Shown here: piece by piece, positions 1 through 64,000 of the stretch
Numbering within the stretch: position 1 is the first letter of the stretch
Layout of the letters: each line of letters starts with the position of its first letter
Source: Carnobacterium pleistocenium FTR1
GTDB lineage: Bacteria > Bacillota > Bacilli > Lactobacillales > Carnobacteriaceae
Direction of reading: 5' to 3'
Assembly: GCF_000744285.1 (NCBI RefSeq)
Contig: NZ_JQLQ01000002.1
Location: 434,001-498,000, forward strand
DNA length: 64,000 bases
Notes under the pieces: generated by a model
The model's input: only the letters and a program-made list of their open reading frames with translations
Told to the model about the DNA's origin: nothing
Database searches by the model: none
Position numbers and translations under genes: made by a program

Positions 1-387
1 TCTTTTTAATAATTCATCGAGGTCAGGGTTAGGTTTCATTAACTGAACACCATCTGTTTCCTCCGCTAATCCTTTATCAATTTTCAAGAATGGGACTACA
101 CCTTTTTTCTCCCATAAGTAATCGGCTGTATAAAGGCCTTCAACTTTGCGATCCATTGTTTGTTCAAATAAAATAGCACCTAAGATTGTATCAGAATTAA
201 AAGCTGGAGAAGTCATTAGACGAGTTCGCATATCATGGACTAAATCAAACATTTCAGTTTCATTTGAATAAGTCTCAGGTGCTATGCCATAGAGTTCCAA
301 AGCTTTTGGAGTACTTCCACCGCTTTGGTCTAATGCTGCAATAAAACCCTTACCATTCTTCATTCGTTCGAATTGCTCTTTTTGCAT
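1..387 (-). CDS. fda: Fructose-bisphosphate aldolase class I (N-terminal part; gene runs off the left edge)
   Basis: The minus-strand reading begins [20 protein letters not shown] and continues with the [16 protein letters not shown] block typical of bacterial class I aldolases, followed by an ERM-type helix and FLKIDKGL. The enzyme would cleave fructose-1,6-bisphosphate to glyceraldehyde-3-phosphate and DHAP in the cytoplasm through a Schiff-base lysine, which lies outside the visible part. The start ATG at 387 is preceded by AGGAG at good spacing. About 129 codons are visible; the rest is beyond the window. A TATACT -10 candidate lies on the minus strand at 471-476. Confidence 0.85.
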
Positions 388-589
388 AATTTCAGCTCCT
401 TAGATTAGTTTTAAGAACAGTAAATAAGAAAGCTCAACCCGTTAAATGGGTAATGAATCTTTCAATAGTTAGTATAGCATTCCGTAGTCTAAATTAAAAA
501 AATAAGCTATTATAGAGTGCTTTTCCTTTGGGTGATTAGATGAAGAGAAGGGAAAAAAAGATACAAAAATTGAATAAAGGAGAAAAGCT

Positions 590-2026
590 ATGATTCAAGC
601 AAAAAATCAAAATATACCATCCGCACAAGTTAAATCTATTTTAGGAGTTATTTTAATGGGGTCCTTTGTGACCATATTAAATCAAACGCTTATGAGTACT
701 GCTCTTCCAAGTATAATGAAAGAATTTTCGATTACTGCCACTCAAGGTCAGTGGTTAACGACGGCTTATATGCTGATCAATGGAATCATGGTACCTATTA
801 CGGCCTATCTCGTTAACCGCTTTACAACGCGACAACTGTACTTGTTTTCGATGATTGTTTTCTCAATGGGTACTTTTGTAGCGGCTACTGCTAATATTTA
901 TGCAGTACTGATCATTGGCCGAATGATTCAGGCAATAGGGGCAGGAATTGTTTTGCCATTATTGATGATTGTTATCTTATATCTTTTTCCAATTGAAAAA
1001 AGAGGTTCAGCAATGGGACTAGTTGGTTTAGCAATGAATTTCGCTCCAGCTATTGGACCGACATTTTCAGGATGGGTCGTACAAAACTACCATTGGAATA
1101 TGCTGTTTTACTTCATTTTACCATTTGCTGTTATAGATGTTGTGGTTGCCTTCTTTGTTTTAAACAACGTTGGGGAAACGGGTCATCCGAAATTAGATGG
1201 TATCAGTGTCATTTATTCAACGCTAGGTTTTGGTGGGTTGTTGTTTGGACTTAGCAATGCATCTTCAAATGACTTTATAAGCGTTAATGTAGCTTTATCA
1301 CTGATCATTGGAATTATTTCTTTAGTTCTATTAGTCAATCGCTCTAATCATTCAAAAGAACCTTTACTGAATTTTGGTATTTTTAAATATAAAGGGTATC
1401 GGTTAAATCTTATTATTTCATTTGTACTAACAGCTGGAATGTATGGAGCTATCATGTTGTTGCCGATTTATTTTCAAACTATCCGCGGGATGACGCCACT
1501 GGAATCAGGAATGATTCTTTTGCCAGGATCGATTCTTATGGCTATTATGAGTCCTGTCACGGGTAAAATGTTTGATAAATATGGCTCTAAAAGGTTAGCC
1601 ATGAGTGGGCTATTACTGGTCACAATTGGAACTTTTATCATAGGACTGATTGATTTAAACACACCAATCAAATATATTGTCTTGCTTCAAATCGTTCGAT
1701 CATTAGGCTTTTCACTGACATTGATGCCTATCCAAACAGCTGCTTTCAATGCTGTTCCATTAGAACTTGCAGCCCATGCATCAGCAATGTTTAATACGCA
1801 ACGCCAGTTAGCGGGTTCAATGGGAACAGCTTTATTCGTTGTTGTGATGACAGTTGTTTCTCAAGAAGGTGTTGCACAGCAGCTATCAACTGAATTGTCT
1901 GATTTAGCAGGATTTCAAATGGTTTTCAAATTAGTAGGACTGTTTTCGCTAGTGGCCTTTATTATGACCTTATTCATTAAAGAGAATCCGTACTTACCAG
2001 ATGCCAAACCGGCTAGAAATGTATAA
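590..2026 (+). CDS. MFS drug-efflux transporter, DHA2 (EmrB/QacA, LmrB-like) family
   Basis: This 478-residue protein is hydrophobic throughout, with about 14 membrane spans, the usual size of DHA2 proton-coupled exporters. The first loop carries a degenerate motif A (LVNRFTTRQLY), and helix 5 has the antiporter motif C (NFAPAIGPTFSG), which marks drug/H+ antiport rather than sugar uptake. The start is set by AAAGGAGA eight bases upstream. It appears monocistronic, with a hairpin terminator directly after it. No adjacent TetR or MarR regulator is seen, so the substrate cannot be named; multidrug or lincosamide-type export is family inference only. Confidence 0.85.
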   Translation: MIQAKNQNIPSAQVKSILGVILMGSFVTILNQTLMSTALPSIMKEFSITATQGQWLTTAYMLINGIMVPITAYLVNRFTTRQLYLFSMIVFSMGTFVAATANIYAVLIIGRMIQAIGAGIVLPLLMIVILYLFPIEKRGSAMGLVGLAMNFAPAIGPTFSGWVVQNYHWNMLFYFILPFAVIDVVVAFFVLNNVGETGHPKLDGISVIYSTLGFGGLLFGLSNASSNDFISVNVALSLIIGIISLVLLVNRSNHSKEPLLNFGIFKYKGYRLNLIISFVLTAGMYGAIMLLPIYFQTIRGMTPLESGMILLPGSILMAIMSPVTGKMFDKYGSKRLAMSGLLLVTIGTFIIGLIDLNTPIKYIVLLQIVRSLGFSLTLMPIQTAAFNAVPLELAAHASAMFNTQRQLAGSMGTALFVVVMTVVSQEGVAQQLSTELSDLAGFQMVFKLVGLFSLVAFIMTLFIKENPYLPDAKPARNV

Positions 2027-2033
2027 GTTAAAG

Positions 2034-2069
2034 TAAAAAATCTTTGCCTAAAGGTAAAGGTTTTTTTCG
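2034..2069 (+). terminator. Rho-independent terminator after the MFS gene
   Basis: An A-rich arm ending CTTTGCC pairs with GGTAAAGG around a short TAAA loop, followed by a run of seven T. It lies eight bases past the MFS stop codon. Confidence 0.75.
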
Positions 2070-2252
2070 TCGTTAAGGGTGTTTAATACTATGAAAAATT
2101 TTCAGATTGAAGAATTTATTTATTGTTACGATCAATTATTTCAATGTTAACTTTATTTTAAAAATAGAAATAGTGAGATGAAAAATAAATTTTGTGTGTG
2201 ATATATATAAATAAGCTTAGAAAATAAAGTTTGTTTTATACGAATGAGATCC

Positions 2253-2306
2253 TTGACAAGGGTATTTAATAAGTATAAAGTTAAAAGTAAGTTGATTACA
2301 GTTGTA
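2253..2306 (+). promoter_or_regulatory. copB promoter with CopY-type cop box
   Basis: TTGACA (2253-2258) and TATAAA (2274-2279) form a promoter with a short 15-bp spacer. Directly downstream, at 2297-2306, is TACAGTTGTA, which matches the TACAnnTGTA operator bound by CopY-type copper-responsive repressors of lactic acid bacteria. Its position just after the predicted start site fits repression that copper relieves. No copY lies in this window. The rest of the 2070-2344 gap is AT-rich and holds no gene I can support. Confidence 0.7.
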
Positions 2307-2344
2307 AACGAAAAAATAATTGAAATTAATAAGGAGAGATAAAT

Positions 2345-4387
2345 ATGGAAAAACATAAAGAACCATCAAATCATCATGATCATAGCGACATGGATCACAG
2401 CAGTATGGATCACAGCAGTATGAGCCATACTGGTGGGCATTCGGGACATCATGCAATGATGATTGAGGATTTCAAAAAAAGGTTTTGGGTCTCATTGATT
2501 CTAGCAGTTCCTATTTCTATTTTATCTCCAATGTTCCAAATGCTTTTTGGATATGAAATTCTTTTTTTAGGAGATAATATTCTGTTGTTTGTTCTATCAA
2601 CTATTCTTTTTTTCTACGGAGGAAAACCATTTCTTACAGGAGCATGGAGTGAACTGAAATCACGAACCCCAGCAATGATGATGTTGATTTCGTTAGCGAT
2701 CATTACAGCGTATTTCTACAGCACATTAACGACATTTTTTATTTCTGGTAGTGATTTTTTCTTTGAATTGGCTACTTTAATTGCTATTATGCTTCTTGGT
2801 CATTGGATCGAGATGAAATCAATTATGGGAGCTTCAAAAGCTTTAGAAGCGTTAATTAAATTAATGCCAAAAGAAGCACACAAAATTGATGAAGCGGGTA
2901 ACATTATTGAAGTAACGGTAGAAGATTTAAAACCGGGGGATAAAATTCTTGTCAAATCAGGTGAAAAAATCCCTCTAGATGGCACTATTTATGAAGGAAC
3001 ATCTGCTATAGACGAATCCATGCTAACTGGAGAATCTTTACCGGTAGAGAAGAGCCCTGGAATGGATGCAATCGGTGCATCCGTTAATGGTGAAGGAGTT
3101 TTGAAAATCGAAGTGAATAAAGTCGGGAATGATACGTATCTATCTCAAGTTATTCAGTTAGTTCAAGAAGCTGAGACTACAAAATCTAAAGCACAAGGAT
3201 TTGCTGATATTGCCGCCAAATGGCTCTTTTATGTAGCTGTCGTAGTTGGTTTAGTTACGGTTATTTATTGGTCAGTTACTGGTGATTTTGATTTTGCTTT
3301 AGAACGGATGGTGACCGTATTGATTATTGCTTGTCCACATGCATTAGGGCTCGCAGGACCTTTAGTGACTTCAAGATCAACTTCGATTGCAGCTAGTAAA
3401 GGGTTGTTGATCCGTAATCGGATTGCTTTTGAAGGAGCATATAAAATCGATAAAATCGTTTTTGATAAAACAGGCACGTTAACAGAAGGTAACTTTGGGA
3501 TAACCGATATTCAGCCTGTTGAAGGGGTAAGCGAATCTGAATTATTAACTTTAGCTTATTCAGTTGAAACCCAATCAGATCATCCAATTGCTAAGGGTAT
3601 CGTTAAAGAAGGTAAAGAACGCAAATTAGAAATCTATGATGTTAAAAATTACCGTAATTTAGCAGGTAAGGGATTAACAGCGACTGTAAAAGGAATAGAG
3701 ATTTCAGTTGTCAGCCCAGGAGCTATGAGAAAAGATCAAATTTCTTTTGATGAAAAAAGCTATGAAACAATGGCTCAACAAGGAAAAACGGTTGTGTTCG
3801 TCTTGAAAAGCAATGAATTGCAAGGCATGATCGCATTAGCGGATATCATCAGAGAATCTTCTTATAAAGTAATCAAGCAGTTGAATGATTTAGGTATTGA
3901 GACCATCATGATGACCGGAGATAATAAAAAAGTGGCTAATTATGTAGGCGATAAATTAGGGCTTTCACAAGTAATCGCTGAAGTTCTTCCTCATGAAAAG
4001 TCTAAGAAAGTATCTGAATTAAAAGAAGATGGTAAAAAGGTAGCTATGATCGGAGACGGAATCAATGATGCTCCAGCTTTAGCAGAATCTGATGTTGGGA
4101 TAGCAATAGGGGCAGGTACCGATGTTGCTATTGAAACCGCAGATATTATTTTAGTGAATAGCAATCCGGTAGATGTATTGAATATTATCAAATTATCTAA
4201 AGCTAGTCACAAAAAAACGATTGAAAACTTTATATGGGCAGCAGGGTATAATGTGATAGCTCTTCCACTAGCAGCAGGCGTTTTAATTAACCAAAATATT
4301 TTAATTACGCCAGCTATTGGAGCAGTTGTGATGTCTTTAAGTACCATTATTGTTGCAATAAATGCGCAAATGTTAAAAATTGATTGA
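2345..4387 (+). CDS. copB: Copper-exporting P-type ATPase, CopB type
   Basis: This 680-residue P1B-type ATPase begins with a His/Met-rich tail (residues about 8-40, repeated MDHSSM units) instead of CxxC metal-binding domains. The membrane metal-site motif is Cys330-Pro-His, the CPH form of the CopB subgroup, rather than the CPC of CopA. The phosphorylated Asp374 lies in DKTGTLT, the TGES actuator motif is present as TGESLPVEK, and the ATP-binding hinge is GDGINDAP near 570. It would pump copper out of the cytoplasm. A CopY-type operator lies in its promoter, and a terminator follows at 4440. The metal could also be silver; the class is clear. Confidence 0.93.
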
Positions 4388-4439
4388 ACAAAGCTATTAA
4401 CCCAGCAAATTATAGACCCATAATTTAAAGGATCAGAAT

Positions 4440-4467
4440 GAAACCACTTTTTCAGTGGTTTTTTTTA
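4440..4467 (+). terminator. Rho-independent terminator after copB
   Basis: AAACCACT pairs with AGTGGTTT around TTTTC and runs into eight T, 53 bases past the copB stop codon. Confidence 0.85.
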
Positions 4468-4485
4468 TGGACCAATTTAGTTAAA

Positions 4486-4494
4486 TGGTATAAT
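4486..4494 (+). promoter_or_regulatory. Extended -10 promoter element for the PfkB-family kinase
   Basis: TGGTATAAT is a perfect extended -10 (TGn plus TATAAT) 64 bases before the kinase start. No good -35 is visible, as is usual for extended -10 promoters. Confidence 0.5.
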
Positions 4495-4558
4495 AAAAAT
4501 ATAGGAGTAATTTATAGCAAAAATGATAGTATCAACTTCAAATAGAGGAGGATCTTAA

Positions 4559-5479
4559 ATGATTTATACCATTACATTAAACCCAACCATTGATCGGATG
4601 CTGTACCTTGATGGAGAGCTGACCAAGGAGAAGAATAACCGATTAGAGAGGGTCACATATGATTTAGGCGGTAAAGGGCATCATAATTCCTATGCAATGA
4701 GTAAATTAGGCGTAGAAAATCAGGCTCTAGGATTTTGTGGCACAACTAATTTAGGAGAACTTGAAAAGATATTAGAAGAAAAGGGTATCAACCATGACCT
4801 TGTTGAAGTTTATGGTAAACCAACTAGAGAAAGCTATGTTATTTTAGAAAAAAATGTAAGCGGTAGTGCCTTGATCACAGAAAAAGGCTCTGCTATTTCA
4901 AATTATGATAAAACGCTGTTATTTGATAAAATTGAAGAAAAAGTCGAAGAGGAAGATACAGTGCTGATTTCTGGTTCTATGCCTCCAGGCTTTGAAATTA
5001 GAGATTTGGAAGAACTAATAAAACTATTGAAAAAAATAGGTTGTTTTATTGCTTGCGATCTTTCGGGTGATGCTTTAAAAACAGCAGTAAAAGCCAAAGT
5101 GAACTTTATTAAACCAAATCGATTTGAGATACTAGAGATTACTGAGCAGGGAAAGTCATTGTTGGATACGGTAAAAGAACTAACTAAAACGATTGATTAT
5201 GTAGTTGTGTCGCAAGGCGGATCAGGTAGCTTATGCGGACATAAAAATGAATTCTATCAAATCACTCCTCCAGTGGTGGTCGTTAAAAATGATACTGGGG
5301 CTGGCGATTGTTTTGTAGGGGCTTTTATTGCATCCTTAACGCAGCAAAAAACCTTTGCTGAAGCATTAACGATTGCTACAGCGTGTTCAGCCAGCAAAGT
5401 TCAGCACGATGACAGTACAACGTTTAGTGTAAAAGATGCTCAGAACCTGCAAAAGAAAGTAAGACTAGAAAAATTATAA
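4559..5479 (+). CDS. PfkB-family hexose kinase (1-phosphofructokinase / tagatose-6-phosphate kinase type)
   Basis: This 306-residue protein has the FruK/LacC arrangement of the PfkB sugar-kinase fold. It opens MIYTITLNPTIDRML, has the substrate-side glycine motif GGKGHHNS (usually GGKGxN), and ends with the ATP/anion-hole signature NDTGAGDCFVGAF containing the catalytic Asp. It would phosphorylate a sugar phosphate such as fructose-1-phosphate or tagatose-6-phosphate in the cytoplasm. No PTS fructose permease or lac/tagatose genes are adjacent, so the substrate stays open; the HH in the glycine motif is an unusual spelling. AGAGGAGG defines the start. Confidence 0.82.
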   Translation: MIYTITLNPTIDRMLYLDGELTKEKNNRLERVTYDLGGKGHHNSYAMSKLGVENQALGFCGTTNLGELEKILEEKGINHDLVEVYGKPTRESYVILEKNVSGSALITEKGSAISNYDKTLLFDKIEEKVEEEDTVLISGSMPPGFEIRDLEELIKLLKKIGCFIACDLSGDALKTAVKAKVNFIKPNRFEILEITEQGKSLLDTVKELTKTIDYVVVSQGGSGSLCGHKNEFYQITPPVVVVKNDTGAGDCFVGAFIASLTQQKTFAEALTIATACSASKVQHDDSTTFSVKDAQNLQKKVRLEKL

Positions 5480-5535
5480 TAATAAGTTGTATAGTACTAC
5501 CAACAAAGCGGTTTGATTGAATGAAAGATTTAAAG

Positions 5536-5564
5536 TTGACAACGCATTTTCACATTGTTACAAT
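5536..5564 (+). promoter_or_regulatory. Sigma-A promoter of the Cys-rich leader / symporter operon
   Basis: TTGACA (5536-5541) and TACAAT (5559-5564) are separated by exactly 17 bp, a near-consensus promoter. The predicted start near 5571 gives a leader of about 340 nt before the symporter gene. Confidence 0.75.
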
Positions 5565-5581
5565 GAACTTACTTTAAATAC

Positions 5582-5593
5582 GTGAGCGCTCAC
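5582..5593 (+). promoter_or_regulatory. Perfect 12-bp palindrome GTGAGCGCTCAC just downstream of the promoter
   Basis: GTGAGCGCTCAC is self-complementary and sits about 11 bases after the predicted transcription start, flanked by CTTTAAA and TTTAAAG. The core TGAGCGCTCA resembles symmetric LacI-family operators. It could equally fold as a 5'-end RNA hairpin. Which protein binds, if any, cannot be told from here. Confidence 0.5.
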
Positions 5594-5633
5594 CTTTAAA
5601 GAAAAAAATAAATTAAAAAAGGAGGAAGCCCTA

Positions 5634-5729
5634 ATGAAAAAGATGAACTGTCTATGCATGTTGTGTTGTCCATGTTGTATGAACCACTCATGTTATCAGC
5701 AATCATCTTTTCATCGGGCTTCTTTCTGA
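5634..5729 (+). CDS. Cysteine-rich leader peptide (31 aa), probable translational attenuator
   Basis: A 31-codon frame starts at ATG 5634 behind a good AGGAGGA ribosome site and ends at TGA 5727-5729. It begins MKKMNCLCMLCCPCCMNHSC and contains seven cysteines, six of them within codons 6-15. It has no hydrophobic span and resembles no enzyme. It lies in the leader of the symporter/ATP-grasp operon, ahead of a strong intrinsic terminator, the layout of amino-acid attenuation leaders. The codon run would make ribosomes sensitive to charged tRNA-Cys. The alternative is a genuine small metal-binding peptide. Confidence 0.7.
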   Translation: MKKMNCLCMLCCPCCMNHSCYQQSSFHRASF

Positions 5730-5766
5730 TTGAATAAATCAATTTTTGCTCTATGATCAATTAATC

Positions 5767-5814
5767 AATTATAAGAAAAATCCTGTTTTTGTGTAAGGGT
5801 GCTTTCTTATAATT
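5767..5814 (+). promoter_or_regulatory. 12-bp perfect RNA stem between leader peptide and attenuator
   Basis: AATTATAAGAAA (5767-5778) is fully complementary to TTTCTTATAATT (5803-5814) across a 24-nt loop. There is no T-run after it, so it is not a terminator itself. It is a structural element of the leader, placed between the Cys-rich frame and the terminator hairpin. Confidence 0.5.
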
Positions 5815-5835
5815 TATTCTAAAGATGAATCAACT

Positions 5836-5870
5836 GTGCATGAGTGTATACCCACTCATGCACTTTTTTT
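5836..5870 (+). terminator. Intrinsic terminator inside the leader (attenuator) upstream of the symporter gene
   Basis: GTGCATGAGTG (5836-5846) pairs perfectly with CACTCATGCAC (5853-5863) around a 6-nt loop, followed by seven T. It stands after the promoter and leader peptide and 38 bases before the symporter start, so it would block the operon unless prevented from forming. The 9-mer CCACTCATG in its 3' half also occurs inside the leader frame at 5684-5692. There it could pair with the terminator's 5' arm over 8 bp. Confidence 0.8.
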
Positions 5871-5908
5871 GTACACATTAATCAATCGACTAGGAGGAAA
5901 ATAAAAAG

Positions 5909-7171
5909 ATGTTAGTAAATAAAAGAAAGATAAAGAAACCAAGCCTTATGTTGCAAGTGGTTATTGGGGCTTTGGCAGGTATACTTGTAGGTTATTTTAG
6001 CAAAACGGCGGGGCTTCAATTAGAAATACTGGGTACGATTTTTATGAATTTGATTCAAATGATCATTGTGCCACTTATTTTCCCGGTCATTATTTTATCT
6101 ATAGTTAATATTAGTGACACAAAAAGCTTTGGTAAAGTGGCAGGAAAGTCCTTTGTCTATTTCTTTTCAGTAACGACGGGATTGATCATTCTTAGTATTT
6201 TAGCCGGAAAATGGACTGGAATCGGCAGCAATTTTCAAACTGGAGCCGTCTCTACTGATTCCCTTGAAGGCATTGCAAGTGGAATTAACTTTCAAAGTTT
6301 TTTTCTGAGTATTGTACCGAGCAATCTATTTCAAGCCTTTGCAGATGGGAATTTATTGCCAATCATCTTTTTTGGAATTTTTCTTGGACTGTCATTAGTT
6401 TCAATAGGTGAAAAAGGAAAACCGGTTATTTCTTTTTTTGAATCATGGTCTCAAGCAATGTTTAAAATGGTTGATTATGCCATTTCTTTTGCTCCCATTG
6501 GTGTATTTGGATTTTTAGCTTATGATATTGCCGCATATGGGATAGAAAATTTAGTTGCTTTAGGACAATTTGTCTTATTTACTTACCTAGCCTTTATGAT
6601 TGTCCTCTTGATAATTTTTCCAGTCATTGCTTGGTTTTTCCATGTACCTTACTTTACAATGCTAAAAGAAATTAGTGATTTGATCGTAGTTGTATTTACG
6701 ACCGGAAGTTCAAGTGTTGTCTTGCCTTCTTTAATTGACCGCCTGAAGAAATTTGGTGTATCGTCATCAGTTTCTTCTTTTGTAACACCACTAGGCTATT
6801 CATTTAATCTTGTTGGAGCATGTGTCTATATTAGTTTAGCCACAATGTTTATAGTTAACATGTATGATGTGACACTAGGATTTGGCGAAATTATTGCATT
6901 GGTTTTATTTCTAACGATTATTACAAAGGGAATTGCAACGGTCCCATCAGGAGCAGTAGTGGTATTATTAGCTGCAGCAACACAACTTGGCTTACCTGCT
7001 GAGGGAGTGGCATTGATGGTTTCAGTCGATTTCTTTATCAATATGGGTCGTTCCGCAGTTAATGTGGTAGGGAATGCGTTAGCACCAGTCCTGATTGCTC
7101 AATCTGAAGATGCGTTCGTGTACAATAAAGTAGCAGACTACAAGAAAGTGATCACTGAAGTGAACAAATAA
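5909..7171 (+). CDS. Dicarboxylate/amino acid:cation symporter (DAACS, SDF family)
   Basis: This 420-residue membrane protein has the GltPh fold signatures: a serine-rich HP1 hairpin (TTGSSSVVLPS), a TM7 motif NLVGACVY in place of NMDGTALY, and a TM8 motif NMGRSAVNVVGN. Aligned to GltPh, Arg397 and Asn401 are kept, while Asp394 and Asp405 are both Asn. This departs from classical aspartate/glutamate carriers. It would import a small anionic or amino-acid substrate with cations. The cysteine-rich leader suggests cysteine or cystine control, but the substrate is not decided by sequence. It is followed by the ATP-grasp gene after 37 bases. Confidence 0.8.
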   Translation: MLVNKRKIKKPSLMLQVVIGALAGILVGYFSKTAGLQLEILGTIFMNLIQMIIVPLIFPVIILSIVNISDTKSFGKVAGKSFVYFFSVTTGLIILSILAGKWTGIGSNFQTGAVSTDSLEGIASGINFQSFFLSIVPSNLFQAFADGNLLPIIFFGIFLGLSLVSIGEKGKPVISFFESWSQAMFKMVDYAISFAPIGVFGFLAYDIAAYGIENLVALGQFVLFTYLAFMIVLLIIFPVIAWFFHVPYFTMLKEISDLIVVVFTTGSSSVVLPSLIDRLKKFGVSSSVSSFVTPLGYSFNLVGACVYISLATMFIVNMYDVTLGFGEIIALVLFLTIITKGIATVPSGAVVVLLAAATQLGLPAEGVALMVSVDFFINMGRSAVNVVGNALAPVLIAQSEDAFVYNKVADYKKVITEVNK

Positions 7172-7208
7172 AAAGAGTACAAGATAAAAGAGATGGGGAG
7201 AGAATAAA

Positions 7209-8120
7209 ATGAAAAAAATTTATATTATTCATGAAAATAACGATTGGACTAGACATTTAACAGCGCAGTTGGATGAAATCAAGGCACCTTATGAGTTGTG
7301 GGATTTATCTGATGGAATGATCGATATCCAAGAAGAACCACCTGAAGGGATTTTTTATAATCGGATGAGTGCTTCTTCGCATACACGTGGACACCGTTAT
7401 GCACCTGAATTAACGGATAATCTGTTGACTTGGCTGGAAAGCCGTGATGCTGTTGTGTTCAATGGGACAAAAGCGATTGAACTGGAAGTAAGCAAATTGA
7501 AACAGCATTTGGCTTTGCAAAAACAGGGCATTCAAACACCTGAGACCTATGGAGCAGTTGGTAAAGAAGCTATTATCAAAGCTGCTGAAAGATTGAATAA
7601 ATTCCCATTTATCATCAAGCACAATCGTGCTGGTAAAGGATTAGGTGTTCGTTTACTAAACTCAATCGAAGAATTAAAAGCCTATATTTACGGATCAGAA
7701 TTCGAAGATTCAATTGATGGAATCAGTTTGATCCAAGAATACATTAAACCTGCTGATGGAACTATTATCCGCTCTGAATTTATTGGCGGAAAATTCTTTT
7801 ATGCTGTGAAGGTTGATTCAAGCGATGGATTCGAGTTGTGTCCAGCAGATAGTTGCCAAGTAGGAGATGTACCAGTAATCAATAAATTTACGATTATGGA
7901 TTCCCTTCCGAATGAACAAATTAAATTGTATGAAAAGTTTTTAAAAGAGCAAAAAATTGATGTAGCGGCTGTTGAATTTATTTTTGATGTTCATGGAAAA
8001 GCCTATGCATATGATGTGAATACGAATACCAATTATAACGCGGATGCCGAAAAAGTTGCTGAAAAATACGCTATGTTAGAGTTAGCAAACTTCTTGAAAT
8101 CAGAACTTGAGAAAAGATAA
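7209..8120 (+). CDS. ATP-grasp ligase, RimK-like
   Basis: This 303-residue protein has a RimK-type layout: a small N-terminal alpha/beta domain (to about residue 95), an ATP-grasp lysine region (FPFIIKHNRAGKGLGVRLL, about 137-155) and a C-terminal metal-binding strand ending DVNTNTNYN, comparable to the EVN motif of RimK and glutathione synthetases. Such enzymes join a carboxylate to an amine through an acyl phosphate. It is the second gene of the leader-controlled operon, behind GGGGAGAG. The substrates are unknown. A role in a cysteine-linked or amino-acid conjugate is only a guess from context. Confidence 0.75.
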   Translation: MKKIYIIHENNDWTRHLTAQLDEIKAPYELWDLSDGMIDIQEEPPEGIFYNRMSASSHTRGHRYAPELTDNLLTWLESRDAVVFNGTKAIELEVSKLKQHLALQKQGIQTPETYGAVGKEAIIKAAERLNKFPFIIKHNRAGKGLGVRLLNSIEELKAYIYGSEFEDSIDGISLIQEYIKPADGTIIRSEFIGGKFFYAVKVDSSDGFELCPADSCQVGDVPVINKFTIMDSLPNEQIKLYEKFLKEQKIDVAAVEFIFDVHGKAYAYDVNTNTNYNADAEKVAEKYAMLELANFLKSELEKR

Positions 8121-8270
8121 CGTGCTTTTTCTATTGAAAAGTGCAAAGAAATAGCTTTAGAATTTGGTAACACTAAAAGATTAAGTTGATTTCTATTTTG
8201 AGAAAAACATAATTTTATGATATCCTCAGTTGATTTGTTACTATTAAATTAAAGGTGAGGAGATGATATA

Positions 8271-8921
8271 ATGTTAAAAACTTTAAAATTAGGATCAGTC
8301 GTTGGTATTGCTTTGGTAGTATTAGCAGCATGTGGCAGCACAGAAGCACCTGTTGATGATGCAGTAAATTCAACAACTGAATCAACAGCTAGTTCTAGTT
8401 CAATGAGTAGTTCAACAAGCAGTTCAACAACGACAGGAACAGTTGATTCAAGTTCTACATCGTCTGAATCAGAAAAATTTGAAGGGGAAAGTTTTTCAGT
8501 AACACCTGAACAAGCTATTGCTGAATTCCAAGCAGCTTACCCAAATGCAGCTATTTCTTCAATTGATTTTGATAAAGATCAAGGAGAATACACATTTGAA
8601 ATCAATGGTTTTGATGATATGCAAGAAATTGAATGGGAAGTAAATGCTGAGAATGGGGAAGAAATAGAAAATAACACTGAAGAGGAAGCTTCAGACTCTG
8701 ATGATCAAGAATTGATGGTTGATGAATTAATGACCTTTGATGAATTGATTACAAGATCTGAGAAAGAAGCTCCAAATGCTGTACTTATTTCTTGGAACCT
8801 AGAAGCAGATGATGATACAAATATGCCATTGTTTACGGGAGAATTTGAAGAAGGAAACAACGAAGTAGAGGTACATTTAAATGCTGAAACTGGGGAGATT
8901 TTATCTGTAGAAAATGATTAA
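8271..8921 (+). CDS. PepSY-domain lipoprotein with Ser/Thr-rich linker
   Basis: This 216-residue protein has a signal peptide ending in lipobox LAAC (Cys21), so it should be anchored to the outer face of the membrane. Residues about 25-75 are a low-complexity Ser/Thr linker. Two PepSY-like repeats follow, at about 82-140 (TPEQAIAEFQAAYPNA...) and about 155-214 (TFDELITRSEKEAPNA...), each ending in a 'xVxAExGEI' strand. PepSY domains are thought to modulate extracellular peptidases or other exported proteins; the partner is unknown. AGGAG precedes the start and a terminator follows at once, so it is probably monocistronic. Confidence 0.82.
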   Translation: MLKTLKLGSVVGIALVVLAACGSTEAPVDDAVNSTTESTASSSSMSSSTSSSTTTGTVDSSSTSSESEKFEGESFSVTPEQAIAEFQAAYPNAAISSIDFDKDQGEYTFEINGFDDMQEIEWEVNAENGEEIENNTEEEASDSDDQELMVDELMTFDELITRSEKEAPNAVLISWNLEADDDTNMPLFTGEFEEGNNEVEVHLNAETGEILSVEND

Positions 8922-8928
8922 AAGATAC

Positions 8929-8969
8929 AAAAAAACTGTCATCTCTTTTGAGACTAGGCAGTTTTTTTG
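8929..8969 (+). terminator. Rho-independent terminator after the PepSY lipoprotein gene
   Basis: An A-rich arm ending ACTG pairs with CAGT followed by seven T. An inner TCTC/GAGA stem extends the hairpin. Confidence 0.75.
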
Positions 8970-8985
8970 TTATGCTGAATTTTAA

Positions 8986-9014
8986 TTGACATAAACACTT
9001 TATTTAATTATAAT
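8986..9014 (+). promoter_or_regulatory. Perfect consensus sigma-A promoter for fetAB
   Basis: TTGACA (8986-8991), a 17-bp spacer and TATAAT (9009-9014) match the consensus at all twelve positions. A 10-bp direct repeat ATTATAATCA occurs at 9007-9016 (over the -10) and at 9033-9042, 26 bp apart. It is a possible operator for a metal- or peroxide-type regulator. Confidence 0.75.
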
Positions 9015-9065
9015 CAGTATAAATAAATAATTATTATAATCAAAACGACCCTGGGAGGAAAATAA

Positions 9066-9719
9066 ATGAATGCACCACTATTAAAAATTGATCAGTTAGG
9101 TTATGAATCAGAAGGGAAAGTTATTTTAAAAGGTATTAACTTTTTGGTTGAAAAAGGAGAATTTGTGACGATAACTGGACCTTCTGGAAGTGGTAAAAGT
9201 ACGTTGTTAAAAATGATTGCTTCTATGCTATCGCCAACTTCAGGAAGTATTCTTTATCAAAATAAGCGCATTGAAGAGTATGAACCAACTGTTTATCGAA
9301 AAGAAGTTTCTTATTCTTTTCAAACAGCTAGCCTCTTTGGAGAAACTGTAAAAGATAATTTGGCTTTTCCTTATGAAATCAGAAATCAAACGTTTAATGA
9401 ACAAAAAGCCATTTCTGCTTTAAAAGAGGTCGGTTTAGGAAAAGAGTACCTAACAAAATTAGTAACTACTTTGTCTGGTGGAGAAAAACAGCGGATAGCA
9501 TTGATTCGCAATCTATTATTTTTACCTGAAATATTATTATTAGATGAAGTTACAAGTGCATTAGATTCAGCAAACCAAGAAATTATCCGTAAATTGATCC
9601 GTATCATAAATCAAGAACGAGGTGTCACGGTGTTATGGGTGACACATAATCAGACAGAAATCGACCTATCAAATCGGGTTATTCATTTGGTTGAGGGAGA
9701 AATGGAGGAAGCTAAATGA
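9066..9719 (+). CDS. fetA: ABC transporter ATP-binding protein, FetA (YbbL)-like
   Basis: This 217-residue cytoplasmic ATPase has Walker A GPSGSGKS (38-45), the signature LSGGEKQRIAL and Walker B LLLDEVTSALD, then the switch histidine in VTHNQ. Its small size and its partner, an UPF0014 membrane protein overlapping by four bases (ATGA), match the FetAB export system. In E. coli that system is linked to iron export and oxidative-stress tolerance. GGGAGGA precedes the ATG. The iron substrate is inferred from the family, not shown here. Confidence 0.85.
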   Translation: MNAPLLKIDQLGYESEGKVILKGINFLVEKGEFVTITGPSGSGKSTLLKMIASMLSPTSGSILYQNKRIEEYEPTVYRKEVSYSFQTASLFGETVKDNLAFPYEIRNQTFNEQKAISALKEVGLGKEYLTKLVTTLSGGEKQRIALIRNLLFLPEILLLDEVTSALDSANQEIIRKLIRIINQERGVTVLWVTHNQTEIDLSNRVIHLVEGEMEEAK

Positions 9720-10474
9720 ATCTAGCAATTAACAACACGTCATTATTCTTTGCAACTGCGCTAGTTGGGATAGCGTTATTTATTGTTTACAAAGAAAAAT
9801 TAGGCTTAGGCAAAGATATTCTAATAAGTGTTTTACGGGCCGTTATTCAATTGTTTGCAGTTGGGTACTTACTGGGTTATGTTTTTAAACTAGATAATGT
9901 CATTGTGACACTAGCACTTGTTTTAGTGATTATTTTCAATGCCTCTTTTAACGCAGGGAAGAGGAGTAATGGTATATCAAATGCATTTAAAATTTCTTTT
10001 ATTGCCATATTTACTGCAACAGTTTTGACTTTATTGGTTTTGATATTATCAGGTTCTGTTCTATTTATTCCTTCACAAGTGATTCCGATTACAGGAATGA
10101 TTGCTAGTAATTCAATGATTGCAATCAGTATTTCCTACCGAAATTTGAATGCAAAGTTTACTGATCAACGCCAACAAGTCCTAGAGAAGTTAGCTTTAGG
10201 AGCAGATTTAAAACAAGCTTCCGTTTCGATTGTGCGTGATAGTATTCGTGCAGGGATGTCACCAACCATTGATTCAGCAAAAACAATTGGGATTGTTAGT
10301 TTACCAGGGATGATGTCCGGCTTGATGTTTGCTGGTGTCGATCCAACTCATGCAATCAAATATCAAATCATGGTCACGTTCATGTTGCTATCCACAACAA
10401 GTATCGCATCTGTTATCGCAAGTTACATGGCTTATAAAGAATTTTATAACGAACGAAAACAATTGAAGAACTAA
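9716..10474 (+). CDS. fetB: ABC transporter permease, FetB (YbbM, UPF0014) family
   Basis: This 252-residue protein has about seven hydrophobic spans, the usual size of UPF0014 permeases. Characteristic blocks are GNxI-type helices, the cytoplasmic EKLALGADLKQAS loop that should contact the ATPase, and the conserved segment TIDSAKTIGIVSLPGMMSG. It starts within the fetA stop codon (ATGA overlap), so the two genes are translationally coupled. A terminator follows. Confidence 0.85.
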   Translation: MNLAINNTSLFFATALVGIALFIVYKEKLGLGKDILISVLRAVIQLFAVGYLLGYVFKLDNVIVTLALVLVIIFNASFNAGKRSNGISNAFKISFIAIFTATVLTLLVLILSGSVLFIPSQVIPITGMIASNSMIAISISYRNLNAKFTDQRQQVLEKLALGADLKQASVSIVRDSIRAGMSPTIDSAKTIGIVSLPGMMSGLMFAGVDPTHAIKYQIMVTFMLLSTTSIASVIASYMAYKEFYNERKQLKN

Positions 10475-10476
10475 AC

Positions 10477-10510
10477 AAAAAAAGCTGATCTGCATTAGAT
10501 CAGCTTTTTT
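10477..10510. terminator. Bidirectional terminator between fetB and degV
   Basis: AAAAAAAGCTGATCT pairs with AGATCAGCTTTTTT around GCATT. A-run and T-run on both flanks allow it to serve fetB on the + strand and degV on the - strand. Confidence 0.85.
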
Positions 10511-10554
10511 GCTTAATTCTATTGTTGGCTCAGTATCACATAAATCGTATGAAC

Positions 10555-11400
10555 TTATTTTTCTAATAAAAATTGGACAGAGATGGCTTCAGGACCAGCA
10601 TGAGTCATTACACTAGGACTTGCATAAGAAACCATCGGTTCAATATGAGGAAAAGTTGTTTTCAACATATCTAAAATAGTAGTTGAGTAATCGCTCATAC
10701 CAACATGTGTGAAGCCGATAGCACTTACTTTTTTAGGAGCATCATGTAACGTTTGGCAAATTTCCTTATAGCGTTTTACAATTGATTTCGTGCCACGTCC
10801 TTTTGAATCTGAATGAAGTTTTCCATCTGTCATTTGTAAAGTAGCTTTGATATCCATTAAGGAAGTCAGTTTGCCCATCGTTTTACCTATTCGACCGCCT
10901 TTTATCATATTTTCAAGATTTGCAATGCTGATATAAAGGATCGTTCTAGATTTTATATTTTCTAAATGAGCTAGCATTTCTTCCATTGAGGAAGCAAGGT
11001 TAGCAAATTCAGCAGCTGCAAGTACTTGAAAAGCCATACCCCGGGCGCAAAATTGAGAATCGATGACTGTTACTTTACCATCAGCTAAATCCGCTGCTTG
11101 ATGTGCTGAATGGACAGTTCCACTTAATGTTTCAGTCACATGAATAGATAAAACTTCACTCCCATCAGCCGTTAAAGCATTATAGGCAGTTAAAAATTTT
11201 CCAACAGGTGGTTGAGAGGATTTTGGCAGCTCAGCTGCTTGTTTCATTTTTTGTAAAAATACTTCGTTTGTTATTTCAATATCATCATGATAGACTACGT
11301 TTTCAATCATAGAAGATAACGGAATAATCTGAATACCATAACGAGCTACTTCTTCATCAGTTAATTCGACTGTTGAATCGGTTACAATTTTTAATTTCAT
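10555..11400 (-). CDS. DegV-family fatty-acid-binding protein
   Basis: This 281-residue protein opens MKLKIVTDSTVELTDEEV, the DegV signature. Further family blocks are SSQPPVGKF, the lipid-headgroup loop IHVTETLSGTVHSA and the conserved ENMIKGGRIGK. DegV proteins hold a fatty acid and work as FakB-type partners of the fatty acid kinase FakA; that kinase is not in this window. The start has AAGGAG on the minus strand. It is transcribed alone between two terminators. Confidence 0.88.
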   Translation of the reverse strand: MKLKIVTDSTVELTDEEVARYGIQIIPLSSMIENVVYHDDIEITNEVFLQKMKQAAELPKSSQPPVGKFLTAYNALTADGSEVLSIHVTETLSGTVHSAHQAADLADGKVTVIDSQFCARGMAFQVLAAAEFANLASSMEEMLAHLENIKSRTILYISIANLENMIKGGRIGKTMGKLTSLMDIKATLQMTDGKLHSDSKGRGTKSIVKRYKEICQTLHDAPKKVSAIGFTHVGMSDYSTTILDMLKTTFPHIEPMVSYASPSVMTHAGPEAISVQFLLEK

Positions 11401-11489
11401 TGAATATTCTCCTTAAAATAAGTTGTAAGTTGAGTATATAGTAAAACTCCTAAGAAAAATATAAATTATTATCAAAAAATAACTTTAAT

Positions 11490-11530
11490 AAAAAAAACGC
11501 TACCTTTCACTTAGCTGAAAGGTAGCGTTT
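11490..11530 (-). terminator. Rho-independent terminator after the minus-strand oppA-like gene
   Basis: Read on the minus strand, ACGCTACCTTTCA pairs with TGAAAGGTAGCGT and is followed by a run of eight or more T. It lies 22 bases beyond the stop codon of the substrate-binding lipoprotein gene. Confidence 0.85.
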
Positions 11531-11551
11531 GTAGATTAGGTTTAAATTAAG

Positions 11552-13195
11552 TTATTCCATTTGAGTATTATCAATGGAAGCATATTTAAAACTTCTGCTA
11601 CCAAATACAGGACGGTAAATATCTTTCACATAAGGTTTTTCAAGATACGCTTCAGCTGTTTGATAAATTGGAACATCGACATAATGTTCGCCCAAAGCTA
11701 CTTTTTCAATTTCAATCAATGAATTCCATCTTGCTGAGGTATCATTGTATTGTTGGTTGCTTTGATCCACAAGAGCATCGATATCCTCGAACGAATAATT
11801 GCCTCGGTTGATATCTGTGTCAAAACGTTCAACAAAATTGATTGGATCTGCAAAATCAGCTAACCAGTAAGAAGTAGCAATTTGGTAATTTCCTGATTTA
11901 ATATTGTCTAGTCGTGAATTATCTGGCATTTGACGAATAGCAATCGTTAAACCGGGTAAGTTATTTTGCAACTCACTTTGAATAAATTCAGCTAATTTTT
12001 TGCTGTCTTCAGAATCAGAAGTTGTCAATTCCAATGAGAAGGTATCTGTGCCTAATTCTTCTAAACCTGCTTGCCAAGCTGCTTGAGCCGTTTCTATATC
12101 AGATTCAACAATATTTCCAGCATCTGCGCGGAAATCAACGCCTGTTTCTGGGTTCTTAGCTAATCCATTTGGAACATGGCCAAAAATAGGTTGAGATCCA
12201 TCTAACAGAACATTATCTGTAAACCCTTGACGGTCAATGGCATAAGATAAGGCCTTCCGAATATTTTCATTCGCTAATTCGGGTACGTCATGATTAACTT
12301 CAATATAATAAATCCATGCCTTGTCATTTGTTTTAAAATCAGCATTTTCTGTGTATTGAGCAACAAAATCACCAGATAAAGAAATTGAATCTAAATCACC
12401 GGATTCATATAAATTAAGCCCAGTACCGACTTCTTTGACAACTTGTGTAGTGATCTCATCTAATTTAACAGTATCTTCATCCCAATATTCGTCGTTTTTT
12501 TGATACGTCCAAGAATCCCCAGAAGCAGAATTCCAGTCAGCTAAAGTAAAGGGACCATTATAAATAGCATTTTCTGCATTTAATCCATAATTTTCACCTT
12601 GTTCGGTCACAAAAGCTTCATTTTGAGGGAAATAACAAGGAATCGTTAAAACGTCAAGAAAATAAGGAACCGGTCTTTCTAATGTTACTTCTAAGGTTTT
12701 TTCATCTAGAGCAACAACACCCAATTCATCAACTTCCGCTTCGCCATTTAAAATAGCTTCAGCATTATTTACAATACCTGAAAATAGATAAGCATATCCG
12801 GATCTGTTCTCGGGATTTACCATTCTTTTCCATGCGAAAACAAAATCATCTGCGGTAACGGGGGTCCCGTTTGACCAATTAGCATCTTCTTGAATAGTAA
12901 AGGTATACGTACTTCCATCTTCTGATACTTCAGGCATAGAAGCTGCATTTCCAGGTACTAAATTCCCATCAAGATCATAAGTGACTAAACCTTCAAAAAC
13001 ATTATTCATTGGTGTGAAATTAGTAGTGGATATCGTGGTATCCATTGTATCCATTTCTGATTCAGCAGCTAAATGTAGCACTTGCTGTTCTTCACCAGTG
13101 TCTTCTGTGCTTTCTTGTTCTGTATTCCCACAGGCACTTAATACTGCAAGTGAAGTAAAAGATAGTAATCCTAAATTATAAAATTTCATTTTCAT
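11552..13195 (-). CDS. Oligopeptide ABC transporter substrate-binding lipoprotein (OppA-like)
   Basis: This 547-residue SBP_bac_5 protein has a signal peptide with lipobox LSAC (Cys22) and the family's WSNGTPVTADDFVFAWKR, YNGPF and ALSYAIDRQ blocks. It would catch extracellular peptides for an Opp importer, but no permease or ATPase genes are adjacent, so it is an orphan receptor sharing membrane components encoded elsewhere. I placed the start at ATG 13195, behind GGGGGAT and directly before the signal peptide. The frame stays open 71 codons further upstream, but that part has no ribosome site and no sense as a secretion signal. Confidence 0.9.
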   Translation of the reverse strand: MKMKFYNLGLLSFTSLAVLSACGNTEQESTEDTGEEQQVLHLAAESEMDTMDTTISTTNFTPMNNVFEGLVTYDLDGNLVPGNAASMPEVSEDGSTYTFTIQEDANWSNGTPVTADDFVFAWKRMVNPENRSGYAYLFSGIVNNAEAILNGEAEVDELGVVALDEKTLEVTLERPVPYFLDVLTIPCYFPQNEAFVTEQGENYGLNAENAIYNGPFTLADWNSASGDSWTYQKNDEYWDEDTVKLDEITTQVVKEVGTGLNLYESGDLDSISLSGDFVAQYTENADFKTNDKAWIYYIEVNHDVPELANENIRKALSYAIDRQGFTDNVLLDGSQPIFGHVPNGLAKNPETGVDFRADAGNIVESDIETAQAAWQAGLEELGTDTFSLELTTSDSEDSKKLAEFIQSELQNNLPGLTIAIRQMPDNSRLDNIKSGNYQIATSYWLADFADPINFVERFDTDINRGNYSFEDIDALVDQSNQQYNDTSARWNSLIEIEKVALGEHYVDVPIYQTAEAYLEKPYVKDIYRPVFGSRSFKYASIDNTQME

Positions 13196-13481
13196 ATGTG
13201 TATCCCCCTTTAAATCAACCAATCCTTTTTGTATACCAATTTCATGTTGTCTCTTTATTATATCACTTCTAATCTTTTTTTGAACAGAAATCGTACCTAG
13301 ACAAATGAAAGATTTTCTAAGATAGAATAGTGCGAAATAGCTGACGAAAATAAAAAGAACATTTTCTTTTAAAATGGACACAAAAAAAGTGCTCTTTATA
13401 AAATCCATTTCATTTTGAAGCGATTCTTTTATTTGATATGATTAAGAAAATAAAAGCAAAAGATGAAAGGTGTGGAAATGA

Positions 13482-13650
13482 ATGGAAAAAATTCAGGGAG
13501 TTTACCCAACACTTGGACAAACAACAGCGAAAGTTGAACAGTTGTTAAAAGAAGGCTACAGGTCTGACAATATTACTATAGCTAGTAGAAGACACCTCTC
13601 GTGATGATACTCCCGCGGATTCTGATCCATCAAATGTAGGAAATAAGTAA
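13482..13650 (+). pseudogene. Remnant of a YflT-like general stress protein
   Basis: The frame from ATG 13482 reads MEKIQGVYPTLGQTTAKVEQ and continues LLKEGYRSDNITIAS, which looks like the start of the short general-stress (GSP-17M/YflT) domain. It shifts frame near 13598 and meets a stop. The next frame reads VEDTSRDDTPADSDPSNVGN to a TAA at 13648, resembling an acidic C-terminal tail. The middle is missing, so I read this as an internally deleted, frameshifted gene. The rest of the 13196-13758 gap is AT-rich with no other gene I can support. Confidence 0.55.
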
Positions 13651-13758
13651 AAAAATAAACAGCATCAGTAAGTAGCTGTACTTTAAAATACTAAAAAGTT
13701 ACATAAGAAGGTTTAGCTTTTTTTAGTGTTTCAGTAACTAAGACGAGGAGGAAAGACT

Positions 13759-14265
13759 ATGCTTTTTGTAATTGATATGCAAAATGATTTTGTGATTGAA
13801 AAAAGAGGACTTCTTTCAGTGCCAAATGCCGAAAAGTTGATACCTGAGATAATAAAAGAAATAAAAGAGCAAGAAAATAAAGGGGAACCTATTTATTACA
13901 CTTTGAATCAACACAACATAGAAGATGATAATCGATCAGATGCAGAAAAGAGATGGGGATTAGAGTTAGTAGAGCCATTAAAAGAAGCGTTAAAAAAGCA
14001 TAATGTCTTAAAAAAGAAATTCCACTCGATTTCACCTGAAGAAGCGGAGAAACTAAGGAACCAATATGACGATGATCCTGATAGAGTCATTGAATTTGTA
14101 GGTATTGAAACAAATGTGTGTGTATTATCTAATGCTATTATGCTACACAGTTCCTTTCCACTGGCTAGTATCTGTGTACTTGAAGACTTATGTACAGGAA
14201 CTACTAAAGAACTGCATAATAAAACATTAGAGGTAATGAAGAGTTTAAAAATAGAAATCTACTGA
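13759..14265 (+). CDS. Isochorismatase-family cysteine hydrolase
   Basis: This 168-residue protein has the family's catalytic triad in order: Asp6 (FVIDMQNDF), a lysine at 86/87 (LKKKFHS) and Cys121 (GIETNVCVLSNA, with the cis-peptide-type preceding residues). Members hydrolyse amide or vinyl-ether bonds, for example nicotinamide to nicotinate. The sequence does not discriminate between these. It stands alone, with GAGGAGG upstream. Nicotinamidase is possible, but the metal-binding Asp/His set is not clear enough to call it pncA. Confidence 0.82.
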   Translation: MLFVIDMQNDFVIEKRGLLSVPNAEKLIPEIIKEIKEQENKGEPIYYTLNQHNIEDDNRSDAEKRWGLELVEPLKEALKKHNVLKKKFHSISPEEAEKLRNQYDDDPDRVIEFVGIETNVCVLSNAIMLHSSFPLASICVLEDLCTGTTKELHNKTLEVMKSLKIEIY

Positions 14266-14409
14266 TAAATTAGAATCAAAACATATCATGAAAAATTGAA
14301 ATCATAACTAATAGTTCAATGTACTGGACAACTATCAGTTATATGGTACTATTTTCTCGTAATAAAGAGGTGTAAAAAATGCCTTAAGGAAAGAAGGAAG
14401 GGGTAGCTA

Positions 14410-14751
14410 GTGTTAGTTAAATATAGAAATAGCCAGAATAAATTGGCTCTAGGTTTACTGTCGCTAATGCCAAAAGAGCATGAATTGAAGTACCTCCAAC
14501 AAACGATGCAACGTTATCAGCAGAACCGTAATTGGGAAATGTATTTCTGGCAGGAAAAAGAAAAATATATAGGTATCATCGGTATTGAAGTACAAGAAAA
14601 AGAATTCGTAATTCGCCATTTAGCTGTCTTACCCTCCTTTAGAGGTGAAGGAGTCGGTAGAGCCATAATAAGTGAAACACAAAAAATATATGGTGGGTAC
14701 AAAATGTCTGCTGTTGATGAAATAGAAGCGTTTATAAAAGCTATTTACTAG
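14410..14751 (+). CDS. GNAT-family acetyltransferase, RibT-like
   Basis: This 113-residue protein starts at GTG behind GAAGGGG. It opens MLVKYRNSQNKLALGLLSLM, close in pattern to RibT of Bacillus riboflavin operons. The GNAT acetyl-CoA loop is visible as LAVLPSFRGEGVGRAI (Q/RxxGxG/A), preceded by the beta strand EFVIRHLAV. The acceptor substrate is unknown. No riboflavin genes are near, so it is an orphan here. The family fold is well supported; the RibT subgroup rests on overall pattern. Confidence 0.72.
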   Translation: MLVKYRNSQNKLALGLLSLMPKEHELKYLQQTMQRYQQNRNWEMYFWQEKEKYIGIIGIEVQEKEFVIRHLAVLPSFRGEGVGRAIISETQKIYGGYKMSAVDEIEAFIKAIY

Positions 14752-14868
14752 GTGTGGAAAAATCAGGTTGTTACTTTTGCTTTTAAATAGTTAGCACGGT
14801 AAGCTTTCAGCAAGTAGAACACTATATACAGCTAGGCAGTTAATGTGATTCGCCTTCAGCAATAAAAA

Positions 14869-15058
14869 ATAGAAAAAAGAGGAAATGTAGTTGCCACAAT
14901 CGCTGACTCTGGAGCAGCTGCAATGATTTTATGGATCTACCTTACTTCAATGGATTATGGTCTTGATTCCAGCTGTTTTAATTGGCGGTGGAGAATGGTT
15001 CTTCCATTATTGGTTATTAAAACAAGTTGTCGTACCGGCTGAAAGAACAATGAAATAA
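14869..15058 (+). pseudogene. Frameshifted C-terminal fragment of an unidentified membrane protein
   Basis: From 14869 one frame reads IEKRGNVVATIADSGAAAMI then LW. After a shift near 14930 a second frame gives LLQWIMVLIPAVLIGGGEWF and continues to PAERTMK and a stop at 15056-15058. The two parts look like one amphipathic-to-hydrophobic C-terminus split by a frameshift, with no start codon or ribosome site. I do not recognise the family. The remainder of 14752-15234 holds no other coding signal besides the terminator at 15081. Confidence 0.45.
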
Positions 15059-15080
15059 CTTTAACAATCTTAATTAAAAT

Positions 15081-15116
15081 AAAAAGTTTGGGATAATAGA
15101 CATTCCAAACTTTTTT
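15081..15116 (+). terminator. Rho-independent terminator after the membrane-protein remnant
   Basis: AAAAAGTTTGG pairs with CCAAACTTTTTT around a 13-nt loop. It is probably the old terminator of the decayed gene upstream. Confidence 0.8.
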
Positions 15117-15234
15117 GCATAGCCAATCAAAAATTTGATTTATTCAATAGATAAGGAAAAATAGATTATCTTGACAATTCTAAGTGAATAACTCATGCTG
15201 AATAAAAAGAATAAGTTAGTGTGAAAGGGAAAAA

Positions 15235-16155
15235 ATGAATCCATTATTTAGAATCATATTAAAGTTGCTCTCATCACCAAAAATAAATATGCAAGAAGAT
15301 TACGTGTTGGTAAGAAAAGTGCAACAACTCTTTTCGTCTAAACCTAAAAAAGGGTACCGAGTATTAGACAAGAAAATTTATTCAAAGGATCGATCGCACG
15401 ATATTCCAGTACGTATTTTTTATCCAAAAGAACCATTAAATGAAGATGTTCTAGTTTTCTTTCATGGAGGTGGATGGGTAATTGGGGATATTGATACATA
15501 CACACCAGCGTGTATAAATATGGCTGATTTAACTGGGAGAGTAGTGTATTCAGTTGATTATCGGCTAGCTCCTGAGCACCCGTATCCATCTGGTCTAGAA
15601 GATTGTTACCGAGTAGCAGAAACCTTGATGACTCATCTAGAACTAGCCGGATTAATGGAAGCTTCACAAATCACGTTGATTGGAGATTCAGCCGGAGGAA
15701 ATCTAGTAGCAGCTGTTTCGTTAATGTTGAGAGATAGAGGGAAAACGGTCCCAGCTAAGCAGGTTTTACTTTACCCGGTTACTTACTGGGATCATACAGA
15801 GAACTCCCCATTTGAATCCATTCGTACAAATGGGTATGAATACGGCTTAACAGCTAAAAAAGTCCAGGAATATATGGAAATGTATGAACCTGATCTAACC
15901 AATCGTAAAAATCCATATATTTCACCACTGATGGCCGAAGATTTAACACAGCAACCTAAAACACTAGTTATTACAGCTGAATTTGATCCATTGCGTGATG
16001 AAGGAGAAATGTACGGCATAGCTCTAAAAGAAGCTGGGAATGATGTAGTTATTCAACGCATCGGAGGGACCGTACATGGTTTTATTAACTATCCTAAAAT
16101 TGTAGTCCCTGTGACGGCTGCTTATCAAGCTATAAACAATTTTTTGAATGCGTAG
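15235..16155 (+). CDS. Alpha/beta hydrolase, HSL-type esterase
   Basis: This 306-residue enzyme belongs to the hormone-sensitive-lipase esterases. It has the oxyanion motif HGGGW (77-81), nucleophile Ser152 in GDSAGGN, Asp251 in TAEFDPLRDEG and His281 in GTVHGF, so the triad is complete. There is no signal peptide, so it acts in the cytoplasm on short acyl esters. It begins a three-gene unit with a condensation-fold protein (44 bases on) and a zinc-ribbon membrane protein. This suggests that it handles an ester or lipid product made by those neighbours. Confidence 0.87.
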   Translation: MNPLFRIILKLLSSPKINMQEDYVLVRKVQQLFSSKPKKGYRVLDKKIYSKDRSHDIPVRIFYPKEPLNEDVLVFFHGGGWVIGDIDTYTPACINMADLTGRVVYSVDYRLAPEHPYPSGLEDCYRVAETLMTHLELAGLMEASQITLIGDSAGGNLVAAVSLMLRDRGKTVPAKQVLLYPVTYWDHTENSPFESIRTNGYEYGLTAKKVQEYMEMYEPDLTNRKNPYISPLMAEDLTQQPKTLVITAEFDPLRDEGEMYGIALKEAGNDVVIQRIGGTVHGFINYPKIVVPVTAAYQAINNFLNA

Positions 16156-16199
16156 TAGACTAAAACAGTGGAATTTAGTAGAGCAAAGGAGAAAGAAAT

Positions 16200-17609
16200 A
16201 TGAAACGGAAAAATTGGGTTCGGCTTGATAATGCGTCTAATATTTTTCTCGCATCCGTAACTGATTTTGACACAAAGGTCTTTCGACTGAGTGCAACTCT
16301 GGAAGAAGCAATTGACCCTATATTATTGCAACTAGCTTTAGATAAGAACTTTGAAGCATACCCTCTTTACCGTAGTGTTTTACGACGAGGTGTATTTTGG
16401 TATTACTTAGAAGAAAGTGACTTGAAGCCACAAGTCCAGTTAGATGAACAGCCTCCTTGTTCGCAATTATATCACTTTGATCGCAAAGAATTGCTCTTTC
16501 GAGTAGTCTACTATCAGAATCGAATTCATCTAGAAGTTTTTCATGCTTTGTCAGATGGAACGGGAGCGATGTGGTTTTTTGAAGATCTGTTGAGTGAATA
16601 TGTATTCCTTCAAAATGATTTTGTTTCTGCTGAAATTAGTAAGGAAAGTTCTCAATCAGAGCGTGTTGTAGACAGTGAGCATACGGATAGTTTTATTCAT
16701 CATTTCCGCCATAAGGGACAACGTAGTTATGCAGTAGCCACACAATCAGCAATTCGTAAATTAGCAGGTGCAAGCAAGACAGCGGGTAAATTTGCATTGA
16801 ATTATGGAAAAAAAGCCATGCAATATGAAATGACTGACAAAGAAAAGAAAAAGAAAAGAAAAAAAGTTTATCAAATAAAAGGCAAACGAACGATTGATAA
16901 TCGGACACATGTTGTTGAATTAAACATGTCCGTTCAACCTGTATTAAAATTAGCACATGAACAAAATGCTTCTCTAACCATTTATTTGACGGCGTTATTC
17001 ATTGAAGCTATTCGAAAAACGAATCCAATTGTAGAAGATGGAATGACAATAGCAGTGTCGGTACCAGTCAATTTAAGGCAATTCTATGATTCAACCTCTG
17101 CCCGAAACTTTTTTAGTACGACGCATTTGGAGTATACGTACGATCCGTCAGAGAAAACAAATTTAGCAGTTATTTGTAAAACACTTAAAGAGCAATTGCA
17201 GCAACAGCTTAGCTCGAATAGTCTAGAAACACGATTGAATAAATTGATTGCCTATGAATTTAATCCTCTTACACGCGTGATTTTTCGACCAATCAAGGAT
17301 GGTATTTTAAAAATAATCAATTACTTTAACAATCGCAGATTAACCTTTGCAATGTCCAATTTAGGAAGTGTCCACTTACCTCAATCGATTGATGAGAAGG
17401 TGCATCAATTTTATTTTCAAACATCTGCCGTAAGACCACAGTTTTGTGTTATTAGTCATCAAGACTATTTATCTATTTGTTTGAATTCTCCATTTGTCGA
17501 AACCACGTTGTATAAACAATTTGTTAGAGATTTAACGGCTCTTGGAGTGGCTATAACGATTTCAGCCAATAAAATAGATGGTTTAGAATTGCGAGGTGAG
17601 CAAAATTGA
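16200..17609 (+). CDS. Condensation-domain / alcohol acetyltransferase-like protein
   Basis: This 469-residue protein has the chloramphenicol-acetyltransferase/condensation fold: an N-terminal half with HALSDG at 115-120 (HxxxDG acyl-transfer motif) and a C-terminal half with the conserved structural stretch MTIAVSVPVNLRQFY. A Lys-rich linker lies around residue 215-225. The family includes NRPS condensation domains and PapA-like acyltransferases. No carrier protein is nearby, so transfer from acyl-CoA to an alcohol or lipid is the likelier reading. It overlaps the next gene by four bases (ATGA-type). Confidence 0.75.
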   Translation: MKRKNWVRLDNASNIFLASVTDFDTKVFRLSATLEEAIDPILLQLALDKNFEAYPLYRSVLRRGVFWYYLEESDLKPQVQLDEQPPCSQLYHFDRKELLFRVVYYQNRIHLEVFHALSDGTGAMWFFEDLLSEYVFLQNDFVSAEISKESSQSERVVDSEHTDSFIHHFRHKGQRSYAVATQSAIRKLAGASKTAGKFALNYGKKAMQYEMTDKEKKKKRKKVYQIKGKRTIDNRTHVVELNMSVQPVLKLAHEQNASLTIYLTALFIEAIRKTNPIVEDGMTIAVSVPVNLRQFYDSTSARNFFSTTHLEYTYDPSEKTNLAVICKTLKEQLQQQLSSNSLETRLNKLIAYEFNPLTRVIFRPIKDGILKIINYFNNRRLTFAMSNLGSVHLPQSIDEKVHQFYFQTSAVRPQFCVISHQDYLSICLNSPFVETTLYKQFVRDLTALGVAITISANKIDGLELRGEQN

Positions 17610-18271
17610 ACTATTGCCAAGAATGTCAGGTATCGGTTAATGGCGAATGGTTAAGTTGTCCTCTTTGTCATCAACCGTTGGAAAAAGTTTCTGACATGCC
17701 AACACCTAATCCGTATCCAGATATCCCATTACGTTTTAATAAACAACAAGTTTTGCGTATCTTAACGAGTATTTCTATTGCAACTATCAGTATAGCTCTT
17801 ATTATTGAATTGCTTTTTTTACGTTCGCCCAGAGGTCTTAATATTATTTCATTTGGTATCGTGAGCATGTGGTTAGTCGTTTTGATTATTATTCGCAAAC
17901 GCCGAAATATTGCTAAAAGCATCGTCTATTTAATCATTTCTTTATCCTTATTAAGCATCTATTGGGATTATGTAGAAGGGTGGTCAGCTTGGTCAACTAC
18001 TCATGCGGTACCAATGATCTGTATTTTTGCACTCATTGCGATGTACATTGCGGTTCGTTTGGTGAAAATAGAAGTGGGAGACTACATTTTATATTTACTG
18101 TGTGCAGCCTTGATTGGCTTGATCCCAGCTATTTTTCTCTTTTTTAACTGGGTGACGGACCCTGTGCCAGCATGGTTATCCATTGGGTTAAGTACGATTA
18201 TGTTGATCGTGACTTTTATTTTTTATCGAGGAGAAGTGTTAAGAGAGTTAAAGAAGAGAATGATGGTGTAA
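17606..18271 (+). CDS. Zinc-ribbon plus six-span membrane protein (DUF6320-like)
   Basis: This 221-residue protein begins with a four-cysteine zinc ribbon (Cys4, Cys7, Cys18, Cys21; CxxC-N10-CxxC), then about six membrane helices from residue 50 onward and a short basic tail. It starts inside the stop codon of the condensation-fold gene, so the two are coupled. The trio of esterase, condensation-fold protein and ribbon membrane protein looks like a functional cassette, perhaps for modifying a membrane lipid or glycolipid. That role is inference. The family assignment is from memory of similar neighbourhoods. Confidence 0.7.
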   Translation: MNYCQECQVSVNGEWLSCPLCHQPLEKVSDMPTPNPYPDIPLRFNKQQVLRILTSISIATISIALIIELLFLRSPRGLNIISFGIVSMWLVVLIIIRKRRNIAKSIVYLIISLSLLSIYWDYVEGWSAWSTTHAVPMICIFALIAMYIAVRLVKIEVGDYILYLLCAALIGLIPAIFLFFNWVTDPVPAWLSIGLSTIMLIVTFIFYRGEVLRELKKRMMV

Positions 18272-18294
18272 CAATTATAAAAGCACGTTTTTTT

Positions 18295-18363
18295 GGTTGT
18301 ACAATAAAGGACGTTAGTGAGATTTCTCTCATCAACGTCCTTTATTGTACAACCTCTTTTTTT
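18295..18363 (+). terminator. Very long (28-bp) terminator hairpin
   Basis: The arm at 18295-18322 pairs with 18327-18354 (core GGACGT with TTGTACAATAAA flank) with only a two-base mismatch and a TTTC loop, followed by TCTTTTTTT. This is much longer than usual terminator stems. The following stretch to 18711 holds no gene; its one structure is AACACTAAAA (18618-18627) paired with TTTTAGTGTT (18638-18647). Confidence 0.85.
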
Positions 18364-18711
18364 GAGTGTCTAGTTTTCGGGTAGGGCATCATTTCTTGGA
18401 AGAGCTGCCTTTTTTTTATTAGGCGATAGGTGAAATAGGTGGGTGGTGCATAATGAAAATCTCATTTTTACTATTAATAGTTTTAATCTAATTTTATACC
18501 TAAAAATTCTAGAGGAATAGGATTTATTTGTAATCGTACATTAAATTCTGTGCATAGCTAAAAATAACTTTATTTCTCAAGAAAAATTGGATGAGTAATA
18601 GAGTTGATTTATTTAGCAACACTAAAAATATAAATTGTTTTAGTGTTAGTTTACTTATTTATATTGAGTGAAATCTGTACATGTGTAAAAATGTTAAGTA
18701 TTTATATCATC

Positions 18712-19116
18712 TCAAGAAATATGAGAAAGTTGTCTTTGCATTTCTAATAAATCAATGCGTCGGACTTCCCTAGGTAAAAAACGACGGATATCATCGTCAT
18801 TAAATCCGATTTGTAATCTTTTTTCATCTATTAAAATAGGTCGGCGAATTAGACTTGGATCTTGCTGGATCAATTCTAATACTTCAGATAATGAAAATTC
18901 ATCTAATGAAATGGTTAAATTTTGAAAAGCTTGTGAACGGTATGAGATAATATCTTCTGTTCCATTTTCTGTTAGACATAAAATAGCCTTCAGTTCTGAA
19001 ATGGTCAAACTTTCATTGAAAATATTTTTTTCAACAAAAGGTAGGTTATTTTCCTCTAACCATGATTTTGCTTTACGACATGAGGCTGAACTAGGCGTTG
19101 TATATAAAGTAATCAT
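18712..19116 (-). CDS. Spx/ArsC-family regulator with SxxC in place of the CxxC redox switch
   Basis: This 134-residue protein aligns along its full length with Spx, the RNA-polymerase alpha-subunit-binding stress regulator. It has MITLYTTPSSASCRKAKSWL at the N-terminus, a RRPILIDEKRLQIGFNDDDI core and the FLPREVR tail. Spx has Cys10-x-x-Cys13; here position 10 is Ser and only Cys13 remains, so disulphide switching cannot occur in the normal way. I chose ATG 19116, about ten bases after AGGAGA. A GTG nine bases earlier abuts the ribosome site and is unlikely. It could be an Spx paralogue that is always active or differently regulated. Confidence 0.85.
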   Translation of the reverse strand: MITLYTTPSSASCRKAKSWLEENNLPFVEKNIFNESLTISELKAILCLTENGTEDIISYRSQAFQNLTISLDEFSLSEVLELIQQDPSLIRRPILIDEKRLQIGFNDDDIRRFLPREVRRIDLLEMQRQLSHIS

Positions 19117-19379
19117 TTTATCCACTCTCCTAAATTATAATTAAACTAATTAACAATTGATAAATGAAGGCGAATATCACTTATAAGCAGTATAATACTA
19201 TGAATATGTACAAAATGCAACAGCGTTTATCGAAAAAAGTTCACATTGTTGTGACATTTAGATTTTATTTACTGTGAAAAAAGATGAATATGTATTTTAA
19301 AAGCGAGAGATTTTATTTAAAATACCCCATGTGTTAATCTGATAAAAAGAATTTGATAAAATAAAGGGAGGTCAACGAA

Positions 19380-20027
19380 ATGAAAGTAGCCGTTATCGCA
19401 GCAACTGGAAGAGCAGGAACTTTGATTGCGAAAGAAGCAAAAGCTAGAGGGCATAAGGTGACTGCAATTGTAAGAAATGCAGAAAAATTAGCAGATAAAG
19501 ATTTAAAAGTTGTCGAAAAGGACTTTTTTTCGTTAACTTCAGAAGATTTAAAAAAATATGACGTTGTTGTCAATGCATTTGGTACCGGAATGGAGCAAGA
19601 GCAAGCTGTTAAACATGTACAGTTTGGCAAAATTTTAATTGAAGCATTAAAAGAGGCACCTGAAACTAGATTAATTGTTGTTGGTGGATCAGGAAGTTTG
19701 TATGTCAACGAAAAAAAAACCCTTCGAGTAATGGATACACCAGATTTACCAACATTTTTTCAACCGACAGCAATCAATCAAGCTAAAAATTTAGAAGATT
19801 TAAAGGAAGCTGTTGGAATAAACTGGACTTTTGTCAGTCCGGCTTTAGACTTTGATGCTACCGGAAAACGAACAGGTTCTTACCAAGCTGGAACTGACCA
19901 AGTAATTGTCAATTCAACTAATCAAAGCTATATCAGTTATGCTGACTTTGCCATTGCCATAGTTGACGAAATTGAACAAGCAGCGCATAATAATGTGCTT
20001 TACACAGTAGTCTCAGAAGCTGGTTAG
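19380..20027 (+). CDS. NAD(P)-binding Rossmann-fold oxidoreductase (NmrA/YwnB-like)
   Basis: This 215-residue protein is of the atypical SDR class: nucleotide motif AATGRAG (7-13, a GxxGxxG variant), then IVVGGSGSLYV, the mid-domain WTFVSPALDF, and a C-terminal ISYADFAIAIVDE helix. It lacks a clear YxxxK catalytic pair, as do NmrA-like sensors and flavin-reductase-like members. The start follows AGGGAGG. It is divergent from the spx-like gene. The substrate is unknown. Confidence 0.8.
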   Translation: MKVAVIAATGRAGTLIAKEAKARGHKVTAIVRNAEKLADKDLKVVEKDFFSLTSEDLKKYDVVVNAFGTGMEQEQAVKHVQFGKILIEALKEAPETRLIVVGGSGSLYVNEKKTLRVMDTPDLPTFFQPTAINQAKNLEDLKEAVGINWTFVSPALDFDATGKRTGSYQAGTDQVIVNSTNQSYISYADFAIAIVDEIEQAAHNNVLYTVVSEAG

Positions 20028-20087
20028 CACAAAGGAAAAGACGATGAGTCTGCGTAAGGCCATGTTCTAGAATAGTGAACTGAATAG

Positions 20088-20132
20088 AAAAACGAAAACG
20101 AATGAGTTGAATGCTCATTCGTTTTCGTTTTT
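20088..20132. terminator. Terminator between the oxidoreductase gene and ppk2
   Basis: A 19-bp perfect stem (arms ACGAAAACGAATGAG and its complement, loop TTGAATG) has A-runs and T-runs on both sides. It can therefore serve the convergent genes in both directions. Confidence 0.9.
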
Positions 20133-20150
20133 ATTTATAAGTGATTTAAA

Positions 20151-21014
20151 TCAGTCGTTTTCTAACAATTCGATGCTTTCCTTAAGTTGTTTTTGTTCAT
20201 CTCCAGAAATTTCGGGAAACTGTGGGTCAAGCTTTTCCAATACTTCTATCATGACTTCAGAAATAATGTAACGCGCATACCAATCATCATCAGCTGGAAG
20301 AACATACCAAGGTGCATATTCAGTAGAAGTATGGTTCAGCATCTCTTCAAAAACTTCTTGGTAGGTGTCCCAATGTTTTCTTTCCTCAATGTCACTAAAA
20401 GAAAACTCCCAGTTCTTTTTAGGATCTTTCATTCTCTCAAGCAAACGTTCCTTTTGTATATCTTTTGAAACGTTGAAGAAAAATTTAATCACTGGGAATC
20501 CATTTTCTTTCATATAGCGTTCAAAGTCATTCAGCTGGCGAAAACGCATTTTCCAAATATTTTCATCAATCAAATGATCAGGAAGAGGATCTTCATCTAG
20601 AACATCATGAATACGTGGCGCAATGACTTCTTCATAGTAAGAGCGATTTAAAATGCTGATTTCTCCTCTTGCCGGTTTTCCTTCATGGATCCGCCAAAGG
20701 TAATCATGTTTAACTTCCGTTTTAGAAGGTTTTTTTACAGAAGTCGTTTTCAATCCTTGGGCAGTTAGATTAGAGAAAATAAAGCTGATTGCTTCGTCTT
20801 TTCCGCCAGCGTCGATAGCTTGTAGTACGACCATAATGCTTTTTTCTTCTTCTGCATGAAGTTTCAAATGCAAATCCTGTAGTTTTTTTATACTCTCAGG
20901 AATCAATTTGTTTTGTAGTTCATCTTCACTAAAGCGGTCATTATCTGTTGTTGGGTAATCAGTTAATTTAATGGGTGTTTTGTCTGGTGTAACACGGTAT
21001 TTTGTACTATCCAC
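20151..21014 (-). CDS. ppk2: Polyphosphate kinase 2 family (polyphosphate:nucleotide phosphotransferase)
   Basis: This 287-residue PPK2 domain protein has Walker A AIDAGGKDEAI (about 66-76), a lid region with KPSKTEVKHDYLWRIH, and Walker B GEISILNRSYYEEV. Single-domain PPK2 enzymes move phosphate from polyphosphate to AMP, ADP or GDP, regenerating nucleotides. The Walker A spelling DAGGKDE differs slightly from the common DAAGKDG. The ATG follows GGAGGAG on the minus strand. Subclass and preferred nucleotide cannot be fixed from sequence alone. Confidence 0.87.
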   Translation of the reverse strand: MDSTKYRVTPDKTPIKLTDYPTTDNDRFSEDELQNKLIPESIKKLQDLHLKLHAEEEKSIMVVLQAIDAGGKDEAISFIFSNLTAQGLKTTSVKKPSKTEVKHDYLWRIHEGKPARGEISILNRSYYEEVIAPRIHDVLDEDPLPDHLIDENIWKMRFRQLNDFERYMKENGFPVIKFFFNVSKDIQKERLLERMKDPKKNWEFSFSDIEERKHWDTYQEVFEEMLNHTSTEYAPWYVLPADDDWYARYIISEVMIEVLEKLDPQFPEISGDEQKQLKESIELLEND

Positions 21015-21173
21015 GTAGTGCTCCTCCTCTTTTTATTGCAGTAATCGATTGTATGGTGAGTATGACATAGTCAAAAAATGGTGTAAAGAATAAGCGCTTG
21101 CAGCGGGAAGGCATATTCTTTGAATAAGAATGATTGTTATGGCATAATAAACGCAAAATGGAGGGATCTCATT

Positions 21174-21593
21174 ATGGCTGACGAACGTGATAAAGCTTTA
21201 AAAATTATTGAAAAAAATACTGTAGGAACGATGTCGACTGTTTCAGTGGATAAACCAGTATCTCGTTACATGTACTTTTTTAATGAAGGATTTATTCTTT
21301 ATACATTAACGGACAAACGAACACATAAAGTAGAGGATTTGGAAAAAAATCCGAATGTGTTTATTTTATTAGGATATGATACAGGGCTACTGAATAACAA
21401 GTATGTTGAAATAGCAGGACAAGTTTCAATCACTGATGATCAATCATTGATTGAACATCTTTGGAGTCCATATATGAACGCCATTTTTGATGGGAAAGAT
21501 GATCCGAATATTGTTGTTTTAAAAATTCTACCCGATACAGTTACCCTTAAGGGAACAAAAGATTCTGAAATGATTTCAATCGATTTAAATTAA
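21174..21593 (+). CDS. Pyridoxamine 5'-phosphate oxidase-fold general stress protein
   Basis: This 139-residue protein has the split-barrel FMN-binding fold of general stress protein 26 relatives: DKALKIIEKNTVGTMSTVS, then the strands MYFFNEGFILYTLTDKRTHKVEDL. It probably binds a flavin or related cofactor; the reaction is unknown. I chose ATG 21174, eight bases past GGAGGG, over an in-frame ATG 54 bases upstream that has no ribosome site. It is followed by a symmetric terminator shared with helD. Confidence 0.82.
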   Translation: MADERDKALKIIEKNTVGTMSTVSVDKPVSRYMYFFNEGFILYTLTDKRTHKVEDLEKNPNVFILLGYDTGLLNNKYVEIAGQVSITDDQSLIEHLWSPYMNAIFDGKDDPNIVVLKILPDTVTLKGTKDSEMISIDLN

Positions 21594-21674
21594 GTGAATC
21601 GGCTAATAGCTCAGAAAAAAATATTTTTGAAGCTTCTACACCAAATGACTTTGAACTAATTAAATCAGAAAATC

Positions 21675-21719
21675 AAAAAGAGAGGATAAAAAGCAGCTGC
21701 TTTTTATCCTCTCTTTTTT
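21675..21719. terminator. Bidirectional terminator, 22-bp perfect inverted repeat
   Basis: AAAAGAGAGGATAAAAAGCA and its complement meet at GCAGCTGC with no extra loop bases, flanked by A-run and T-run. It lies exactly between two convergent genes. Confidence 0.92.
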
Positions 21720-21722
21720 GCT

Positions 21723-23969
21723 TTAATTTAATTCAACTAATTGATAATCAATTGGTTCAAGGCGACTGACCAATGAATCTTTGGCGTCAGATGCAATGAA
21801 ATTCAACTCATGCATAGCTCGGCTGCAAATGGTATAAGCAGTCGATAAGTCATTAGAAGAAGTGGGAGCCGAATAGTGGAAAAGGGCAAATACACTGTCA
21901 AATTCTAATCCTTTAGCTAATTGGACAGGAATAACAATAACTGAATGATGGCTGTTGTCAGTGTCTTTCAGTACTAAATTGCTTTCAATACCCGCAGTTG
22001 TTAACTCTTGATAAAAATGCTCTGCTTCTGCATAATTTTTACCGATAAAGGCTGTGCGGAAACCAGCTTTTTCGTTTTCAGCAACTTTTGTTTTTATATA
22101 GTCCAAATAATGATTGTTCTTACCAGTTAAAATCAATTCTGGTTTTTTTCCTTTACGAAAATTAGGTTCTGTTGCAACATTTTCTTCTAAAAAACGATTT
22201 GAAAATTGGATGATTTCATTTGTCGAACGGTAACTCGTTAGCAACTGGTAACGTTGAAAAGAATTCCCAGTAAAAATGGTATCTAAATCGTTAAATGAAA
22301 TTCGTTTCATCAAAATATTTTGGTTTAAATCGCCGCTTAGAACAAAGTAGGCGGTCGGGTAAAAATCTTTTAGCATTTGCAATTGGAAGGGAGAAAAATC
22401 TTGTACTTCATCTAAACAAATGTATTTATATTTTGTACTGCTGATGGGTCCATGCATCAATTGGAATAGGCTGTAAAAGGCATCAATGTCTTCTAATACC
22501 AATTGCTTATGAGCCATGTTCGTTACAACTTGTTGAATATGCTCCGTCCACATGTCTTCATCAATTGAAAATTCTGCTAGAGAAAGCAACTTCGGCACAG
22601 CTTTTAAGAAATGAATGTACTGATGTTGGTAACGAATAAACGTTAATCTCTTTATTCGTTTAATAACTGGTGCATAAGCCGTTTCTATGATTGAATCAAT
22701 CAGGGTTTCCTCAGCTTTTTGCTCATTTTTCGATTCACTTTCATGTAGGCGTAACTCACTGTCAGACATTGAAAGCAGAACATCTTCGACCCAATTAGCG
22801 GTTCGTTGCGTTTGCTTGAAATAGTCGATTTTTTGAAGCAGCAAGGTTTGCAGAAACGCTAATTTACTGGCTAACGTACCTTCGCTTTCGATGCTGTAAA
22901 ACAACTCTTTGATCTCCTCTTTTGAAATGATGATTTCATCTTGAAAAGATAAAGAAGAAAAACGCATGTAGTCCGATTTTAATCGATCAGTATAGTCTTT
23001 CAACGCCTCTGAAAATTGCAGACTGCCTTTTAACAAAGTAACGTTAGACAACTCTTCATCTTGATTGGAAATAAGAGCAAATTTTGGAACTCGTTGATTC
23101 ATAAATTCAGGGAAAGTATGACTGGTTACATTCAGTTCACCTAATTCAGGTAAAACTTGAGAGATATACGTTTGGAAAATTTTATTAGGTGAGAATAAAA
23201 TGATTTCAGATGCTTTTAACTGATCTCTGAACGTATAAAGCAGGTAAGCGATTTTTTGCATTAGGACAACGGTTTTTCCAGATCCTGCAACCCCTTCGAT
23301 CAAAGTGATTTTTGCAGAAGTGTCCCGTACGATTTGATTTTGTTGTTTTTGCAGCGTCGAAATAACAGCGCCCATTTGGTAAGTGGAACGGTCTTCTAAG
23401 GCTTCAAGCAAGTAAGGATCGCCCATAACGTTATCGGTATCCAATAGTTGGATGATTTTTGCTTGGCGAATTAAAAATTGACGTTTCAATTCAATCAACA
23501 AGGCTAATTTTTCTTCCCCAATTTTTAATGAGATCGTGTCGCCTACATTGCCTTCATAATAAAGTGAAGCAATGGGAGAGCGCCAATCGACGACTAAATT
23601 GTCGTATTCATCAAATACAGAACTGATCCCAATATAAATCGTTTCTTGTCCGAATTCATCTTCATAATCGATTCGTCCAAAATAAGGATCGTCTACCATC
23701 TTTTCTAAAGCCATGACGCGATTTTGATTTTTCAAAAGTGTTTTGCTGCGAATCATTAGATCTTGTTCGATTAAGCGTAGTTCTCCGGCTGATTCCCACA
23801 TACTTTCGCTTGAACCTTGATTGATTTTAATTTCGCCGGATTCTTTTAACCGTTTTTTTTGTTCAGCACTGTCGTGCGTTACTGTCTCTTTTAATTGGTT
23901 TAGTTCAGATTGAATTTGTTTAACAACGTCTTGGACACGCTGTTGTTCCATAGATAAACTGTCTTTCAA
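21723..23969 (-). CDS. helD: HelD-like RNA polymerase-associated helicase (UvrD/Rep superfamily 1)
   Basis: This 748-residue protein has the HelD plan: an N-terminal coiled-coil arm (about 1-90) that in known HelD reaches into the RNA polymerase secondary channel, the conserved FGRIDY and VVDWRSPIASLYYEG blocks, Walker A GVAGSGKT (226-233), the helicase motif CLDEVQDFSP and a C-terminal motif with KGLEFDSV. HelD uses ATP to release stalled or post-termination RNA polymerase from DNA. The start is a TTG at 23969, nine bases after AAAGGAG. Confidence 0.88.
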   Translation of the reverse strand: MKDSLSMEQQRVQDVVKQIQSELNQLKETVTHDSAEQKKRLKESGEIKINQGSSESMWESAGELRLIEQDLMIRSKTLLKNQNRVMALEKMVDDPYFGRIDYEDEFGQETIYIGISSVFDEYDNLVVDWRSPIASLYYEGNVGDTISLKIGEEKLALLIELKRQFLIRQAKIIQLLDTDNVMGDPYLLEALEDRSTYQMGAVISTLQKQQNQIVRDTSAKITLIEGVAGSGKTVVLMQKIAYLLYTFRDQLKASEIILFSPNKIFQTYISQVLPELGELNVTSHTFPEFMNQRVPKFALISNQDEELSNVTLLKGSLQFSEALKDYTDRLKSDYMRFSSLSFQDEIIISKEEIKELFYSIESEGTLASKLAFLQTLLLQKIDYFKQTQRTANWVEDVLLSMSDSELRLHESESKNEQKAEETLIDSIIETAYAPVIKRIKRLTFIRYQHQYIHFLKAVPKLLSLAEFSIDEDMWTEHIQQVVTNMAHKQLVLEDIDAFYSLFQLMHGPISSTKYKYICLDEVQDFSPFQLQMLKDFYPTAYFVLSGDLNQNILMKRISFNDLDTIFTGNSFQRYQLLTSYRSTNEIIQFSNRFLEENVATEPNFRKGKKPELILTGKNNHYLDYIKTKVAENEKAGFRTAFIGKNYAEAEHFYQELTTAGIESNLVLKDTDNSHHSVIVIPVQLAKGLEFDSVFALFHYSAPTSSNDLSTAYTICSRAMHELNFIASDAKDSLVSRLEPIDYQLVELN

Positions 23970-24237
23970 TGAAATAAGCTCCTTTCAAAAGCTGAAAAGT
24001 AAAGAGGGATCGTTCACCTCATTTTAAACGCAACTAGCAGTATACCACCGAAATAGTTTGATTACTAGAAAAGTGATTATTTCTGTTTCAAAGAAATATT
24101 ATGACTGAAAATTAGACACTTGTTAAGCAGTCAATTCAGCTAAATTGAATTTAAATGAGTAAAAGATGATAAAATAGTTAAAATCTGGAGTGTGTTGTGG
24201 TAAGATGACTCTAATTTAATTTATGGGGGGTCTATTC

Positions 24238-25905
24238 ATGAGAATCAATAAAAAAGGAGTATTATCTGTAGGTCTTACGTTAACAGCGGCCATACTTGCA
24301 GCATGTAGTGGGTCTAGCAATGAGACAGAATCAACCGGTACAGAATCACCTAATGGAGAAAATCTTGCAGCAGACCAAAGTATTTCTGTTGGCGTCCTAA
24401 ATGAATTGTCCACAGGTGATACATTGCTAGTATCAGATATTGGAACAAATACTGCGATGAGTCAATATTTAGAAGGCCTTTATCGATTAGATGAAAACAA
24501 TCAGCCTGTTGCAGCTCTCGCAGAAGAAACAATTGTTTCGGAAGATGGATTAACGTACACTTTTAAACTAAGAGAAGACGCCACATGGTCAAATGGAGAA
24601 CCGGTTACAGCACAAGATTTTGTTTACGCTTGGAGACAAGCTGTGAACCCTGAAAAGGCTGCTCCTTATGCGTATATGTTCACCTCTATTGTAAATGCAG
24701 AAGAAATCATCAATGGGGAACGGACACCAGAAGAATTAGGTGTGGAAGCTGTCGGAGATTATGAATTTACCGTGCAATTGAATGTACCGGTATCTTACTT
24801 TCTAGGTGAAGTAGCCTTTCTGCCATTTTTCCCTCAAAATCAAGCTTTTGTAGAAGAGACGGGCTCAGATTATGGTACGAGTAGCGATACGACGTTATAT
24901 AATGGACCGTTTGTTTTAACGGGTTGGGATGGGACGAATCAAGCATGGAGTTATGAGAAAAATGAAGATTATTGGGATGCGGAAAATATCACATTAAATA
25001 CGATAGACGTTCAAGTCATCAAAGAAGTCTCAACGGCACTTAATCTCTTTGAATCAGGTGGATTAGATGATGCCATTCTTTCAGGCGAAATTGCCAAGCA
25101 ATATGTCGACCATGAAGCTTACATAGTTGAGCCAGAAGCACGTACCAATTTTCTGCAATTTAATTACACCGATGTACCTATGTTTTCTAATGCCAAATTG
25201 AGAGAAGCTTTCTCTCTGGTATTAAATCGTGAAGAATTAGCGAATACGATCTTAGGTAATGGTTCTCTCCCAGCAATAGCTTTTGTTCCGCATGATTTTG
25301 TAACGAATCCGGTTACTGAAAATGATTTTGCAGATGATGCAGGTGAGTTTTTAACATACGATATAGAAAATGCCAAACAGCTCTTTGAGGAAGCAAAAGA
25401 AGAGTTGGGAGTAGAGACTATCGAGTTCGATTTGCTTGGGGATGACGATGAAACGAGTAAGTTGGTCGGACAATATATTCAAGGTGAATTGCAAAATAAT
25501 TTAGATGGTCTAACCGTTAATTTGAGCAATGTACCTAAAAATAATCGAATCGAAAAAGGGCAATCAGGTGATTTTGATATGATTTTAGGCGGATGGGGAG
25601 CCATTTTACCAGATGCTATCAATTTATTGGACATCATGAATAGTGAAACCACGTTCAATAACGGTCCTTATAAAAATGAAGAAGTGGATCAACTATTGAA
25701 TGATGCCGAAACGGTGAATGCAAATGATCCAGAAGCTCGTTGGGAAAATATGCTAGATGCTCAAGCCGTTATGTTGAATGAAAAAGGGTTCATTCCTTTA
25801 TACCATACTGCAGAAGTGCATTTGCGCAATCCAAATCTTAAAGGCGTAGAAGTTCATTCTGTCAGTTATCGTTACGATTACCGCAATGCTTATGTAGCAG
25901 AATAG
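24238..25905 (+). CDS. Oligopeptide ABC transporter substrate-binding lipoprotein (OppA-like), second copy
   Basis: This 555-residue SBP_bac_5 lipoprotein has a signal peptide and lipobox LAAC (Cys23). It shares with the 11552-13195 protein the WSNGEPVTAQDFVYAWRQ, YNGPFVL, IKEVSTALNLFESG and YHTAE blocks, so the two are paralogues. It would deliver oligopeptides to an Opp permease encoded elsewhere. It sits 13 bases ahead of pepT, a plausible pairing of peptide capture with intracellular peptide hydrolysis. The ATG at 24238 follows GGGGGG; an ATG 15 bases upstream contains that ribosome site and was rejected. Confidence 0.9.
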   Translation: MRINKKGVLSVGLTLTAAILAACSGSSNETESTGTESPNGENLAADQSISVGVLNELSTGDTLLVSDIGTNTAMSQYLEGLYRLDENNQPVAALAEETIVSEDGLTYTFKLREDATWSNGEPVTAQDFVYAWRQAVNPEKAAPYAYMFTSIVNAEEIINGERTPEELGVEAVGDYEFTVQLNVPVSYFLGEVAFLPFFPQNQAFVEETGSDYGTSSDTTLYNGPFVLTGWDGTNQAWSYEKNEDYWDAENITLNTIDVQVIKEVSTALNLFESGGLDDAILSGEIAKQYVDHEAYIVEPEARTNFLQFNYTDVPMFSNAKLREAFSLVLNREELANTILGNGSLPAIAFVPHDFVTNPVTENDFADDAGEFLTYDIENAKQLFEEAKEELGVETIEFDLLGDDDETSKLVGQYIQGELQNNLDGLTVNLSNVPKNNRIEKGQSGDFDMILGGWGAILPDAINLLDIMNSETTFNNGPYKNEEVDQLLNDAETVNANDPEARWENMLDAQAVMLNEKGFIPLYHTAEVHLRNPNLKGVEVHSVSYRYDYRNAYVAE

Positions 25906-25918
25906 GAGAATGTGAAAA

Positions 25919-27148
25919 ATGGATGAACACTTACTTGAACGATTTGTAACATATGCCAAAGTCAATACACGCTCCGACATGAGCAGTCAGACTGTTCCAA
26001 CAACAGATACACAAGTTGAATTTGCTTTAATGTTAGCTGAAGAGTTAAAAGAAATAGGGTTGGCAGAAGTCGAATACAATGAAGCTAATGGATTCGTGAC
26101 AGCCACCTTACCAAGCAATCTGACTCACGAAGTTCCTATCATTGGCTTCATCGCTCATATCGATACAGCCGATTTCAATGCAGAAAATATCCAACCTCAG
26201 ATCCATCCAAATTATACTGGCAACGATATCGTGCTGAACGAAGAATTGGGTATTGTAATGACCAACGTTGAATTTCCACAACTGGCTAATTACATTGGGC
26301 AAACGGTAATCACAACAGATGGGACAACCTTGTTGGGAGCAGATGATAAAGCTGGAATGGCCTCAATTGTGACAGCAATGGAAGAATTTATCCAGCATCC
26401 AGAACTTCCACATGGGAAAATACGCATCGCTTTTGGGCCAGATGAGGAAATTGGTAGAGGAGCCTTATTATTTGATGTCGATCATTTCCAAGCTGAATTT
26501 GCCTACACCTTGGATAGCGGAAGAGTTGGCAAATTCGAATACGAAACCTTTAACGCCGCTCAAGCCGAATTAACGATCAAAGGAACTAGCGTGCATCCTG
26601 GAATGGCTAAAAATAGTATGGTCAATGCTTTATTAGTCGCAGCTCAATTCGCAACAGCATTGCCTCAAGCAGAAGTTCCTGAAAAAACAGAAGAATATGA
26701 AGGCTTCTACATGTTGTCCAGCCAAGTTGGAACAATTGATGAAGTAAAGGCAACCTATATTATCCGAGACCATGATAAAGCTGTGTTTGAAGAACGTAAA
26801 AATCATTTTAAAGCATTGGTCAATCAAGTTAATCAGACTTTTGATCAACCACGGATTACCTTGAAATTGTACGATCAATATTATAATATGCGCGACATTA
26901 TTGAAAAAGACTTTTCAATTGTAGAGTTAGCGTTAAATGCGTACCGGGCACTAGGTATTGAACCTGATGTGAAACCCTTTAGAGGTGGAACGGACGGCAG
27001 TATTATTTCGCATAAAGGACTGCCTACCCCAAATATTTTTACCGGTGCTGAGAATTTACACGGCAAGTACGAATTTGTTTCATTAGAAGGTATGAAACAG
27101 GCGGCTAAAATCGTGATTGAGATCGCTCGAATGACTGCAGAAAAATAA
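25919..27148 (+). CDS. pepT: Peptidase T (tripeptide aminopeptidase, M20B)
   Basis: This 409-residue length is standard for PepT. The dinuclear zinc site is visible as His80/Asp82 (HIDTADF), Asp142-143 (GADDKAGMAS), the catalytic base and ligand Glu176-177 (GPDEEIGRG), Asp in TLDSGRVGKFEYETF and a C-terminal His in GAENLHGKYEFV. It removes the N-terminal residue from tripeptides in the cytoplasm. It follows the oppA-like gene by 13 bases with GGAGA, and a terminator closes the unit. Confidence 0.95.
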   Translation: MDEHLLERFVTYAKVNTRSDMSSQTVPTTDTQVEFALMLAEELKEIGLAEVEYNEANGFVTATLPSNLTHEVPIIGFIAHIDTADFNAENIQPQIHPNYTGNDIVLNEELGIVMTNVEFPQLANYIGQTVITTDGTTLLGADDKAGMASIVTAMEEFIQHPELPHGKIRIAFGPDEEIGRGALLFDVDHFQAEFAYTLDSGRVGKFEYETFNAAQAELTIKGTSVHPGMAKNSMVNALLVAAQFATALPQAEVPEKTEEYEGFYMLSSQVGTIDEVKATYIIRDHDKAVFEERKNHFKALVNQVNQTFDQPRITLKLYDQYYNMRDIIEKDFSIVELALNAYRALGIEPDVKPFRGGTDGSIISHKGLPTPNIFTGAENLHGKYEFVSLEGMKQAAKIVIEIARMTAEK

Positions 27149-27158
27149 CCAATTGGAT

Positions 27159-27196
27159 AAAAATCAGGCTCAGATTTAATGAGCCTGATTTTTGTT
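27159..27196 (+). terminator. Rho-independent terminator after pepT
   Basis: AAAAATCAGGCTCA pairs with TGAGCCTGATTTTT around a 7-nt loop, starting eleven bases past the pepT stop codon. Confidence 0.88.
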
Positions 27197-27237
27197 TATG
27201 CTTTTAAGGTTGATAAATAAATTAAATGACACACCTG

Positions 27238-27316
27238 GAATTTCTTCCGGAATAGGGTTGCTTATAGCGGTCCAATGGCTCCACAAGCAAAAACATCCAT
27301 TCCAGAAGAAATTTCA
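27238..27316 (+). repeat. Palindromic repeat family A, short copy (A1)
   Basis: Left end GGAATTTCTTCCGGAAT with GGGTTGCTTA; right end CAAGCAA then ATTCCAGAAGAAATTTC, the inverted complement. The arms match those of three longer copies in the flagellar region. This copy has almost no central domain. It lies between pepT and pepF, outside any gene. Confidence 0.7.
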
Positions 27317-27456
27317 TTTTAAAGTAGCCACAACATTTTGAAAGAGCCTTTTTTATTTGTCAAGATAGAAGAAGTTCAGCAACCTATAAATCAGTCATGT
27401 TATACTAGATAAGTAAATTAGCTGACACAATCAACCTAGTGAAGGAGCTCGATAAA

Positions 27457-29268
27457 ATGACACAAGAAGAATTGAAGAATAGATCTGAGGTCTCTGAAGC
27501 ATTAACCTGGGATCTTACCGGGTTATATCCAAAGAAAGAAGCTTTTGAAACTGCGGTAACCGATATGAAAGCAGCGGTTAAACGATTCAGTGCAACTTAT
27601 GAAGGAAACTTAACTGATGCCCAAACGATTTGTACGGCTTTAAAGCAATACAGTGAACTTATGCAAACAGCAGACTGGACGAATCATTATGCCTTTTTGC
27701 CAGCCGCCACTGATTTGACCAATCCTGAAAATACCCAATTGTCTCGTTCTATGGACAACGTATTAGCAGAAATTAGTGCTCAATTATCCTTTTTTGATTC
27801 TGAATTGAAAGCAGCGGATACCACTGTTTTAGATCAAGTTGAACAAGCAGAACCTCAATTTGCATCGTTTATTCGTCACATAAAAGAGGATAAGTCGATT
27901 CAATTGGACCCAAAAGTTGAAAAAGCATTGGCTCAACTTTCTCCGGTCCTTGGTGCGCCTGAAGCGATTTATGAACAAGCACGCTTGGCAGATATGGATT
28001 TTGGAACATTCAATGCAGCTGGAAAAGAATACCCATTGAGTTTTGTTCTATATGAAGACTTGTATATGTACCATGCAGATACAGTGATTCGACGTGCAGC
28101 ATTTGACAAATTTTCAGCAGTCCTTAGCGATTACCAAAATGTTGTAGCAGCAGCTTATTATACACAAGTCCAAAAAGAGAAAACCATTGCAACGATGCGT
28201 GGTTTCGATTCAGTCATCGACTATCTTTTGTATGATCAAGAAGTTGACCGCACATTATACAATCGTCAAATTGATCGCATCATGAATGATCTAGCTCCCG
28301 TTATGCAAAAATACATCACCCATGTAAAGGAAGTTAATGGTCTGGACAAAATGACCTACGCTGATTTGAAAATCGACTTAGATGCTGATTATTCATCAAA
28401 AATCACGGTCGAACAGTCACAAGAAGTAGTGGCAGATGCATTGAGTGTTTTAGGACAAGGTTATGTAGACCGTGTCATGAAAGCTTATCCAGAACGCTGG
28501 GTAGATTTTGTCCAAAATAAAGGAAAATCAACCGGTGGATTCTGTACGTCTCCATATGGCAAACACCCTTACATCCTAATGTCTTGGAACAATCAATTAT
28601 CCGATGTGTACACATTGATCCATGAAATAGGACATGCTGGGCAAGGTATGCTTTCTGGCGAAAACAATGCTCTTTTAGGATCAGAACCGTCGCTCTACTT
28701 GATTGAAGCTCCGTCAACTTTCAATGAATTATTATTGACCGAATCTCTAAGACGCAAGAGTGATGATCCTCGTGAACAACGGTTTGCTTTATCCAATATG
28801 ATTTCCAACACTTACTTCCATAACTTTATTACGCATTTATTGGAAGCAGCTTATCAACGCGAAGTGTATCAACTAATCGATGAAGGCAAAAGTTTTGACG
28901 CTGCTACATTAAGTGATATCAAACGGTCTGTGTTGACTAAATTCTGGGGAGAGGCTGTTGAAATTAATCCAGGAGCGGAATTAACTTGGATGCGTCAAAG
29001 CCATTATTATATGGGGCTGTATTCTTACACCTACTCTGCGGGATTGACGATTGCAACTCAAGCCTTCTTGCGCATCAAAGAATTAGGTCAGCCAGCAGTA
29101 GAAGAATGGTTGGAATTCTTAGCTTTAGGAGATCAATACCGTCCAGCTCCAGCTGCTAAAGTTGCAGGTGTCGACATCACGACGGATAAACCCTTATCCG
29201 ATACGATTCATTATTTAGAGGAGTCCGTTGATACGATTATTGCCTTGACTAAGGAAATTACGATTTAA
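27457..29268 (+). CDS. pepF: Oligoendopeptidase F (M3B metallopeptidase)
   Basis: This 603-residue protein matches the size and order of PepF. It has a long helical N-terminal half (WDLTGLYP near residue 20, YxxLxxAxTD-type strands) and the zinc site HEIGH at 389-393 with a downstream Glu in EAPSTFNELLL. It cleaves oligopeptides of roughly 7-17 residues inside the cell, complementing pepT and the OppA-like gene just upstream. The ATG at 27457 is nine bases after AAGGAG; a GTG 18 bases earlier covers the ribosome site and was rejected. An extended -10 (TGTTATACT) lies near 27400. Confidence 0.94.
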   Translation: MTQEELKNRSEVSEALTWDLTGLYPKKEAFETAVTDMKAAVKRFSATYEGNLTDAQTICTALKQYSELMQTADWTNHYAFLPAATDLTNPENTQLSRSMDNVLAEISAQLSFFDSELKAADTTVLDQVEQAEPQFASFIRHIKEDKSIQLDPKVEKALAQLSPVLGAPEAIYEQARLADMDFGTFNAAGKEYPLSFVLYEDLYMYHADTVIRRAAFDKFSAVLSDYQNVVAAAYYTQVQKEKTIATMRGFDSVIDYLLYDQEVDRTLYNRQIDRIMNDLAPVMQKYITHVKEVNGLDKMTYADLKIDLDADYSSKITVEQSQEVVADALSVLGQGYVDRVMKAYPERWVDFVQNKGKSTGGFCTSPYGKHPYILMSWNNQLSDVYTLIHEIGHAGQGMLSGENNALLGSEPSLYLIEAPSTFNELLLTESLRRKSDDPREQRFALSNMISNTYFHNFITHLLEAAYQREVYQLIDEGKSFDAATLSDIKRSVLTKFWGEAVEINPGAELTWMRQSHYYMGLYSYTYSAGLTIATQAFLRIKELGQPAVEEWLEFLALGDQYRPAPAAKVAGVDITTDKPLSDTIHYLEESVDTIIALTKEITI

Positions 29269-29315
29269 CTAGACTACCAATAGAAGAACTTGCTAGTGCA
29301 AATCCCTAGCAGCAT

Positions 29316-29366
29316 ACTCATTCTCACTTATGATGGTTTCTTTCATCAAAGCGAGAATGAGTTTTT
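29316..29366 (+). terminator. Rho-independent terminator after pepF
   Basis: ACTCATTCTC pairs with GAGAATGAGT, with an inner TGATG/CATCA stem, and is followed by TTTTTT. Confidence 0.8.
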
Positions 29367-29410
29367 TGGCTTTCTATTCTCGCTAGATTGGAGAGGAGCG
29401 GTGAAAGCCC

Positions 29411-29593
29411 ACTTCTACATGGAAGGCCGGTTCACGAAGAAGTGGCGTGGCAATGTAGCCCTACTTCCTTATGAAATCGCTCTTCACGTAAGAGTGATAT
29501 CAAAAGAGGTCGTCACTCTTTGGTCAAAGCGGGTTTCACGAAGGAGTAAAGCACTAAAAACCTGCTACTACGCCGTGAATACAATAAAAATCC
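29411..29593 (+). repeat. 52-bp hairpin-unit array B1 (three full units plus part of a fourth)
   Basis: Units begin at 29411, 29463, 29515 and 29567, exactly 52 bp apart. Each opens ACTnnTnnnTnnAA (later units CAAAGC or GAAATC) and has TTCACGnAGnAGT near position 20-33, so the two ends of that segment form an ACTTCT/AGAAGT-type hairpin, followed by a spacer of about 18 nt. The region can be read as a 106-codon frame, but that frame has no protein-like character. It sits between convergent pepF and a small membrane protein gene. Confidence 0.85.
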
Positions 29594-29623
29594 TATGTGG
29601 CGTCACATAACTCTCTTTACAAT

Positions 29624-29654
29624 AAAAAAACCTTTGCGAAAATCGCAAAGGTTT
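29624..29654 (-). terminator. Minus-strand terminator for the small membrane protein gene
   Basis: AAACCTTTGCGA and TCGCAAAGGTTT form a 12-bp stem with a 3-nt loop. The T-run follows on the minus strand (A-run at 29624-29630 on +). The 29655-29834 stretch holds nothing else I can support. Confidence 0.75.
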
Positions 29655-29834
29655 AAAAAAGGGGGTATGAATTACTCATTTATGGGGGTAAATAAGTAGA
29701 AAAGAAAAAGTTTATAGGTTTGGTATGTCTTTAGTATAGACGCTAGATATGAAAAATTTACGATGGTTTCTTTCTGATTTGTGACAATGAATACAAGAAA
29801 GTGTGAAGATTTTAGGAAGAAAACCTTAATTGAG

Positions 29835-30113
29835 TTAAGCCATTAGGAGTGTGAAGATAGTGAAACCTAAAAAAGCAATAATCAATAAGTTAAGAATCAA
29901 TAAAATAATCGTATACGTTTGGCTTCTGGCTTTTAATGATAAAATCATTGATAAGCTATTAAATAAAATGGCAGCAATGAGAGTACCAAGAAAAATAGGA
30001 AAGCTAAACAATGCAAATTGATTTTGAATAATAATAGAGGTAAGGGTTAAGACGATTGAAAGGAAAACTAAAATAGTTGGCCATTTTTGAGTATTTTTTT
30101 TAGTATTATACAT
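29835..30113 (-). CDS. Small membrane protein of unknown function (92 aa)
   Basis: This 92-residue protein has three predicted membrane spans (about 13-31, 36-56 and 68-91) and a short Lys/Asn-rich N-terminus. I do not recognise the family. GGAG lies about 12 bases before the ATG and a terminator follows on the same strand, which supports expression. No operon partner is adjacent. The 30114-30382 gap upstream contains no clear feature. Confidence 0.6.
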   Translation of the reverse strand: MYNTKKNTQKWPTILVFLSIVLTLTSIIIQNQFALFSFPIFLGTLIAAILFNSLSMILSLKARSQTYTIILLILNLLIIAFLGFTIFTLLMA

Positions 30114-30382
30114 TGAATTAGAACTCCATTCTTTTTAATCTATATTATCGACAGTTCTAAGTATACAATGCGGTATTCTGCATAACAATGATTTCCTAAA
30201 AGATGACTTATTTTTGTAAGAAAGGCAATAAAACAAATTTGTCTAACGCTGAAGTAATAAGTTTGTTCGAAAAATAACGTATTTAGATGACAAATCACAT
30301 TTTAGAAAACCAGTAGGTAACTACTAATGACTGCTCAATCAAGTTGATTTTTGTTTAACCTGATCGAACAGACATTATAAGT

Positions 30383-31363
30383 TTACTTTCTTCGTTTAGT
30401 CTCAATAAAACCTTGGTAGAGTGAAGAGAAAGCTGCAAAAAGAATGCCGGTTATTGGGAAAATAATCCAAGCCGTACCCCAAGCATTGTAAACAAAACCT
30501 AAGAATAAATAAACAGCCGTGGCTACCGGAAAGACGACTCCTGCAATTGTATCTGTTAGTTTACTGGCAATAACTTTTTCAGGCTTATACTCACCAAGTG
30601 AAAGCAGTTTTTCGTAGGTTGAGTATAGAATGCCATAAAAAACGAATAAGAAAACACCAACAGCTACAAATCCCAATAGAAAAATGACAGACCAAGCATT
30701 ATCATCGCCTAAAAAAACAACAGCTAGTAGTAATGAAATCGGGGCTAAAATGCAAAGAATTACACCAGAAGCGATGGCTTTTGCAAAACTAGGTTTAAAA
30801 TCGTTCATTTCTCGATTTAAATTCTCACGCGTAACAGGATCAAGTACAATCACCTTTTTATCAAAAGCGTATTGTTCTTCTTTTAGCCCAAAAACAATGA
30901 AGATACCAACCGCGATAGCAACGAAAAGAAAAAGCGGAATGATGGCCAATAAGTTGATCCTGTCCATGGCTGCTGAAGAAGGAGAAACTAGCATAGCAAT
31001 TTCGCGAAATAAAATTAGCATTGCAGGAGCTAAGATACAAAGGAAAACACCAGTTGCGATGGCCAACCCGAATTTTGTCCGGTGCTGCATAAACTCGTCA
31101 ACTTGGTTTTCTGATAACAAAACGGAATGTTTATCAACGTGTTCGGATTCAGTTTCTAAGTTGTACTCTTCAATGATCTCATCGATATTGCCAAATTCAG
31201 ATAGAACTGTTCCAATCGCTTCATTTTCACTTTTGCCTTCATTTTTTAACTGATGGTACTTATCTTCCATGGTGGTGAGCATGTCCTGTTTAAGCTGTAA
31301 CATTTCAGTAGTCCGAGGCAAATTAACAAAAACCGATTCAACATATTTTTTTATTGTATCCAT
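30383..31363 (-). CDS. HAAS-domain membrane protein, partner of PadR regulator
   Basis: This 326-residue protein begins with an amphipathic helical domain (1-70, KKYVESVFVNLPRTTEMLQL...) of the HAAS/permease-prefix type, with the FGNIDEIIEEY segment. Two similar two-helix membrane blocks follow (around 95-165 and 195-260, both containing LCILAP), then a final helical pair. The duplicated LCILAP segments suggest an internal repeat. It starts five bases after padR, the usual PadR-HAAS gene pair, where the membrane protein is the regulated partner of the repressor. Function beyond envelope or stress sensing is unknown. Confidence 0.75.
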   Translation of the reverse strand: MDTIKKYVESVFVNLPRTTEMLQLKQDMLTTMEDKYHQLKNEGKSENEAIGTVLSEFGNIDEIIEEYNLETESEHVDKHSVLLSENQVDEFMQHRTKFGLAIATGVFLCILAPAMLILFREIAMLVSPSSAAMDRINLLAIIPLFLFVAIAVGIFIVFGLKEEQYAFDKKVIVLDPVTRENLNREMNDFKPSFAKAIASGVILCILAPISLLLAVVFLGDDNAWSVIFLLGFVAVGVFLFVFYGILYSTYEKLLSLGEYKPEKVIASKLTDTIAGVVFPVATAVYLFLGFVYNAWGTAWIIFPITGILFAAFSSLYQGFIETKRRK

Positions 31364-31368
31364 GAGTG

Positions 31369-31695
31369 CTACTCCTCCTCAACAAATTTAGTCATCACAT
31401 TTTTTGTATCCAACCATTCGCTTATTTTATCCTGATAGGTTTTTCTGCCTAAAGGTGTAATTTTATAATAAGTGCGAGGCTTTCCATTGGTTTCTGTACT
31501 AGAATAGGATTGAATAAGATTCCCTTTTTCTAATCGATTGAATGCAGAATAAAGAGTGGTTTCCTTCATCACGTATTCTCCATTAGTCATTTTTTTGATT
31601 GTGTTTGAAATTTGATAGCCATAAGAGTCTTCTTTCATTAAAATAGACAATAGAATCAAGCTATTGAACCCTCGCATGACATCACTTGATATCAA
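31369..31695 (-). CDS. PadR-family transcriptional regulator
   Basis: This 108-residue protein has a winged helix of the PadR type: RGFNSLILLSILMKEDSYGY at the N-terminus, then the recognition region TLYSAFNRLEKGNLI and the wing GKPRTYYKITPLGR, with a short C-terminal dimer helix. The start is a TTG at 31695, five bases after GAGGTG; the first ATG is 18 bases further in and lacks a ribosome site. It is first in a two-gene operon with the HAAS protein and probably represses it and itself. Confidence 0.88.
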   Translation of the reverse strand: MISSDVMRGFNSLILLSILMKEDSYGYQISNTIKKMTNGEYVMKETTLYSAFNRLEKGNLIQSYSSTETNGKPRTYYKITPLGRKTYQDKISEWLDTKNVMTKFVEEE

Positions 31696-31722
31696 ATTAT
31701 CACCTCGTTTTTACTTCATCTA

Positions 31723-31764
31723 TCGTAGTAATTAAAGTATAACTCTTTTACTACGACAGGTAAA
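31723..31764 (-). promoter_or_regulatory. padR promoter with 9-bp inverted-repeat operator
   Basis: On the minus strand TTTACC (31764-31759) and TATACT (31741-31736) are 17 bp apart. TCGTAGTAA (31723-31731) and TTACTACGA (31748-31756) form a perfect 9-bp inverted repeat around the -10. This layout fits autorepression by PadR. From here to 32133 there is no gene, only the terminator at 32024-32070. Confidence 0.65.
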
Positions 31765-32023
31765 GTAACCTGACTTGAAATAGTATATGCTCATTAAAAA
31801 TCATTGACCAAAATTAGTTTCTTTAAATCTTATAAACGATTAAGTAGATATAAAAAAAAGGCTCTTAATGTAATAGATCAGATAAATTGAACCGATTAAT
31901 ATAGTATCGATATTTAGTTGATTGCAAAAAATAGATTGCTTTTTAAAGGAATGATTCATCTTACTTAGTTAAATTTTCTTCCTTTACTTGCTCGTTATTT
32001 CCGACCGCTTTCCTCAGTGTATG

Positions 32024-32070
32024 CAAAAATGACACCATTTTCCTTTCTAATTCAGGAAAATGGTGTCATT
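32024..32070 (-). terminator. Minus-strand terminator for the 58-aa membrane protein gene
   Basis: ATGACACCATTTTCC pairs perfectly with GGAAAATGGTGTCAT. On the minus strand it is followed by TTTTTG. Confidence 0.8.
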
Positions 32071-32133
32071 CTTTATTAATTTTAGAATAAGCTGTCATTG
32101 AATTGACGAAAAAATTATTTGCATTTAAGAAAA

Positions 32134-32310
32134 TCACACCCTAGGTGTCCGATTTTTTCCAATGATAAAAGCCGAAGCTATAATAACCAAACCGATGATA
32201 ATAAATAACGTTCCAATAATCGGGTCCCCTGATTTAACGGGTCCAAAGTAACCAAAAATAATGATTATCAGTCCAACAACCAACAAAAATTTCCCTACAA
32301 TATTTAACAT
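32134..32310 (-). CDS. Small two-span membrane protein (58 aa)
   Basis: This short frame starts at ATG 32310 behind a good GGAGG and ends at TGA 32134. It opens MLNIVGKFLLVVGLIIIIFG, has a short charged turn (PVKSGDP) and a second span (IIGTLFIIIGLVIIASAFII), then the basic tail GKNRTPRV. The glycine-rich spans and size resemble small DUF-type stress membrane peptides of Firmicutes, but I cannot name the family. A minus-strand terminator follows at 32070. It is divergent from hsp20. Confidence 0.7.
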   Translation of the reverse strand: MLNIVGKFLLVVGLIIIIFGYFGPVKSGDPIIGTLFIIIGLVIIASAFIIGKNRTPRV

Positions 32311-32421
32311 AACGACTACCTCCAGTACAATATATACTAGCTAGTATATCAAATAAAGAGAAAAGAGAAAAGTTATTAGAATAAGATAATAGTAGAAAAG
32401 ACATAAGATAGATGGTCTTCG

Positions 32422-32478
32422 TTGACTAGGATTTTGAAACGGATTATACTAAACGTGAGCAATGAGAATACTTGCTCA
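32422..32478 (+). promoter_or_regulatory. hsp20 promoter with 7-N9-7 inverted repeat at the start site
   Basis: TTGACT (32422-32427) and TATACT (32445-32450) are 17 bp apart. TGAGCAA (32456-32462) and TTGCTCA (32472-32478) form an inverted repeat with a 9-bp spacer at the predicted transcription start. The geometry recalls CIRCE, but the bases do not match its GCACTC/GAGTGC core. Confidence 0.65.
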
Positions 32479-32514
32479 AAAGGTCTAAAAAAAAAAGAGA
32501 AAGAAGGAGAGATT

Positions 32515-32934
32515 ATGAGTGATTTATTTCCAGCAGGACGTGATTTCATGAATTTTGGCAAGAATTTTTTCGAGGATCCTTTTGACCACTTATTACCAAG
32601 CACAGCTAATTTCAAAGTAGATATTCGGGAAGAAGTAGACTCTTACATTTTAGAGGCTGAGTTACCGGGTATGGCTAAAGACGCTATTCAATTGAAATAT
32701 GAAGACAATGTTTTATCGATTGGGGCAACTCAAGAGACAAGTAAGGATGAGAAAGATGATGAAGGCAATTACATTCGCAGAGAGCGGTCAACTAAATCAT
32801 ATAGCCGCCAATTCCTATTAAAGAATGTCAAAGAAGAAGATATTGTGGCAAATTTTGAAAATGGCATCTTGAAGGTAACACTCCCTAAAAAAGCTACAGA
32901 CGAAACGACTCCTAAACAAATTGAAATTCACTAA
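32515..32934 (+). CDS. hsp20: Hsp20 / alpha-crystallin small heat shock protein
   Basis: This 139-residue protein has the alpha-crystallin domain at about 35-125 (KVDIREEVDSYILEAELPGM to FENGILKVTLPK) and a C-terminal IEI (I-x-I) motif that docks into neighbouring subunits. It holds unfolding proteins in the cytoplasm without ATP. The ATG at 32515 follows AAGGAGA; a longer frame from 32422 would run through the promoter and was rejected. It is a single gene with its own terminator. Confidence 0.93.
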   Translation: MSDLFPAGRDFMNFGKNFFEDPFDHLLPSTANFKVDIREEVDSYILEAELPGMAKDAIQLKYEDNVLSIGATQETSKDEKDDEGNYIRRERSTKSYSRQFLLKNVKEEDIVANFENGILKVTLPKKATDETTPKQIEIH

Positions 32935-32952
32935 CCAACTAAAAATTATACG

Positions 32953-32988
32953 GGAAGGTGTTGAGGCAAAGGTCTCAGCATCTTTTTT
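32953..32988 (+). terminator. Rho-independent terminator after hsp20
   Basis: AGGTGTTGAG pairs (one G-T pair) with CTCAGCATCT, followed by TTTTTT. Confidence 0.75.
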
Positions 32989-33042
32989 CTTGAATATAGT
33001 TCAAAAAACAGACTAACTGTCTGCTTTTTGAACTGTATTCAA

Positions 33043-33453
33043 TTAATTTTTAGCTAGGTAATCTATGGCTGCTTGTAGGACGGTCCGATCGTTTTCATAA
33101 GTAATGAGAGCCAAAGCCTCTTCAAAATTTAACCATGTGCTATCTAGAACTTCTTCCTCTTGTCTATGAATAGCTTGTTCAGAAGCATATGCAATAAAAT
33201 AAATCACGTCTTTCACTGTACCCTCATATGGAGAATAGCGGACAACGTGTCTAAACTGAGTGTCCAGTTCAACGTTTAGCTGTGTTTCTTCCATAATTTC
33301 TCGTAGTGCAGTTTCTTCTTCCGTTTCAGTACCTTCTGTATGACCTTTTGGGAAAGCCCAGTGGTCTCCATTGTGGTGTTTGATCAATAGAACTTTTGGA
33401 TCAGCTATTTCTTTTGTGATAATGACAGCGCCGCATGATTTTTCTTGCTTCAT
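33043..33453 (-). CDS. Nudix hydrolase, Ap4A-hydrolase (MutT-like) type
   Basis: This 136-residue protein has a complete Nudix box: Gly37-x5-Glu43-x7-Arg51-Glu-x2-Glu-Glu56-x2-Leu. The preceding HHNGDHWAFPKGH is typical of bacterial dinucleoside tetraphosphate hydrolases. It would cleave a nucleoside diphosphate derivative with Mg2+. I chose ATG 33453, eight bases past AGGAGG. A TTG two codons earlier lies too close to that site. Confidence 0.87.
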   Translation of the reverse strand: MKQEKSCGAVIITKEIADPKVLLIKHHNGDHWAFPKGHTEGTETEEETALREIMEETQLNVELDTQFRHVVRYSPYEGTVKDVIYFIAYASEQAIHRQEEEVLDSTWLNFEEALALITYENDRTVLQAAIDYLAKN

Positions 33454-33635
33454 TAGCAATTCCTCCTATAAATCAATTCTTTTGACTAGTATACCAAAAG
33501 TGAGCTTGAAAGGTTAGCGCTGATTGTTTTTGACAAATTGTAAGTGAAATTGGTTGAAAAAAGGGTGTAATTCTTTTATCATTAGAAGGATGATGAAAGA
33601 GACAAAAAATAAACGAACAAAGTAGGAGAAAAGCG

Positions 33636-34757
33636 ATGAAACCTAAATACAATCCATTATTTGAACCTTTTACATTTGCATCGGGAGTCAAAATTGATAA
33701 CCGTTTAATTATGGCACCAATGACAACAAATTCTTCTTTTGAAAATGGCATGGTTACAACGGATGAAAAAAATTATTATAAGAGACGCGTTGCAGGTCTA
33801 GGAGCAGTTGTAACGTCATGTGCTCAAGTGATGGAAAATGGGCGCTTTGCAGGTTCATTAAGTGCAGCGTCAGATAACCGAATCGACAGTCTGTCAAAAC
33901 TAGCAGCAACGATTCAAGAAGAAGGTCCAAAAGCTATCTTGCAAATTTTCCATGTGGGACGACTTGGATCAAAAAGAACTCTAAGAGGCGAACAACCGGT
34001 TAGTGCAAGTGCAATACCTCTTGATAGTGAAGGAGCAGAAGTACCAAGATCTTTATCAGACACGGAAGTACTTGAACTAGTTGATGCATTTGGACAAGCG
34101 ACTAGAAGAGCGATCCAAGCTGGATTTGATGGCATAGAATTGCATGGAGCTAACAATTATATGCTCCAACAATTTTTCTCACCACACTCGAATCGTCGTG
34201 ATGATCACTGGGGCGGCTCACTTGAAAAACGCATGAATTTTCCTTTGGCAGTCGTTCAAGCTGCAAAAAAAGCCATTCAAACTTATGCTGAAAAACCTTT
34301 CATTTTTGGGTACCGTATTTCGCCAGAAGAAATAAAAGAACCTGGAATTACTATAGAAGATACGTTGCAGCTGGTGGCTAAGTTGAAAGAACAAGGATTG
34401 GATTACATTCATGTTTCAACAAATGCATGGACTCAAGGGTCGGTTCGCAAATCAAATGAAGCAACACCTGTTGTTCAACGCATCCAAGAACTTGTTGGGA
34501 AGGATTTTCCAATCATTGCAGTAGGATCGATCATCACACCGGATGATGCTTTGAAGACTATGGAGTTGGGTATACCGATTGTTGCGCTTGGGCGAGAATT
34601 AGTCGTTGAGCCTGATTGGGTCCAAAAAGTAAAAATAGGAAACGAAACAGCTATTCGTAAAAAAATCAAACCAGAGTATCGTAAAGATCTCATGTTGCCA
34701 GATGCCATGTGGGAGTATATCGAAAGCAGACCAGGTTGGTTTCCAATCGTTGATTAA
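33636..34757 (+). CDS. NADH-dependent flavin oxidoreductase (Old Yellow Enzyme family)
   Basis: This 373-residue TIM-barrel flavoprotein has FMN- and substrate-site blocks of the OYE family: KIDNRLIMAPMTT, a Gln/His pair in ILQIFHVGRLG, the barrel motif GIELHGANNYMLQQFFSPHS followed by NRR..WGGSLEKRMNF, and ALGRELVVEPDW at the phosphate end. It reduces activated C=C bonds or similar electrophiles using NAD(P)H; the physiological substrate is unknown. AGGAGA precedes the ATG and a terminator follows. Confidence 0.9.
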   Translation: MKPKYNPLFEPFTFASGVKIDNRLIMAPMTTNSSFENGMVTTDEKNYYKRRVAGLGAVVTSCAQVMENGRFAGSLSAASDNRIDSLSKLAATIQEEGPKAILQIFHVGRLGSKRTLRGEQPVSASAIPLDSEGAEVPRSLSDTEVLELVDAFGQATRRAIQAGFDGIELHGANNYMLQQFFSPHSNRRDDHWGGSLEKRMNFPLAVVQAAKKAIQTYAEKPFIFGYRISPEEIKEPGITIEDTLQLVAKLKEQGLDYIHVSTNAWTQGSVRKSNEATPVVQRIQELVGKDFPIIAVGSIITPDDALKTMELGIPIVALGRELVVEPDWVQKVKIGNETAIRKKIKPEYRKDLMLPDAMWEYIESRPGWFPIVD

Positions 34758-34808
34758 ATAAAGCAGTTTATTTTTGCCAGATAGCATCAGTAGGCTAACA
34801 CCAAAAAA

Positions 34809-34842
34809 GGACTTTTCACTTAAATGTGAGAAGTTTTTTTGT
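34809..34842 (+). terminator. Rho-independent terminator after the OYE-family gene
   Basis: ACTTTTCAC pairs with GTGAGAAGT around TTAAAT and is followed by seven T. Confidence 0.8.
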
Positions 34843-34945
34843 TTTGGGACAAATAGTTTGGATATCTCAAAAAAATTCTTTAGGAATAGATAAGTAATTG
34901 AATGGAAGCTAGCAACATCAAAAATCAAGGTGTTTTTATGCAATA

Positions 34946-34957
34946 AATACGAACGAT
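34946..34957 (+). promoter_or_regulatory. PurBox-like site upstream of the NCS2 permease
   Basis: AATACGAACGAT matches the CGAAC core and A-rich lead of PurR boxes. It lies about 94 bp upstream of the predicted start site, where activating PurBoxes sit in lactococci. A reverse copy, AATGTTCGTATT, is at 35085-35096; AATACGAAC and GTTCGTATT are perfect complements. Confidence 0.5.
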
Positions 34958-35010
34958 TCGAAATGAAAGGGTTTTTAGCTAGGAAATAAGAATAAATGCT
35001 TTTTTAATGC

Positions 35011-35039
35011 TTTACATAAAGTTTTTGAGCGGGTATACT
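35011..35039 (+). promoter_or_regulatory. Sigma-A promoter of the NCS2 permease
   Basis: TTTACA (35011-35016), 17 bp, TATACT (35034-35039). No purine riboswitch fold is visible in the leader that follows. Confidence 0.65.
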
Positions 35040-35112
35040 GACGAAGTGATAAAAATAACGAATTATAAAACAATTATAAAAATTAATGTTCGTATTTAAT
35101 AGGAGGGTCATT

Positions 35113-36519
35113 TTGAAGGAAAAAATAAATAATTCAGAAATAACGATTGAAATGCCAGGGGAAAAGAAAATAAGAGGGAATGAATCGCCGAAAACCGAAT
35201 CGAATCTTCTTTACCAAGTAGACGATAAACCAGGTTTTTTCTTAATGACCCTTTTAGGATTTCAAAATATATTAACAGCTTTTGGTGGAATCATAGCCGT
35301 GCCCTTAGTAATATCTGGCATTGCAGGATTCGGGATCGCAGATACTTCTTATATGATCAGTGCAGCTTTGTTAGGATCTGGTGTTGTTTCGATCATTCAA
35401 TCTAAAGGAATCGGTCCGAAATGGTTTCGTGTAGGAGCTGGTCTTCCAACGATCATGGGAACTGATTTTGGTTTTGTCGGACCAGCCAATGCGGTCATCA
35501 ATACGATGGGCGGAGGCATTGCAGGCTATTTTGGTGGAACCATGATGGGAGCCGTTTTAGAAATCAGCTTAAGTTATTTCATTAAACCGTTAATGAAGTT
35601 TTTCCCACCAGCCGTAACCGGAACCGTTATTACATTGATGGGATTAACGTTGATGCCTGTTGCATTTGACTGGGTTGCTGGTGGAGTTGGATCAGCTAAT
35701 TATGGTTCGTTGCTTAATTTATCGATTGCTACAATCGTATTTTTGATTATTGTTTTACTGAACCATTATGGCAGTTCGAAAATCGGACCTGCAGCTGTCT
35801 TGATTGGGATCGTCATTGGCTATGTGATGTGTATTCCCCTTGGTATGGTTGATTTCGGTCAAGTCGTTCGAGCCAATTGGTTCGCTATGCCACAGCTTTT
35901 TAAATATGGTGTTAGTTTTGATTTGAAATTTGCGATTCCCTTTATCTCAGGCTACTTAGTAACAGTTATTGAAACCGTGGGTGTGATGCAAACAATTGGA
36001 GCTGTAACAGAAACTGAATTAACCGATGATGATATTGCAAATGGTGTCCGAGCAGATGGCGTCGGATCATTTATTGGACCGGCAATTGGGTCAGGCCCAG
36101 TAGCGACATTTAGCCAAAATGCTGGATTGATCCCGTTAACGCGAAATGCCTCTCGATCCGTTGCAATCGCCGCGGGTGTTCTCTTGATGGTAATGAGTTT
36201 CTTACCTAAATTTGCGACACTTGTATCGATTATGCCGATGGCAGTTTTAGGTGGAGCAGGAGTCTTGATGTTCGGTAACGTAGCCGCATCTGGTGTGAAA
36301 TCATTGGCTCGTGTAAATTTTGATAACCGCAATCTAGTCATTGTCGCTGCCGGATTAGGTGTTGGACTAGGCGTGGCTTTCCGTCCTGAAGTAGTAGCTG
36401 GGCTGCCAGGAATTCTTGGTGGATTATTTTCATCTGGTATTTCGGCTGGAACGATCGTTACCTTAGTTTTAAACATTATTTTGAAGGAAAAACCAACTAT
36501 GGAAAGCGAAATAGTTTAA
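35113..36519 (+). CDS. pbuX: NCS2-family xanthine/uric acid-type permease
   Basis: This 468-residue transporter has about 14 spans (7+7) and the nucleobase-ascorbate signature QNAGLIPLTR (QNxGxxxxT[RK]), which separates xanthine/urate carriers from uracil carriers. The usual TM3 and TM8 motifs are present (GTDFGFVGP and YLVTVIETVGV). It would import a purine base with a proton. The start is a TTG at 35113, six bases after AGGAGGG. An upstream ATG frame would translate through the ribosome site. PurR-like boxes lie upstream. Substrate choice among purines is inferred. Confidence 0.83.
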   Translation: MKEKINNSEITIEMPGEKKIRGNESPKTESNLLYQVDDKPGFFLMTLLGFQNILTAFGGIIAVPLVISGIAGFGIADTSYMISAALLGSGVVSIIQSKGIGPKWFRVGAGLPTIMGTDFGFVGPANAVINTMGGGIAGYFGGTMMGAVLEISLSYFIKPLMKFFPPAVTGTVITLMGLTLMPVAFDWVAGGVGSANYGSLLNLSIATIVFLIIVLLNHYGSSKIGPAAVLIGIVIGYVMCIPLGMVDFGQVVRANWFAMPQLFKYGVSFDLKFAIPFISGYLVTVIETVGVMQTIGAVTETELTDDDIANGVRADGVGSFIGPAIGSGPVATFSQNAGLIPLTRNASRSVAIAAGVLLMVMSFLPKFATLVSIMPMAVLGGAGVLMFGNVAASGVKSLARVNFDNRNLVIVAAGLGVGLGVAFRPEVVAGLPGILGGLFSSGISAGTIVTLVLNIILKEKPTMESEIV

Positions 36520-36528
36520 ATAGCCAAA

Positions 36529-36568
36529 TGTTCATCACTCTGATTTAGGGGTGGTGAATGTTTTTTTA
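36529..36568 (+). terminator. Rho-independent terminator after the permease gene
   Basis: TTCATCAC pairs with GTGGTGAA around a 12-nt loop, followed by seven T. Confidence 0.7.
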
Positions 36569-36591
36569 TTTTAGGAAGCTTGGAATGTACA

Positions 36592-36775
36592 ACTTATTCG
36601 TGAAAGCCCATTTCACTTAAAAGTAAAGTAAGAAATAGCATCTACTCCTATGTGAACAAGGTGTTGATGTAGGAGTGGGACGTGAAGATGGGCTTACTTA
36701 TACGTCAAACGAGGTTTCATGTAGAAGTAGACTTGAGAACAGTCCTCACTCTTTCGTGAAATACACACCAAACAG
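36592..36775 (+). repeat. 52-bp hairpin-unit array B2 (three units plus partial)
   Basis: Units start at 36592, 36644, 36696 and 36748, again exactly 52 bp apart. Unit 1 opens ACTTATTCGTGAAA and pairs with TTTCACTTAAAAGT; unit 2 pairs ACTCCTA with TAGGAGT; unit 3 carries CGTCAAACGAGGTTTCATGT. The array ends 20 bases before the stop codon of the NERD gene, on the side downstream of it. Confidence 0.85.
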
Positions 36776-36795
36776 AAAAAATTGAATAGCGATGA

Positions 36796-37707
36796 CTACT
36801 TCTCACTGTAATACGTCATCTGTCGGGATAAATGACGACGATAAGTCATTTTTAAGATCAGTCGAATTCGTTCTTTGGAGTAGCTTGCTCCACACCATTG
36901 GTAAATTCGGTTTGTTGTTATTGGGCTATCAGGAAAGAGCAGTCTAAATTCTAAAATACTTCGCTCAATGGCACTTGTAATGGTTTCTTTGTGAGCACAT
37001 ACAGCGCAAAAGTAAGTTTGTCTTGTATCTCTATAACTAGCTGAGAAACAAACTGGGCATAAAATGCCTTTTTTCAATTGATCAAAATCATAATTCGGTA
37101 ACTTGTCAGGACGATAAGTTTCATTATGTAACTCGCTTAATTTCTTTCCAAGTTCCAGCTGCTTGTTTGTGGTCGAGAAGTTTTGGTTTGATAAAGTATG
37201 AAGGTACTTAGGTAATTGATTTGAAAACAAGAATAGTTTGTTTGGCAGTAGAGAGTAAAGATTGAATTCTGGATTAATAAAAACAATAAGAGGTTGAATC
37301 GGCAATTGGTATCCTAAACTAAGCAGCACGTTATGAAGAAAAGTTGCACTTCTGTCGATTTGTCTCAGGGGATTGAGAATTTTGTAGCCCGATTCTGTGA
37401 AAAAGGATTCTTCTCTATAAAAGTAAGGGCCGGCATAATTTTTAACTTCATATAAATAGACGACATCTGTCGTGATAAGCAGGGAATCGATTTGGAAAAC
37501 AGTGTTTCTATAAGTTAGAACGAGATCATTCAATACAAGACCAGACTGGTTAGATTGATTCATGTAGGCATCAAATTGTTTTTCACCTGCGAAACCTTTT
37601 ACTTGATTTTCATAATTCACTTTTTCCTCAGCTGGTAAATTCATTCGGAAATTCAAAGATTCTAATAGGCGGTGGGTGACCGATTTTGTTCGTTCTTTTA
37701 GTAGCAT
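36796..37707 (-). CDS. NERD-domain nuclease-like protein with zinc ribbon
   Basis: This 303-residue protein has an N-terminal NERD domain of the restriction-endonuclease-like fold. The candidate active-site residues are Glu42 (GFAGEKQF), Asp74 (FQIDSLLITTD) and Glu87-x-Lys89 (YLYEVKNYAG). A four-cysteine zinc ribbon follows at Cys217, Cys220, Cys234 and Cys237. Residues about 262-303 are basic and helical, like a small winged helix. NERD proteins are thought to process DNA; the role of this one is unknown. It starts at an ATG about 12 bases after AAGGAG. Arrays of 52-bp hairpin units lie on both sides of the gene. Confidence 0.82.
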   Translation of the reverse strand: MLLKERTKSVTHRLLESLNFRMNLPAEEKVNYENQVKGFAGEKQFDAYMNQSNQSGLVLNDLVLTYRNTVFQIDSLLITTDVVYLYEVKNYAGPYFYREESFFTESGYKILNPLRQIDRSATFLHNVLLSLGYQLPIQPLIVFINPEFNLYSLLPNKLFLFSNQLPKYLHTLSNQNFSTTNKQLELGKKLSELHNETYRPDKLPNYDFDQLKKGILCPVCFSASYRDTRQTYFCAVCAHKETITSAIERSILEFRLLFPDSPITTNRIYQWCGASYSKERIRLILKMTYRRHLSRQMTYYSEK

Positions 37708-37858
37708 CAGCTTATCGCACTCCTTAACATTTGTTAGTCTCTTTTAGTATAAGAAAAAAATGGCAAAAGTCGTTTTTTATGTCTTAATTCTAATAGAAAA
37801 GAATAGTTATCCATGTGATGTAAATTTTCATGGAAGTGTGGAGAGAAAAGTAGGCTTC

Positions 37859-38031
37859 AGTCTTCCGTGAAATCGGCTAGTACGAAAGAGTGAAGCAAGA
37901 AAATTTCTGAACTCCTACATCAAATGACCCTTCACGAAGGAGTGAGACCAGAAAAATCGCTCACTTCTACGTCAAACGAGGTTTCATGTAGAAGTAGACA
38001 CAAGAAAAGCTCTACTTTTTCGTCAAAGAAC
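37859..38031 (+). repeat. 52-bp hairpin-unit array B3
   Basis: Units start at 37859, 37911 and 37963, with a partial unit at 38014 (spacings 52, 52, 51). Unit 2 opens ACTCCTACATCAAA and pairs with TTCACGAAGGAGT; unit 3 pairs ACTTCTAC with GTAGAAGT around GTCAAACGAGGTTTCAT. Each unit has an AAGAAAA-type spacer. A spurious 64-codon frame covers part of it. Confidence 0.85.
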
Positions 38032-38096
38032 TTTAAAAGAATGCCATCTCTAGGTGGCATAAATTTTCTTGGAAGAGTAGAGAGGAAAAAGGGTTC

Positions 38097-38269
38097 AGTC
38101 TTTCGTGAAGCGGTCTAGTACGAAAGAGTACAGCAAGAAAATCTCTGCACTCCTACGTCAATTGACCCTTGACGTAGGAGTCAGACCAGAAAAGGCGCTC
38201 ACTTCTACGTCAAACGAGGTTTCATATAGAAGTAGACCCAAGAAAAGTTTTACTTCTTCGTCAACGAAC
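38097..38269 (+). repeat. 52-bp hairpin-unit array B4, tandem duplicate of B3
   Basis: Units start at 38097, 38149 and 38201, with a partial unit at 38252, the same spacings as B3 and an offset of 238 bp. Flanks also match (TAAATTTTCnTGGAAG ahead of both), so a segment of about 238 bp was duplicated and has since diverged. In unit 2 the arms are perfect: ACTCCTACGTCAA against TTGACGTAGGAGT. Confidence 0.85.
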
Positions 38270-38343
38270 CCAACTTAAATAAGCAACTTTAGCTCTTAGG
38301 TAATGATAGTGCATTTATTTTAGTAAAAAATAGTTAAGAGTGT

Positions 38344-38362
38344 TATACTGAAAACGATTTCT
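38344..38362 (+). promoter_or_regulatory. -10 element with overlapping cre-like site before the aldo/keto reductase
   Basis: TATACT (38344-38349) runs into TGAAAACGATTTCT (38349-38362), which fits the CcpA cre pattern TGWAANCGNTNWCA except for the last base. The -35 is weak. Carbon repression of the following gene is possible. Confidence 0.4.
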
Positions 38363-38389
38363 CAGATAAAAGGAAGTGAGCTGACGAAT

Positions 38390-39301
38390 ATGAAAAGAAT
38401 GTTTTTAGGTAAAAGTGAATTAATGATACCAAATATTGCGTTAGGATGTATGTCAATGGGGAATTTAACTCCTCAAGAAGCTAGCAAAGTTGTCAACAAT
38501 GCGTTAGATTTAGAAATCGACTTCTTTGATTTAGCTGATATTTATGGCGGAGGAAAAGCAGAAGAAATGTTTGGGAAAGTGATCGAAATGGATCCTCCTA
38601 TCCGCGAAAAAATGTTGATCCAATCTAAAGTTGGAATTCGAAAAGACAGTTATGATTTTTCGAAAAAACATCTATTGGAAAGCGTAGACGGCGTTCTTAA
38701 ACGTTTGCAAACAGATTATTTGGATGTTCTGTTATTACACCGTCCAGACGCACTAGTTGAACCTGAAGTTGTAGCCGAAGTTTTTGATGAATTGGAAAGA
38801 AGCGGTAAAGTACGAAACTTTGGGGTCAGCAATCACAATCCGACTCAAATCGAATTATTGAAAAATTATGTCAAACAGCCTCTTGTTGCAAACCAAATGC
38901 AATTCAGCGTGGGACACACTGGAATGGTGGATGCCGGTATTAATGTGAATACGAAATTTGATAGTGGGATAGACCGAGATGGCGGAGTATTGGATTATAG
39001 CCGTATAGAAGACATGACCTTACAAGCTTGGTCACCGATAAAAAGTGGTGGTGAAATTTTTGTAGATAATGCAAACTTCCCAGAAATAAATGCTATTTTG
39101 AAAGAAATTGGAGGACGGTACGGTTTGTCTAACTCAGCTATGGCTATTGCTTGGATTTTACGTCATCCTGCTCATATGCAAGCTATTGTTGGAACGATGA
39201 CACTGGAACGCCTGAGCGACTACGCTAAAGCCTCTGAAGTAAGTATAACGCATGATGAATGGTACGATATCTACCGAGCTGCTGGCAATAAATTACCATA
39301 A
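38390..39301 (+). CDS. Aldo/keto reductase
   Basis: This 303-residue AKR barrel has the catalytic tetrad visible: Asp47 (FFDLADIYGGG), Tyr52, Lys80 (IQSKVGI) and His117 (LLLHRPD). C-terminal blocks for NADP binding are present (IGGRYGLSNSAMAIAWILRHP). It resembles the YdhF subgroup of uncertain substrate. It would reduce aldehydes or ketones in the cytoplasm. It stands alone downstream of the B3/B4 arrays, with a weak cre-like site over its promoter and a strong terminator after it. Confidence 0.9.
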   Translation: MKRMFLGKSELMIPNIALGCMSMGNLTPQEASKVVNNALDLEIDFFDLADIYGGGKAEEMFGKVIEMDPPIREKMLIQSKVGIRKDSYDFSKKHLLESVDGVLKRLQTDYLDVLLLHRPDALVEPEVVAEVFDELERSGKVRNFGVSNHNPTQIELLKNYVKQPLVANQMQFSVGHTGMVDAGINVNTKFDSGIDRDGGVLDYSRIEDMTLQAWSPIKSGGEIFVDNANFPEINAILKEIGGRYGLSNSAMAIAWILRHPAHMQAIVGTMTLERLSDYAKASEVSITHDEWYDIYRAAGNKLP

Positions 39302-39339
39302 ATGGGTAGCAGAAAATACTCTTGTAGCTAGTCTGAAAT

Positions 39340-39383
39340 AAAAAAAGGATTCTTTTGACTTCAATCAAAAGAATCCTTTTTTT
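39340..39383 (+). terminator. Rho-independent terminator after the aldo/keto reductase gene
   Basis: A 19-bp perfect stem with GGATTCTTTTGA arm and CTTCAA loop, followed by seven T. It isolates the motility region from upstream transcription. Confidence 0.92.
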
Positions 39384-39444
39384 GCTGCTAAAATAACTAA
39401 ATTGTCGCAATATTAAAAATAAATAAAAAAAGAAGATTAAAGAC

Positions 39445-39471
39445 TTAAGAAATACCAAAAAATACCGATAT
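39445..39471 (+). promoter_or_regulatory. Sigma-28 (SigD)-type promoter before mcp
   Basis: TTAA (39445-39448), 15 bp, ACCGATAT (39464-39471). The -10 differs from GCCGATAT at one base. The spacing is identical to that of the flgM and hag promoters. Confidence 0.65.
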
Positions 39472-39582
39472 GTTATTTAGCAATCGTTTATCTAAAAAAG
39501 ACTCATGAAAACTTTCAATCAAATATACATCAGGTTGTGAAAAGAGTTCTTTTAAAGAAGAGATACATAGGGGGAATCATTA

Positions 39583-41649
39583 GTGAAGAAAAGACTTAAA
39601 AAGAATAAGAATGATAGAAAGAAAAGTATTAAGGTAGTCATTATTCCTACATTAATAGCTATGATTACCATACCGATTGTTATTGTGTTAGTCATGAATT
39701 ATTACAGCACGCAAAACTTGTTGTCTCAACGAATCGAGCAAAGTGAAAAAAATCTAGCAACGCAATTTACGACCCAGTTAGACTGGATTGGTCTAGAACT
39801 AGAAAATACGATCAATGCTACGGCAGAAAAACCTGAATTTCAAGAACTTGTTGAAAATGAAGATATAAGTACAACCATTCAAGAAGAGCTACAGTTTGTT
39901 AAGACTAATAGTATGTACATAGGAAATACTTATTATGCTCCAGAAGGTCAAGCCATAATCGGCACCGTTGAAGATGTACCGGCAGACTTTGATGCGAGCT
40001 CAGCAATGTGGTACAAAAGAGCGGTGGAACGCAACGGAGCGTTGATTTGGAGCGAACCTTATCGAGATGCAGTTACCGGAATGATGGCAATGACCGTTTC
40101 CAGATCGATCATTGTCGATGATGTATTCTATGGCGTTTTAGCTATTGATTTGGATTTAGAGAGAATGAATAATTATTTAACATCGATCCAAAACGGAAAT
40201 ACAGGACACTTTTTTGTGGTTTCCGAAGCTGGGGATTATCTAATGTCTAATGACCCAGAAGAAGTTGGAACATCTATTGAGGATAGCAATTTGTTTAAAG
40301 AAGCGACTGAACAAACAGGCTTTATTCAAAATGAGCAAGAAATTGGCAGTTATTATAGTAAGGTCAGCCGTCTTGGCATGATCGTTTATGGCGTAGTTGG
40401 CGAAGATGAAATGGCTAATGAAGTCAATGCGACAAATCGAGCAGCTTTGATTGGTTTAATGATTGGAATCATTATCGCCGTTTTAAGTGCATTGCTGGCA
40501 TCTAAGTACGTTATGACGATTACCACAACATTGACTAAAGCTTTCAATCAAGTTGAAGAAGGCGATTTAACGACTGAAATCACTGGAAATGATTTCAACA
40601 TGTTGCCAGATAAACCTTTTTTCAATAAATTAGCAAAACCAAAAACTATCAATGAAAACAGTGATGAAATTGGACGAATCGCATTTGCATTCAATAAAAT
40701 GATGCAACAATTCAGACAAATGGTTGGGAGCATTCAACAAAAGAGCAGTTATTTAACTGATATGACTCAAACATTGAATGATATTTCTAAACAAACGACT
40801 TCAGCAACAGAGGAAGTATCTGAAACAATCACTGGGATTGCTCAGGCAACAAGTATCCAAATGAAAGATACTGAAGAGACAGTAAACAAAATGGGAGATT
40901 TAGCGAAAAGCGTTGGTGAGATTGATCAAAATATCCAACAAATGGGGCAACACACGGATGATACAACGATTGCCAATGGGAGAAATAACCAAATGATGGT
41001 CGAGGTTCATGAGAATTGGGAAACGACGATCCAAACGATGGCTAGATTGGGCGAAAGTATTCATGCCGTAAATGAAGATATCCAAAACATTGAAAAAATC
41101 GTTAAAGTTATTGATGGAATTTCTGATCAAACCAACTTATTAGCGTTAAATGCTTCTATTGAAGCTGCTCGCGCAGGCGAAAGCGGCAGAGGCTTTGCTG
41201 TTGTGGCTAATGAAATCAGAAAGCTAGCTGAGAAGAGTGATGATTCAACAAAAGATATCGCGGCTATCATCAAAGGTATCCAAGAGAAATCAAATGAAAT
41301 GGTCAGCAAAGTTGAACAAGCCCATTCAGAAAGTGAAACACAAACGCAAACAATCGATGAAGCAATCGATTCAGCAAATAAAGTAACAGACCAAATGGAT
41401 AAACTGGTTGAAAGTATTTTAAATGTTGCCAGCTTAGGATTTGTCATCTCTGATAAAAAAGATGAAACGTTGGTAGCCATTGAAAACATTGCCGCTTCAG
41501 CAGAAGAAAACTCTGCTGGAACGCAAGAAGTATCTGCAAATGCAGAAGAAATTTTGGCTACGATGGAAGAATTTTCTTCAAGTATTGCCAAATTAGAAAC
41601 CATTGCAAATGAATTAAAAGAAGAAACGGATCAATTTAAGTTAGCATAA
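39583..41649 (+). CDS. Methyl-accepting chemotaxis protein
   Basis: This 688-residue receptor has a Lys/Arg-rich N-terminus, a first span at about 19-39, an extracellular Cache-type sensor (about 40-280, with [21 protein letters not shown]), a second span at about 286-308, a HAMP region and a long cytoplasmic signalling domain. The hairpin tip is [20 protein letters not shown], which binds CheW and CheA. The HAMP connector has roughly 20 extra residues between GDLT and DEIGRIA. The start is GTG behind AGGGGG. It is first in the chemotaxis operon. The ligand is unknown; Cache domains often bind amino acids. Confidence 0.93.
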
Positions 41650-41738
41650 GATAGCTATAAGAAAAACACGGATACGTGCATTCGGAAAAGAGTGTGCGTA
41701 TCTAATAGAATAAATAGAGAACGTGGAGGAGTAGTGAA

Positions 41739-42188
41739 ATGGAAAAGTTTGTTGTTTTTAGTAGCAGTGGCCAAAGCTTTGCCATTCCCATTGAAGTAAC
41801 CGAAAAAATTATACATGTTGAAGAATTAACTCGCATCCCAGATACCTCAAGCTATGTGTTAGGTGCGATAGATTATGGTGAAGGAATTTTACCAATCGTT
41901 GATTTAGGCGAACGTTTTTTTCAAAATAAAACAGAAATCACGGCTGATACGAAAGTAATCGTCATCAATTGGCAAGAGAAGAAGATTGGGTTAGCGGTAG
42001 ATAAAGTAACTAATATTCAATCATTTGAAAGTGCAGATCAAGAATCACCAGAAAATGCCGACCAAAAAGCGGCTAGTTATGTGGTGGCTTTTATCCGCAC
42101 AGAAGAAGGCATCATTTTACAATTGGATGTAGATAGCATTTTTTCAAAAGATGGTGTGCAAGAATTGGTGTCATTAATCAATCGATAA
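41739..42188 (+). CDS. cheW: Chemotaxis coupling protein CheW
   Basis: This 149-residue single CheW domain (VVFSSSGQSFAIPIEVTEKI, then the IPDTSSYVLGAIDYGEGILPIVDL core) bridges receptors and CheA. It follows mcp by 89 bases behind a GGAGG site and is followed by cheD after 32 bases. A second, shorter CheW lies at 47583. Confidence 0.93.
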   Translation: MEKFVVFSSSGQSFAIPIEVTEKIIHVEELTRIPDTSSYVLGAIDYGEGILPIVDLGERFFQNKTEITADTKVIVINWQEKKIGLAVDKVTNIQSFESADQESPENADQKAASYVVAFIRTEEGIILQLDVDSIFSKDGVQELVSLINR

Positions 42189-42220
42189 AAATGGATAGGT
42201 TAGAGGAATGGTGAGAATGG

Positions 42221-42703
42221 ATGGCAGATGAATTCAGAGTGGGTATTTCAGATTATAAGGTAACACAGCAGCCAAATTCCTTGATAACAGTGGGGCTGGG
42301 TTCATGTGTGGGGATCGCTATTTATGATCCTAAAACAAAAATTGGTGGATTAAGCCATATCATGCTGCCTGATAGTAGTGCTTTTAAAGAAGCTAACAAA
42401 ATTGAAAAATTCGCTGATTTAGCCATTCCTCAGATGGTATCCGAAATAAATAAGCAAACAAACGGCAATCCGTTGGTTGCCAAGATAGCAGGCGGTGCGA
42501 GTATGTTTCAATTTTCTAAGGATCTTCCCCATGGAAGTATCGGAGATCGAAATGTGCTGGCTGTTGAAGCAGTATTGAAACAACTAGGGATTCCTTTATT
42601 AAACATTCATACTGGAGGGAGCATGGGCAGAACGATGATCGTCGATCTGGCCACCTTTACGGTAACGATTCGAATGGTGAATAGAGAAATAATTGTATTG
42701 TAA
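42221..42703 (+). CDS. cheD: Chemoreceptor glutamine deamidase CheD
   Basis: This 160-residue protein has the CheD active-site cysteine in LGSCVGIAIYD and the histidine in GGLSHIMLP, followed by GDRNVLAVEAVL and GGSMGRTM. CheD deamidates receptor glutamines and also activates the phosphatase CheC, encoded downstream at 46596. This is the Bacillus-type adaptation loop. The ATG at 42221 overlaps an out-of-frame ATG four bases earlier. Confidence 0.93.
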   Translation: MADEFRVGISDYKVTQQPNSLITVGLGSCVGIAIYDPKTKIGGLSHIMLPDSSAFKEANKIEKFADLAIPQMVSEINKQTNGNPLVAKIAGGASMFQFSKDLPHGSIGDRNVLAVEAVLKQLGIPLLNIHTGGSMGRTMIVDLATFTVTIRMVNREIIVL

Positions 42704-42727
42704 AAAGGGATAGGGGAGTAACAGATA

Positions 42728-43750
42728 GTGAACATAAAAGTATTGGTTGTGGATGATTCTCCTTTCATGAGAAAAATTATTACTGAAACAATAACAAGTA
42801 TTGCTGGCTTGGAAGTTGTTGGTACGGCTAGAAATGGTCGTGATGCACTAAAGGCGATCCCGCTGCTTCAACCAGATGTCATCACGTTAGATATTGAAAT
42901 GCCAGGATTGAATGGGTTAGAAACGCTTGAAATCATAAAAAGAGAACACGAAGTACCGGTTATTATGATGAGTTCATTCAGTGGAGAAGATAATACGATT
43001 GCAGCCCTTGATTTAGGCGCAATGGACTTCATTGAAAAACCGCTCGATATCAGAAACCAATCAGATGCATTTAAAAATGAAGTAGCTGATAAGATAAAAC
43101 CCTTATTTGAACAGAAGAAAACGGATATACCAGTAGAAAAATCACTGTTACAACTAAATGGATTAGAAAAAAGGCTGCCAAATAAAATAAAAGCTATTGT
43201 GATTGGTGCTTCTACCGGTGGACCTAAAGCTTTATTTTCAATCATTCGGTCTTTACCGGATAACCTAAGCTTTCCTATTTTCATCGTTCAGCACATGCCT
43301 AAAGGTTTCACGACCTCCTTTTCTAAACGCTTAGATAAAGAATCGAGTGCAACAGTCGTTGAAGCAGAAGAGGGAATGGCAATAAGAGGAGGTATGGTAT
43401 ATGTTGCTCCTGGCGGGTATCATATGCTGATTGAAAATAACCAAATCAAATTAACTGAAACTGATAAGATTCACGGTGTGAGACCGGCTGTAGATTACTT
43501 GTTCGAAACCGCAGCTGAGGCTTACGGCAGTGGCTTGGCGAGTTTTATTCTAACGGGGATGGGTCAGGATGGAGCTCGTGGCTTAGCTAAAATAAAAAAA
43601 ACTGGTGGATTTACAGTGGCGCAAAACCGAGAAACATCCATTGTTTATGGGATGCCGGGCAACGCGGTACAAAAAGGTGTTATTGATGAAATTGCGAGTC
43701 TAAATGAAATTTCAGAATTAATCAATTGGATGATAAGGGTGAGAGGCTAA
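42728..43750 (+). CDS. cheB: Protein-glutamate methylesterase CheB
   Basis: This 340-residue protein consists of a receiver domain with Asp55 as phosphoacceptor (VITLDIEMPG), a linker (about 125-150) and a methylesterase domain with triad Ser162 (GASTGGP), His189 (VQHMPKG) and Asp281 (GMGQDGARG). It removes methyl groups from receptors when phosphorylated by CheA. The start is GTG behind AGGGGAG. Its stop codon overlaps the cheR start (TAATG). Confidence 0.94.
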   Translation: MNIKVLVVDDSPFMRKIITETITSIAGLEVVGTARNGRDALKAIPLLQPDVITLDIEMPGLNGLETLEIIKREHEVPVIMMSSFSGEDNTIAALDLGAMDFIEKPLDIRNQSDAFKNEVADKIKPLFEQKKTDIPVEKSLLQLNGLEKRLPNKIKAIVIGASTGGPKALFSIIRSLPDNLSFPIFIVQHMPKGFTTSFSKRLDKESSATVVEAEEGMAIRGGMVYVAPGGYHMLIENNQIKLTETDKIHGVRPAVDYLFETAAEAYGSGLASFILTGMGQDGARGLAKIKKTGGFTVAQNRETSIVYGMPGNAVQKGVIDEIASLNEISELINWMIRVRG

Positions 43751-44520
43751 TGTTGAATTTCGAATTTTTTTATGCATGGACAAAAGAACATTTGAATATT
43801 AATCTAGATGGATACAAAGAAAAACAGCTTCAACGACGTATTGGAACAATCATGAAAAATACTGGCGCTGTGACGCTAGAAGAATATGCGCTTAAAATAC
43901 AAGCAGATCCAATCGTTAAAAAGAATTTCCTGAATTACATTACGATCAATGTAACAGATTTCTTTCGTAATAGAGAAGTGTTTGATGAATTTGAAGAATT
44001 GATGGTAACGTACCTTGAACCGCGTTTTGGTCCTTTGAAAATTTGGAGTGCAGCGTGTTCTACCGGAGCAGAAGCCTATTCACTAGCTATGATCATGGAC
44101 AACCATAACATTGCGCAAGCAGAAAAAATAACCGCTACGGATATTGATGAAACGATCTTAGCAAGAGCCAAAGAAGGTGTTTTTTCTAGTATGGAACTCA
44201 AAAATGTTGACGATGAAAATCGCAAAAAGTACTTCACTCATGAAAATCATACTTTTTACTTATCGAATCAAATCAAAAATAAAGTAGCTTTTAAAAAACA
44301 TGATTTGATTGGAGATCGTTTTGGAAGAGACTATCACGTTATCGTCTGCCGCAATGTGACCATTTATTTCAAAAATGAAGTAAAAGAAGTGTTGTATCAA
44401 AAATTCAGTGATGCGCTCGTTCCAGGAGGATTGTTTTTCACAGGAGCCACCGAGACCATTTACAGCCCTGAAAAGTATGGCTTGATTAAACGTGCTTCAT
44501 TTATTTATGAAAAAATCTAA
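43750..44520 (+). CDS. cheR: Chemotaxis methyltransferase CheR
   Basis: This 256-residue protein has the N-terminal helical domain (YKEKQLQRRIGTIM) and SAM-binding core (IWSAACSTGAEAYSLAM, then ITATDIDETIL and VIVCRNVTIYF). It methylates receptor glutamates using S-adenosylmethionine. I use the ATG at 43750, which overlaps the cheB stop by one base and follows GTGAGAGG. A start 24 bases upstream inside cheB has no ribosome site. Confidence 0.94.
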   Translation: MLNFEFFYAWTKEHLNINLDGYKEKQLQRRIGTIMKNTGAVTLEEYALKIQADPIVKKNFLNYITINVTDFFRNREVFDEFEELMVTYLEPRFGPLKIWSAACSTGAEAYSLAMIMDNHNIAQAEKITATDIDETILARAKEGVFSSMELKNVDDENRKKYFTHENHTFYLSNQIKNKVAFKKHDLIGDRFGRDYHVIVCRNVTIYFKNEVKEVLYQKFSDALVPGGLFFTGATETIYSPEKYGLIKRASFIYEKI

Positions 44521-44557
44521 TTAGCAAATAAGAGAAGTAACGAAGGGGAGGGATACG

Positions 44558-46606
44558 ATGGACGAAAATAGCAAATACCTCGATTTATTTTTTGAAGAAA
44601 CAGATGAACATTTGCAAAGCTTGAATGAACAAGTCCTTGCATTAGAAATCAATCCAGAAGATTCCAGTATTGTAGACGTCATGTTTAGATCAGCTCACAC
44701 CATCAAAGGGATGGCTGCGACCATGGGCTACGATACGATGGCTAAATTAACGCATAAAATGGAAAATGTCTTTGATCTATTGAAACAAAAAATCATTTCA
44801 GCCGATGGAACCTCGATTGCATTGGTCTTTGATTGTTTAGATACATTATCTGACTTAGTGGAAGATTTAAGAGAAGGCAATGAGGCAGAACGGGATATTA
44901 CAACCCTTATTCAACGGTTGGATCATGTAGCTACAGGGGAAAGTGCAGTCGGTGCAGCTTCCGCAATCGAACAAGAAACGGGTTCATTGCTTGATCTAAC
45001 GTTAGAAAAAGTCGAGGACTCAGATTTAATGATCATTGAAGCCGCTAAAGAAGATGGCTACAATGCATATGTGCTAGCTATTGGCATCGATGAAGACAGT
45101 TCAATGAAAAATGCGCGTGTATATCTTGTGATGAGCAAGTTAGAGCAACACGGAGATGTCTTGTACTCAGAACCGGGGACAGAAGTTCTAGAGAATGATG
45201 ACTTTGGCAACATCTTCAAATTGATTTATGTCAGTAAATTAGATGAAGAAACGGTCCTTAACTTAGCATTAGACAATAGTGAAATTGAAGAAGTCTTGAT
45301 TCAAACGATTCATCAAGCGGATGACTTGATTGTAAAAAAAGCAGCTGTTCAACCTGAACAACTGGAAGAAAAAAAATTGGAAGCAATCGTTGAAGCCATT
45401 CAAGCACCAACGAAAACAGCGACCAAAGGAAAAATGCAAAGTCATGTAGCAAATCAATCGATTCGAGTCGAAATTGGGAAATTAGATTCCTTTATGAATT
45501 TGGTTTCAGAATTGGTTATTTACCGCACACGACTAGAAGATTTAAGCGATCAATCATTGGTTTCTGAAATGAAAGAACCGCTTGAACATGTAGCAAGAAT
45601 CAGTTCAGAATTGCAAGAATTGGTTCTGAAAATCAGAATGCAACCGGTCAGCACAGTGATGACTCGTTTCCCTCGCATGATTCGCGACTTAGGCAACGAA
45701 TTAGGCAAAGAATTCGATTTAGTGATCGAAGGGGAAGATACCGAATTAGACCGGACAGTGGTTTCAGAATTGAGCGAACCATTGGTGCATTTATTGCGGA
45801 ATTCGGCGGACCATGGGATAGAAATGCCAGAAGAACGTGTGAGACTAGGCAAAGATCCAAAAGGTCTGATCAAAATCACAGCTTATCAAGAAGGAAACCG
45901 AGTCGTATTGACGTTGACTGATGATGGCAAAGGCGTTAACCCAGTAATAATCAAAGAAAGTGCTGGACGAAAAGGCGTTTCAACTGAAGGAATGAGCGAC
46001 AAAGAAATCCAACAATTGATTTTTCATCCTGGCTTTTCAACCGTTAAAGAAGTGACCAACATTTCTGGACGTGGTGTGGGAATGGATGCAGTCAAGCAAA
46101 AAATCACTGAATTAGGTGGAACCGTTGAATTAGAAAGTGTCGTTAATAAAGGAACAGTTTTTAAAATCAACTTACCATTGACTTTATCGATTATTCAATC
46201 ACTGCTGGTAAAAGTTGGACAAGATGCGTTTGCCATTCCTTTAGGGATCATCAAAACAATCGTTAAGGTAACTGAAGAAGACATTATTCATGTGCACAAC
46301 CGTGAAGTTTATAAATACGAAGGACTGGCTATTCCGGTCGTACGATTGAACAAAACACTAGGTATGGAGACAACAGAAGATTCCAACTTGCATTTGGTCT
46401 TGGTAAAACAAGGAGATAGCTACAGTGCTTTAGCAGTTGACGATTTGATTAGACAACAAGAAATCGTGGTTAAAAAACTGGGTCAAGAGTTGAATATGCT
46501 GAAAAATTACTTAGGGGCCACTATTCTAGGAGATGGCAGTATCATCTTGATTTTGGATGTGTCAGCCATTTGTAGTGAAAGAATGGGTGAAGCCAGTGGA
46601 GTCTAA
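44558..46606 (+). CDS. cheA: Chemotaxis histidine kinase CheA
   Basis: This 682-residue protein shows the CheA domain order. The Hpt domain carries phosphorylated His47 (FRSAHTIKGMAA), followed by a middle CheY/CheB-docking region (about 150-260). The dimer helices precede the kinase domain with its N-box (LLRNSADHGIEMPEER) and G-boxes (DDGKGVNP, GRGVGMDAVK). The protein ends with a C-terminal CheW-like domain (from about 540, INLPLTLSIIQSLLVKVGQDAFAIPLG). It phosphorylates CheY and CheB in response to receptors. GAAGGGGAG precedes the ATG. Its end overlaps cheC. Confidence 0.95.
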   Translation: MDENSKYLDLFFEETDEHLQSLNEQVLALEINPEDSSIVDVMFRSAHTIKGMAATMGYDTMAKLTHKMENVFDLLKQKIISADGTSIALVFDCLDTLSDLVEDLREGNEAERDITTLIQRLDHVATGESAVGAASAIEQETGSLLDLTLEKVEDSDLMIIEAAKEDGYNAYVLAIGIDEDSSMKNARVYLVMSKLEQHGDVLYSEPGTEVLENDDFGNIFKLIYVSKLDEETVLNLALDNSEIEEVLIQTIHQADDLIVKKAAVQPEQLEEKKLEAIVEAIQAPTKTATKGKMQSHVANQSIRVEIGKLDSFMNLVSELVIYRTRLEDLSDQSLVSEMKEPLEHVARISSELQELVLKIRMQPVSTVMTRFPRMIRDLGNELGKEFDLVIEGEDTELDRTVVSELSEPLVHLLRNSADHGIEMPEERVRLGKDPKGLIKITAYQEGNRVVLTLTDDGKGVNPVIIKESAGRKGVSTEGMSDKEIQQLIFHPGFSTVKEVTNISGRGVGMDAVKQKITELGGTVELESVVNKGTVFKINLPLTLSIIQSLLVKVGQDAFAIPLGIIKTIVKVTEEDIIHVHNREVYKYEGLAIPVVRLNKTLGMETTEDSNLHLVLVKQGDSYSALAVDDLIRQQEIVVKKLGQELNMLKNYLGATILGDGSIILILDVSAICSERMGEASGV

Positions 46607-47192
46607 TTATTCAGCTACCGAATTAGATGTACTAAAAGAAATCATCAATATTGGCGGCGGACATGCCGCAACGAGTTTGTCTCAATTGATCGAAAAACCG
46701 GTCCATATGACGGTTCCAGTGATTGAAATGATGGCTTATGAAGATGTTTATGAGCAGATCATGGCTGAAGAAACGGTGATAAAAGCCATCATTATAAAAA
46801 TGATGGGCGATGCAGAAGGCGTATTTTTATTTACAGTCGATCAGCAGTATTCAAAAGATCTAGTGTCGATGATGTTGCCAGAAAACACCCCTTATTCAGA
46901 AGCTATGGCTGATTCAGCCTTACAAGAGCTGGTGAATATATTGGTCAACTCATTTTTGAATGCGGTTATGAAATTAATAGACCGAAATTTGGTCACATCT
47001 GTACCAATTATTATTGAAGATATGTTTGGTGCGATCATGAGTAGCATCTATATGGAACAAAGTCAGTATGATAATGCCATTATGATTATAAAAAATGAAT
47101 TTTATTATTTAGGAGATCGATTAGAATCTTCATTGTATTTTGTCCCGAAACCAGGGATAATAGATAAGATGTTAAAAGCACTAACAGTTTGA
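46596..47192 (+). CDS. cheC: CheY-P phosphatase CheC
   Basis: This protein of about 198 residues has two copies of the CheC/FliY phosphatase helix: ELDVLKEIINIGGGHAATSL near the N-terminus and DSALQELVNILVNSFLNAV at about 105-125, each with the Glu and Asn needed for CheY-P hydrolysis. It lacks a FliN-type SpoA domain, which separates it from FliY downstream. The start is uncertain. I prefer GTG 46596, inside the end of cheA, which puts the first helix about where it sits in Bacillus CheC. GTG 46587 and an ATG at 46557 are alternatives. Confidence 0.85.
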   Translation: MESNYSATELDVLKEIINIGGGHAATSLSQLIEKPVHMTVPVIEMMAYEDVYEQIMAEETVIKAIIIKMMGDAEGVFLFTVDQQYSKDLVSMMLPENTPYSEAMADSALQELVNILVNSFLNAVMKLIDRNLVTSVPIIIEDMFGAIMSSIYMEQSQYDNAIMIIKNEFYYLGDRLESSLYFVPKPGIIDKMLKALTV

Positions 47193-47206
47193 GAGGAGAA
47201 ATACAA

Positions 47207-47569
47207 ATGACAAAAAATGTAATGATCGTAGACGATGCAGCCTTTATGAGGATGAAACTGAAAGATATTTTAGAGAAAAATGGCTACAATGTAGTAGCAG
47301 AAGCACAAAATGGGCTTGAGGCTGTTGAAAAATACAAAGCTGAAAAACCAAATTTAGTTACGATGGATATTACGATGCCTGAAATGGATGGGGTAGATGC
47401 TTTAAAAGAAATTAGAGCATTTGATCCAGCAGCTCGCGTGGTAATGTGTAGTGCAATGGGCCAACAAGGCATGGTTATGGATGCAATTCGTTCTGGAGCA
47501 GTCGATTTTATCGTAAAACCATTCGATAGTGATCGTGTAATCAAAGCTCTAGACAAAGCCAGTTTGTAA
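47207..47569 (+). CDS. cheY: Chemotaxis response regulator CheY
   Basis: This 120-residue single receiver domain has the acidic pair Asp9-Asp10, phosphoacceptor Asp54 (VTMDITMPEMDG), a switch Ser/Thr in VMCSAMGQQ and Lys104 (FIVKPF). It carries the phosphate from CheA to the FliM/FliY switch. The start at ATG 47207 follows GAGAGGAGA; an ATG 18 bases earlier includes the ribosome site. Confidence 0.94.
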   Translation: MTKNVMIVDDAAFMRMKLKDILEKNGYNVVAEAQNGLEAVEKYKAEKPNLVTMDITMPEMDGVDALKEIRAFDPAARVVMCSAMGQQGMVMDAIRSGAVDFIVKPFDSDRVIKALDKASL

Positions 47570-47582
47570 AGGTGACAAAAAT

Positions 47583-47984
47583 ATGCAGATGATAATATTT
47601 ACGCTAAACGAAAAATATTATGCTTTTTCTTCCGAAAACGTTGAAGAAATAACAACTAAAATGGCTTGTGCCCCAGTCCCTCAATCTCCAGCTTGGGTAC
47701 AAGGTCTCGTTAACTTGCGAGGAAATGTGATAACCTTGATAAATTTATCTAAATTACTTTCTCCCACTGATGAAACAAAAGAAATATGGTACAATAATAT
47801 TATCATTGTGAAAAATGATGAGGAAAAAGTAGCATTTATGGTGGATGATGTTGCATGGGTATTGGATATTGAACCGTCGGCTATTCAACAGTTGGACGAA
47901 CAACTTGACGATTTTGTGTCAAGTGTGATCCAAGTGAAAGACCAAATAGTGAGTGTCATCAACATGGAGAAACTATTTTTATAA
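47583..47984 (+). CDS. Second CheW-like coupling protein
   Basis: This 133-residue CheW domain (MIIFTLNEKYYAFSSENVEE, then the WVQGLVNLRGNVITLINLSKL core, closer to the canonical RG motif than the first CheW) sits between cheY and fliM. The context suggests that it links receptors to the kinase or, speculatively, associates with the switch region. It carries no receiver domain, so it is not CheV. AAAGGTG precedes the ATG. Confidence 0.85.
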   Translation: MQMIIFTLNEKYYAFSSENVEEITTKMACAPVPQSPAWVQGLVNLRGNVITLINLSKLLSPTDETKEIWYNNIIIVKNDEEKVAFMVDDVAWVLDIEPSAIQQLDEQLDDFVSSVIQVKDQIVSVINMEKLFL

Positions 47985-48001
47985 AAAATGAGGGATAACT
48001 A

Positions 48002-49000
48002 GTGAAACAAGTTCTATCACAGCAAGAAATTGACTCGTTATTGAAGGCAGTAGAAAGTGGAAAAATCGATACTTTAGATTTAGATGACGATGATCAAGAA
48101 AACAAAGTTAAGTTGTATGACTTTAGGCGCCCTGTTCGGCTAGCGAAGGAATACATAAGTACCTTAAATATGGTCTTTGGAGAGTTCACTAAGATCGCTA
48201 GCAATATGTTGTCCACTCAAGTCAGAACCAATATAACCGTACAGCTAGCTTCAATCGAACAAGTCAGTTTTGATGAGTTTTTGCACTCGGTCCCTCGTTT
48301 TACGTTGATGGGTTTATTCCGTTCATCTCCTTTAGAAGGGACACAAATTATTGAAATCAGTCCGCAACTTTGCTTACAATTGGTTGATCTATTGTGCGGT
48401 AGTTTAGAAATTCGCGACAGCAAAGAGGAAATAACAAAAGAAAGTTTTACGGATATTGAGATGGCTATTTTAGACGAAGTATTAACCAATTTTGTCCATT
48501 CATTTGAATTGGCTTGGCGTGAGGTAGTGAAAATCGAGAGCGCATTGGAGTCAACCGAAACCAATCCGCAAATGATGCAAACCATGTCGCCAAATGAACC
48601 AGTCGTTTTGGTGACGTTTACGGTTATCGTGCATAATATTCGCACGTTTATCAATTTATGTGTTCCTTATATCTTTTTTGAAGGGATGCTAGATAAATTA
48701 AGTTTACGCAATTGGTTCCATTCTGAAAAAGAAACGGACCATTCTGATAGTGGAAAATTAGAAAAAAATCTACAGGCTGCCCCAGTAAACATGGAAGTAC
48801 TTTTAGGAGAAACAGTCATGACGTTGGAAAACTTTCTACATCTAGAATTGGGCGACATCATTCCTTTGGATGGTAAGACATCTGATCCGTTGATCTTGAC
48901 AGTGGAAAAATTTCCACGGTATTATGTTAAACCCGGACTAAAAGGAAAAAACATGGCGGTTGAAGTATTACAGTATATTGGAGGAGAGACAGACGAATGA
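48002..49000 (+). CDS. fliM: Flagellar motor switch protein FliM
   Basis: This 332-residue protein has the N-terminal CheY-P-binding peptide LSQQEIDSLLKAV, the CheC-like middle domain (YDFRRPVRLAKEYISTLNMV onward) and a C-terminal SpoA/FliN-like domain (VNMEVLLGETVMTLENFLHL). It forms the C-ring wall together with FliY and FliG. The start is GTG behind GAGGGA. It overlaps fliY by four bases (ATGA). Confidence 0.94.
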   Translation: MKQVLSQQEIDSLLKAVESGKIDTLDLDDDDQENKVKLYDFRRPVRLAKEYISTLNMVFGEFTKIASNMLSTQVRTNITVQLASIEQVSFDEFLHSVPRFTLMGLFRSSPLEGTQIIEISPQLCLQLVDLLCGSLEIRDSKEEITKESFTDIEMAILDEVLTNFVHSFELAWREVVKIESALESTETNPQMMQTMSPNEPVVLVTFTVIVHNIRTFINLCVPYIFFEGMLDKLSLRNWFHSEKETDHSDSGKLEKNLQAAPVNMEVLLGETVMTLENFLHLELGDIIPLDGKTSDPLILTVEKFPRYYVKPGLKGKNMAVEVLQYIGGETDE

Positions 49001-50079
49001 GCAGTGGAAAATTAACGCAAGAAGAAATTGATGCAATGATGAGTGGAAATGTACCTACCCCTGAGCCAAAATCAACGGATACCCTTGATCAAACACAAAT
49101 AGATATTGTTGGAGAAATCGGAAACATTTCCATGTCTCAAGCTGCTACAACCTTGTCTGCTATTTTAAATCGCCGCGTAACGATCACGACTCCCGTTGTG
49201 TCTACTCTGAAATTCCAAGAGATCCTCAACGAAAGTATGACACCAAAAGTGGTGACAACGATCGAATTCAAAAAAGGAATAGTTGGCAGCAACTTATTGA
49301 TGATGAATGAAAGAGATGCCATTATTATCGCTGATCTAATGATGGATGGTGATGGAGACGCTGAAGGAAAAGAATTTACGGAACTTGAATTGAGTGCGGT
49401 AGGAGAAGCCATGAATCAAATGATGGGTTCTGCTGCAACGGCGATGGCTACGATGCTAGAACGGATTGTAGATATTCTCCCACCTGAAGTTGAAGTGTGG
49501 AAAGATCAAGAAAGTGTTAATTACGATAAAATCAGCGGTGACACTGTTGTGTGTAAGATTGCTTTTAAAATGGTCGTAGATGGATTGATTGAAAGTGAAA
49601 TCATGCAAATCTTCACGCTTGAAACCGTTCGAACGATTTCAAGTATCGTCTTAGCGGATGAAGGAGAAGTCATCCAAGATCGCCAAGTGCCTAAGACGGA
49701 AGAGATGAAGGCACCAATTCAACCAGCTGCTAGTCAACCAACGCAAAGTAACGAAGGCAAAATTGGCATCCAAAAACCGGAGTTTCAAGAACTAACGCAT
49801 GCTGGCAGTTTGAAAACGCCGCGCAATTTGGATCTGATCATGGATGTGCCATTGCAATTTAGTGTTATGTTGGGTGAGAGCAAAAAAACTATCAAAGACA
49901 TTTTATCACTTGGAACTGGTTCAGTTGTTGAATTGAACAAGATGACTGATGAGCCATTGGAGATCTATGTAAATGGCAAATTGATCGCTGAAGGTGAAGT
50001 TGTTGTAATCAATGAGAGCTTCGGAATTCGGATCACCAATATCTTAAGTAAAGAACAACGAATCAAACATTTGAACTAA
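48997..50079 (+). CDS. fliY: Flagellar motor switch phosphatase FliY (FliN domain fused to CheC-like domain)
   Basis: This 360-residue protein starts with a FliM-like peptide (LTQEEIDAMM). A CheC-type phosphatase domain follows with both helices (VGEIGNISMSQAATTL and LSAVGEAMNQMMGSAATAM), then a Pro/Gln-rich linker (about 235-260) and a C-terminal SpoA/FliN domain (LDLIMDVPLQFSVMLGESKK). This is the Bacillus FliY form, combining a C-ring subunit with CheY-P hydrolysis. It is the last gene before the repeat-bearing gap. Confidence 0.93.
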   Translation: MSSGKLTQEEIDAMMSGNVPTPEPKSTDTLDQTQIDIVGEIGNISMSQAATTLSAILNRRVTITTPVVSTLKFQEILNESMTPKVVTTIEFKKGIVGSNLLMMNERDAIIIADLMMDGDGDAEGKEFTELELSAVGEAMNQMMGSAATAMATMLERIVDILPPEVEVWKDQESVNYDKISGDTVVCKIAFKMVVDGLIESEIMQIFTLETVRTISSIVLADEGEVIQDRQVPKTEEMKAPIQPAASQPTQSNEGKIGIQKPEFQELTHAGSLKTPRNLDLIMDVPLQFSVMLGESKKTIKDILSLGTGSVVELNKMTDEPLEIYVNGKLIAEGEVVVINESFGIRITNILSKEQRIKHLN

Positions 50080-50152
50080 TCCGGTGAAATACTGGTTTAA
50101 CGCAATGTATCTAGCAATATAAAAAAACTTAGCATGTATCAAAATGGCAAAG

Positions 50153-50183
50153 GAGTCAGGACAAATTGTTCTGGCTTTTTTAT
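50153..50183 (+). terminator. Terminator of the chemotaxis/switch operon
   Basis: AGTCAGGACAA pairs (two G-T pairs) with TTGTTCTGGCT, followed by TTTTTTATTTTT. Confidence 0.75.
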
Positions 50184-50292
50184 TTTTTGCTTGAATAATG
50201 GAAAGGTAATTGCTACTATAGAAGAGTCTAGTCAATGAACGGATATACATAAGAAAAATAAAGTTACTTAATAAAAAGTGTCAGTGTTTCAA

Positions 50293-50476
50293 AAGAAATT
50301 TCTTTTGGAATGAACGGGTTTGCTTATGAAGCCATGGGAGCACCTGAAGCCTGAAAACCACAGTCTTAAGGTTTTCAAGCTTCAAACACAACGTAATCGC
50401 TGAAGCATTAACGCTGTGTAATTCACTTTGAATCCTTACATGGCTACAAGCAACCCTATTCTGTCAGAAATTTCAA
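50293..50476 (+). repeat. Palindromic repeat family A, long copy (A2)
   Basis: The left arm (GAAATTTCTTTTGGAAT...GGGTTTGCTT...GCCATG) is the inverted complement of the right arm (CATGGCTACAAGCAACCC...CAGAAATTTC). The centre holds two more hairpins, GAAGCCTGAAAACC/GGTTTTCAAGCTTC and a CGTAATCGC/GCATTAACG region. There is no coding frame of substance. Confidence 0.8.
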
Positions 50477-50529
50477 GTAAGTGATGCAAATTAGTTATCA
50501 ACACTAAAAATAGCGACTTATGATGTTTT

Positions 50530-50704
50530 TCAAAAGTAATTTCTTTTGGAATAACGGGATTGCTTGTGAAACCATGGGAGCACCTGAAGCCTAAAAACCA
50601 TAGTCTTAAGGTTTTCAAGCTTCAAACAGAGCGTTAGCGCTCTGTAATTCACATTGAATCCAATACATGGCTACAAGCAACCCTATTCCGTCAGAAATTT
50701 CAAG
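50530..50704 (+). repeat. Palindromic repeat family A, long copy (A3), direct neighbour of A2
   Basis: Same arms and same centre as A2, about 235 bp further on and in the same orientation, with scattered substitutions and a shortened centre (AGAGCGTTAGCGCTCTG is itself palindromic). Together A2 and A3 fill most of the 800-bp gap between fliY and flgM. Confidence 0.8.
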
Positions 50705-50766
50705 TGAGTAATGCAATATATCTATCTAATGCTAAAAATTGCAGACGGCTATTTTAGCTAAAAGAC

Positions 50767-50808
50767 TTAAGTATCTTAAAAACCTGCCGATAGTAAATAT
50801 GTAAGGCA
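50767..50808 (+). promoter_or_regulatory. Sigma-28 promoter of flgM with TGCC-N16-GGCA dyad
   Basis: TTAA (50767-50770), 15 bp, GCCGATAG (50786-50793). TGCC (50785-50788) and GGCA (50805-50808) form a dyad with exactly 16 bp between, spanning the -10 and the predicted start site. Confidence 0.75.
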
Positions 50809-50886
50809 TAAACTGCCAGTAACCAAACTCAAAACTCAAATCCAATAATAAAAAAGAGACTAAAGTATGAGAAAGGAGCACTAACC

Positions 50887-51195
50887 ATGAAAATAGGAAA
50901 TAATGGCTATAATCAATATGTTAATACTGTCCGTCAAAACCAAGAGAATGCTCACAGCAAAGGATTAGCTAAGACAAATGTGAGTGAAACAGTTAATGAA
51001 GAATCCGTAACAGTCAATATATCTGATGCAGCTAAACAACTTGCAAAAGCTAAAGCAACTGACAACGCAGCGATGACACCAAATGTAGAATCTATTAAAA
51101 AAGCTGTATTGAATGGCACTTATAATGTGTCACCTGAAAAAATTGCGAGTGGCATGATACAAGCAATGAACAATCAAAGAGAGTTCATAGAGTAA
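50887..51195 (+). CDS. flgM: Anti-sigma-28 factor FlgM
   Basis: This 102-residue protein has a disordered N-terminal half and the C-terminal sigma-binding helices VESIKKAVLNGTYNVSPEKI. It sequesters sigma-28 until it is exported through the finished hook-basal body. AAAGGAG precedes the ATG. A sigma-28-type promoter lies upstream, giving negative feedback. Its stop overlaps the flgN start (TAATG). Confidence 0.9.
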   Translation: MKIGNNGYNQYVNTVRQNQENAHSKGLAKTNVSETVNEESVTVNISDAAKQLAKAKATDNAAMTPNVESIKKAVLNGTYNVSPEKIASGMIQAMNNQREFIE

Positions 51196-51563
51196 TGAGT
51201 AAAAAAGCGAGAGCACTCAATACGCTAATCCAATTTAAAACCGTATTAATGGATGAAAAAAACGCGCTGATCAAAAATGACAGTGCGAAAGTAAAAGCAC
51301 TTGTAGAACAAAAACAGACCTTTTTAGATAGACTTCCCACTTTAACGACTGATGGGTTGAAAAAAGAAGACCTGATCGGAGTGGTTGAAGAGATCAAAAA
51401 CCTACAACAAACCAATTTGGTTCTAACGCAGCAAGTCATCAGTTACCAAGAAATGATGATGAAAGCTATTAGTACAGGGGTCAAAAAAGGTAGCTCTACT
51501 TACTCCAAACGGGGAGATTACAGTGCCGCACAACAAGCCAATCTAATTGATCAATCCCTATAA
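51195..51563 (+). CDS. flgN: Flagellar export chaperone FlgN
   Basis: This 122-residue, largely helical protein has charged heptad-like stretches (FKTVLMDEKNALIKNDSAKV...), typical of FlgN, which guards the hook-filament junction proteins FlgK and FlgL before export. Both substrates are encoded directly downstream. The assignment rests on fold character and position, since FlgN sequences are poorly conserved. Confidence 0.8.
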   Translation: MSKKARALNTLIQFKTVLMDEKNALIKNDSAKVKALVEQKQTFLDRLPTLTTDGLKKEDLIGVVEEIKNLQQTNLVLTQQVISYQEMMMKAISTGVKKGSSTYSKRGDYSAAQQANLIDQSL

Positions 51564-51575
51564 AGAGGTGAAAGA

Positions 51576-53006
51576 ATGTCAGGTTTATTTGGAACATTAA
51601 ACAATGCAACTAAAGGGTTGAATGTGCAGCAATCTGCTTTGCAGACAACCAGTCACAATATTTCAAATGCAAATACAGAAGGCTACTCTAGGCAAAAAGT
51701 TACAATGGTAGCAGACAATCCGTATACTCTTGGCGGAATCGGCCAAGTGGGTACAGGAGTTAGAATTGCGTCCATTGATCGAATCGTTGATCCGTATGTG
51801 AACAACCAATTGCGAAATGAAAACTCTTCTTTAGAAATGTATAGCCAAAAATCAGATGTCTTAGGTCAATTGGAAGGGATCTTTAATGAACCTTCAACAA
51901 CTGGCTTAAATAATAATTTGAGCGAAGTCTTTTCTTCTTGGACTTATTTAGGCTCTAATCCTGAACTTGCAACGGCTAAAACAATGGTGGCTCAAAATTC
52001 TGAAACGTTTACTGATACTCTTCACCATATGTCAAATCAAATCGATAATCTACATGACGGTACAGTTCAAGATATTGAAAAAAATGTTTTAGATTTTAAT
52101 TCAAAAGTAGCGCAATTAGATTCATTGAACAACCAAATTTTTAATGTAACGTCTCAAGGTCAAGCACCGAATGATTTATTAGACCAGCAAGATAAATTGT
52201 TAAAAGAATTAACAGGTATTGCTGGAGTTGAAGCCAGTTACGATAAATTTAACCGAGTAAGTATAACGGTTGGTGGACAATCCGTTCTAACCGAAGATTC
52301 AATAGCTGAGTTGAGTGTTGGAACAGACCCAACAGATGGTCAATTAAGTGTCGATGGAGAACCTATCGCTATTACATCTGGAAACATAAAGGGCTCGCAA
52401 GAAGCTTTAACAGAAATTGACACTAAAAAACAAGAACTAAATGATTTAGCTTTTACTTTTGCGACAGCTGTAAATAAAATACACAGTGACGGTGGAACAG
52501 GTGCTGATTTCTTTGAATTGGGATCAGGAGATGATTACGCCGCTTCTATTCAAGTGAATCAAGAAATTCTAGATGATGTTTCAACAATCAATGCAGGGAA
52601 AAATCTTTCTGGAGTTGTTAGTGGAGATGGTACACGTGCTCAAGCGATTGCTTCGTTGCAAAATACCAAACTAGATTACTCTAGTGACCAGGCTGGAATG
52701 ACTTATGATAAAGACACTATGACATTGTCGATTATAAATTCAACAAAAGGTTCAACGGTTTCCGGTGCTTACAATGATAGTGTCACGCAAATGGGAATTG
52801 TGAAGCAACAATCGGATAACATGGTCGATAGTCAAGGAAGCTTAGTCAGTCTGCTTGAAGCCCGTAGAGATTCCGTTTCAGGTGTTTCAATCAATGAAGA
52901 GGTAACCAATACGATTACGTATCAAAGTGCTTTTGAAGCCAATTCTCGCATTATTTCAGTGGTTTCAGAAATGCTCGATACTTTGATCAACCGAACGGGG
53001 GTATAA
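51576..53006 (+). CDS. flgK: Hook-filament junction protein 1, FlgK
   Basis: This 476-residue protein has the rod/hook-type N-terminus (LFGTLNNATKGLNVQQSALQ then TTSHNISNANTEGYSRQ) and the C-terminal EEVTNTITYQSAFEANSRII coiled region shared by FlgK proteins. It is exported and caps the hook. AAAGAGGTG precedes the ATG. The middle domain (about 190-380) is the variable part. Confidence 0.93.
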   Translation: MSGLFGTLNNATKGLNVQQSALQTTSHNISNANTEGYSRQKVTMVADNPYTLGGIGQVGTGVRIASIDRIVDPYVNNQLRNENSSLEMYSQKSDVLGQLEGIFNEPSTTGLNNNLSEVFSSWTYLGSNPELATAKTMVAQNSETFTDTLHHMSNQIDNLHDGTVQDIEKNVLDFNSKVAQLDSLNNQIFNVTSQGQAPNDLLDQQDKLLKELTGIAGVEASYDKFNRVSITVGGQSVLTEDSIAELSVGTDPTDGQLSVDGEPIAITSGNIKGSQEALTEIDTKKQELNDLAFTFATAVNKIHSDGGTGADFFELGSGDDYAASIQVNQEILDDVSTINAGKNLSGVVSGDGTRAQAIASLQNTKLDYSSDQAGMTYDKDTMTLSIINSTKGSTVSGAYNDSVTQMGIVKQQSDNMVDSQGSLVSLLEARRDSVSGVSINEEVTNTITYQSAFEANSRIISVVSEMLDTLINRTGV

Positions 53007-53009
53007 TAA

Positions 53010-53939
53010 ATGCGGGTAACTGATTCGTTAATGTCGAAAAACTTTTTACGCAATCTTTCGGCTAATACAGAAAACGTCATGAAATACCAAAATCAATTGT
53101 CTACGTTAAAAGAAGTCAGCAAACCATCTGATGATCCTTTGAAAGTATCAAAAATTTTAGATTTAAACAACTCAATTATTCAAAATGATCAATATAAAAC
53201 AACCATCAACGATGCCATTCAATGGACAAATGTACAAGATTCTGCATTGAGCAGTGCAACAGAATCGATGCAGCGAATCAAAACCTTGATTCAATCTTCA
53301 GCTAATGATACGCTTAGCCATACCGATCGCCAAGCCAATAAAGCCGAGATTGAATCTGAAATCAGAGGGACTGTTGATGCATTAAATACTAATTTTGGCG
53401 GACGATATGTCTTTGCTGGTATGAATACAACAGAAAAGCCGTTTGAAGTAACTAGTGTAGACGGTGAAATCACGGGTATTACTTATCATGATGGAGTACT
53501 CGATGATAATGCAAGTGGCAATTTGTCACGCGAAATTGCACCAGGTGTTTTAGTTGAACTGAATACAGATGGCCGTAATTTTATGAACGAACAAAATACG
53601 GAGGGAACAGATAATTTAGGTACCTTCTTTTCTGAGGTGTTGACTGCTTTAGACTCAGATAATACAGAAAAACTATCCAGCTTATTAGGCAGAGCTGATC
53701 AAGAAATCGAAAATATAGTTTCTAATCGCGCAAAAACAGGCTCTATCTATAATCGTTTGAATGCAACATTAGAACGTAACGATAGTGAAAAGTTAAACCT
53801 AAAAACAATGTTATCTGAAAATCAAGATATTGATTTAGCAGAAAAATACATGGAGTATACGATGGAATCAACGGCCTATCAAGCTGCTTTATCAATGGGA
53901 ACAAAAATATTGCAAACTAGCATACTGGACTATCTATAA
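53010..53939 (+). CDS. flgL: Hook-filament junction protein 3, FlgL
   Basis: This 309-residue flagellin-like protein has the N-terminal MRVTDSLMSKNFLRNLSANT helix, the conserved FGGRYVFAGMNTTEKPF block and a C-terminal DLAEKYMEYTMESTAYQAAL helix. It joins FlgK to the filament. A terminator hairpin overlaps its stop codon. Confidence 0.93.
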   Translation: MRVTDSLMSKNFLRNLSANTENVMKYQNQLSTLKEVSKPSDDPLKVSKILDLNNSIIQNDQYKTTINDAIQWTNVQDSALSSATESMQRIKTLIQSSANDTLSHTDRQANKAEIESEIRGTVDALNTNFGGRYVFAGMNTTEKPFEVTSVDGEITGITYHDGVLDDNASGNLSREIAPGVLVELNTDGRNFMNEQNTEGTDNLGTFFSEVLTALDSDNTEKLSSLLGRADQEIENIVSNRAKTGSIYNRLNATLERNDSEKLNLKTMLSENQDIDLAEKYMEYTMESTAYQAALSMGTKILQTSILDYL

Positions 53940-53959
53940 GATAGTTCAGTATTTTTTTA
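53922..53959 (+). terminator. Terminator overlapping the flgL stop codon
   Basis: ATACTGGACTATCT pairs with AGATAGTTCAGTAT around a 3-nt loop and is followed by TTTTTTT. The stop codon (53937-53939) lies at the loop and the start of the 3' arm. Confidence 0.8.
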
Positions 53960-53978
53960 ACTTTAATTATAAAATGAC

Positions 53979-54020
53979 TTAACTCTTCATTAACTCTGCC
54001 GATATAAGGAATATAAGGCA
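53979..54020 (+). promoter_or_regulatory. hag promoter P1, sigma-28 type with TGCC-N16-GGCA dyad
   Basis: TTAA (53979-53982), 15 bp, GCCGATAT (53998-54005, consensus). TGCC at 53997-54000 and GGCA at 54017-54020 form the dyad. Confidence 0.8.
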
Positions 54021-54078
54021 AGATTCAAACAGAAGTTTAGTATGTTAAGTAAGAATAAAAGAAAAAATAAAAACATCC

Positions 54079-54120
54079 TTAACAGATAATGAAACCTGCC
54101 GATATAAGAGGTATAAGGCA
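54079..54120 (+). promoter_or_regulatory. hag promoter P2, sigma-28 type with TGCC-N16-GGCA dyad
   Basis: TTAA (54079-54082), 15 bp, GCCGATAT (54098-54105). TGCC 54097-54100 and GGCA 54117-54120. It lies exactly 100 bp after P1 with the same internal register. Confidence 0.8.
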
Positions 54121-54157
54121 ACATAAACATAAAATAGACTTTAGGAGGAACACAATC

Positions 54158-55345
54158 ATGAGAATTAATACAAATACAGCAGCAATGAATACTTACTCTA
54201 ACCTTACTTCAGCTAACGCTTCAAAAAGTAACTCACTAGCTAAACTATCATCAGGTTTACGCATCAACAAAGCAGGAGATGACGCAGCAGGTTTAGCAAT
54301 TTCAGAAAAAATGAAAAATCAAATTTCAGGTATGACTCAAGCTTCACGTAACGCACAAGATGGAATTTCATTAATCCAAACAGCTGAAGGTGCTTTAGGT
54401 GAAACACATAGTATCTTAAATCGTATGCGTGACTTGACAGTTCAATCTAAGAATGGCACTAATACAGATGAAGATACAAGCGCTATCCAAAAAGAAATGG
54501 ACTCTCTTTCATCAGAAATCGGACGTATTGCTGAAGACACTCAATTTAACTCAAAATCTCTATTGAATGGTGGTACGGAAGGTTCAAGTTTTACTTTCCA
54601 AATTGGAGCTAATGCTGGGCAAGAAGTTGGTCTAGATATTAAAGACATGTCTACTACCGGTTTAGGATTATCTACTAGCATGTCAGTCGGAGCTAAAGCT
54701 GCTCTTGACTTAGAAAAAGCAACAGAAGCATCGGATGCAGCAACATCAGCACAAACTGCTACTGCGGGAAACTTGACTAGTGCAACAACAAACAGAACAA
54801 ATGCACAAGCTGCTTTAGATGCAGATCCGGGTAATGTAACACTTACTGAAACTAGAGATGCAACGATTATAGCAGAAGCAGAGGCAAAGTTGTTAGATGA
54901 TAATGCAAAAGAAGTTAAAACAACAACAACAGATACATTAACTAATGCAACAAGTTATAATACAGCTAATTCAACAAATACTGAATTAATAAGTGTAAGT
55001 AAATTGAAAGTTGCTAATACAGTTGATACTGAAGGAAATGTTGTAGGAGAAAAATTAACCGCTGCAGACTATGATAAAGTAATCGAAACAATCGATTCAG
55101 CAATTAAATCAGTCTCTGAAGAACGTGCTAACTTAGGTGCTGTTCAAAATCGTTTAGATCATACTGTTTCTAACTTAGCTACAACAAAAGAAAATTTATC
55201 TGAAGCTAACTCTCGTATTACTGACGTAGATATGGCTGAAGAAATGATGAGCTTCACTAAATCAAATATCCTTTCTCAAGCTTCAACTTCAATGTTGGCT
55301 CAAGCAAATCAAATGCCACAAAGTGTTCTTTCATTATTACAATAA
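54158..55345 (+). CDS. hag: Flagellin
   Basis: This 395-residue protein has conserved D0/D1 ends: MRINTNTAAMNTYSNLTSAN through LAISEKMKNQISGMTQASRN and the LNRMRDLTVQ segment (TLR5-contact region of other flagellins) at the N-terminus, and NLATTKENLSEANSRITDVD to SVLSLLQ at the C-terminus. Residues about 185-300 are a Thr/Ala-rich, probably helical insert unlike the usual D2 domain. The ATG at 54158 follows TTAGGAGGA; an upstream frame from 54089 runs through promoter P2 and was rejected. Confidence 0.95.
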   Translation: MRINTNTAAMNTYSNLTSANASKSNSLAKLSSGLRINKAGDDAAGLAISEKMKNQISGMTQASRNAQDGISLIQTAEGALGETHSILNRMRDLTVQSKNGTNTDEDTSAIQKEMDSLSSEIGRIAEDTQFNSKSLLNGGTEGSSFTFQIGANAGQEVGLDIKDMSTTGLGLSTSMSVGAKAALDLEKATEASDAATSAQTATAGNLTSATTNRTNAQAALDADPGNVTLTETRDATIIAEAEAKLLDDNAKEVKTTTTDTLTNATSYNTANSTNTELISVSKLKVANTVDTEGNVVGEKLTAADYDKVIETIDSAIKSVSEERANLGAVQNRLDHTVSNLATTKENLSEANSRITDVDMAEEMMSFTKSNILSQASTSMLAQANQMPQSVLSLLQ

Positions 55346-55377
55346 TAATCAGATACTAATTAAAAAACACAACAAAT

Positions 55378-55408
55378 AAAAAGCGGGCGTTGTGCCGGCT
55401 TTTTATTT
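55378..55408 (+). terminator. Terminator after the flagellin gene
   Basis: AAAAAGCGGGC pairs with GCCGGCTTTTT (one G-G mismatch) around GTTGT. Confidence 0.8.
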
Positions 55409-55448
55409 ATAGTAAACTATATGATGTTGAGAAATGGAGTTGTCAGAT

Positions 55449-55820
55449 ATGGATATCATACAGCCTATCCCTAAATCTCTTCAGATTCGTCCCCTTGAAT
55501 CGAGTCTGATTCATCAATCCGATAGACAATATTCACACACAGAAGAAATGTCAGATGTAGAAGAAAGACAAGAGCCAATTATTGATTCTGAAATTACCAA
55601 AGAAGAAATAGAGCAAACGGTCGAAAAAGTTAACCATTTTTTAATAGGGTTAAAAACGCAATTTGATTATAAAATCCATGAAGATACTGGCAGAACAGTT
55701 GTCAGGTTGATTGATAAACAAACAGAAGAAGTAATAAAAGAAATTCCACCAGAAAGAATGCTCGATATATTAGCAAGTATTTGGGATTCAGCAGGAATTT
55801 TATTGGATCGAAAGGAATGA
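55449..55820 (+). CDS. flaG: FlaG-family protein
   Basis: This 123-residue protein has the FlaG C-terminal domain: VEKVNHFLIGLKTQFDYKIH, then TVVRLIDKQTEEVIKEIPPE and RMLDILA. FlaG affects filament length in several bacteria. It lies between hag and fliD, its usual place, and is five bases from fliD. I chose ATG 55449, nine bases after GGAG; an ATG at 55434 is possible but has no clear ribosome site. Confidence 0.85.
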   Translation: MDIIQPIPKSLQIRPLESSLIHQSDRQYSHTEEMSDVEERQEPIIDSEITKEEIEQTVEKVNHFLIGLKTQFDYKIHEDTGRTVVRLIDKQTEEVIKEIPPERMLDILASIWDSAGILLDRKE

Positions 55821-55824
55821 AATT

Positions 55825-57309
55825 ATGGCTGGTAGTATTAGTTTTTTAGGCTCTTATTCAGGGATTGATACGGCAACAATTGATTCATTGATTGAAGCTG
55901 AATCTGGTAAGCTTGTTCAGTACTCAAATAAACAAACAGGCATTACAGCAGAGAAAAATGCTTGGAAAGACATCAATACACGCTTAGATAGTTTGTATTC
56001 TAAGCTAGGTACTCTTGAAAAAGACGAGACTTTTCAATCAAAAACGACGACTTCAAGTGATGCAACTAAAGTTGCTATCACGGCAGGCACGAATTCAGTA
56101 GCGAGTAATTATAGTATTGAAGTAACTCAATTAGCGACTTCAAACCAAGCAATTTCAGGTATGTTTACGTTACCAGAGGGTGGAACAATTGATGGAAGTC
56201 TAGGATTGATTGGGACCTTTACTGGTATTAGTCAATCAACTCGTACTGAAGTAGAAGGTGAGTCGACTATTGGAAACTTTGAAATTAGTATTGCAGCAGA
56301 AGATAGCCTAAAAGATATTGTTGGAAAAATCAATGAAAATTCAAAGGAATCAGGAATAGAAGCAAAAATTGTGGATAACCATATTGTAATGACAGATAGT
56401 AAAATGGGCGAACGAACGATGATGTTTGGTGGTGTATCAACTGATGACGAAGGAATTGAAAATGGTAGTATGGCTGAATCATTAGGTTTTAGTCTTGTTG
56501 ATGATGCTTATAAAGGTGGTCAATCAGCTGAACTTACGATAGATGGTATTGCCATTACACGCGATACGAATAGCATCACAGATGCTGTGGAAGATTTAAC
56601 TATTGAACTAAAGGGTTTAACGGAAGCTTCGAAACCTGTTGCGATTGGCATCAAAGAAGATACTAGTACCACGGTTAAAGCATTTCAAGCGTTTGTGGAT
56701 CAATACAATTCAACCTTATCTTTTATTGGCGATCAACTAGATGTTGGCGATCCTTCTGCTGAAGGCAATAGTACTGGAGCTTTAGTAGGGGACAGTTCTT
56801 TGATGCGGTTGCAATCTAGCCTACGTTCGTTAATGAGTCAAAATGTCAATTCGGGAAATGATGCATACAATAATTTAGAATCTATTGGAATTTCCGTAGA
56901 CCGTTTTGGGGCTGCTACTTTAGATTCAGATAAATTAAAAACGGCTTTAGCAGATGATCCAACGGCTGTGAAGAAAATGCTGTTCCAAACCACTTCTATT
57001 GATGCAATAAGTACGGATGAGGCTGGTGTTTTAACGACGGTCACAACTGAAACTGAAGTGGGTATGGCGCAAAAAATGCGTTCATTAGTGGATACGTATA
57101 TTTCAGATGAAACGGGTATTATTGCAACTAAATCGAACACCTATGATAAGTCATTAAAAGACCTCTCCAGCAGTATTACAAAATTCAATGAACGATTAGA
57201 GAAAAAACGTGAAAACTATGTGGCAATGTTTACTCGCTTAGACTCGGCTATGATGGAAGCAGAATCGCAATTAGCTTACTTGCAAAGCCAATTTAGCACA
57301 ACTGAGTAA
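55825..57309 (+). CDS. fliD: Flagellar filament cap protein FliD
   Basis: This 494-residue protein has the FliD N-terminal region (ISFLGSYSGIDTATIDSLIE then AEKNAWKDINTRLDSLYSKL), a middle variable part with AELTIDGIAITRDTNSI, and the C-terminal coiled coil (SITKFNERLEKKRENYVAMF then LDSAMMEAESQLAYL). It caps the growing filament and folds flagellin. AAAGGA precedes the start. Confidence 0.93.
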   Translation: MAGSISFLGSYSGIDTATIDSLIEAESGKLVQYSNKQTGITAEKNAWKDINTRLDSLYSKLGTLEKDETFQSKTTTSSDATKVAITAGTNSVASNYSIEVTQLATSNQAISGMFTLPEGGTIDGSLGLIGTFTGISQSTRTEVEGESTIGNFEISIAAEDSLKDIVGKINENSKESGIEAKIVDNHIVMTDSKMGERTMMFGGVSTDDEGIENGSMAESLGFSLVDDAYKGGQSAELTIDGIAITRDTNSITDAVEDLTIELKGLTEASKPVAIGIKEDTSTTVKAFQAFVDQYNSTLSFIGDQLDVGDPSAEGNSTGALVGDSSLMRLQSSLRSLMSQNVNSGNDAYNNLESIGISVDRFGAATLDSDKLKTALADDPTAVKKMLFQTTSIDAISTDEAGVLTTVTTETEVGMAQKMRSLVDTYISDETGIIATKSNTYDKSLKDLSSSITKFNERLEKKRENYVAMFTRLDSAMMEAESQLAYLQSQFSTTE

Positions 57310-57369
57310 ATTAGTTAGTAATCTAAAAATCTATCATTTTTAGTGTTAGTGGATTGGGTGAATCACTTA

Positions 57370-57487
57370 CTTGAAATTTCTGGTGGAATAGGTTTGCTTG
57401 AAAGCCTGAAGATTTGTTTTTGACTTCAGGTGTTCCCTTGGCTCTCCACAAGCAAACCAGTTCATTCCAGAAGAAATTTCTCTTGAA
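57370..57487 (-). repeat. Palindromic repeat family A, inverted copy (A4)
   Basis: Ends GAAATTTCTGGTGGAAT and ATTCCAGAAGAAATTTC are inverted complements, with GGTTTGCTTG and CAAGCAAACC inside them. The centre pairs CCTGAAG with CTTCAGG. The inner order (CTCCA, AACACCTGAAG on the minus strand) shows it lies in the opposite direction to A2 and A3. It fills the gap between fliD and the FliT-like gene. Confidence 0.75.
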
Positions 57488-57531
57488 ACCCGAAACTTGG
57501 TAAGTAATCAATTAAGAAAGGAGTTTTCATT

Positions 57532-57897
57532 ATGACAACTGATATCGAATGGGCTGAATTGCGAACAAATGTGTTGGAGAATATTCTGGTTCTAATGGAA
57601 ACATGGACTGGGGATCCGGATGAGGCGGTGGCTATCATAGCTGGGAATCAACCGAATTTGGATCAGTTAAAAGCGATTGAGCAACAATTGAGCGAGGATG
57701 CAGCGTTTGGGTATACACCTGCTGAAACAAAACTGCTTACGATTATTATTCCTAAGCAACAACAAATGATGGCTGCTATTCGGGGCGAAAAGCTAAAGTT
57801 AATGGATAAAATGAAACAAATCAATCAAAAAAATAAAGTTAGAGATAATTATGTATCGGTGAAACAGGAGCCGGTATTTGTAGACAGAGGCATTTAA
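57532..57897 (+). CDS. Small helical protein at the FliT position
   Basis: This 121-residue, mostly helical protein has a Lys/Gln-rich C-terminal helix (about 75-105). Its sequence does not let me name it with certainty. Its place between fliD and fliS and its size fit FliT, the chaperone for FliD. AAAGGAG precedes the ATG, and fliS follows after 23 bases. It could instead be an unrelated flagellar accessory protein. Confidence 0.6.
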   Translation: MTTDIEWAELRTNVLENILVLMETWTGDPDEAVAIIAGNQPNLDQLKAIEQQLSEDAAFGYTPAETKLLTIIIPKQQQMMAAIRGEKLKLMDKMKQINQKNKVRDNYVSVKQEPVFVDRGI

Positions 57898-57920
57898 TCG
57901 TAGAGTAGGAGTGAAATAGA

Positions 57921-58286
57921 ATGTATCAAAAAAATGGATCAGCGATTTACAAAGAGAATCAGATTTTAAATGCATCGCCAAAAAAATTGATTGTCCTTTT
58001 ATACGAGGGTTGCATCAAAAATTTGAAATTGGCTGAATTACATATCGCTGAAAAAAATATTGAAAAAACAGGTCAGGCTTTGATCAAAGCACAAAACATC
58101 ATTGCTGAATTAATGAATACGTTAAACTTTGAAAAAGGTGGAGAGGTCGCAGAAAATCTATACCGGATGTATGAGTACCTCGCTAGCGAATTGATTAAAG
58201 CGAATGTATCGAAAAATGCAGAGGATGTAAAACGTAGCCGTGAATTGGTAAAAGAATTACGCGATGCTTGGATTGAAATGGACTAA
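57921..58286 (+). CDS. fliS: Flagellin export chaperone FliS
   Basis: This 121-residue protein has the FliS pattern: MYQKNGSAIYKENQILNASP, KLIVLLYEGCIKNLKLAELH, INTLNFEKGGEVAENLYRMY-type helix and a C-terminal LVKELRDAWIEM. It wraps the C-terminus of flagellin before export. It is last in the hag-side cluster and is followed by a terminator. Confidence 0.93.
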   Translation: MYQKNGSAIYKENQILNASPKKLIVLLYEGCIKNLKLAELHIAEKNIEKTGQALIKAQNIIAELMNTLNFEKGGEVAENLYRMYEYLASELIKANVSKNAEDVKRSRELVKELRDAWIEMD

Positions 58287-58368
58287 TTTAGCAAAACGAC
58301 AAGTGTTGCTTTTTGGACACATTTTAAAAACAGTCGAAATCAAACAAGTAATTAAATGACCCACCTCC

Positions 58369-58396
58369 ACCTTACTTGGGAAGAGTAAGGTTTTTT
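58369..58396 (+). terminator. Terminator after fliS
   Basis: CCTTACT pairs with AGTAAGG around TGGGAAG, followed by six T. Confidence 0.8.
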
Positions 58397-58471
58397 GTGT
58401 TAGAATTGGAGAGTAAAAGCATTTTTGCTTTGATGATCAAACAAGTGGAAAATACTTAGAGAAAACTAATA

Positions 58472-58500
58472 TTGATAGAAAACAGTATTGTTTCTTTAAT
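58472..58500 (+). promoter_or_regulatory. Probable sigma-A promoter of the flgB operon
   Basis: TTGATA (58472-58477), 17 bp, TTTAAT (58495-58500). A TATAAT at 58568-58573 is an alternative -10 with a poor -35. No sigma-28 pattern is present, as expected for basal-body genes. The rest of 58397-58708 is AT-rich without a gene. Confidence 0.5.
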
Positions 58501-58708
58501 GAACGTAATGTTTCTGTAAAGTCTATTGCTCAATAAAAAAAAATCATATATACTTTCTAAGTATTGATATAATTGATTAATTACTCAAAAAAACGAAAAA
58601 TAACCGAATAAAAATCAATAACGTTTGTATTTTATAGATGATTATGCATGAGTACAGCAATTTCTTAAAGCCAACAAAGTAAAAAAACGACATATGGAGG
58701 GAAAGATC

Positions 58709-59089
58709 ATGAGTGACCCTACTTATAATTTGATGAAAAATGCATTAGATGCAGCATCAATGAGACAAGAAATGATTTCAAGTAATATTGCTAATGTGAA
58801 TACGGATGGTTATAAAGTAAACAAAGTAGCCTTCGAAAGTATTTTAGAAAATGTTTCAAACGGTACCGCATTAAATAAAACAGATGATTTACATATGGGT
58901 TTCGAAAGTTTAACTGATGTGACGCCAGTTGTGTCAAAAAGAACCAATACGTCAGTAAAAGAGAATGGCAACAATGTTGATATCGATATCGAAATGGCTG
59001 AAGAAGCTAGCAATAGCATTTATTACAATGGGTTAGTGACGCAATTAAACGCTAAGTATGCTATGTTGCGTAGTGTAATTACGAAGTAG
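58709..59089 (+). CDS. flgB: Flagellar basal-body rod protein FlgB
   Basis: This 126-residue protein has the rod-family N-terminal motif NALDAASMRQEMISSNIANV then NTDGYK and a C-terminal YYNGLVTQLNAKYAMLRSVI helix. It is the proximal rod subunit. The ATG at 58709 follows GGAGGG; an ATG 15 bases earlier overlaps that site. It is first in the flgBC-fliEFGHI operon. Confidence 0.92.
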   Translation: MSDPTYNLMKNALDAASMRQEMISSNIANVNTDGYKVNKVAFESILENVSNGTALNKTDDLHMGFESLTDVTPVVSKRTNTSVKENGNNVDIDIEMAEEASNSIYYNGLVTQLNAKYAMLRSVITK

Positions 59090-59117
59090 TGATTAAAAAA
59101 CGAAAGAAGGTATAAGG

Positions 59118-59555
59118 ATGTCGATTTTTGATTCTATGCAGATAAATGCGAGTGGATTAAGTTTAGAACGATTGAAGTTAGATACGATCTCAACCAATAT
59201 TGCGAATGCAAATACCACAAGAACAGAAGACGGAGAAGGTCCTTATTTAAAAAAAGAAGTGGTTTTTGAAGAGAGTTTAAAACAGGTTGAAGCATCTTTA
59301 GCTGGTCAAGGGACCAAAAAAAGTTTTGGGGTCCAACCAACTGAAATTAGTGAAAATACAGAAGATATCGTTATGGAATATGATCCAACGCATGCAGATG
59401 CCAATGAAGAAGGCTACGTTCAGCAGTCAAACGTAAATATGGCAGATGAAATGGTCGATATGATGACCACTTTGCGAACCTATGATGCCAATGTGACGGC
59501 TATGAATGCCAGCAAAGAAATGCTGTCAAAAGCCTTACAAATCACAATCGGTTAA
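59118..59555 (+). CDS. flgC: Flagellar basal-body rod protein FlgC
   Basis: This 145-residue protein has the rod signature INASGLSLERLKLDTISTNI then ANANTT, a YVQQSNVNMADEMVDMMTTL segment and a C-terminal coiled helix. It is a rod subunit next to FlgB. GAAAGAAGG precedes the ATG. Confidence 0.93.
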   Translation: MSIFDSMQINASGLSLERLKLDTISTNIANANTTRTEDGEGPYLKKEVVFEESLKQVEASLAGQGTKKSFGVQPTEISENTEDIVMEYDPTHADANEEGYVQQSNVNMADEMVDMMTTLRTYDANVTAMNASKEMLSKALQITIG

Positions 59556-59580
59556 TAAATCAACTTAGAGGAGAATTTAA

Positions 59581-59901
59581 ATGAATGTAGACGCACTTCT
59601 TAGCAACTTAGTAAATGGTCCTGTCCAACCAGATTTAACCAGTGGACTAAATGCCTCAAAAGATGAAGCAGCAGGTAGCTTATCCTCATTTTCAGGAATG
59701 TTAGAAAACGCAATGACTTCATTAAATGACCAACAAGTAGCAGCGGATCAAGGTGTGCAAGGCTTGATCACTGGAGACACAGATAATCTACATAATGTAA
59801 TGATCCAAACGTCCGAGGCACAATTGTCATTAGAAATGGCCTTGCAATTAAGAAACAAAGGTCTGGAAGCGTATAACGAAATAAAAAATATGCAATTTTA
59901 A
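59581..59901 (+). CDS. fliE: Flagellar hook-basal body protein FliE
   Basis: This 106-residue protein has the FliE C-terminal region (HNVMIQTSEAQLSLEMALQL then RNKGLEAYNEIKNMQF). It links the MS ring (FliF) to the rod. AGAGGAG precedes the ATG, and fliF follows after 27 bases. Confidence 0.92.
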   Translation: MNVDALLSNLVNGPVQPDLTSGLNASKDEAAGSLSSFSGMLENAMTSLNDQQVAADQGVQGLITGDTDNLHNVMIQTSEAQLSLEMALQLRNKGLEAYNEIKNMQF

Positions 59902-59928
59902 TGAGTACTTGGAGGAGTTAGGTTAATT

Positions 59929-61500
59929 ATGGATGGAATAAAGAAAATTTGGACGGGAATTAAGGACGGTTGGACTAATCTTGGCAAAAACAAACGAATC
60001 GGACTGGTTTTGGTTCTTTTTCTTGTCATCAGTATAGTAACCGGCCTAACTTACTACACACAAAAAGTAGAGTATGCCACACTCTTCTCAGATTTAGAAG
60101 AAGCAGATGCAGGTACGATTGTAAATGATATTAAAACAAAAGGGATCGCTTATAAGTTAGAAGATAATGGAACAACCATTCTCATTGATCAAGCCCAGGT
60201 TGATACATATAGAATTGAATTAGCCGTAAATGATCTTCTGCCAAAAAGTACGACTGGTTTTGAAATTTTTGATGAAACCAGTATGATGGCCACGGATGAA
60301 GATCGTAAAATCATGTATCAAAGAGCAGTCACAGGAGAATTGGAGCAGTCCATCTCGGCGCTTGACTTCATTGAAGAGGCAAAAGTACTGTTATCGCTAC
60401 CCGAAGACAGTGTTTTTACAAATGAAGAAAATCAATCAAAAGCTTCAGCTTCTGTCGTATTAACTCCGCTAAGTGGGACTCAAGTTCCTGTTTCGGCTAT
60501 TCAAGGAATCGCGTCATTGATTTCTGGAGCAGTCGATAATTTGCCCAAAGAAAACATTAAAATTGTCGATACAGCCGGCAATTTATTAAGCGCGGCGTTA
60601 GAAGATGAAGCAAACTTAAATGCGACCGATCTGGTCAGTAAATACCAAGCAATTACCAAAAGTTATGAAGAAGAATTGGAACAAAAGTTGCTTCAAACGC
60701 TAGCTCCCATCTATGGAATCGATAAATTGACTATTGCCGTAAATGCCGACATGAATTTCGACTCCAATGAAAGTGAAATCATCAATTACGGTGACTCTTC
60801 TGTCCGTAGTGAAACCGTTTCTGCAGGCGGGCAGACTATTGATGTTGAAGAAGGAGAAGGGTTCGACAACAGTATCAACCAAGTACAAAGCGGGGAAGAT
60901 GGCGGCACTGCTGCCTATGACCGAACCACGAATTATGAACTGAATTCAGAAACCACGAACACGATTAAAGCCCCTGGGGAAGTAGAAAAACTAAGCGCTT
61001 CCGTTATTTTTGACGGCAATTTAAGTCCGGATGACCAAGCATCCTTAGAAGCTATCGTGGCCACTACTATTGGTACCATTGAGGAACGCGCCGATGTAGT
61101 CACCGTACAAGGAATCGATTTCGCTGCTGTTGAAGCAACCGAAGAGGCAGAAACAGAACCATTGAATAGCAGTATCCGAGATATGCTTTTACGTTATTGG
61201 CCTTACCTAGTGGGAGGAGCCGTTCTTTTAAGTCTGTTGATTTTCATCATTCTTTTGATGCGTAGACGCTCAGATGACGATGAATTGGATTTCTTTGATG
61301 AGGAAGAACCAGAACCAGTCGCAAGACCGGTACGACCCGCTCAACCTACAGCGGATCAAATAGCAGCAAAAGAAAGAGCTGAAATGAAAAAAGAACTAAA
61401 TAAAAATATGTCCGTAAAAGAAAATACCGTTAGAGATTATGCTAAAGAAAGTCCAGAAGGCGCAGCTGATTTGATTAAAATTTGGATGAAAGATAAGTAG
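59929..61500 (+). CDS. fliF: Flagellar MS-ring protein FliF
   Basis: This 523-residue protein has two membrane spans (about 24-44 and 425-445) that bracket the periplasmic-side ring-building modules (YATLFSDLEEADAGTIVNDI and the ASVVLTPL/VQGIASLISGAV block). The C-terminal cytoplasmic tail, with an acidic patch (DDDELDFFDEEEPEP) and ESPEGAADLIKIWMKD, binds FliG. GGAGG precedes the start. Confidence 0.94.
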   Translation: MDGIKKIWTGIKDGWTNLGKNKRIGLVLVLFLVISIVTGLTYYTQKVEYATLFSDLEEADAGTIVNDIKTKGIAYKLEDNGTTILIDQAQVDTYRIELAVNDLLPKSTTGFEIFDETSMMATDEDRKIMYQRAVTGELEQSISALDFIEEAKVLLSLPEDSVFTNEENQSKASASVVLTPLSGTQVPVSAIQGIASLISGAVDNLPKENIKIVDTAGNLLSAALEDEANLNATDLVSKYQAITKSYEEELEQKLLQTLAPIYGIDKLTIAVNADMNFDSNESEIINYGDSSVRSETVSAGGQTIDVEEGEGFDNSINQVQSGEDGGTAAYDRTTNYELNSETTNTIKAPGEVEKLSASVIFDGNLSPDDQASLEAIVATTIGTIEERADVVTVQGIDFAAVEATEEAETEPLNSSIRDMLLRYWPYLVGGAVLLSLLIFIILLMRRRSDDDELDFFDEEEPEPVARPVRPAQPTADQIAAKERAEMKKELNKNMSVKENTVRDYAKESPEGAADLIKIWMKDK

Positions 61501-61508
61501 GTGAAGTT

Positions 61509-62513
61509 ATGAGTGAAGTAGATGGGTTAAAAAAAGCGGCTATATTACTGATATCGTTAGGCTCGGAAACATCAGCCAAGATCATGAAAAATTTACCGGA
61601 TAGGTACATTCAAAAAGTGAGTTATGAAATAGCCAATATTGATCAGGTGAATCCAGAAGAACGAGATTCAGTTATCAATGAATTTATCGAGATGTCTCAA
61701 GCAAGAGAATACATGATTGAAGGCGGAATCGACTACGCTAAAAATTTATTGAATAAAGCAATCGGTCCTCAAAGAGCTAAAGAAATCATTGATATGTTGA
61801 ATCAAATTCAATTGCGAGAACGTCCCTTTAATATTGCCCGCAAAGCCGATCCGCAACAGCTGATCAATTTATTATTAAACGAGCAACCGCAAACAGTCGC
61901 TTTGATTTTGTGCTACATGCAGCCGGAAAAAGCAGCGGTGATTTTGTCTGAATTCCCGATTGAAATGCAGTCGCAAATTGCTGAACGAATCGGAACGATC
62001 ACAAGTACATCTCCAGCTATTATTGAGAAAATTGAAAAGGTTATTGAAAACAAATTCTTCACGTACATTGAAAATGATTTGGAATCCGTCGGTGGCGTTC
62101 GTACATTGGTTGAAATCTTGAATTCTGTTGGCAGAAGTACCGAGAAAAATATCATTAGTGTATTGGAAAAAAGACAACCCGAATTGGCTGAGGAAATCAA
62201 AGCTAGTCTGTTCACCTTTGAAGACATTATTACGCTTGAAAAAGGCGATGTCCAAAAAGTTCTTAGAGACGTTAATAATGATGACTTGGCATTGGCTCTT
62301 AAAGGAGTATCGGATGAAATCAAGAGCTTCATTTATACCAACCTCTCCATTCGTGCAGTTGAGACGCTTAAAGAAGATCTTCAATTTATGGGACCTATTC
62401 GCTTATCAGCCGTTGAAGAAGCTCAACAACGTATTGTGACCGTGATTCGTCGCTTAGATGAAAAAGGCGAGATCTACTTGAGAAGAGGCGATCAAGATTC
62501 TATTATCTCATAA
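61509..62513 (+). CDS. fliG: Flagellar motor switch protein FliG
   Basis: This 334-residue protein has the N-terminal FliF-binding domain (LKKAAILLISLGSETSAKIM), the middle domain with NEQPQTVALILCYMQPEKAA (EQPQ in place of the usual EHPQ) and the charged C-terminal torque domain (DIITLEKGDVQKVLRDVNND then SAVEEAQQRIVTVIRRLDE). It is eight bases after fliF behind AGGTGA. Its 3' end probably overlaps the true fliH start. Confidence 0.94.
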   Translation: MSEVDGLKKAAILLISLGSETSAKIMKNLPDRYIQKVSYEIANIDQVNPEERDSVINEFIEMSQAREYMIEGGIDYAKNLLNKAIGPQRAKEIIDMLNQIQLRERPFNIARKADPQQLINLLLNEQPQTVALILCYMQPEKAAVILSEFPIEMQSQIAERIGTITSTSPAIIEKIEKVIENKFFTYIENDLESVGGVRTLVEILNSVGRSTEKNIISVLEKRQPELAEEIKASLFTFEDIITLEKGDVQKVLRDVNNDDLALALKGVSDEIKSFIYTNLSIRAVETLKEDLQFMGPIRLSAVEEAQQRIVTVIRRLDEKGEIYLRRGDQDSIIS

Positions 62514-63249
62514 TATCATCAAGCAAGGACAGTCGTTTACTCAAGAAAACCGGTCATTTATCCAAACAGAAATGACTATCGCAAAAATACCAAAAGAAGC
62601 AGATCAAGAGCATCTAAGTGGACAACCAGTAATAGAACCTATTGAAGTCATGCAAGCGAAAGTTTTATTAGATGAAACACATGCAAAAAAAAAAGTGATC
62701 CTTTCTGAAGCGCAAGAAGAAGCGAAACAACTGAAAGAAAAGGCTGAAAAAAAAGGGTTTGAGGAAGGCATGGCACAAGGATACGAAATGGGCTATGCAG
62801 CTGGCATGAAACAAGCTGAAGAAGAAAGCCAGCGCATGAAAGAATCGATCTACAGCATGCTGAATGAAGCCAAAGAAGTGGTTGAGAGTTATTACCAAGC
62901 TAAAAAAATCGACTTCATCGAACTTGCGGGGCATATGGCTGAAACCATTGTTCATAAAAGCATTGATGTGTCATCGGATCAAGTGATGGATCTGATCAAA
63001 CCGGTCTTACATCGTTTGAAACGAGAAGATCAATTTATTACGTTGATGGTCAGACCCGAACAAAAAGAGTTGGTTAAAGAAAAGGTAAAAGAGTTTGAAA
63101 AAGAGAACCAAGATATTCGGTTTGCAGTACTGTCAGATAATACCTTAGATAAAAATGGGTGTATCGTTGAAAACGCCCATGCAATCGTTGACCTACAAGT
63201 CAGGAAACAATTAGACTCGATGATAGATGAGATGAAGAATGCGGGGTGA
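62497..63249 (+). CDS. fliH: Flagellar assembly protein FliH, probable AUU start
   Basis: FliH regulates the export ATPase FliI. The middle is a long charged helix with GxxxG-like spacing (KKGFEEGMAQGYEMGYAAGM) and the C-terminus has the FliH/V-ATPase-E-type fold (IDFIELAGHMAETIVHKSID...VMVRPEQ). The first ATG is at 62572 but has no ribosome site. The frame is open upstream and reads LLSHNIIKQGQSFTQENRSF, whose NIIK resembles FliH N-termini. An ATT at 62497, eight bases after GAGG, is the best start, giving 250 residues and a 17-base overlap with fliG. If only standard starts are allowed, the gene begins at 62572 (225 residues). Confidence 0.8.
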   Translation: MLLSHNIIKQGQSFTQENRSFIQTEMTIAKIPKEADQEHLSGQPVIEPIEVMQAKVLLDETHAKKKVILSEAQEEAKQLKEKAEKKGFEEGMAQGYEMGYAAGMKQAEEESQRMKESIYSMLNEAKEVVESYYQAKKIDFIELAGHMAETIVHKSIDVSSDQVMDLIKPVLHRLKREDQFITLMVRPEQKELVKEKVKEFEKENQDIRFAVLSDNTLDKNGCIVENAHAIVDLQVRKQLDSMIDEMKNAG

Positions 63250-63254
63250 TACTA

Positions 63255-64000
63255 ATGTTTGATATTCCTTTTGAAACGTATCATAACCAATTGAATCGGA
63301 AAAGCTATTACTTAAAGATGGGGAAAGTCAGTCAAGTGACGGGTCTGATTATTAAAGTAGAAGGATTAGATGCATTTGTCGGCGAAGTGTGCGAGATATT
63401 GATCAAATCATCTGGTAGAGTGGCGCTGAGTGAGGTCGTTGGTTTCGTGGATGAAATGGTCTTACTGATGCCGCTGGATGAATTAGAAGGCATCGGACCA
63501 GGTTGTTTAGTTAAACCGACGGGCAAAACGCTAAAAGTTGAAATCAGTGAAAAATTGCTTGGCAATACGTTAGATGGTTTAGGTCGACCAATGGATACCT
63601 CTTTGGTAGTAGATGGTGTGTTTTATGATGTCAACCGCAGCTCGCCAAATCCTTTTAAGCGTAAAAAAATCAAAGATGTTATGCCGACAGGGATAAAAGC
63701 GATTGATGGAACATTGACTGTTGGAGAAGGACAACGAATCGGAATCTTTGCAGGTAGTGGGGTCGGAAAAAGTACGTTGTTAGGCATGATGGCGCGCTAC
63801 ATTGAAGCAGACATCATCGTAATTGGACTGATTGGCGAACGTGGCAGAGAAGTGCTGGAATTTATCGAGAAAGATTTAGGCGAAGAAGGCTACCGAAAAT
63901 CAGTTGTCGTTTGTGCAACGTCAGATATGCCTCCGTTGGTCCGCCTAAAAGGGGCAGCTGTAGCGACCACCATTGCTGAGTACTTTCGAGATCAAGGCAA
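63255..64000 (+). CDS. fliI: Flagellum-specific export ATPase FliI (runs off the right edge)
   Basis: The visible 248 codons have the FliI N-terminal barrel (GKVSQVTGLIIKVEGLDAFV), the LGNTLDGLGRPMD block, PTGIKAIDGTLTVGEGQRIG and Walker A GIFAGSGVGKSTLLGM, followed by IGLIGERGREVLEFIE. It powers type III export of rod, hook and filament subunits. ATG 63255 follows GGGGTGA and is five bases after fliH. The C-terminal half is outside the window. Confidence 0.94.
   Translation, partial: MFDIPFETYHNQLNRKSYYLKMGKVSQVTGLIIKVEGLDAFVGEVCEILIKSSGRVALSEVVGFVDEMVLLMPLDELEGIGPGCLVKPTGKTLKVEISEKLLGNTLDGLGRPMDTSLVVDGVFYDVNRSSPNPFKRKKIKDVMPTGIKAIDGTLTVGEGQRIGIFAGSGVGKSTLLGMMARYIEADIIVIGLIGERGREVLEFIEKDLGEEGYRKSVVVCATSDMPPLVRLKGAAVATTIAEYFRDQG

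Follow-up and report, generated by a model that had tools for sequence, protein, structure and literature searches.

Tandem arrays with periods close to whole helical turns adjoin NERD-domain genes in Bacilli and point to an undescribed protein-DNA system

A NERD gene bracketed by phased arrays

The window, by which we mean the whole stretch of 64,000 nucleotides analysed here, contains four arrays of a short repeated unit, three of which (B, C and D) bracket a gene for a NERD-domain protein. The features concerned are as follows.

29411..29593, + strand: array A, seven half-sites in alternating orientation (three hairpin units plus a last half) in a 52-bp register
35086..36519, + strand: gene of the xanthine/uracil permease family, a neighbour outside the system
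36592..36775, + strand: array B, seven half-sites, lying 3' of the NERD gene
36796..37707, - strand: NERD-domain protein of 303 aa (PF08378 at 69.6 bits, cut-off 22.1)
37826..38031, + strand: array C, eight half-sites, lying 5' of the NERD gene
38065..38269, + strand: array D, eight half-sites, a segmental duplicate of array C
38390..39301, + strand: aldo/keto reductase gene, a neighbour outside the system

The initial annotation had reported four arrays with unit spacings of 52, 52 and 52 bp in A and B and of 52, 52 and 51 bp in C and D. All four were recovered as given, with the same unit starts: 29411, 29463, 29515 and 29567 in A; 36592, 36644, 36696 and 36748 in B; 37859, 37911, 37963 and 38014 in C; and 38097, 38149, 38201 and 38252 in D. 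Arrays C and D have one extra half-site in front, from 37826 and 38065, and because they are a segmental duplication (period 238 bp, 86% matching) the 12 units are not independent of one another. The NERD gene between the arrays does not figure in that annotation. Array A sits between convergent genes with no adjoining NERD gene, and an orthologous array site is present in four other species of the genus; the flank that carries the permease gene is also orthologous in other species. The chained half-site scores of arrays A to D are 96, 108, 120 and 109, whereas 60 resamplings of the window under a first-order Markov model reached at most 19; the scores are not independent evidence, because the half-site matrix was partly built from the window arrays. 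Better evidence comes from the array copies detected outside the window, further copies being what the annotation's reading called for.

Half-sites, pairing and the helical repeat

The arrays are best described as 14-bp half-sites of alternating orientation, 19 and 33 bp apart. Strong same-strand half-sites within 300 bp of each other were paired, with no register imposed, in the window and in 60 further stretches (L071-L130); the 166 pairs so obtained include 62 at a distance of 52 bp, 40 at 104, 11 at 156 and seven at 51.

It had been claimed that paired changes preserve the stems of the hairpins. The model alignment comprised 36 of the 39 listed units, with two near-duplicates of L010 and L013 excluded, and for the pairing test the hairpin arms were re-dealt within the same array in 500 shuffles. 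The whole-stem complementarity of the true arms was reached in none of these, and the complementarity at stem positions 4, 5 and 7 was reached in only 4, 1 and 1 of them. Stem position 9, on the other hand, has no excess complementarity (185 of the 500 shuffles reach the observed value) and at position 11 the arms pair less well than in the shuffles (496 of 500 reach the observed value). The stem covariation is real but modest. Arms facing each other across the spacer show no excess complementarity (stem, 449 of 500).

If the arrays were RNA elements, transcribed into rows of stem-loops as had also been suggested, covariation between hairpin arms would be expected, and some is found. The wobble counts, however, favour neither strand as RNA (G.U 92, A.C 101), no Rfam family matches the window at or above its gathering score, and a strong dyad within the unit is present at 45 of 81 array loci and lacking at the other 36; a period near whole helical turns also sits poorly with a row of stems. 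On the wobble symmetry, the absent Rfam match and the 36 loci without a dyad we reject an RNA element, a reading that we regard as extremely improbable. Given that a strong hairpin occurs at only 45 of the 81 loci and that the wobble picks out no RNA strand, the selected feature looks like the placing of protein sites in phase with the helix of duplex DNA.

The NERD protein

The protein has a presumed PD-(D/E)XK core (E42, Q72-x-D74, E87-x-K89) and a zinc ribbon (C217/C220/C234/C237). The presumed core residues are kept in 92-95 of 95 homologues, and core and ribbon residues taken together in 89-95 of the 95; by the conserved core residues we presume the protein to be a nuclease. NERD is the sole domain above the Pfam cut-off in the eight NERD-gene products scanned (that of the window and seven others). 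The AlphaFold model has a mean pLDDT of 36 (two sequences), too low to be informative, and the best match in a sequence comparison with solved structures has an E-value of 0.9. The protein has no match in 72,556 plasmid records (1e-8) or in 50,697 phage records (1e-5); in viral contigs a peptide pattern matched 4 and 60 stretches, none of which was confirmed as a NERD protein. With no confirmed NERD protein in plasmid, phage or viral records, phage or plasmid cargo was rejected.

NERD loci across the Bacilli

In Bacilli, tandem arrays adjoin related NERD genes, on one side or on both. We fetched 69 NERD loci, 30 of them the best per genome and 39 picked from the listed matches to cover a range of genomes and avoid contig ends; a gene fragment (L173) and a locus at a contig edge (L176) were excluded before counting, leaving 67. 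The controls were 40 stretches of like size, 34 of them from the same genomes as the NERD loci. At least five copies of one 12-mer are found in the flanks of 57 of the 67 NERD loci, against two of the 40 controls. A clear best lag (score of at least 15 among lags 30-100) was obtained for 54 of the 67, in every case at 51, 52 or 53, and for seven of the 40 controls, at 30, 33, 36, 51, 52, 52 and 99. The signal at lags 50-53 lies on both sides of the gene at 29 NERD loci, on the 3' side only at 23, on the 5' side only at 11 and on neither at four; thus 63 of 67 have it on at least one side, compared with 10 of 40 controls, all ten of these on one side only (both sides 0, neither 30).

A further 28 class loci consist of each genome's best match among those listed. 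Among 95 NERD loci a period is clear in 81, the other 14 having no clear array: 52 bp at 38 loci, 51 at 27, 42 at six, 53 at four, 41 at four, and 63 and 61 at one each. All 81 lie at most 2 bp from a multiple of 10.5, and the period classes of 41-42, 51-53 and 61-63 bp correspond to four, five and six helical turns, according to protein clade. The 41-42 and 61-63 loci occupy a single region of the tree; because the loci are related, these counts represent few independent changes of period, and when they are collapsed at 50% protein identity a period is clear in 28 of 31 clusters. Of seven additional loci, four have clear periods (L322, 52; L325, 51; L323, 40; L326, 42), two are weak (L320, 42, score 8; L324, 61, score 29, with 31 nearly equal) and in L321 no single period fits (best lag 82, then 49, 51 and 48). 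The suggestion that the spacing is under selection, with five helical turns placing the units on one face of the DNA, is strongly supported, with the amendment that other clades use about four or six turns. A contig pattern scan also gave two loci of Candidatus Parabeggiatoa and isolated hairpins at one Saccharibacteria locus, all taken as unrelated.

Arrays follow the protein

The array sequence differs between NERD genes and follows protein identity. Counting two loci as sharing arrays when they have at least five array 10-mers in common, 24 of 25 pairs share them at 80-100% protein identity, eight of 14 at 70-80% and 21 of 2784 below 40% (one pair at 100% identity falls outside the identity bins). 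Of 19 genomes with skeleton arrays, 18 are NERD-positive, against 75 of 395 overall (Fisher, 3e-13). The genes themselves are patchy (75 of the 395 genomes of the order), there are several paralogues per genome, with different arrays, and the NERD-1 gene is interrupted in two species although the arrays persist.

In one species (G003) the half-sites depart from those of other species identically near the gene and far away from it. When the dispersed half-sites of six species were scored with matrices derived from NERD-adjacent arrays, the own-species matrix scored best in three of the six (clearly in G003, by 0.2 in G000 and G005), while for the G002 half-sites the G000 matrix gave a higher score (14.3) than the species' own (10.0). 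That dispersed and gene-adjacent arrays share species-specific half-site changes is partly shown, clearly in G003 and at single positions elsewhere; concerted change across species is uneven.

Dispersed arrays in the genus

Two array families of the window's genus have many dispersed copies outside genes. With two weak matches (L079 and L080) excluded, the genus has 61 array loci, mostly between convergent genes, and 43 of the 61 are at places common to several species. Among 55 dispersed sites, 37 are convergent and two divergent, compared with 11-14% convergent among other gaps. Spacer identity is 0.62 in 30 orthologous pairs and 0.58-0.59 elsewhere, a weak signal.

Among the ortholog stretches compared, none offers a clean empty site (at the L075 site G001 retains a remnant, and its L071 site is taken up by other sequence), which leaves recent insertion without support; this, together with the 43 loci at shared places, means that present-day mobility is something we can only infer. 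Apparent clustering of family-1 arrays round their NERD gene gave p = 0.015, 0.077, 0.017, 0.004 and 0.0002 in five genomes, and the second family clusters round its own gene in one of five. Swapping labels between the two families gave p = 0.05, 0.85, 0.89, 0.12 and 0.07; by the tree, the gene taken as NERD-2 in G002 probably belongs to a different clade, which makes that row unsafe. The label swap thus lends no support to hopping in the vicinity of the gene, for which the family-1 values are suggestive.

These observations bear on a reading without mobility, in which a host DNA-binding NERD protein would use the arrays as chromosome-structuring or regulatory sites; those at convergent genes would be nucleoprotein barriers against supercoils, collisions and read-through, and the nuclease core would serve structure only or act rarely. 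The shared places, the convergent location, the helical phasing and a protein unmatched in the plasmid, phage and viral collections all agree with it. Less easily accommodated are the multiple paralogues per genome, each with different arrays, the arrays adjoining the NERD gene itself, the retained nuclease residues, the interrupted NERD-1 and the patchy distribution, and we hold this reading to be unlikely, though worth serious consideration. Another alternative is a defence or toxin-like nuclease kept inactive on its own gene-adjacent array. In its favour, the presumed active-site residues are kept and paralogues differ in array sequence; but the neighbours in the window are a permease and an aldo/keto reductase rather than defence genes, a PADLOC scan of three proteins gave only weak matches (best E 9e-5, to PglW), and such a nuclease fails to explain dispersed arrays far from the gene. 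We judge it very unlikely.

A probable nuclease with cognate arrays

The pattern across Bacilli points to an undescribed protein-DNA system. Our preferred reading, to which we give a probability of roughly 60%, is that of a nuclease with cognate arrays, the arrays being putative DNA sites of the NERD protein encoded between B and C. Binding of the protein to half-sites would be cooperative and would run along one face of the DNA duplex; nuclease activity at the arrays, with recombination and repair, would have seeded them at intergenic sites, mostly between convergent genes, and would have expanded and homogenised them there. Upkeep might reflect either a gain for the host (nucleoid or supercoil domains, termination) or a self-maintaining repeat population.

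We would lean, by a narrower balance, towards the broader proposal that Bacilli harbour a large undescribed class of such systems. In these, NERD nucleases with a zinc ribbon would read private phased arrays, protein and array co-diverging into mutually foreign families, several per genome; each protein would form a one-faced filament with a step of four, five or six turns by clade, and would seed or maintain arrays in the gaps between convergent genes, as an analogue of RAYT/REP that uses no transposase.

If this is true, NERD, a domain widely annotated yet unexplained, gains a function-bearing partner, and hitherto unexplained repeats between genes, in lactic acid bacteria as in other Bacilli, become parts of one system; nature would also offer a series in which helical step and binding specificity changed together. 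The whole-turn step makes the mechanism directly testable in vitro.

Comparison with known systems

Matching the view that the element had no known description, we found no description of it in the open-access literature searched and no named family that it matched; nor did that literature yield a paper that connects repeat arrays to NERD genes. Enterococcus faecalis has EFAR elements, which are about 170 bp long, are built of stem-loop modules and resemble our arrays in size and stem-loop character; we know of no link between EFAR and a NERD gene. One article names EFAR among MITEs (PMC3733652).

Periodic repeats beside a nuclease gene recall CRISPR, and one article names NERD in the legend to a figure of putative auxiliary genes of CRISPR (PMC10910872), another mentioning a casposon NERD nuclease (PMC6563490). 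Our arrays, however, lack an invariant repeat with unique spacers, spacer and stem both drifting, and the window locus (35086-39301: permease, NERD, aldo/keto reductase) has no cas genes. Such arrays may perhaps explain false CRISPR calls beside NERD genes.

The logic of the proposed system resembles that of the REP/RAYT pair, although the enzyme is unrelated. A REP is a palindrome of 20-50 nt with a conserved tetranucleotide (GTAG) in front, and the RAYT enzyme, of the HUH/Y1 type, works on single-stranded palindromes that bear a GTAG-type tag. The enzyme here is instead a NERD protein with a zinc ribbon, not an HUH Y1 transposase (TnpA-REP), the arrays are tandem and phased near whole helical turns, the palindrome is not universal, and no common tag such as GTAG was seen by eye over the listed unit sequences. 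REPtrons have a nuclease gene with repeats in the adjoining non-coding DNA and many further copies outside genes, and different REPtrons carry different REPs (PMC8266576, PMC3116915). The likeness is that the NERD gene, too, is flanked by repeats (63 of 67 loci with the lag 50-53 signal on at least one side) and that, for two families of the window's genus, the repeats have many dispersed copies outside genes.

Arrays of the window and copies in other genomes

The four array places in the window and their unit starts, as described in the initial annotation, were borne out on rechecking. Every array consists of 14-bp half-sites in alternating orientation (consensus about ACTYCTACGTSAAA in the window's own genome, G000). 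From start to start these lie 19 bp apart within a hairpin, and 33 bp apart where the A-rich spacer intervenes. Arrays C and D are mutual copies, and a NERD-domain gene, here NERD-1, lies between arrays B and C:

29411-29593, array A
36592-36775, array B
36796-37707, minus strand, NERD-1, NERD protein of 303 aa (PF08378)
37826-38031, array C
38065-38269, array D

This geometry recurs in 68 array chains from the six species of the genus: the 19-bp step was held in 149 of 152 cases (range searched 17-21); of 159 spacer-crossing steps (range searched 31-35), 136 measured 33 bp and another 17 measured 32. In a register-free count, same-strand strong half-sites still cluster at 52, 104 and 156 bp.

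The covariance-model search proposed in the initial annotation did recover further copies, in the genus and in some other genera. The model, built from 36 units, gave 44 matches at E ≤1 in G000 (2.66 Mb), clustered and read here as about a dozen arrays. In a family sample 9 of 18 genomes matched at E ≤0.001, namely all six species of the genus (12-31 matches each) and three genomes from other genera (1-3 each); in the order, 7 of 295 matched at 1e-4, being the genus and G167. The relatives of the window's organism and its flagellar genes suggest a Carnobacterium-like bacterium. Since the genus array sites were located with a model drawn from units of four species, divergent arrays are under-counted. 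A pattern scan matched five stretches, two of them from Atopococcus tabaci DSM 17538, which carries arrays (L131, L133) and whose NERD gene (L131:2721-3671, minus strand) directly adjoins one at 2579-2717; the other three look unrelated. Palindromic repeats of a different kind occur in Candidatus Parabeggiatoa (L132:1900-1960 and L134:3290-3350).

Pairing of the hairpin arms

Arms within one hairpin complement each other better than arms reshuffled inside the same array (whole stem, 0 of 500 shuffles reaching the observed value). The stem covariation suspected at the outset holds for the stem overall and for positions 4, 5 and 7, where the excess is seen, but not for position 9, which has none, or position 11, where the trend is opposite. 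By the same test, arms facing each other across the spacer show no pairing excess, and wobble pairs in the array units favour neither strand. Because of this pairing pattern and the strand-neutral wobbles, duplex DNA with dyad sites, cruciforms or arm-to-arm conversion fits better than RNA, at the expense of the alternative that a transcript forms a row of stems.

Arrays adjoin NERD genes at near-whole-turn periods

Among 395 genomes from the order, a skeleton pattern, ACT(27)AGT(19) over three units with one mismatch tolerated, matched in 19; its reversed control matched in three, including one array genome. Stem sequences vary between genera (e.g. ACTTGTTCACAG..CTGTGATCAAGT, ACTTGTGAGGATA..TACCCTTACAAGT and ACTTGATTAATAG..CTATTAATCAAGT). 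A homologue of the NERD-1 protein is encoded in 18 of the 19 array genomes versus 75 of 395 overall (Fisher 3e-13). The sole one of the 19 with no NERD match is G295, whose repeats (G295:C6:28436-29186) look like another element.

The association is also shown from the side of the gene. We fetched 69 NERD loci (30 best per genome and 39 hand-picked among the matches listed) and dropped L173 and L176; the controls were 40 stretches of similar size whose distance to a NERD gene was about 25 kb (once 12 kb), and 34 came from genomes represented among the remaining 67 loci. A flanking 12-mer was present at least five times at 57 of 67 NERD loci versus 2 of 40 controls. A clear best lag within 30-100 was found at 54 NERD loci, always at 51, 52 or 53, and in seven controls (30, 33, 36, 51, 52, 52 and 99), where the lags of 51-52 may be dispersed arrays. 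In a class search 55 of 348 genomes were NERD-positive, and of 299 genomes sampled from the phylum 4 matched, all from class Bacilli.

With the 28 best class-search loci added, 81 of 95 loci have a clear period: 41 (4 loci), 42 (6), 51 (27), 52 (38), 53 (4), 61 (1) or 63 (1), none of them more than 2 bp away from a multiple of 10.5. The periods run by clade, loci with 41-42 and 61-63 grouping together in the protein tree. As the loci are related, independent period shifts are few. Clustering at 50% protein identity, a partial correction for this kinship, leaves clear arrays in 28 of 31 clusters. Seven extra loci were less tidy, with four clear periods (40, 42, 51, 52) and two weak ones; the seventh, L321, has flanking repeats with a best lag of 82, then 49, 51 and 48, and is alone in not fitting one whole-turn period.

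A strong dyad was found in only 45 of the 81 array loci; the arrays on both sides of the NERD gene of L293 (818-1112 and 2483-3029), with a 21-bp half-site step, or two turns, lack one. The general feature is therefore near-whole-helical-turn spacing and not the hairpin: of the initial proposal, the helical phasing extends to all 81 clear loci, while the hairpin as a constant design does not.

The NERD protein and array divergence

E42, Q72, D74, E/D87 and K89, which are presumed to form a PD-(D/E)XK core, are conserved in 92-95 of 95 homologues, and the four zinc-ribbon cysteines in 89-92. The NERD-1 orthologue is interrupted in two species of the genus, by one stop in G004 (G004:C2:2111548-2112456) and into two pieces in G005 (G005:C8:1101395-1102302); arrays persist in both.

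Array sequence is shown to diverge alongside the protein. When pairs of NERD loci were binned by protein identity, at least five array 10-mers were common to 24 of 25 pairs at 80-100%, 8 of 14 at 70-80%, 3 of 15 at 60-70%, 9 of 140 at 50-60%, 14 of 261 at 40-50% and 21 of 2784 below 40%.

Within the genus, half-sites of dispersed arrays in G003 are ACTGTATCGTGCAA and the gene-adjacent ones nearly identical. Preferences are common to both sets at position 7 (C) in G004 (adjacent 6/6, dispersed 55/61) and G005 (13/13, 36/53), and at position 5 (T) in G002 (11/11, 36/43). Position 11 in G002 disagrees (adjacent C, 10/11; dispersed most often G, 25/43), and in cross-scoring a species' own half-site matrix was best in only three of six. 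Concerted change of adjacent and dispersed half-sites is thus shown in G003, and only partly so in the other species.

A second NERD paralogue has a different array family, also of 52-bp period, whose array in G001 (L208:2520-3140) matches 22 places in G000. One second-family copy immediately adjoins an array of the NERD-1 family (G000:C2:963960-964357).

Genomic setting

With genes taken as longest open frames, no gene caller being used, 42 of the 68 genus arrays lie in convergent gaps, 16 in co-directional and 10 in divergent ones; once arrays next to NERD-1 are excluded, 55 sites remain, 37 of them in convergent gaps and 2 in divergent ones. Other gaps in the fetched stretches are 11-14% convergent (six minimum gap sizes). 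The ten second-family sites, two adjoining its NERD gene, comprise 5 convergent, 2 co-directional and 3 divergent.

Most array loci are old, since for 43 of 61 at least one other species also carries an array at the orthologous site; mobility was not caught in the ortholog stretches compared. In G005, two places that in G004 are separated by about 44 kb adjoin each other (L125:4316 versus L117:4279 and L118:2858), at a junction about 140 bp from an array, which suggests an array-linked rearrangement. In two species, one retaining merely an array remnant, a terminator-like hairpin adjoining the array has a half-site-like stem, ACTTTTCCAT..GGAAGAGT (L075:3960-3995; L316 near 12640).

A possible mechanism and comparison with known systems

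We propose that the protein would bind the arrays cooperatively along one face of the DNA, that nuclease action and repair could spread and homogenise them, and that they may be tolerated, or used, between convergent genes.

In the open-access literature searched we found no publication connecting NERD genes to arrays; EFAR work is mentioned in PMC3733652. A figure legend includes NERD among putative CRISPR auxiliary genes (PMC10910872), and helically phased arrays adjoining NERD genes might pass for CRISPR arrays. REP/RAYT systems have repeats beside an enzyme gene and at many extragenic places (PMC8266576, PMC3116915). The NERD system likewise has repeats adjoining its enzyme gene and many copies outside genes, but it has no HUH transposase and its arrays lack a tag of the REP/RAYT kind. 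Because of these two differences the NERD arrays are not members of REP/RAYT, although by analogy they would seem to work like them.
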